The position numbers and the translations under genes are program-made. This document shows, piece after piece, positions 1-21,347 of a stretch of 21,347 nucleotides of DNA (positions within the stretch are counted from its first letter, which is position 1; every line of letters starts with the position of its first letter). The notes below the pieces were generated by a model that was not told the origin of the DNA, searched no databases, and was given only the letters and a program-made list of their open reading frames with translations. Source of the stretch: a bacterium Ga0077546 (GTDB taxonomy: Bacteria; Cyanobacteriota; Vampirovibrionia; Obscuribacterales; Obscuribacteraceae); NCBI GenBank assembly GCA_001464165.1, contig LNEX01000297.1:1-21347 (forward strand), given 5' to 3'.

Positions 1-51
1 ACAGTAACTGCAAGGGGGCAAGTTAACTATAGATTGGAATTTTTAGATTGA
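1..51 (+). CDS. Possible C-terminal tail of an upstream gene (partial)
   Basis: Frame 1 is open from the window edge to a TGA at 49-51 and encodes sixteen residues ending VNYRLEFLD. The other two plus frames hit stops within about 25 bases. A strong plus-strand terminator follows about 50 bases later, which is where the end of a plus-strand transcript would be expected. The fragment is too short to identify. It could equally be 3' untranslated sequence. Confidence 0.3.
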   Translation, partial: TVTARGQVNYRLEFLD

Positions 52-102
52 TCTTCGCTCCTCCCAACACACCACACACAAGTTAGGAAAGAGCTCAAGA
101 AG

Positions 103-134
103 AAGGAAAGGTTTCGGGCAACCTTTCCTTTTTT
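103..134 (+). terminator. Rho-independent terminator
   Basis: The arms AAGGAAAGGTT (103-113) and AACCTTTCCTT (120-130) pair perfectly over 11 bp around a six-base loop. The 3' arm runs into a T tract (129-134). It should end the transcript entering from the left edge and insulate the next gene. Confidence 0.85.
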
Positions 135-274
135 GATCTTTGTTTCAGAGTTGAAGTTCAATTCCACCATTAAGATACCAACCATTCTTAAAACGGAGTT
201 AAGAAACCCGCGGCAGTCAAGGGGTAATGAGTAGGATAACGGAATAGTAATTGAAACGAGAGTAGCGATTTCAC

Positions 275-634
275 ATGTTTGGCTTTTCAATTTTCCGACT
301 GGTATTCGATTTGCTCTTTGGCTGGTTGTTTCCACACGATCGTTCAAATGGCTTTCATATATTCAACTTCAACTCATACATTTGCTTTTTCCTTGCAGTG
401 CTAGTGGTGGCTGGGGGTTCTCTTCTAATCAAGTCTTATGGTAGTACTCAGCCAACGCGAGCTTTCATTCCAATTGACGAAAGAAAGACAACCCCTATAA
501 CTAGTCACCATCAAAGGCCGTCGCAATCGGCACCACACACTCACCACAGCCATACAACCACAGCAAAGACTCATTCCAAAGCTCACAAACCATTGCCACA
601 TAAGGCTAAAGCAACAAAAGAACAAGCCAACTAG
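275..634 (+). CDS. Small membrane protein with His/Lys-rich tail
   Basis: This 119-residue protein is not recognised as a family member. An aromatic hydrophobic stretch covers about residues 1-19, and a clear membrane segment about 35-52 (FFLAVLVVAGGSLLI core). The last ~45 residues are hydrophilic and basic with nine His, including two HH pairs, plus many Lys, Thr and Ser. The tail could bind metal or nucleic acid, or be low-complexity spacer. No strong Shine-Dalgarno precedes the ATG; the nearest purine run is GAGAG about 13 bases upstream. It stands alone between a terminator and the repeat-protein gene. The membrane segment and composition change support coding, but confidence is moderate. 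Confidence 0.5.
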   Translation: MFGFSIFRLVFDLLFGWLFPHDRSNGFHIFNFNSYICFFLAVLVVAGGSLLIKSYGSTQPTRAFIPIDERKTTPITSHHQRPSQSAPHTHHSHTTTAKTHSKAHKPLPHKAKATKEQAN

Positions 635-774
635 CCCTGTTTAATTAAGTCAATTGATCGCAATCAGACTAATTTAAAATAGGAGTTGTAAAATTAACCA
701 TCGGCAAGTGCCTTCAGTCTAGAGCTTAGCTTTTAGCCTGAGATTGCAGACGATTCGGTTAGTTAGGAGAAATT

Positions 775-2493
775 ATGTTTGCAAATAAGTCTTTTGTACA
801 GACGGCGCTGATCGCATCGTCGATATCAGTATTGTCATGTGCACAACCTGCTTGGTCTAATCAATGGACCGACATGTTCAGAACCCTTTTAATTCCACAA
901 ACAGGCGTCACCAGTACTGATTCAATCGCAGCCCGCGACACTCAAATTACAAACAGAATTATCGATGCTATCAATGCCAACAAGCTAAGTACTTTAGACA
1001 CTCAAAATTTGAAGTCACAGCTTGAAAGAATTAAGTCGCTAGAATCTGGCTATCGGGCCAACCGCGCCGGTGGCCAACTTGACGCAATCGAGACAGCGAC
1101 ATTGAACGCAGAACTAAACAGAGTTGAAACCTCACTAAATGCAATGCTCGGCTTGTCCTCTAGCACCACCAGCAATATACCTGGCACTACGTTTGGTGCC
1201 TCAATCTCAACTAACGTAGACAACTTTGATGCGAGCCTTGCCGATCTCAAACAGCGCATCTCTCGCAATCTTTCTAGCGGCCGCCTAACAATAGATGAGG
1301 CCCGTTCACTGACCAACCAATACAATCGGGTCTTAAGTGATCGCAACAACTTCAAAGCTGACGGAACACTAACATTAGACGAGAACAATCGCCTCAACCA
1401 ATCGATTGATGAACTGAAGCGTAATATCGTAGCCAACAACCGTGACACACAAGCATGGCCCGGTATCGACGGTCAACAGGCCGCCCAAGCGAAGAGAATT
1501 GACGACGGCATAGCCGCTGGTAGAATTTCTAGAACTGAGTACGAACAACTCAAAGCCGAATCAAATCGCATTGCCAACCAAGAAACTTTAGCTCGAACAA
1601 ACGGGCTACAACTCGAAGAAACCATTGCTCTAGCGTCTAGCTTGAGAGACCTAGACAGACGCATTTCAACCTCGTTGAATACTAACATTGGCTCTTCCAA
1701 TTTTGGGGGCTGGTCAAATGACAGAGACAGAGATGGCCGCGATTTTGACATGCGTCAAAGCTTTGTGCTCAAGAGAATTGATGACGGCGCCGCCAATGGT
1801 CGTTTAGACGCATTCGAAGCCGCCGACTTGCGGGCTGACTACACCAGACTAGAGCAACTTGAAGCGACCTTCCGCGCTGATGGCAGACTAACCTCCACTG
1901 AACTAAACGTTTTGCAACAAGGCTTAGAAAGCATCATTTCTGACCTAAAAGAAAAGTCTGCCTCCATTGCTGTGCAATATCCTGAAATCGATAATAAGCA
2001 AACAGAACTAAAAGCAAAAATTGATCAAGGCGTTGCCAGCGGTCGAATCAAGCGATTTGATGGTCAGAAACTAAGTGCTAGCCTGGCATGGATTGCTACA
2101 GTTGAAGCAGCACTTCGTCAATCGGGTGGCACTTTAGACAAGGCCGAAGCTGATCGCATTCTGGCAGACCTCAATCGCTTGAGCGCTAAAATTGACCATA
2201 GCGCTAGCAACCCATTGCAAGTTCTGATCACACGCAAGAATGAACTTCAGAAAAAGATTGACGAAAACAGCGCTAGTGGAAAACTTTCATATCGCACTGC
2301 TCGTAATCTGCGCCGCGAGCTAGACAGAATCGGCTATTCGCTTGCAGCCTACAGCCCGACTGCCACTCTGCCAGCAGCTGATATCACTCGTCTAACTGCT
2401 GACATGGATAGACTGAACACCCAAATCACCACCGGACTAACCTACGGTGGCGAATACCGCTCAGGCGGTCGTGGCAATTGGAGTCAACGCTAA
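775..2493 (+). CDS. Secreted protein with six ~65-residue helical repeats
   Basis: The start is well supported: AGGAGA lies 6-7 bases before the ATG. The N-terminus is a signal peptide. It could be cut by signal peptidase I after A-W-S (residue 28), or be a lipoprotein with VLSC ending at Cys22. The mature part holds six imperfect repeats at about residues 57-124, 157-219, 237-297, 330-392, 411-474 and 487-553. Each repeat has two halves: one starts RIDDGxxxGR(L/I)xxxE and continues as a helix ending near RI, and the second carries GG(T/Q)LxxxE followed by another helix. The half-motifs faintly resemble EF-hand or dockerin-like units, but the Ca-binding Asp pattern is not complete. The C-terminus is Gly/Arg-rich. 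No family is recognised. It is probably an extracytoplasmic structural or binding protein, transcribed alone and followed by a terminator. Confidence 0.85.
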   Translation: MFANKSFVQTALIASSISVLSCAQPAWSNQWTDMFRTLLIPQTGVTSTDSIAARDTQITNRIIDAINANKLSTLDTQNLKSQLERIKSLESGYRANRAGGQLDAIETATLNAELNRVETSLNAMLGLSSSTTSNIPGTTFGASISTNVDNFDASLADLKQRISRNLSSGRLTIDEARSLTNQYNRVLSDRNNFKADGTLTLDENNRLNQSIDELKRNIVANNRDTQAWPGIDGQQAAQAKRIDDGIAAGRISRTEYEQLKAESNRIANQETLARTNGLQLEETIALASSLRDLDRRISTSLNTNIGSSNFGGWSNDRDRDGRDFDMRQSFVLKRIDDGAANGRLDAFEAADLRADYTRLEQLEATFRADGRLTSTELNVLQQGLESIISDLKEKSASIAVQYPEIDNKQTELKAKIDQGVASGRIKRFDGQKLSASLAWIATVEAALRQSGGTLDKAEADRILADLNRLSAKIDHSASNPLQVLITRKNELQKKIDENSASGKLSYRTARNLRRELDRIGYSLAAYSPTATLPAADITRLTADMDRLNTQITTGLTYGGEYRSGGRGNWSQR

Positions 2494-2528
2494 TCACCAG
2501 AACTAGTCACTGGTCTGCATAGAAATGG

Positions 2529-2557
2529 AAAGGGTCAAGATTCTTCTTGGCCCTTTT
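2529..2557 (+). terminator. Rho-independent terminator, possibly bidirectional
   Basis: AAAGGGTCAAGA (2529-2540) and TCTTGGCCCTTT (2545-2556) pair over 12 bp with a single G-T wobble around a TTCT loop, ending in four T. It sits 36 bases after the repeat-protein stop. The minus-strand gene at 2619 converges on it, and the A-rich 5' arm gives a short T run on that strand too, so it may serve both. Confidence 0.8.
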
Positions 2558-2618
2558 GCTAGGCGCCTCGAAAGACCTTTTCAGAATCTTCCATAGGCCA
2601 CAGCGCACAGGCTCAGTT

Positions 2619-2876
2619 TCAATCAATTTCGAAACCAGGAAGGTTTAGGATTGTTGGATGGACGTATTGACTCTGCACTCGGACAGTAAGGTCAGCACCT
2701 ACATTAGGTTTTTCGATTTCTTTCACTTTAGACAGAAAAGCCAGAGACTCAGAAGTGGTATTGCTGTTAGTCACGCACTGCAAGAGTTTTTGACTGGCTC
2801 CGTATATTTGATTATTATCTAAATTATCAGCTACCTGCTTTGCTCCGTCGTCGTTGCATTTAAAAAACTCATTCAT
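2619..2876 (-). CDS. Small hypothetical protein
   Basis: This 85-residue protein is not recognised. The start is strong: GGAGG lies 8 bases upstream of the ATG. It has no signal peptide or membrane segment and looks soluble and slightly acidic. Three Cys are present (NDD-preceding Cys7, Cys34 and none near the C-terminus beyond that pair can be assigned a motif). A hydrophobic C-terminal stretch (TILNLPGFEID) ends the protein. It lies downstream of, and in the same direction as, the citrate synthase genes, with a 137-base gap, so it may be a separate unit. Coding status rests on the ribosome-binding site and the uninterrupted frame. Confidence 0.6.
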   Translation of the reverse strand: MNEFFKCNDDGAKQVADNLDNNQIYGASQKLLQCVTNSNTTSESLAFLSKVKEIEKPNVGADLTVRVQSQYVHPTILNLPGFEID

Positions 2877-3013
2877 TTACCATCCTCCGCTAACACCATT
2901 AACTATAGGCACTCTCTGTGGCAGAGTTGTGTTGTCGAATGAGAGAAATACGAATACTAAATCAAGATATCTTTGCGCTGTTCAATAGCCGTTAACCAAA
3001 GCCAAAGCAGTCT

Positions 3014-4240
3014 CTAAAGCTTGCCAATATATTTAGCACGGGGTCTAATAATGGCACCATAAGTGCGCTGCTCAATAGCATGGGCAATCCAGCCAGCCGT
3101 GCGGCTAATGGCAAAGATGGTCGAACCAGAACCTGCTGGCAGAGCCAAAGCATACGAAATTGCGGCTAGGCCAACATCCAAATTAGGTTCTTCCGACAAC
3201 TGCTCACGTACCGCTTCTACTAATTCTAAAAGACGTTGCAAGTGTTTATTCTTGGGGGCAATACTGCTGGCAACTTCAATCATCATTCTGGCTCGAGGAT
3301 CACCGCCATCATACAATTCAGTACCAAAGCCAGGAATGCTAGGATGATTGCGCAAATAGTCTTTGAGCCAAGCTTGACTGCTCTTGTATTGCATACTATT
3401 AGTCACTATCTCTTCCGCCCTGCGACTAGCGGAACCGTGCAGAGCACCACTGAAGGTGCCAAGCGCACTAAGTAAACATGCATACAGAGAAGCATCACAC
3501 GACGCTGCTACTCTGGCTGCCAGGGCAGAAGCATTCAGTTCATGGTCGGCGCATAAGACCAAGCAGCAATTAATTGCTTTGGCTTGTTCCGGCGACGTTT
3601 TGCCAGTAAGGCCAGACAGAATAGTTTGGGCAACCGGAAAAGGACCCTCAGTGATATATTTTTGATTTTCACTGATGCCAGTGGCAATGGCCATGGTCAC
3701 TATTAGACGCCGTGAAGTGTCTAAAATTTCGCTAGATAGAAGCTGCCGACTAATTGGGTCTTGCAATTCTAGCCAAGCAACCAGCACCTTCAGCAAATCA
3801 AGAAAATTACCGTCACGTGAGCTGAGTGCTCTCAGCGGCCGAGGAATACTCAATGGTTTCGTTTGCCGCCAAGTAGACTCACTACTTACTTGTGTGTCCC
3901 ACAATAGTTCAGCGACCTTGCCAAAAGGTGTATCGGCCTGGGCCAGATCAATTGCTCGCTGTCCGCGATAGCGATGTCCGTCCTCGCGAATCTCAGTAAT
4001 TGATGACTTTACTACAGGCCCAGTCCAAACTGGTTCAGCATCTTTGGCATTCTTAAAGCCGCGAGAAGACTGTCTCAGTTTAATCAGATCACTGAGCCTG
4101 TATGAGCGCTCACGGGCATTCTCAGAAGGCATACTGACAATCAACCCACGGCTAGCATAAGCGTATAAAGTTGCCGACTTAACTCCGAGAAATTCAGCGG
4201 CCTGAGCGCCAGTCAGTAATTTATCTTCTGGTTCAGCCAT
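3014..4240 (-). CDS. HTH-domain citrate synthase homologue lacking an active-site His
   Basis: This 408-residue protein starts at MAEPEDK, 11 bp after the stop of the upstream citrate synthase. A longer frame to 4336 would run into that gene and is unlikely. Residues about 8-58 form an excisionase/MerR-type helix-turn-helix (LLTGAQAAEFLGVKSATLY, then a basic wing and SDLIKL). Residues from about 75 are citrate-synthase fold. Retained landmarks are LCADHELNAS, the first catalytic His in GALHG (His268), DPRA, the catalytic Asp in NLDVG (Asp355), SRTAGW, and the C-terminal RPRAKYIG. The second active-site His, normally GFGH before the DPRA motif, is replaced: the sequence reads GFGTELYDGGDPRA with Thr307. 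That residue contacts oxaloacetate in characterised enzymes (His305 in E. coli GltA). HTH-fused citrate synthases are a known but little-studied group. I infer reduced or lost catalysis and possible regulatory use. Confidence 0.9.
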   Translation of the reverse strand: MAEPEDKLLTGAQAAEFLGVKSATLYAYASRGLIVSMPSENARERSYRLSDLIKLRQSSRGFKNAKDAEPVWTGPVVKSSITEIREDGHRYRGQRAIDLAQADTPFGKVAELLWDTQVSSESTWRQTKPLSIPRPLRALSSRDGNFLDLLKVLVAWLELQDPISRQLLSSEILDTSRRLIVTMAIATGISENQKYITEGPFPVAQTILSGLTGKTSPEQAKAINCCLVLCADHELNASALAARVAASCDASLYACLLSALGTFSGALHGSASRRAEEIVTNSMQYKSSQAWLKDYLRNHPSIPGFGTELYDGGDPRARMMIEVASSIAPKNKHLQRLLELVEAVREQLSEEPNLDVGLAAISYALALPAGSGSTIFAISRTAGWIAHAIEQRTYGAIIRPRAKYIGKL

Positions 4241-4251
4241 AACTTCAATTC

Positions 4252-5388
4252 TCAATTCGGACTGTTCCCAATGTACCGAGAAGCTGGTCGAATTAAGCGG
4301 CCAAGAGCCCGTTGTTCGGCAATGTGCGCCAACCATCCGCCTACTCTTCCCGCCGCAAACATTGAAGAGAATGACTGATGGGGAATCTTCAGAGTATCAA
4401 GCAAGACCGCTGTATAGAATTCGACATTGGCCTTTAGCGGCTTCTCGGGATGGCGCTCGGCCAAAATGCGCTCAGCATTGCGTTCAACAGCCCGAGCCAA
4501 AAGCAGTCGCTCACTGCCAGAATGATTATGCTCTTCAAGCAAACTGATTGCCTTTTCAAAAATTGCCGCCCGGGGATCGCGCACCTGATAAATGCGGTGC
4601 CCCATAACCATAATGCGTTTGCCATGATCTAATTCATTAACCAGCCATGCTTCTGCCTTATCAGGCGAGCCAATTTCATTGAGCATCTCCAAAACCGGAC
4701 CAGGAGCGCCGCCATGAAGTGGTCCTTTTAGTGCACCAATTGCAGCGACAACGCAGCTGACATTGTCTGATTCAGTTGAGGCAACCACGCGAGCAGTAAA
4801 AGTAGAAGCATTCATGCCGTGATCAGAAACTGTTGTGAGGTAAGTATCCAGAGCGGCAATTTCTTCAGCTGTAGGCATTTTATCAGTCAGCATGCGCAAC
4901 AAATCACCAGCCTGGCTGAGGTTGGCATCTGGGGCCAGGGGCTCTAAGCCCTTTTGTACCCTTGACCAGGTAGCAGCAAAGAATCCAACAGCTGCTGCAA
5001 TCTTTATATAGGCAGCGATTGTTTTCTCAGTTCCGCCGCTGAGCAAACTTGTGGTTGTGCGCAGCACTTCCATTGGCTCACTTCTCTTAAATAAATTGAG
5101 ATTTTCTTGGGCCAATTGAAAGGCATCGCAGCGCCCCTGGTAAAAAGCTTGTTTCATCTCGGCCAGGGTCATTGTCTCCGGCACTAGCCCCTGCCATAGC
5201 AAGCTGCATGTCTCTTCAAAGGTCGAGGTGAAACCAAGAGTCTCTGCATCAACACCTTTAATGATAAGGCGTCCCAATTTTCCATCAACTTCTGAAACTA
5301 CTGTCTCAGCGACGACAACGCCGTCTAGTCCACTGTTTACTTTTTCCAATTTTGGCCTACCTAGGGTAGAAACGGTAACGCTAACCAC
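4252..5388 (-). CDS. Citrate synthase (short type; 2-methylcitrate activity not excluded)
   Basis: It condenses acetyl-CoA with oxaloacetate to form citrate, the entry step of the TCA and glyoxylate cycles, in the cytoplasm. From the GTG at 5388 it has 378 residues, normal for the short bacterial type. The frame extends to a TTG at 5433, but GGAG (5398-5401) sits 9 bases before the GTG and family proteins begin shortly before GLDGVVVAET. Catalytic landmarks are intact: SDHGMNAST, GPLHGGA (first His), MGHRIYQVRDPRA (second His and Arg), an acidic residue in NVEFYTA (Glu where many enzymes have Asp), AGRVGGW, and IRPASRYIG at the C-terminus. It leads a two-gene operon with the HTH-citrate synthase homologue and faces aceB across a regulatory gap. 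Substrate choice between acetyl-CoA and propionyl-CoA cannot be read from sequence; the aceBA context favours citrate. Confidence 0.93.
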   Translation of the reverse strand: MVSVTVSTLGRPKLEKVNSGLDGVVVAETVVSEVDGKLGRLIIKGVDAETLGFTSTFEETCSLLWQGLVPETMTLAEMKQAFYQGRCDAFQLAQENLNLFKRSEPMEVLRTTTSLLSGGTEKTIAAYIKIAAAVGFFAATWSRVQKGLEPLAPDANLSQAGDLLRMLTDKMPTAEEIAALDTYLTTVSDHGMNASTFTARVVASTESDNVSCVVAAIGALKGPLHGGAPGPVLEMLNEIGSPDKAEAWLVNELDHGKRIMVMGHRIYQVRDPRAAIFEKAISLLEEHNHSGSERLLLARAVERNAERILAERHPEKPLKANVEFYTAVLLDTLKIPHQSFSSMFAAGRVGGWLAHIAEQRALGRLIRPASRYIGNSPN

Positions 5389-5397
5389 GAACAATGT

Positions 5398-5401
5398 CTC
5401 C
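5398..5401 (-). promoter_or_regulatory. Ribosome binding site deciding the GTG start of citrate synthase
   Basis: On the minus strand GGAG is followed by nine bases and GTG (5388-5386). No ATG is available upstream in the same frame; the only alternative is a TTG at 5433 with no Shine-Dalgarno. This places the start at the GTG. Confidence 0.6.
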
Positions 5402-5429
5402 AGGTTTTTGATGTATTGACTCAACCTAT

Positions 5430-5441
5430 TCAATATATCAA
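5430..5441 (+). repeat. Operator-like element, copy A (TCAATATATCAA)
   Basis: This 12-base element is identical to copy B at 5514-5525, 84 bp away (about eight helical turns). It lies about 42-53 bases upstream of the citrate synthase GTG. It is itself a direct repeat of TCAA around TATA. A transcription-factor site is an inference. Confidence 0.5.
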
Positions 5442-5513
5442 CTCATTCGCCGAAATGATCTATTTTGTCTGCAAAAGTCGAGATTAACATATTGATGTCT
5501 TGATTTTAGTCAA

Positions 5514-5525
5514 TCAATATATCAA
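5514..5525 (+). repeat. Operator-like element, copy B (TCAATATATCAA)
   Basis: This is identical to copy A. It overlaps a tandem duplication of CAATATAT (5515-5522 and 5523-5530). It lies about 100 bases before the aceB start, where a promoter or operator would be expected. Confidence 0.5.
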
Positions 5526-5625
5526 TATATAGTCATCAGGCAATCTTTTAAGGCAAGACAGCGGAAACCCTCTGAAAGCAAAACAGTCTCGCCCCGTGCC
5601 CTCAAGACAAATGCTAGGTAAAAAA

Positions 5626-7266
5626 ATGGCCAATCAATGCAGCAGCGATAACAGCTCAATTACTAAGCAAAAGCAGCACCCAGAAGAAGAAATGAGCACA
5701 GAGCAACAGATTGACAGCGAGCGCATTCTTACAGATCGGGCCAAAGACTTCCTGCAAGCCCTACACCACGCCTTCAACCCCACCATTAAGAAACTACTAG
5801 AAGCCCGCCTTGAGCGTCAGCTTGAAATAAGCAAAGGCGCTATGCCTGACTTCCTGCCCCAAACTGCCAGTGTGCGAAGTGGCGACTGGCAAGTGGCAAC
5901 AGTTCCTGCTGACCTGAGCGATAGACGGGTTGAAATCACAGGCCCCGTAGAGCGCAAGATGATGATCAACGCCTTAAACTCTGGCGCTAAAGTGTTCATG
6001 GCCGATTTTGAAGACTCACTGGCCCCCACCTGGCAGAACATTATTGATGGCCAAATAAATTGTATAGATGCAGTACGCGGAACGCTCTCTTTCACTAGCC
6101 CCGAAGGCAAAGCCTACTCACTAAAAGAGCAAAGCGAACTGGCAACCCTAGTGGTAAGACCACGAGGATGGCACCTTACCGAAAAGCATTTTGTTGTAGA
6201 CGGCGAGTCAATTTCTGCAAGCCTCTTTGATTTTGGCCTCTACTTCTATCACAATCATAGTGAACTGGTAGAGCGAGGCACAGCTCCTTACTTCTACCTT
6301 CCAAAGCTAGAAAGTCACTTAGAAGCACGGCTCTGGAATCAAGTCTTCCACTTCGCCCAAGATCGGCTCAGTGTACCAAGAGGCACAATCAAGGCCACCG
6401 TCTTAATCGAAACTATTTTGGCCGCCTTTGAAATGGAAGAGATTCTCTATGAGCTAAGAGAACACATTGTCGCCCTCAACGCTGGCCGCTGGGATTACAT
6501 CTTCAGCATGATCAAAAAATTCAGCGATAGAGACGACCTACCCGCTCTACCTGACCGCGCCCAAGTGACTATGGCTGTGCCTTTTATGAGTGCCTACGCC
6601 AAACTACTAGTGGCCACCTGCCACAAGCGCGGCGCTCATGCCATTGGTGGCATGGCAGCATTTATACCGAGCCGCAAAGACGAAAAGATCAATGAGATCG
6701 CCTTTGCTAAAGTGCGCGAAGACAAAAATCGCGAAGCATCGTTGGGCTTCGACGGCACCTGGGTAGCTCACCCAGATCTAGTAGCTGTGGCCAAAGTCGT
6801 CTTTGACGAGACTTTAGGCACTAACGCCGACCAAAAAGAAATTCTGCATCCAGATTTCACTGTTACAGCAGCGGACCTTCTCAATACCAATATTGATGGC
6901 GGCAAAATCACTAAAGCTGGAGTTGCCGCAAACATCGACGTAGCCTTGCAATACATTGAATCTTGGTTAAGCGGTGTGGGAGCAGCGGCTATTCACAATT
7001 TGATGGAAGATGCAGCCACCGCAGAAATTTCCCGCGCCCAAATCTGGCAGTACATTCACCGTGGTGCCAAAACAGATCAAGGCGAGACAGTCACCGTAGA
7101 GCTTTACAAGGAGCTGCGGGATGAAGCCATGCAACAGCTAACAAAAGAGCAGCTAACTAAAGCAGCCGATAAACGCTTTATTGATGCCGCCAAAATTTTA
7201 GACGAACTAATTTTGACCGAGCACTTTGTCGAGTTCTTGACCATACCCGCCTACAACTACATTTAA
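5626..7266 (+). CDS. aceB: Malate synthase A
   Basis: It condenses glyoxylate with acetyl-CoA to form malate, the second step of the glyoxylate shunt. The sequence tracks E. coli AceB almost end to end: [40 protein letters not shown], the metal-site [14 protein letters not shown], the family signature around [14 protein letters not shown] (Ala where the signature has Gly), [18 protein letters not shown], and [12 protein letters not shown] with the catalytic Asp (about residue 462). The frame opens at a GTG (5596). I prefer ATG 5626, which has AGG 7 bases upstream and gives 546 residues. ATG 5692 (524 residues) is also possible because the intervening Ser/Gln/Lys-rich stretch matches nothing in the family. 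It is first in an operon with aceA, 29 bp apart. Confidence 0.95.
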
Positions 7267-7295
7267 ATCACACATATAATTTGAGGTTCAGCCCT

Positions 7296-8699
7296 ATGCA
7301 ATCTACTTCTTGCACCACACCACGCGTCAAACAAAGCTTTGCCCAACAAGTCGAAGAACTAAATCAATCATGGGCCAAAGACGCAAGATGGCGTGGCATC
7401 AAAAGAGACTATAGCGCCGCTGAAGTAGTACGCCTGCGAACCTCAATCAAAGTAAAACATACTCTTGCTAAAGTAGGCGCTGAGCGCTTCTGGCAAACAC
7501 TGAACAACGAGGCCTACACCGTAGCTCTTGGTGCCATGAACGGCTCACAAGCAGTACAAATGGTACGCGCCGGTCTCAAGTCAATTTATCTCAGTGGCTG
7601 GCAAGTAGCCGCAGACGCCAATTCTTCCAAACAAACTTATCCTGATCAAAGTCTCTATCCGTCAAATAGCGCACCTGAACTAGTGAAGCGCTTGAACAAT
7701 GCCCTTATGCGTGCTGACCAAATTGATGTAAGCGAAGGCAAGAACGATATTGATTGGTATGTGCCAATCATGGCCGATGCCGAAGCTGGCTTTGGTGGCC
7801 CAGTACACGCCTTTGAACTAATGAAGAGCATGATTGAAGCTGGCGCCAGCGGCGTTCACTTTGAAGATCAATTGGCTTCTGAGAAAAAATGCGGCCACCT
7901 AGGCGGCAAAGTTTTGGTGCCAACAGCACAGTTCATCCGCACACTAACAGCAGCCCGTCTAGCTTCTGATGTACTCGATGTGCCAACAATTATTGTTGCT
8001 CGCACCGATGCCCTCGGCGCTACTCTGATGACTTCAGATATTGATCCAGCTGATCGTCGCTTTATCAAAGGCGAACGCACCGTAGAAGGTTACTTCGAAG
8101 TAGTAGACGGCATCGAGCCAGTCATCGCTCGTGGTCTAGCTTATGCACCATATGCCGATGTGCTTTGGTATGAAACTTCTAAACCAGATCTAGAAGAAGC
8201 TAAGCAATTCGCTGAAGCCATTCACGCTCAATTCCCCGGTAAGCTTCTGGCCTACAACTGTTCACCATCGTTCAACTGGAAGAATCATCTCGATGACAAA
8301 ACCATTGCTTCATTCAACGAACAGTTGGGTGCTCTTGGTTATGTCTTCCAATTCATCACCCTTGCTGGCTGGCATGCCACCAATATGAGTGCCTTCAAAC
8401 TGGCTCACGCCTTTGCTCGCAAGGGCATGTCTGCTTATGTAGAACTGCAAGAGCAAGAATTTGCCAGCGAAGATCTGGGCTACACCGCAGTCAGACACCA
8501 AAGAGAAGTCGGCACTGGCTACTTTGACCAAGTACTGATGGCAGTATCTGGTGGCAAGGCTTCAACTGGTGCGCTGAAAGGCTCAACTGAAGAAGAGCAG
8601 TTTCAAGTGGCTGCTTCGGTCGGTGAAACTTCAGTAAATGAAGTTGTGCAGGTGAACGATATGGTAGAAGTTAGTGAACTAGCACCAGCGCTGGTTTAA
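7296..8699 (+). CDS. aceA: Isocitrate lyase
   Basis: It splits isocitrate into succinate and glyoxylate, bypassing the decarboxylating TCA steps so acetate or fatty acids can feed biosynthesis. The start is ATG 7296 with GAGG about 9 bases upstream; the frame itself opens at a TTG 15 bases earlier. The protein has 467 residues. Landmarks are [35 protein letters not shown] (metal-binding Asp/Glu), the active-site signature KKCGHL with Cys199, [17 protein letters not shown] and [11 protein letters not shown]. Family members usually end at STEEEQF plus a residue or two; here about 31 acidic residues follow, without a known motif. It is co-directional with aceB. Confidence 0.97.
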
Positions 8700-8730
8700 C
8701 ATTTAGATTTCACTCGGTCGATTCGGAAGA

Positions 8731-8770
8731 AAGCTCAGTTCAGGCAATAGTCAGGGCTGGGCTTGCTTTT
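8731..8770 (+). terminator. Possible terminator of the aceBA operon
   Basis: AAGCTCAG (8731-8738) can pair with CTGGGCTT (8757-8764) with one T-G wobble around an 18-base loop, followed by GCTTTT. The long loop and short T run make it weak, but it lies 30 bases after the aceA stop, where a terminator is expected. Confidence 0.35.
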
Positions 8771-8845
8771 ACTATTTCGAGTAACCGGAGAATCCTTCAG
8801 TTTTTTTTGCCGGTGGTAGAATGAAATTATCCAACGGAAAATCAC

Positions 8846-9166
8846 ATGTTTGTTTTAGACAAATCCATCTCACGCATTCAAATAGTTTTGCTGATGTGGC
8901 TAATCGGCTTAGCGTTAAACTTGGTAAGCCCATCTTGGTCAGCTCTGATTTATAATCCAGATCTCAGATTGATTGGGATTCTTTGCATTATTTTGCAGAT
9001 GACAGCTTCTTATGGCTTTCTACGTTTCAAGTCCACGCGACATAAAGTGATGATCTGCATGCTGTTGCTTCTTGCATTTTTGCCATTTTATTTGATACCT
9101 CAAACCTATGCCTTCTGGATCAGCTTGCACCCAACCTATTACCTCTTGGAGCTGTTCTGGCGCTAG
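8846..9166 (+). CDS. Small three-helix membrane protein
   Basis: This 106-residue protein is not recognised. Three hydrophobic segments are visible at about residues 12-32 (IVLLMWLIGLALNLV), 42-60 (LIGILCIILQMTASYGFL) and 68-90 (VMICMLLLLAFLPFYLIP). Basic residues in the loop before the third segment (RFKSTRHK) help set topology. A modest GGA lies 8 bases upstream of the ATG. It stands alone between aceA and the McrB-like pair. The strong hydrophobic periodicity makes it a likely real gene; function is unknown. Confidence 0.6.
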   Translation: MFVLDKSISRIQIVLLMWLIGLALNLVSPSWSALIYNPDLRLIGILCIILQMTASYGFLRFKSTRHKVMICMLLLLAFLPFYLIPQTYAFWISLHPTYYLLELFWR

Positions 9167-9186
9167 GCAACCTCTAAAGGCAATAA

Positions 9187-9432
9187 CTGCAAGCGGATTT
9201 AGATCGAAAACGAATCCAAGAGTTTCTGCACTCTCCCCTCGGCCACAACTCAACCGCCCTCGCAAAGATAAAAGTCTACGCTAGGGGAAAGTCGTTTCTG
9301 TTGCAAACTGACTCGCAGCTTGCTACAAAATTTTCTTTCCAAGCTTGGCTGAAAACAGGAACGGCTAGGGAGCCGACCCAGGTGCCTCTCAAGCATATTC
9401 GACCGCATCTAGATGTCAAAACTAGTGCCTAG
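9187..9432 (+). other. Open frame without a normal start; possible gene remnant
   Basis: The 339-base gap between 9167 and 9505 holds one long open plus-strand frame, 81 codons from after a TAA (9184-9186) to a TAG (9430-9432). Its translation is of ordinary composition (LDRKRIQEFL near the start, KIKVYARGKSFLLQ in the middle, VPLKHIRPHLD near the end). There is no ATG, GTG or early TTG, and no Shine-Dalgarno. It could be the 3' part of a lost gene or chance. An antisense frame exists over part of it. The end of the gap holds two dyads, listed separately. Confidence 0.2.
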
Positions 9433-9437
9433 GCACT
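9424..9437. promoter_or_regulatory. 14-bp perfect palindrome, operator candidate
   Basis: AGTGCCTAGGCACT is a perfect dyad 69-82 bases before the start of the McrB-like gene. It is immediately followed by TTGACC (9437-9442), which could serve as a -35 element, though no good -10 is seen at the right distance. The geometry is typical of a dimeric repressor site. Confidence 0.45.
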
Positions 9438-9449
9438 TGACCGTGATAT

Positions 9450-9468
9450 CCTAAAGGCGCCCTTTAGG
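9450..9468 (+). promoter_or_regulatory. Perfect 8-bp hairpin before the McrB-like gene
   Basis: CCTAAAGG (9450-9457) and CCTTTAGG (9461-9468) form a perfect stem around CGC. No T tract follows, so it is not a standard terminator. It lies 37 bases upstream of the ATG and may be a second operator or an mRNA leader structure. The ATG itself has no clear Shine-Dalgarno. Confidence 0.4.
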
Positions 9469-9505
9469 GCATTAATGTAGCCCCTTCGACAGCGCATAGA
9501 AACCC

Positions 9506-10447
9506 ATGGATTCCTACATAGAACCTGATTTCGAATCGATTCGCCAAGCAATAGACGCTTCTGGCGCAGTTTATAGCTCCGACCTTTTGCGGCGTTATCA
9601 TCTTTCCTTGAAAACCCGCAGGTTCGTCATTCTGTGCGGCGGAAGCGGTAGCGGTAAGACGCTGCTCACACGCATGTACTCCAACGCTGTAGATGCCCAG
9701 TACCGCCTAGTGGCGGTTGCCCCTAACTGGACGACCAACGAAGATTTATTGGGTTACTACAATCCTCTTAGCAAACAGTACTACGATACGGACTTCAGTC
9801 TTTTCCTTCGCCAAGCAGCCAGAGCCTATGAGTCCGCCATCAATGTCGGAAAAGAGCCCCAGCCGTTCCACCTTGTGCTCGATGAAATGAATTTGGCCCG
9901 CGTTGAGTACTACTTTGCCAAATTTTTGTCTGGCATGGAAGTTCTCACTAGTTTCGGCAAGGCTCAGGTGACTATGTTCGGAGCTGACATAGTCGACTTG
10001 ACTCCCAACTTATTCTTTATCGGAACTGTCAACGTCGACGAGACCACACAAGGTTTTGCCGATAAAATTTATGACCGTGCTCAAGTAATCGAAGTAACGC
10101 ACCACAGAGACGAAATTGCCTCGCGCATTGAACGGCCAGAGCTGCGTCAGGTACTAATGTCTATATGGGATGCAGTGGCAGAAGTCTCACCTTTTTCAAT
10201 CAGAATTATTGATGAAATTAATCGATACGTTGATGAAGCTGTTCGTATAGGGATGAGCTGGGAAGAAGCCGTTGACGATCAAATAATTCAAAAGATACTG
10301 CCACGAATCAAAGGCACTGATATCAGACTTGGTGTCATGCTTCAGAGAATGAATGATGTAACCGCAAACCGGTTCCCGCGGAGCCATAGTAAGATTCAGC
10401 AGCTCAATTATGGTTACCAGACTTATGGAATCGTCTCCTTCTTCTAG
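9506..10447 (+). CDS. Minimal McrB-like AAA+ ATPase
   Basis: This is a 313-residue AAA+ protein of the McrB type. Walker A is GGSGSGKT (45-52), Walker B is FHLVLDEMNLAR (Asp126-Glu127), and the sensor/signature segment is FIGTVNVDETTQGFADKIYDRAQ with Asn176 and an Arg-finger candidate Arg191. The C-terminal lid ends KILPRIKG...FPRSHSKIQQL...YGIVSFF, typical of this branch. McrB proteins usually carry an N-terminal target-recognition domain; here only about 30 residues precede the ATPase core, and an in-frame stop (9497) rules out an upstream extension. The product should form an NTP-driven ring that activates the partner nuclease. Its stop overlaps the start of that partner, indicating a tightly coupled operon. 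Two dyads upstream suggest regulation. It is probably a type IV restriction or anti-phage component. Confidence 0.85.
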   Translation: MDSYIEPDFESIRQAIDASGAVYSSDLLRRYHLSLKTRRFVILCGGSGSGKTLLTRMYSNAVDAQYRLVAVAPNWTTNEDLLGYYNPLSKQYYDTDFSLFLRQAARAYESAINVGKEPQPFHLVLDEMNLARVEYYFAKFLSGMEVLTSFGKAQVTMFGADIVDLTPNLFFIGTVNVDETTQGFADKIYDRAQVIEVTHHRDEIASRIERPELRQVLMSIWDAVAEVSPFSIRIIDEINRYVDEAVRIGMSWEEAVDDQIIQKILPRIKGTDIRLGVMLQRMNDVTANRFPRSHSKIQQLNYGYQTYGIVSFF

Positions 10448-12065
10448 GATCAGTTTCTTTGTTGAAACTGGAGCCCCCATCCATGGCCCCGTCGAAGGGC
10501 GCAAGTGTGGTGTTGCCATTGCTATTCGAAGAGAGCTATGGCCGCTCATCTCCTTGAAGTTAGATACAGAGCCACTGCCGCTTCAGTTGGAGCACGATTC
10601 AATGTGCGCTCGGGCAGAATGGCCCGCAAGCAGACCAGGCCACTACGAACTTGTTCTAGCATGCGGTGACATCCACGAGCGCCTAAATGTCAAGGTGCTA
10701 CCTCAGTATTTTAGAGAGAGTGATTTACTTGCCATCGTTCAAGATTTAGAAGAGAGGATGCCAAAGTTAATCTCATCGCAATTGCAAGAATGCGGTGGAC
10801 TAGTTGGCGAGAATCTGGTTAAGGATCAAGAACCAACCATCGAGCAAGAGTTTGTCAGATTACGTCGTGCCGTTGCTGGCACCAAAGAAAAGCTAGGTGT
10901 TCTGCAGCTTCTACCCATGATACAACGCGAATGCTATCAAGTATTGGTACCGAGGCACGAGCTGCGCAAGGCAAACCAGGCGAGAAAACCAGACATTTCA
11001 AAATTACCCATGGCTATCGCCATGCCAGGGAATATTTTTCCCAGCGGTGCGCTCAAACAAATGTATGATATGACCGTTGAACGCTCTTTCGAAACACACG
11101 AAAATCGCTTGGTGAAAGCTTACGTTCAAGCATTGCAAAGCCAGATGTCGCGACTACAAGGCAGACTAGAAGCAGAAGCAACAGCGCCGGCAATAGCGCG
11201 TGAGTTAGAGACCTTACTTAACGAGTTTCGCCTTGCCTGCACGCGAGCATCATTCTTGAGAGAAGTGAGACAGCCTTTTGTCTCGGCCGGGCGGATCACG
11301 ATGGTGCTCTTGAAGAACCCAGCCTACCGCGCGATTTTAGAAGGTTATCTTGCTCTCTACAAGCAGTCGCCGATAAGACTAGAAGAACCAGCCCTGGCTG
11401 CTCCGCTAAGTAATTTTCCCCGTCTCTATCAGCGCTGGGCTAACCTAGTTGTCATAAGTGTTTTACTGCAAGTCTGTGCTGAATTAGACTATAAATGCGT
11501 CGGTCACTCTTGGATCACGAGAGACAATTCTGGGCTTGTTATTCCACCTATGATAGAAGGAGAAGCAGGACTTAGGCTAGTCTGCCCAATCACAGAAAGA
11601 GTAGTCTGCGTTGTGCCATGGAAAACAGACAGCGGCAGAGCCACCCCTCAAAACAACGGCCCAGAACTACCACCAGCTTTAGCTATCGCCATTTACACAC
11701 CAGAGAGAACTCCGGTGGTGCTCCTGTACGATGCAAAATATCAAGTCGTTGAAGAAGACAACAACAAGCCGGTGGCTAAAAAAGCAAATTCAAAAACAAA
11801 TACGAAATTAAAAGCCATCAAGAAAGATGCCCCGGTAGTAATAAGCGGCATTGCACCAATGAAAGAAGATATCGACGAACTTCTCCACGGCATAGATCGA
11901 AGCAAAACCCCCGATGGTGGCCGCGAGATTCAATATGCAGCGATTTTGTACCCTGGTCAAAGAAAACAGATTACGGCTGAGCTTGAAGCGTTATCAGCGC
12001 GCCCGTCAGATAGAGAAAGTTTAGAACAAAGCATTTACGATGTACTCAGACTCTTCTTGGCTTAA
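10410..12065 (+). CDS. DUF2357 / PD-(D/E)XK nuclease-like partner (McrC-like)
   Basis: This 551-residue protein overlaps the AAA+ gene by 38 bases (or 23 if ATG 10425 is used; neither has a clear Shine-Dalgarno). Residues about 20-100 look like a beta-rich N-terminal domain. About 145-355 is a helical region with ETHENRLVKAYVQAL and YQRWANLVVISVLLQ, as in DUF2357 proteins. From about 380 a PD-(D/E)XK-like (PDDEXK_7/DUF524 type) core holds the motif LLYDAKYQV (Asp441, Lys443) and the trailing MKEDIDELLHGI and AAILYPGQ. A Lys-rich insert (about 452-473) interrupts it. Where these nucleases have P-D-(I/L) ahead of the DAKY strand, this protein has PPALAI (Ala423), so the first acidic residue may be lost. 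In McrBC logic it is the effector driven by the AAA+ ring; its N-terminal domain may supply target recognition. Confidence 0.8.
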   Translation: MVTRLMESSPSSRISFFVETGAPIHGPVEGRKCGVAIAIRRELWPLISLKLDTEPLPLQLEHDSMCARAEWPASRPGHYELVLACGDIHERLNVKVLPQYFRESDLLAIVQDLEERMPKLISSQLQECGGLVGENLVKDQEPTIEQEFVRLRRAVAGTKEKLGVLQLLPMIQRECYQVLVPRHELRKANQARKPDISKLPMAIAMPGNIFPSGALKQMYDMTVERSFETHENRLVKAYVQALQSQMSRLQGRLEAEATAPAIARELETLLNEFRLACTRASFLREVRQPFVSAGRITMVLLKNPAYRAILEGYLALYKQSPIRLEEPALAAPLSNFPRLYQRWANLVVISVLLQVCAELDYKCVGHSWITRDNSGLVIPPMIEGEAGLRLVCPITERVVCVVPWKTDSGRATPQNNGPELPPALAIAIYTPERTPVVLLYDAKYQVVEEDNNKPVAKKANSKTNTKLKAIKKDAPVVISGIAPMKEDIDELLHGIDRSKTPDGGREIQYAAILYPGQRKQITAELEALSARPSDRESLEQSIYDVLRLFLA

Positions 12066-13539
12066 TTCCGGAAAGCGTCGGCTGAATATCGTTGAAACGA
12101 TTGTAATAATCAACGAGCGATTCCTGAAACGACATGACTGGTCCGTGCCTTGTATCGCAAGCAAGCTTAAATACGTCCGACAGGCTCGCTACAGGCTCCT
12201 CTGACATCACTTTTATACTAAGTGGCTCTGCCGATTTCTTTGGTGGTAAAACTTTTAAGAAATCCGTTCGAGTTTTCGATATCAGGTCAGCCATAGAAAT
12301 AATCGATGGAGCGTAGATAACTTCTCCAGAGAATACCTTCCTACCACTCGCGCTGATGAAAGCAACACCATTTATGTTTCTCATAGTTCCAAGAAATTTG
12401 GATAGATGACAGTCGCAGCTCAACCCGGCAATCAACAACTTTGCTTTGACAAGCTTGGTGGCCTTCAATCGAATCTTCATAGCAGTGCTATCGTCTACTA
12501 GATTGGCGAGAACAAAGGAAGGCAGGGGATCTGCTGTGTTTAGGTCTTTAGCACTCTTTAGATCGGCAATCATCTCGCTCAGCTTTCCTTCTTGCATAAA
12601 GACGTCTGCTCGCGCTAGAAAATAGTCCGATACTTTGGCAGCCATATCAATCGCCTGAGTGTAGGAGTCGCGAGCAACCTCTAGCCAGCTATCCTCAAGA
12701 TGCTTGGCGCGACCTTTGATAGAAGCTTGCCGCGCCTTTTCTTGAAAGATTCTTCCGAGTAGAAAGAAGGCTCTAGAGTCTGGTATCGCCTTAAGATTCT
12801 CTATCGCGCAGGTGAAAAGTTTCCTGCCACTGCTTGGATCATCAGACGCCAAAAGCTCTGATGCACGGACATAAATTTCGGCATCTTTGGGCGGATAGCT
12901 TGCAAATACTTTTTTGTAAAGTCCTCGGGCCTGCTCCACCTTATTACCGCGCAGCGCAGAGAGAAAGAGTAAGTTGCGAGCACTGCCGCGCTGATCAGGC
13001 GTCGAGGCGGCGCTCATGGCACTTGTAAATAAACTTCCAGCAAGATCATTCTGATTAATTTTGAGGCAGGTCTGTCCAGCGGCATAGTACCAGTCGAAGC
13101 CAGCATCCTTCCTAATGCTCATGTCCTGCAGAATTTCGATGCCTTTTGCCTGTTCGCCCTTCATAATATAGCAACGTGCTGTGCCAACATAAGGTAAGTA
13201 ATGCGCCGGTTCAATTCTCCCAGCCTTTTCATAACAAGCCATTGCGGCATCATACTCATCTGTTGACTGTAACATCAGTCCCAGATTCATTAAGACAACT
13301 GTATTATCGGGAGCCAGCCGACAGGCTTCTTTGCCTTCACGAATAGCTTCGTACAAGTTTGCTTGTCGCCACAGCATGCACGACATCGTCGCATGCGCCA
13401 ACCAATCTGATTGTTCACTATCGAGAGCCTGGTTCTGAGGCGATGAGAACTCGTTCGAAGCAAAGGCACCCCAAAAAGGCATAAGGGTAAGCGAAGAGCT
13501 CAAAAACACCATCATGTAGAAATGCTTCATAGAGTTCAT
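12046..13539 (-). CDS. Secreted TPR protein with C-terminal HMA-like domain
   Basis: This is a 497-residue protein. The start ATG 13539 has GAGGA about 11 bases upstream; ATG 13530 is an alternative. A signal peptide (about residues 1-28, MMVFLSSSLTLMPFWGAFA) directs export. TPR units follow: about 45-79 and 80-113 are clear (VLMNLGLMLQSTDEYDAAMACYEKA), with weaker ones to about 335. Residues about 366-430 resemble a heavy-metal-associated fold: GLSCDCHLSKFLGTMRNINGV, a strand-rich stretch, then VIYAPSIISMADLI. The usual CxxC is CDC here (Cys375, Cys377). It converges on the nuclease gene and the two coding ends overlap by 20 bp. Its role is likely as a periplasmic or surface scaffold; the HMA reading is tentative. 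Confidence 0.8.
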   Translation of the reverse strand: MNSMKHFYMMVFLSSSLTLMPFWGAFASNEFSSPQNQALDSEQSDWLAHATMSCMLWRQANLYEAIREGKEACRLAPDNTVVLMNLGLMLQSTDEYDAAMACYEKAGRIEPAHYLPYVGTARCYIMKGEQAKGIEILQDMSIRKDAGFDWYYAAGQTCLKINQNDLAGSLFTSAMSAASTPDQRGSARNLLFLSALRGNKVEQARGLYKKVFASYPPKDAEIYVRASELLASDDPSSGRKLFTCAIENLKAIPDSRAFFLLGRIFQEKARQASIKGRAKHLEDSWLEVARDSYTQAIDMAAKVSDYFLARADVFMQEGKLSEMIADLKSAKDLNTADPLPSFVLANLVDDSTAMKIRLKATKLVKAKLLIAGLSCDCHLSKFLGTMRNINGVAFISASGRKVFSGEVIYAPSIISMADLISKTRTDFLKVLPPKKSAEPLSIKVMSEEPVASLSDVFKLACDTRHGPVMSFQESLVDYYNRFNDIQPTLSGIKPRRV

Positions 13540-13606
13540 CGCCGCTCAATCCTCTTCTTCACAGCTATATCTAGGTTCAAATCACTGAGTTTAATCGACT
13601 CGCAGT

Positions 13607-13634
13607 TTGTCCCTTAGTATGGAATGATTATATG
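13607..13634 (+). promoter_or_regulatory. Possible promoter for the Ser/Gly-rich secreted protein
   Basis: TTGTCC (13607-13612) and TATATG (13629-13634) are separated by 16 bases, with four of six matches to consensus in each box. It lies in the 150-base divergent gap and would give a short leader before ATG 13690. Confidence 0.3.
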
Positions 13635-13689
13635 TAGAAGTTTACTTGCGTTCGAGCATCTAGATCACAAGGTTATGTCCGGAGGCTTA

Positions 13690-14955
13690 ATGTCAAAAAT
13701 AGGGCTGTTGTTAATTTGTTCGATGGTTTCAATGATCACAAGTTCAGGGTCGCTGGCATTAGCTTTAGATAATTCGCCGACTTGGAAGGTAAATGCAGCG
13801 GGCTCTGGGTCGTCAGGTTCGGGTTCTGCCGGAGGTACTTCAAAGGGAGATTCATCGAGCTCAAGCTCTTCAACATCGGGTTTTGGAGGTGGTTTGAAGG
13901 CCGGTGTCTCGGGCTCGAGTTCTTCTGGTTCTTCTGGTTCTTCTGGTTCTTCTGGCGGCGGATACTACAATCCTTTACCCGGAAGCCCAAGTTCACTGAT
14001 TCCTGGTACTTCGATTCCGTCCACAGTGACGCGCTTGATTATTTCAAACAAAACCGGTAGTCCTGTAACCATCGGTGTACAGTGCCAACTTCCGGGAGCA
14101 CTTGTTCAAGATGGCTGCACTACTAATATAAGTGACATGGCAATTATGGATGTTACCTCAGGTGCAACTCCAACTCCTCAGGCTTTCACCACCTTCAGCA
14201 CGGGACAGGGCACGTATACCCTTGCTTCGATGCACCGTTATGAGATTGTCAATTTAAAGACCAACCCGTTTTCAGCGCCAGCAAACCAACAGCAGAACTG
14301 CTTGCAGGGTCTAATAGTTAGCTTTGGTCAGTGGAACAACTGCCCAGTCACACCCCCAAACGTTGCACCGGCCTTCCCTATACCGTTTGTTGCCGGACCA
14401 GCCATCCCAAACGGCAGCAACGGAGCCGAGCCCACTCTGAACATCCCCAGTACGATCAACGGGGTCGCTGTCACGGGAACGGGATCGACTGAAGTATGCG
14501 ACATTACTTGTGTTAATGGAGCCAACTCTATTCTGAAGTTGACGATAACCTCGCCATCTCAGGCTCCAGCAGGTGGTTCGCAAGCTCTTCCATGGCAATA
14601 CGACGCCTCCGGTAGCATCGGTGCCGGACAAAGCTTCAGTACAACTAACTCATGGGTAAATATTGCAGATAAGTGTGACGACAATTGCTACAAGATTGTA
14701 AACGGTGTCCAAACAGACCGTCCCGGAGTTTTCCCCTACGGCTGTACGCAATGCAATATTAATCCGGACCCGAAACCACCCTGTGGACAGTTCTGTGCGG
14801 CACAAAATGGCCTGGCTTCCAATACTGGTTGCACATTCAATCGAGCTGCCCAGACAGCTAATCCGGTCACTGCTCGTTTTGGAGGCACGGTAGAGTTTAG
14901 CTATCTATCACCGGCAGTTCCAACTCCGGCGTGCCAAGGTATGGGACAACCCTAA
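13690..14955 (+). CDS. Secreted protein: Ser/Gly linker plus Cys-rich beta domain
   Basis: The frame opens at an ATG at 13624, but ATG 13690 has GGAGG four bases upstream and places a clean signal peptide at the N-terminus (SKIGLLLICSMVSMI, cut near ALA-LDN). That gives 421 residues. A Ser/Gly linker follows (about residues 38-92), partly coded by a 9-base tandem repeat. The remainder is Thr/Pro/Gly-rich with predicted strands and 14 Cys, an even number suited to disulfides in an oxidising compartment. Segments such as GANSILKLTI, DKCDDNCYK, GVFPYGCTQC and GGTVEFSYL recall thaumatin-like or carbohydrate-binding secreted folds, but I cannot assign one. It is followed 25 bp later by another secreted protein, likely co-expressed. 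Confidence 0.8.
   Translation: MSKIGLLLICSMVSMITSSGSLALALDNSPTWKVNAAGSGSSGSGSAGGTSKGDSSSSSSSTSGFGGGLKAGVSGSSSSGSSGSSGSSGGGYYNPLPGSPSSLIPGTSIPSTVTRLIISNKTGSPVTIGVQCQLPGALVQDGCTTNISDMAIMDVTSGATPTPQAFTTFSTGQGTYTLASMHRYEIVNLKTNPFSAPANQQQNCLQGLIVSFGQWNNCPVTPPNVAPAFPIPFVAGPAIPNGSNGAEPTLNIPSTINGVAVTGTGSTEVCDITCVNGANSILKLTITSPSQAPAGGSQALPWQYDASGSIGAGQSFSTTNSWVNIADKCDDNCYKIVNGVQTDRPGVFPYGCTQCNINPDPKPPCGQFCAAQNGLASNTGCTFNRAAQTANPVTARFGGTVEFSYLSPAVPTPACQGMGQP
13921..13956 (+). repeat. Four tandem 9-bp repeats coding Ser-Ser-Gly
   Basis: TCTTCTGGT occurs three times, then TCTTCTGGC, encoding SSG four times inside the linker. The 9-base unit keeps frame, so linker length can change by slippage without breaking the gene. 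Confidence 0.8.
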
Positions 14956-14967
14956 ACCACGAATTAA

Positions 14968-14973
14968 AGGAAG
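14968..14973 (+). promoter_or_regulatory. Ribosome binding site deciding a TTG start
   Basis: AGGAAG lies seven bases before TTG 14981. No ATG or GTG gives a complete signal peptide in this frame; the first internal Met follows the signal peptide cleavage region. TTG is therefore the likely start. Confidence 0.6.
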
Positions 14974-14980
14974 CGGAACC

Positions 14981-15625
14981 TTGAGAAACGCAGTCCTTCA
15001 GAAGAGAATTGCGCTGCCTTGGTTCGCAGCCATTCTGCTGATCTTGCTGAGCCAGACAACTGGATTTGCCTCGATCAAGGATATGAGCGAGTATCTTCCT
15101 GATGATTACTTAGGAACAGAGTTCAAGTGGTCGATGGTTCTTTACTTACCGGATGTAAAAGATAGTTTGAACTACAAGGGATCAACTCTCTATCCGCTCA
15201 CAAAAGTAAGCGTAAGGTTCAATGACTATATAGCGGCTGGCAAAGTCGAGACCAAACCCTACGAGGAGTTCTGGTATCACAAAAAAGCAATACTGGGCAT
15301 GCGCCGCCGCAATCAAGTTCGACTGATGACCGGCACCAATGGAGCGGTCATACTTTGCCCAAGAAAAGAGGACGGAAGTTCTGACTGCTCGTCGGCTATC
15401 ACCAATGCGTTAGTGCGAGTGCTGCTCGATGTGCAATTCAGAGGCGCGATAACCAGTCTAGTGGTCGTGCCAGATGCAGACTTTCAAGCTATTGTCGGAG
15501 CGCTTGAGAAATATGGATTTTATAGCGAAGACAAATTGAGCAATAATCTCAACGAGCTAGCACTCAGCCTACGTCTTCGGGGCTATCCTCTCGGCGCTGA
15601 AAAGCTTTTGTATTTAAAGAAGTAA
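14981..15625 (+). CDS. Secreted protein of unknown function (TTG start)
   Basis: This 214-residue protein begins at TTG 14981, chosen because a Shine-Dalgarno (14968-14973) precedes it and the first residues form a signal peptide (ALPWFAAILLILLSQTTGFA, cut near FAS). The mature ~185 residues are mixed alpha/beta with two Cys (CPRKEDGSSDC) near the middle that could pair, a conspicuous VVVPDADFQAIVGALEKYGF segment, and a Leu-rich C-terminus. No family is recognised. It lies 25 bp after the Cys-rich secreted protein gene, so the two are probably an operon and may act together outside the membrane. It ends 5 bp from a convergent gene. Confidence 0.7.
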   Translation: MRNAVLQKRIALPWFAAILLILLSQTTGFASIKDMSEYLPDDYLGTEFKWSMVLYLPDVKDSLNYKGSTLYPLTKVSVRFNDYIAAGKVETKPYEEFWYHKKAILGMRRRNQVRLMTGTNGAVILCPRKEDGSSDCSSAITNALVRVLLDVQFRGAITSLVVVPDADFQAIVGALEKYGFYSEDKLSNNLNELALSLRLRGYPLGAEKLLYLKK

Positions 15626-15630
15626 GGTTT

Positions 15631-16140
15631 TCAGTCTGGCGGCATAACATAGCTGATTGGAAAGGTCTGTCTCGACTGAAACTTTAGTGGAGTATTGCCA
15701 CCAAGAACAAACTGCAGAGCAAAGGGCTTGACCTCTACTTGTGTGGTGACAGTAACTGAGCCTGTGACTAAACCTCCCGGATTGACAAGTTCGTCGTTTT
15801 CTGAACTGCGTCGTAGTTTTGGCTGGCTAGTAATCTCGATTTTTACCGGAGGAACCAGACGAAAGTGAGATACCATACTGCTATTCATACCATTCTGGCT
15901 GTTCACTTGTTCAATGAGCAAGAGCGCTCGAGACTCGGCCTGAATGGGATTGCCGGAAGCAGATTTTCGCGCAGCGTCGCGACAAACAGAATCATTGAGA
16001 GAGACGCCATAAATTAGAAGACCCAGATCGACAAGTATAATGACAACCAAAAATAACACGACGCTTCCACAAGTGACTTCGACTAGAGAAGCCGCTGCTA
16101 TTCGTCGGCATGGCAATTTTGCTCGACTACAATTCGTCAT
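15631..16140 (-). CDS. TadE-like single-pass protein
   Basis: This 169-residue protein has a short basic N-terminus (KLPCRR), then AAASLVEVTCGSVVLFLVVIIL as membrane segment, and LGLLIYGVSLNDSVCRDAARKSASG. That is the TadE-family layout, in which a pseudopilin-like helix with a Glu is followed by a conserved Ala/Arg helix. The C-terminal ~110 residues are strand-rich and presumably extracytoplasmic. TadE-type proteins act as minor pseudopilins in Flp/Tad pili. Its ATG overlaps the stop of the upstream TadG-like gene (ATGA, 16137-16140), so the two are translationally coupled. No Tad ATPase, platform or prepilin peptidase gene is in the window. Confidence 0.7.
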   Translation of the reverse strand: MTNCSRAKLPCRRIAAASLVEVTCGSVVLFLVVIILVDLGLLIYGVSLNDSVCRDAARKSASGNPIQAESRALLLIEQVNSQNGMNSSMVSHFRLVPPVKIEITSQPKLRRSSENDELVNPGGLVTGSVTVTTQVEVKPFALQFVLGGNTPLKFQSRQTFPISYVMPPD

Positions 16141-17045
16141 TCTGATTCTGATGAGGCACCACTGCTGACACCAGTCGAAACGGCACTGAGAGTCGCGAGA
16201 TTCGATTGTTTCTTGGCCGCATCTGCCATGTCAACATCCATGTTGGACGTAATCTGAAGTGCGTCTGGAATGTCGTTAAAAGCCTCGCGGGTTTCCACTC
16301 CATTTACAAATATGCTGCCAAATGACTCGAATGCATCGAAATTGGTATTCCGCGGTGGTGCACAGGTCTTTCCTACATAGGCAGGAAGTGAGCAAAATCG
16401 GTAGGACAAATCTGAGTCGGGAGCAGGTAGCTTTGCATAGAGATTGCTCTTATAGAGTTTGCTTGGAGCGTCTACATATCCGCTTTGACGATCGAACTCG
16501 TACAATTCGGGAATGGCATCTAGCGATTCGATATTCGAATCAACATTTTTAATGCGTCCCAGAGCCACTCTAATGACCTTCGGATCACTGGTTTTTATCG
16601 AGAGAAATCCGAGACCACCATTTTCGTCTCGCTTGTTCTCATAGCTGCGTACTGCTTCTAAAACCTCTTTGCGAATAACCGAGATTTGATTATGTCGTTC
16701 TTTCTCGACCAAGGCGTGGCCAGCCCTAGCCTCTTCGAGGAGCAAATTCGATAGCCTAGAGAAGCCCGATAAGTCTTGACTGGAACTGGCATTAACTGCC
16801 TGACGTGACGTGAAGACTAATTCTCGGGAAGCTTCTTCTAAACGGTTAACCTGACCGACCCTGTCGCCAGGATTGATCCTGCTTGCTAGAGAAAGTGAGA
16901 GCGCATCAAGCGCGTACTGTGCTCTAGTGCGTTCAAGCAATACACGATTAAACATCAGACCGCCCACGGCAATGACAATTACAAGACCAATGGTGAGGCT
17001 GACAAGAAGAGTCATATTCCCACGTGATTGGCGATTACCGGTCAT
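16137..17045 (-). CDS. TadG-like membrane-anchored protein (Flp pilus-assembly N-terminal domain)
   Basis: This is a 302-residue protein whose start has AGGG 7 bases upstream of the ATG. The N-terminus RGNMTLLVSLTIGLVIVIAVGGLMFNRVLLERTRAQYALDALSLSLAS matches the Tad/TadG-like pattern of short basic segment, membrane helix and a helix with an A-x-D-A-L core. The external part contains a helical stretch (about 60-125), a central region with two Cys (FCSLPAYVGKTC) and a Ser-rich acidic end. It is shorter than full TadG proteins and shows no recognisable von Willebrand domain. It is the first gene of a two-gene minus operon with the TadE-like gene and divergent from a third such gene, only 37 bp away. 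Confidence 0.65.
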   Translation of the reverse strand: MTGNRQSRGNMTLLVSLTIGLVIVIAVGGLMFNRVLLERTRAQYALDALSLSLASRINPGDRVGQVNRLEEASRELVFTSRQAVNASSSQDLSGFSRLSNLLLEEARAGHALVEKERHNQISVIRKEVLEAVRSYENKRDENGGLGFLSIKTSDPKVIRVALGRIKNVDSNIESLDAIPELYEFDRQSGYVDAPSKLYKSNLYAKLPAPDSDLSYRFCSLPAYVGKTCAPPRNTNFDAFESFGSIFVNGVETREAFNDIPDALQITSNMDVDMADAAKKQSNLATLSAVSTGVSSGASSESE

Positions 17046-17082
17046 GTTTCTGCCCTGCTAGTGCCATGTTAGTATAAAGCCC

Positions 17083-17700
17083 ATGCATACTCACTCTAAA
17101 GTATATCACCGGCCCGCAAGAGGGCACTTTCATAGCATTAAGCTCTACCTAAGGCGAACTCAAACAGGAAGTCAAATCTCAGAGTTCGGAGTCGGGCTTA
17201 TCATTTTGATTTTGATTTTGATACCAATGCTCGACTTTGTAGTCGTACCAGTTCGCTGGATGATGGCGCAGGAAATAGTCAATAATTACGCAAGAAAGCT
17301 GGCGATGTGTGAAACTCTCAGCCAGTCATACGCGACCATGGAAGCAGATCCGTCTTTGAAGGTGCTATTACAAAATATTGGTGGTGTAGATGTAAAATCG
17401 ATAGACATGCACGTCAAAATAAGCCGCACCTCAGCACTAGAATCTGAGACCGAGTCTTATATCGTGAGCCAGCCCGGTCGCATACCAGCAGCCTGGTTAC
17501 CCAGCGCCGACAACCAGTCGCGGTTATTTTCCTTAGAATTGAGCGTGCATTCCAATATGTACCCAACTGTTCTAATGCCTGGCTTCATATTGTCTGTTCC
17601 AGGAATAACTGCCCCTATACCCATGGTGGTTACGGCCTCGCACGAATGGGGCAATCTCGGCCGCAATCCACGCACCGGCAACTATTTCATCAACGAATAA
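17083..17700 (+). CDS. TadE-like single-pass protein, second copy type
   Basis: This 205-residue protein has a basic His-rich N-terminus (about residues 1-28), then TGSQISEFGVGLIILILIL as the membrane helix with a Glu near its start, and VVVPVRWMMAQEIVNNYARKLA as the following helix, again the TadE-like layout. The remaining ~140 residues are strand-rich with a SVHSNMYP and a PGI-rich segment and are presumably outside. No convincing Shine-Dalgarno precedes the ATG, and later starts would cut the basic leader, so the start is uncertain. It is divergent from the TadG-like gene with 37 bp between starts, implying overlapping promoters. It shows little sequence similarity to the TadE-like protein at 15631-16140 beyond the N-terminal design. 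Confidence 0.7.
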   Translation: MHTHSKVYHRPARGHFHSIKLYLRRTQTGSQISEFGVGLIILILILIPMLDFVVVPVRWMMAQEIVNNYARKLAMCETLSQSYATMEADPSLKVLLQNIGGVDVKSIDMHVKISRTSALESETESYIVSQPGRIPAAWLPSADNQSRLFSLELSVHSNMYPTVLMPGFILSVPGITAPIPMVVTASHEWGNLGRNPRTGNYFINE

Positions 17701-17724
17701 GGGCGGTAGCCACTTAGAAAGAAG

Positions 17725-17841
17725 TGCTCCTTCTGCTGTATTGATTTGCATCGGGGGCAAAACTTGTTGGCAACGGCCAAGCGCAAATAGATCACTCTTT
17801 AAGGCTCTGACTTCATTCTCTTGGTGGAGGTCAAAAGCTAC
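17725..17841 (-). pseudogene. Decayed fragment related to the small gene at 19523-19777
   Basis: On the minus strand, after a TGA at 17844-17842, the frame reads ...ENEVRALKSDLFALGRCQQ, then VLPPMQINTAEG. The intact protein coded at 19523-19777 has KEIRAINS...SLGRYEQFLPPMQIED at its C-terminus. E-(I/V)-R-A-(I/L), LGR, Q and LPPMQI align with one four-residue gap. DNA similarity is also visible (ATTTGCAT and CGGCC blocks on the plus strand). The N-terminal half and native stop are missing here; the frame runs on antisense into the TadE-like gene. The rest of 17701-17896 holds a weak CTCTTG/CAAGAG hairpin (17818-17848) and the Shine-Dalgarno of the next gene. Confidence 0.5.
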
Positions 17842-17896
17842 TCAAGAGTCCAAGATGCATAAATAGTCAAAATTGTTGTTTGTTGGAGTAAGATGC

Positions 17897-19246
17897 ATGG
17901 CCAATAAGAAGAAAATCAAAAAAGAAGACTACCGCATGAGGACTCACCTCATTCACGGTATGTCCCACAGCCAGGCCTGGGACTACAACCATCACATCAT
18001 TCCTCCAATGTCCGCTTCTGCAGCTTATCGACTTGACTCAGTGCATCGTGGTGCGCAAGGGTTTACCCAGTATGCATCTGAACCAGTAGAAGGCGAGATG
18101 CCCATTTATATTTACGACCGACTAGACGAACCTACGCGAGGGCTTCTCGAAGAAAATCTCGCCTACGTAGAAGGCGGAGAAATAGCTGTTTGCTTTGCCA
18201 CAGGCATGGCTGCGATTAGCGCAGCAGTATGCATCACAGCCCAAGCTGGCGATGAAATAGTGGCGCACCATACATTGTATGGCTGCACCTACAGTTTGTT
18301 TACGAACTGGCTCCCACGCTTTGGTATCACAACAAATTTTAGCGACTTGCGTGATATCAAAAAATGCGAGCAATCCATTACTGATAGCACCCGAGTCATC
18401 TATTTGGAGACTCCTGTCAATCCCACCCTTGACTTGATCGATATCGTTGAGCTAAGAAACCTGGTTGATCAGATCAACGCCGAGCGTCCACTCAACCAAA
18501 GAATCGTAATCATAGTCGACAATACCTTTGCCACACCTTACTGCCAGCGGCCACTCTCTCTGGGCGCCGATCTGGTTGTACACAGCTTGACCAAAAACAT
18601 CGGTGGCTTCGGCACCGATATGGGCGGCGTTGTAATCGGTCCAAAGCACTACCACGAGCCACTTTTCATGTATCGCAAAGACTTCGGCTGTGTTCTTTCG
18701 CCGAAGAACGCCTGGCCAATTTTGGTGTACGGACTGCCAACACTGGCGGCTCGCACGGTCAATCAACAAAAGAGTGCTTTAAAAGTGGCTCAATACCTGG
18801 AGCGGCACCCAAAAGTAGCTCAGATAATTTATCCCGGGCTTGAGTCTTTCCCTCAGAGTAATCTGGCAAAGCGACAAATGACTAGTTACGATGGTAAATT
18901 CGCACCAGGGTCAATGATCTACTTTGTTCTAAAAGGTGATACAAAAGCCGCTAGCGATGCCGCTGAGCGCTGCATCGATTACATAGCAAAAAACTCCTAC
19001 AGCATTACCCTAGCCGTTAGCCTTGGCCAAATTCGCACCTTGATCGAGGCACCCTTTTCTATGACTCATTCAGCCCTGCCCGAAGAAATGAAAATCGCAA
19101 AAGGTCTGGCTCCTGGTGGCATCCGTTTATCCATAGGACTGGAAGACTGGCATGACATCATCGAAGATCTCAGGGTGGCCCTGGAGCAAAGTAAGCGACG
19201 AAATACTACTCCCACGCACAACTTCAGAAACGAACAAGAGCGCTAG
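17897..19246 (+). CDS. PLP-dependent Cys/Met metabolism enzyme, methionine gamma-lyase-like
   Basis: The ATG at 17897 has GGAG 8 bases upstream; the frame opens earlier at TTG codons. The product has 449 residues, about 40-50 more than typical family members, with a Lys-rich N-terminus. It is a fold-type I PLP enzyme of the cystathionine gamma-synthase/lyase group. Landmarks are YDRLDEPTRGLLEENLA (Tyr and Arg that contact the neighbouring subunit's PLP; Glu where NPT is usual), FATGMAAIS, ETPVNPTLD, IVDNTFATPY and the PLP lysine in HSLTKNIGGFGTDMGG (Lys233). Near the C-terminus are SLGQIRTLIEAPFSMTH and IRLSIGLED. Cys130 in LYGCTYSLF sits where methionine gamma-lyase has its characteristic Cys, favouring that activity. 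Cystathionine- or O-acetylhomoserine-using activity remains possible. No other sulfur gene is adjacent. Confidence 0.9.
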   Translation: MANKKKIKKEDYRMRTHLIHGMSHSQAWDYNHHIIPPMSASAAYRLDSVHRGAQGFTQYASEPVEGEMPIYIYDRLDEPTRGLLEENLAYVEGGEIAVCFATGMAAISAAVCITAQAGDEIVAHHTLYGCTYSLFTNWLPRFGITTNFSDLRDIKKCEQSITDSTRVIYLETPVNPTLDLIDIVELRNLVDQINAERPLNQRIVIIVDNTFATPYCQRPLSLGADLVVHSLTKNIGGFGTDMGGVVIGPKHYHEPLFMYRKDFGCVLSPKNAWPILVYGLPTLAARTVNQQKSALKVAQYLERHPKVAQIIYPGLESFPQSNLAKRQMTSYDGKFAPGSMIYFVLKGDTKAASDAAERCIDYIAKNSYSITLAVSLGQIRTLIEAPFSMTHSALPEEMKIAKGLAPGGIRLSIGLEDWHDIIEDLRVALEQSKRRNTTPTHNFRNEQER

Positions 19247-19316
19247 TGCGAAAAATTAGGCACTTTTGTCTCTTGCCTGCGTCGGCCTTGCATATTAGTG
19301 TGTAAGGAGATGCAGG

Positions 19317-19526
19317 ATGAAACTAGTTAAACTGAACCATATACAAAGCGCTGAAATAATTACTGAGTACGGCTTTAACCCTCTACATATTACTCATGTC
19401 AAGCCCAATCTTGTTAATGCTGATGAAACCGAGGTTAAACTGGTTGATGTGGCTCTAGCTTTAAAAGTGCAGGGCTCCTGTGCGGAAGTAATGGCTAAAA
19501 TAGAAGCAGCCCTCGAGGCAAATTAA
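19317..19526 (+). CDS. Small soluble protein, unknown
   Basis: This 69-residue protein has a strong start: AAGGAG seven bases before the ATG. The pattern (MKLVKLNHIQSAEII..., then ITHVKPN, then VKLVDVALALKVQGS and EVMAKIEAAL) suggests a small beta sheet followed by a C-terminal helix. That is reminiscent of small FlbD-like proteins, but I do not claim membership. It lies 70 bp after the PLP-enzyme gene and may be co-transcribed. Its stop overlaps the stop of the convergent small gene by four bases. Confidence 0.7.
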   Translation: MKLVKLNHIQSAEIITEYGFNPLHITHVKPNLVNADETEVKLVDVALALKVQGSCAEVMAKIEAALEAN

Positions 19527-19777
19527 TAAGAAGAGCTTCTTCGACAGTCTTCTATTTGCATAGGTGGCAGGAATTGTTCGTAGCGGCCCAGACTTTTTTG
19601 ATGGCTCTGCATATATGAATTGATAGCCCGAATCTCTTTCGGAGAAAAATCAGTCATTGAAAATTGAGTTCTGGAATTGGCAAGACTAGCCTCCATGGTA
19701 TTTAGCCATTTAGTCACGGCTCTTTCATCTTGCTCAACCCTGCCTGAACTATGCCGTTCGGAACGATTACGTGACAT
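19523..19777 (-). CDS. Small hydrophilic protein with LPPMQI tail motif
   Basis: This 84-residue protein has a strong start: GGAGG lies 8 bases upstream of the ATG. The N-terminal third is Arg/Ser-rich (SRNRSERHSSGR) and likely disordered. A helical middle (DERAVTKWLNTMEASLANS) is followed by FSPKEIRAINSYMQSHQKSLGR and EQFLPPMQIED. No family is recognised, but a related decayed fragment lies at 17725-17841, so this is a small protein family within the genome. Both copies are minus-strand and flank the methionine gamma-lyase-like gene. Overlap with the convergent 69-residue gene is four bases. Confidence 0.65.
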   Translation of the reverse strand: MSRNRSERHSSGRVEQDERAVTKWLNTMEASLANSRTQFSMTDFSPKEIRAINSYMQSHQKSLGRYEQFLPPMQIEDCRRSSSY

Positions 19778-19849
19778 GCTTATTGCCTCCAGAGCTTGCT
19801 ATTCGCCATTAATCTAACAAAGGAAAAATTTCCCATAGCTGCATAGTAA

Positions 19850-19999
19850 AGAGCAAAAGTAACGGGAGCATTACCAATATCAAAACCGACACGCCAATAT
19901 TTAGTGGTAAATCCGCCTGAAAGCGAACTCGACCATTTAGCAGATGACTTAGCCAAGCGGCTCAACGCTGAAAAATATCTGCACTTAATCCACCCGTGA
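19850..19999 (+). pseudogene. Possible 3' remnant of a gene upstream of the VOC gene
   Basis: After in-frame stops at 19844-19849 the plus frame is open for 49 codons, ending LVVNPPESELDHLADDLAKR, then LNAEKYLHLIHP and TGA at 19997-19999. The stop overlaps the presumed GTG start (19996) of the next gene as GTGA, a typical operon junction. There is no credible start codon or Shine-Dalgarno, so it may be a truncated gene end. An antisense frame over the same bases cannot be excluded. The rest of 19778-19850 holds only the leader of the divergent small gene. Confidence 0.25.
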
Positions 20000-20480
20000 A
20001 TCGAGATATAATTCCCGCCATATTTGCCTGTGGTACAACCACGACGCTGAAGAAGCGGCACTGTTCTACTCGCAAACATTTCCAGATAGCAAGGTCGTGG
20101 CTGTGCACCGCGCTCCATCAGATTATCCGGGCGGCAAAAAAGATGACGTGCTAACAGTCGAGTTCACGGTTTGCGGAGTGCCTTGCATTGGTCTCAATGG
20201 TGGAGACATATTCAAGCACGACGAGGCCTTTTCTTTTCAAATTTCTACCGAGGATCAAGAAGAGACCGACCGTTATTGGAATGCAATTGTAGGCAACGGC
20301 GGAGCGGAGAGTGCTTGCGGCTGGTGCAAAGATAAATGGGGCCTGTCGTGGCAGATAACTCCAAGGGTCTTGATCGAGGCCATGGCCCAAGGCGGTGAAG
20401 TGGCGCAGCGCGCCTTCGCAGCGATGATGGAAATGGGTAAAATAGATGTCGCTACTATAGAGGCGGCAGTGCGGGGTTAG
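19996..20480 (+). CDS. PhnB-like VOC-fold protein, N-terminus frameshifted
   Basis: It belongs to the 3-demethylubiquinone-methyltransferase-like/PhnB branch of the VOC (glyoxalase/bleomycin-resistance) superfamily, whose members are about 155-160 residues and mostly of unknown substrate. From 20025 the frame reads CLWYNHDAEEAALFYSQTFP, SKVVAVHRAPSDYPG, VLTVEFTVCGVPCIGLNGG, EAFSFQISTEDQEETDRYW, CGWCKDKWGLSWQITPRVL and ends in the usual MEMGKIDVATIEAA helix. That frame has no start before CLWYN. The expected N-terminus is in another frame: GTG 19996 encodes (V)NRDIIPAIF. One extra T in the run at 20023-20025 would join the two as DIIPAIFCLWYN, matching the family. A GTG at 20097 would lose the first strand. 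It is therefore a frameshifted gene, sequencing error or recoding site. The kinase-like gene follows after 20 bp. Confidence 0.75.
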
Positions 20481-20500
20481 AGACTTAATTAAAGGTGAGT

Positions 20501-21347
20501 ATGTTTGATCCTTATGAGCAGCAAGACCTGAACGACGAGGCCTGCGCGCCACCACACCTGAATAAGCGCATCGCCGGAAAGTACCTCATTCAAAAGATGG
20601 TCGGTTCTGGCACATCAGCCAGAGTGTATTCAGCAAAAGTCTATCCCGGCGATACCATGGTGGCAATTAAGCTTCTGCGCTCTCACAGCAGCACAGCCAT
20701 TGGTCAAGAGATGCTGGCGCAAGAAGGGCTAGCACTAATGGACGTCGATCACCCCTGCTTTGTCAAAGTGCATGATTTTGGCGAAAGCGAAGACGGCGAG
20801 GGGTTTCTCGTTATGGACCTGCTCGAAGGGTGCACACTAAAAAAGATACTGAAAGACTTTCACAGCATACCGCTCGACAAGGTGCTCGATCTCTCCTTGC
20901 ACTTGCTCGACGCGCTGATTCACTTGCACAATGTCGGCATCGTTCACGCTAGCTTCAAACCGTCAGACATTATGGTGCTCGATGGTGAGCGCTTGTCGAA
21001 GATGAAGCTTATCGATCTCGACTCAGTCGTTCATCCTCGTGCGCCTCATCTACATTCGCGCACCATGCTTGCCGAGGGAGCCATTGCTCACTATATGAGC
21101 CCCGAGCAGGCTGATGGCAACAAGGTCGACAAGCGCTCCGATGTGTACAATTTTGGCATAGTGCTTTATGAAATGGTGGCAGGCCGCTTGCCCTTTGATG
21201 GCACTGCGGTTATCGAAATCTTTAACAATAAGGCGGCAGATAGGTTAGTACCGCTCTCGGAAGCAAGGCCTGACCTCGCGGGCGGAGAGTTGGAGCGCAT
21301 TTTGAAGAAGTGCCTACAGTCAGACCCGGCTCGTCGCTACCAAGATC
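20501..21347 (+). CDS. Ser/Thr kinase-fold protein, probable pseudokinase (partial, runs off the edge)
   Basis: The ATG at 20501 has AGGTGAG five bases upstream. The visible 282 residues are a Hanks-type kinase domain: Gly loop VGSGTSARVYSAK (34-46), VAIK lysine Lys57, GFLVMDLLEGCTL hinge, YMSPEQ (198-203), KRSDVYNFGIVLYEM and a C-lobe ending DPARRYQD. The catalytic loop, normally HRDLKPxN, reads VHASFKPSD: the catalytic Asp is Ser151, Arg is Ala150, and the metal-binding Asn is Asp156. The DFG motif reads IDLDS, with the Asp kept (Asp172) but no Phe-Gly. Phosphotransfer is therefore unlikely by the standard mechanism. It may be a scaffold or sensor, and the missing C-terminal part would hold any membrane or TPR module. 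Confidence 0.88.
   Translation, partial: MFDPYEQQDLNDEACAPPHLNKRIAGKYLIQKMVGSGTSARVYSAKVYPGDTMVAIKLLRSHSSTAIGQEMLAQEGLALMDVDHPCFVKVHDFGESEDGEGFLVMDLLEGCTLKKILKDFHSIPLDKVLDLSLHLLDALIHLHNVGIVHASFKPSDIMVLDGERLSKMKLIDLDSVVHPRAPHLHSRTMLAEGAIAHYMSPEQADGNKVDKRSDVYNFGIVLYEMVAGRLPFDGTAVIEIFNNKAADRLVPLSEARPDLAGGELERILKKCLQSDPARRYQD

Follow-up and report, generated by a model that had tools for sequence, protein, structure and literature searches.

A helix-turn-helix protein with a citrate-synthase fold as a predicted regulator, and an operator-like motif common to its relatives

In the contig of the Obscuribacteraceae bacterium Ga0077546 analysed here, a stretch of 21,347 nucleotides referred to as the window, the gene hthCS likely encodes a one-component regulator of the citA-hthCS operon, and probably of aceBA as well, with a sensor derived from citrate synthase that binds TTGA dyads and exerts a ligand-modulated repression. 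Sequence comparison across the wider family of such proteins (HTH-CS) supports DNA targeting well. We infer that oxaloacetate or acetyl-CoA would be the ligand, that its binding is retained and would alter DNA binding, that aceBA is among the targets, and that the effect is repression rather than activation. The initial annotation had proposed a metabolite-sensing regulator; the regulatory part of that proposal is strongly supported by a shared motif, by covariation at residue 27 of the helix-turn-helix (HTH), by two copies of the motif within 5402-5625 and by the clade-wide loss of one histidine with the binding residues kept, and the coupling to a ligand is carried forward as a proposal. What is new here is an operator-like motif common to HTH-CS genes across several phyla. 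Feature coordinates are collected in Table 1.

Table 1. Coordinates of the genes, codons and operator-like sites discussed, numbered from the first base of the window.
Feature	Coordinates	Strand	Basis
hthCS, HTH + citrate-synthase-fold protein, 408 aa, predicted regulator	3014..4240	-	ORF, Pfam, homologue alignment
HTH_17/MerR-like domain of hthCS, residues 8-54, recognition segment TLYAYASRG	4079..4219	-	Pfam
Thr307 codon, aligned with catalytic His305 of E. coli	3320..3322	-	Alignment; His in 0/85 close homologues
His268 codon (E. coli His264 column)	3437..3439	-	Alignment; kept in 83/85 close homologues
Asp355 codon (E. coli Asp362 column)	3176..3178	-	Alignment; kept in 85/85 close homologues
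citA-type citrate synthase gene, which opens the operon	4252..5388	-	Profile searches, homologue alignment, start inspection
Operator-like site 1, TTGATGTATTGACTCAACCTATTCAATATATCAA	5408..5441		Motif search; 19 bp to citA start codon
Operator-like site 2, TTGATGTCTTGATTTTAGTCAATCAATATATCAA	5492..5525		Motif search; contains the window's best matrix match (5494)
aceB, for malate synthase, running divergently to citA; its start codon is uncertain and a later ATG possible	5596..7266	+	ORF, Pfam
aceA, isocitrate lyase	7281..8699	+	ORF, Pfam

The open reading frame of hthCS is real and runs from 4240 to 3014 on the minus strand, a strand that the initial annotation had not given. Its description of an HTH at about residues 8-58 fused to a citrate-synthase body was borne out by Pfam, which places Citrate_synt at residues 75-401 (E 1.1e-60) and HTH_17 at residues 8-54 (E 4e-5; 24.2 bits, slightly below the curated cut-off of 27). 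The window protein thus has the N-terminal HTH and the Citrate_synt domain by which HTH-CS proteins are recognised here, with HTH_17 slightly under its cut-off. Among the 120 hthCS homologues listed (the best 120 of 2082), HTH_17 (PF12728) is annotated in 90, and the core of the HTH, comprising T24, Y26-Y28 and S30-G32, is invariant in 18 aligned sequences. Scores against the Pfam MerR families lie below the cut-offs (18.5 against 28.2 bits for MerR, 16.5 against 21.6 bits for MerR_1), which leaves hthCS outside the MerR family as delimited by these profiles.

In citrate synthase, by E. coli numbering, His264, His305 and Asp362 act in catalysis and His226, Arg314, Arg387 and Arg407 bind oxaloacetate. 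The oxaloacetate-binding residues are all present in hthCS, and of the catalytic three the His305 column holds Thr307; this residue, the adjacent Glu308, His268, Asp355 and the arginine motifs were all found as initially described. Scoring of the histidine column across homologues, a check proposed at the same time, separated the best 120 of the 2082 homologues sharply. Among the 85 closest, which are 48-92% identical to hthCS, Thr occupies the column 55 times, Ser 20, Met 6, Gly 2, Leu 2 and His never, and in the next 35 (38-42%, with one partial alignment at 48%) it holds His 34 times and Gln once, the division between the two sets having been placed at the identity gap from 48% to 42%; a second alignment gave identical counts. 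The replacement is thus mostly small and polar, being Thr or Ser in 75 of the 85. Elsewhere the site is conserved, with His at the His264 column in 83 of the 85 closest and all 35 wider homologues, and with the His226, Arg314, Asp362, Arg387 and Arg407 columns invariant across all 120 listed. On these counts Thr307 reflects an old substitution of a single catalytic residue, common to the whole clade, that left the substrate-binding residues in place, and the consistent absence of the histidine from the aligned sequences speaks against chance or sequencing error as its origin.

When species genomes were scanned, at least 588 HTH-CS relatives were obtained; the analysis was continued with the best 80 loci, which include no member of the window's clade (best identity 37%). 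Reading of the upstream regions of these 80 gave a motif common to HTH-CS genes of several phyla, TCAATcTTGATT-N4-6-AATCAATATAT, that is, TCAAT(c/a)TTGATT-N4-6-AATCAATATAT. In 64 of these 80 (the best 80 of at least 588) its core, TTGA-N8-10-TCAA, is found upstream of the HTH codon at a distance of no more than 350 bp, with spacings of N8 at 19 sites, N9 at 45 and N10 at 7. The N9 core is far denser upstream (1.607 per kb) than in the remainder of the loci (0.0086 per kb). Three further loci, found post hoc, have the core at a neighbouring promoter: in L015 and L051 it stands at the citA promoter, ahead of an intervening gene, and in L030 it stands ahead of tctC. The remaining 13 of the 80 are without a TTGA site even with neighbouring promoters included, and 8 of these 13 carry Thr at HTH residue 27, a group considered below. 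In the 61 loci measured, the median distance from the end of the core to the most upstream following in-frame ATG is 18 bp (quartiles 9 and 34), and in 40 of them the core lies within 30 bp of that ATG; binding at that distance would be expected to cover the core promoter.

The genes divergent from HTH-CS in the 80 loci, typed by Pfam families with the names prpB and prpC being our own reading, are citA-type in 28, prpB-like in 12, CoA-transferase III in 12, methyltransferase in 6, HMGL-like in 4, MFS in 3, TctC in 2, TauE in 2, PrpC-like in 1, Iso_dh in 1 and other in 9. Upstream copies of the motif are present in 25 of the 28 citA loci, in 3 of the 9 others, and in every prpB-like, CoA-transferase, HMGL-like, MFS, TctC, TauE and Iso_dh locus; none is found in the 6 methyltransferase loci or the sole PrpC-like locus, so that these seven, together with 3 of the 28 citA loci, are among those lacking a TTGA site. 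Because the divergent gene beside the motif can be of eight kinds (citA, prpB-like, CoA-transferase, HMGL-like, MFS, TctC, TauE and Iso_dh), HTH-CS is the common factor, and the notion of an operator that is tied to the adjacent enzyme gene and not to HTH-CS was rejected on the same ground. Twelve xanthomonad-type loci have HTH-CS and the operator divergent to a prpB-like gene (L010, L014, L035, L036, L038, L040, L049, L057, L060, L061, L063 and L069), and all but L038, that is 11 of the 12, also have a prpC-like match, so the xanthomonad-type HTH-CS is a candidate methylcitrate-cycle regulator. A comparative-genomics study of propionate regulators in Proteobacteria may have predicted the xanthomonad HTH-CS already.

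Searched for across 18 whole genomes, the pattern TCAAYNTTGAN{8,9}TCAA occurs at 43 places, against 4 for a reversed-pattern control. Thirty of the 43 were examined as loci, 13 lying at an HTH-CS gene and 17 elsewhere; among the 13 is L104, which the search itself turned up as a second HTH-CS of the Pandoraea commovens genome. In 3 of the 18 genomes, those of L078, L001 and L071, the pattern is absent. Two further places are L114, which is the L030 locus itself with its site ahead of tctC, and L113, which is without HTH-CS. Places away from HTH-CS, such as L105 (flanked by cupin and beta-lactamase-like genes) and L094, were not accepted as members of a regulon. A test set consisted of 14 plasmid-borne HTH-CS loci, mostly of different genera, some of them close to the genera of the 80 loci. 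The core is upstream in 11 of the 14, including a poorly formed copy in L128, and in none of 3 citrate synthases without an HTH that served as comparison. The plasmid locus L115 (Agrobacterium fabrum C58 plasmid At, 299436-301812) has HTH-CS and a divergent citrate synthase with one operator in common; the annotated HTH-CS start lies upstream of that operator and is probably too early.

Two of the three plasmid misses, L118 and L122, have Thr at HTH residue 27 and half-sites of TCGA. Across 94 loci (L121 was left out, as the HTH pattern was not found in it), those with Ala or Ser at residue 27 have TTGA-type sites in 74 of 83 and no site in 8, whereas those with Thr have TCGA-type sites in 10 of 10 and TTGA-type sites in 0 of 10, counts from which kinship has not been removed. 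Eight of the Thr27 loci come from the set of 80 (7 myxobacterial by title, and L006), the others being those of Acidovorax and Massilia, and the Fisher values are likewise uncorrected for kinship; moreover, the TCGA pattern is less strict than the TTGA pattern, with spacings of N8-13 accepted in GC-rich DNA. Nonetheless, a recognition-helix residue that changes together with the corresponding base of the half-site is the pattern to be expected from direct read-out. In the Thr27-type loci L001-L003, L005-L007 and L023, the first codons of HTH-CS themselves contain an operator-like stretch with TCGATTCGAC, which encodes the common peptide QSRFD. The Acidovorax HTH-CS (L118) may be a broken gene, as its annotation consists of two pieces that overlap.

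The 21,347 bases of the window contain two occurrences of TTGAN{8,10}TCAATATAT, at 5416 and 5500, against a chance mean of 0.00, and both fall within the citA-aceB intergenic region of about 200 bp. The two sites are 34-bp dyads of the form TTGA-N4-TTGA-N10-TCAA-N4-TCAA, an extended pattern derived from the window itself, and lie 84 bp apart. A TTGA-N8-10-TCAA core at its own or an adjacent promoter is thus present here, in two copies. Their N10 spacing differs from the N8-N9 that prevails in the family, and so does their left arm, which reads TGTCTTGA in the window and TCAATCTTGA in the family. When scored with a matrix trained without the window, the best match of the 21 kb is at 5494, with 14.0 bits, and site 1 reaches 4.8 at best. 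In 40 simulated 21-kb sequences the maximum averaged 7.3 (SD 2.9) and reached 16.3, exceeding the 14.0 of site 2 at least once; because of this, the window-wide score alone is only suggestive and the location bears the weight. Measured as in the family, where the quartiles are 9 and 34, the distance between site 1 and the citA start is 27 bp. Site 2, in the orientation that matches better, has its right arm toward aceBA, whereas in other loci this arm points toward HTH-CS. A scan for promoter-like matches gave three, all on the citA strand and overlapping site 2, against 0.8 expected, which is weak evidence; no such match was found on the aceB strand.

The initial annotation had placed hthCS 11 bp behind a fully equipped citrate synthase. 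The 11 bp gap is correct (4241-4251), but the description of CitA as fully equipped had to be given up, since the column of the catalytic Asp362 of E. coli GltA holds Glu in CitA. The same Glu is present in all 120 CitA homologues listed and in the 'citrate synthase 1' of PDB 2c6x ('NVEFY'); being normal for the family and found in that structure, it leaves CitA probably still an enzyme. CitA scores above the NCBIfam PRK12350 cut-off, and one of its few named homologues, P0124 from 'Candidatus Obscuribacterales bacterium', is 92% identical, in keeping with an origin of the window within or close to that order. Its start is likely the GTG at 5388, with GGAG upstream, rather than the TTG at 5433. 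A terminator-like hairpin lies at 5588-5611 on the minus strand, the strand of citA, near the aceB start, and Rfam gave no match in 2494-9000. Farther along, an AAA_5 ATPase gene and an overlapping DUF2357/PDDEXK_7-like gene (9506-12065, plus strand) are read as an McrBC-like pair, for which PADLOC matched the first gene to PDC-M26A (E 5.5e-48) and the second to PDC-M26B with an E of 0.0097 only. Three small genes at 15631-17700 include one that matches a Tad (TadE/G-like) pilus-assembly domain (E 1.4e-4) and two with no Pfam match, which are pseudopilin-like by eye only.

Catalytic residues are better kept in the wider family than in the window's clade. In the 80 loci of other lineages, for which open reading frames longer than 520 residues were trimmed to their last 430 before alignment, His305 is kept in 79, His264 in 72 and Asp362 in 70, no locus shows a change in the three Arg columns, and His226 is Asn in 3. 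Six of the 10 losses of Asp362 are to Glu, and the losses of His264 (8 of 80) and Asp362 fall mainly in a Burkholderiales branch with the states THA, THS, IHE and VHE. A tree was built from 201 HTH-CS and 24 HTH-less partners of the CitA/PrpC type, by FastTree only, with catalytic columns excluded and with some long branches. One branch with support of 100 separates the 201 HTH-CS rows from the 24 HTH-less rows, the HTH-CS thus forming a single clade apart from these partners, and the 86 rows of the window's clade form another branch, also with support of 100. Loss of any of His264, His305 and Asp362, with Asp to Glu counted as loss, affects 98 of the 201 HTH-CS rows, 86 of them in the window clade, and requires at least 5 state changes on the tree (singly, 3 for His305, 2 for His264 and 3 for Asp362). 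The Burkholderiales branch without His264 and Asp362 comprises L009, L013, L019, L030, L042, L046, L071 and L078; five of its loci (L009, L030, L042, L071 and L078) have a TctC match in the fetched stretch and three (L013, L019 and L046) a divergent MFS transporter, which hints at an HTH-CS that regulates uptake. Scans of viral contigs for close relatives of the window gene yielded none.

A mechanism may be proposed in which an HTH on each subunit of a citrate-synthase-type dimer would read TTGA half-sites, the dimer placing two HTHs on one TTGA dyad, and in which the two dyads, eight helical turns apart, would let dimers cooperate. The fold would bind oxaloacetate, acetyl-CoA (or another acyl-CoA) or citrate without efficient turnover, Thr307 serving to keep binding and to remove turnover. 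Oxaloacetate and/or acetyl-CoA, or the product, would then shift the open/closed state and so alter DNA binding. Occupancy of the sites would repress the citA-hthCS operon, as autoregulation, and probably aceBA, until a signal of acetyl-CoA/oxaloacetate relieved the repression. Given that citrate synthase and malate synthase both consume acetyl-CoA, a sensor of acetyl-CoA state makes sense between citA and aceB.

The main rival to a dedicated regulator is a trigger enzyme that still catalyses something, in which HTH-CS would be both a regulator and an active (methyl)citrate-synthase-like enzyme, with Thr307 either tolerated or changing the substrate, for example to another 2-oxoacid/acyl-CoA. 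Retention of the catalytic residues in most of the wider family (79, 72 and 70 of the 80 loci, as above) is in keeping with such an enzyme, as is the window clade itself in so far as it largely keeps His264 and Asp362 and mostly has Thr or Ser at the 307 column. Yet not one of the 85 close homologues has His there, 10 of them have Met, Gly or Leu instead, two members of the window clade are without His264 as well, and a separate citrate synthase gene is only 11 bp away; on balance we regard continued catalysis as rather improbable.

Distinctly less probable still is a regulatory subunit, that is, an HTH-CS that does not act alone and forms mixed dimers with CitA, through which the enzyme would be held at the DNA or modulated. 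An identical fold, a citA-type divergent neighbour in 28 of 80 loci and 14 pairs of HTH-CS and CitA homologues whose longest contigs are equal in length, and which are thus probably on common contigs, would all suit such a partnership, but the motif is also found at HTH-CS genes beside CoA-transferase, HMGL-like and transporter genes with no CitA/PrpC match in the fetched stretch, and in the window the two proteins share only 34% identity over 218 residues. Least credible of all is a decaying, non-functional citrate synthase paralogue with the HTH as a relic: the loss of one catalytic residue is what decay might leave, but homologues 48-92% identical with invariant Arg columns, an HTH core invariant in 18 aligned sequences and an operator motif within the same window all argue against it, and we give this explanation almost no weight. 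The reading as a dedicated, citrate-synthase-derived regulator is therefore the one retained.

More broadly, HTH-CS proteins might be regulators in multiple phyla that read the oxaloacetate/acyl-CoA state by domain closure, as an AND gate for two substrates, with catalysis repeatedly dismantled and the arginines and operator kept. Repeated loss of catalysis (of His305 in the window's Obscuribacterales-type clade, of His264 and Asp362 in one Burkholderiales branch) while the arginines and the operator stayed would then mark the passage from an enzyme family to a family of dedicated sensors, a generalisation that we offer tentatively and hold at somewhat below even chances. If it were true, HTH-CS would control genes of citrate, the glyoxylate shunt, the methylcitrate cycle, CoA transfer and tricarboxylate uptake. 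The proteins would be a ready case of the transition from enzyme to transcription factor, with catalytic residues lost repeatedly, and a sensor that arose from an enzyme of central metabolism and has a defined operator would make the gauging of acetyl-CoA/oxaloacetate supply by bacteria of several phyla directly testable. There is also a practical implication, as databases call HTH-CS proteins citrate synthases and metabolic reconstructions would consequently count a probable regulator as an enzyme.

The architecture of an HTH with a citrate-synthase domain is already in databases, under 'citrate synthase family protein' or 'citrate synthase'. A search of the open-licence literature found no report of an HTH-citrate-synthase protein as a regulator, and to our knowledge the citrate-synthase fold has not been documented in the role of an enzyme-derived one-component regulator. 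In a passage of one paper (PMC12323332), SCO5831 and SCO5832 of Streptomyces are described as putative citrate synthases with a common intergenic region and a predicted MtrA site; they may be another divergent pair. An example under the NCBI name 'citrate synthase family protein' with HTH and Citrate_synt domains is ATU_RS25370 of Agrobacterium fabrum C58 plasmid At, which belongs to the same family, has the same operator core and lies divergent to a 'citrate synthase/methylcitrate synthase'; its annotation is that of an enzyme only, unlike the regulator reading preferred here. With the citrate synthase/2-methylcitrate synthase family at large (PF00285, TIGR01800), hthCS has in common the fold and the substrate-binding Arg and His residues, whereas it adds an HTH, belongs to a clade without the catalytic His305 and scores far under the NCBIfam cut-offs. 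MerR-family regulators have a C-terminal antiparallel dimerisation helix and bind in the 19-20 bp spacer of promoters. The HTH of hthCS weakly resembles those of TipA (2vz4, E 0.06) and SoxR (2zhg, E 0.27) from that family, but it falls under the Pfam MerR cut-offs, and the sensor part, about 330 residues long, has an enzyme fold. A proposed functional likeness is to the ROK-family repressors NagC and Mlc and to trigger enzymes of the BirA type, in which an HTH is joined to an enzyme fold that senses a former or actual substrate and in some of which catalysis has been lost; their folds, those of a sugar kinase and a biotin ligase, differ from that of hthCS, so the likeness is one of function and homology is not claimed.
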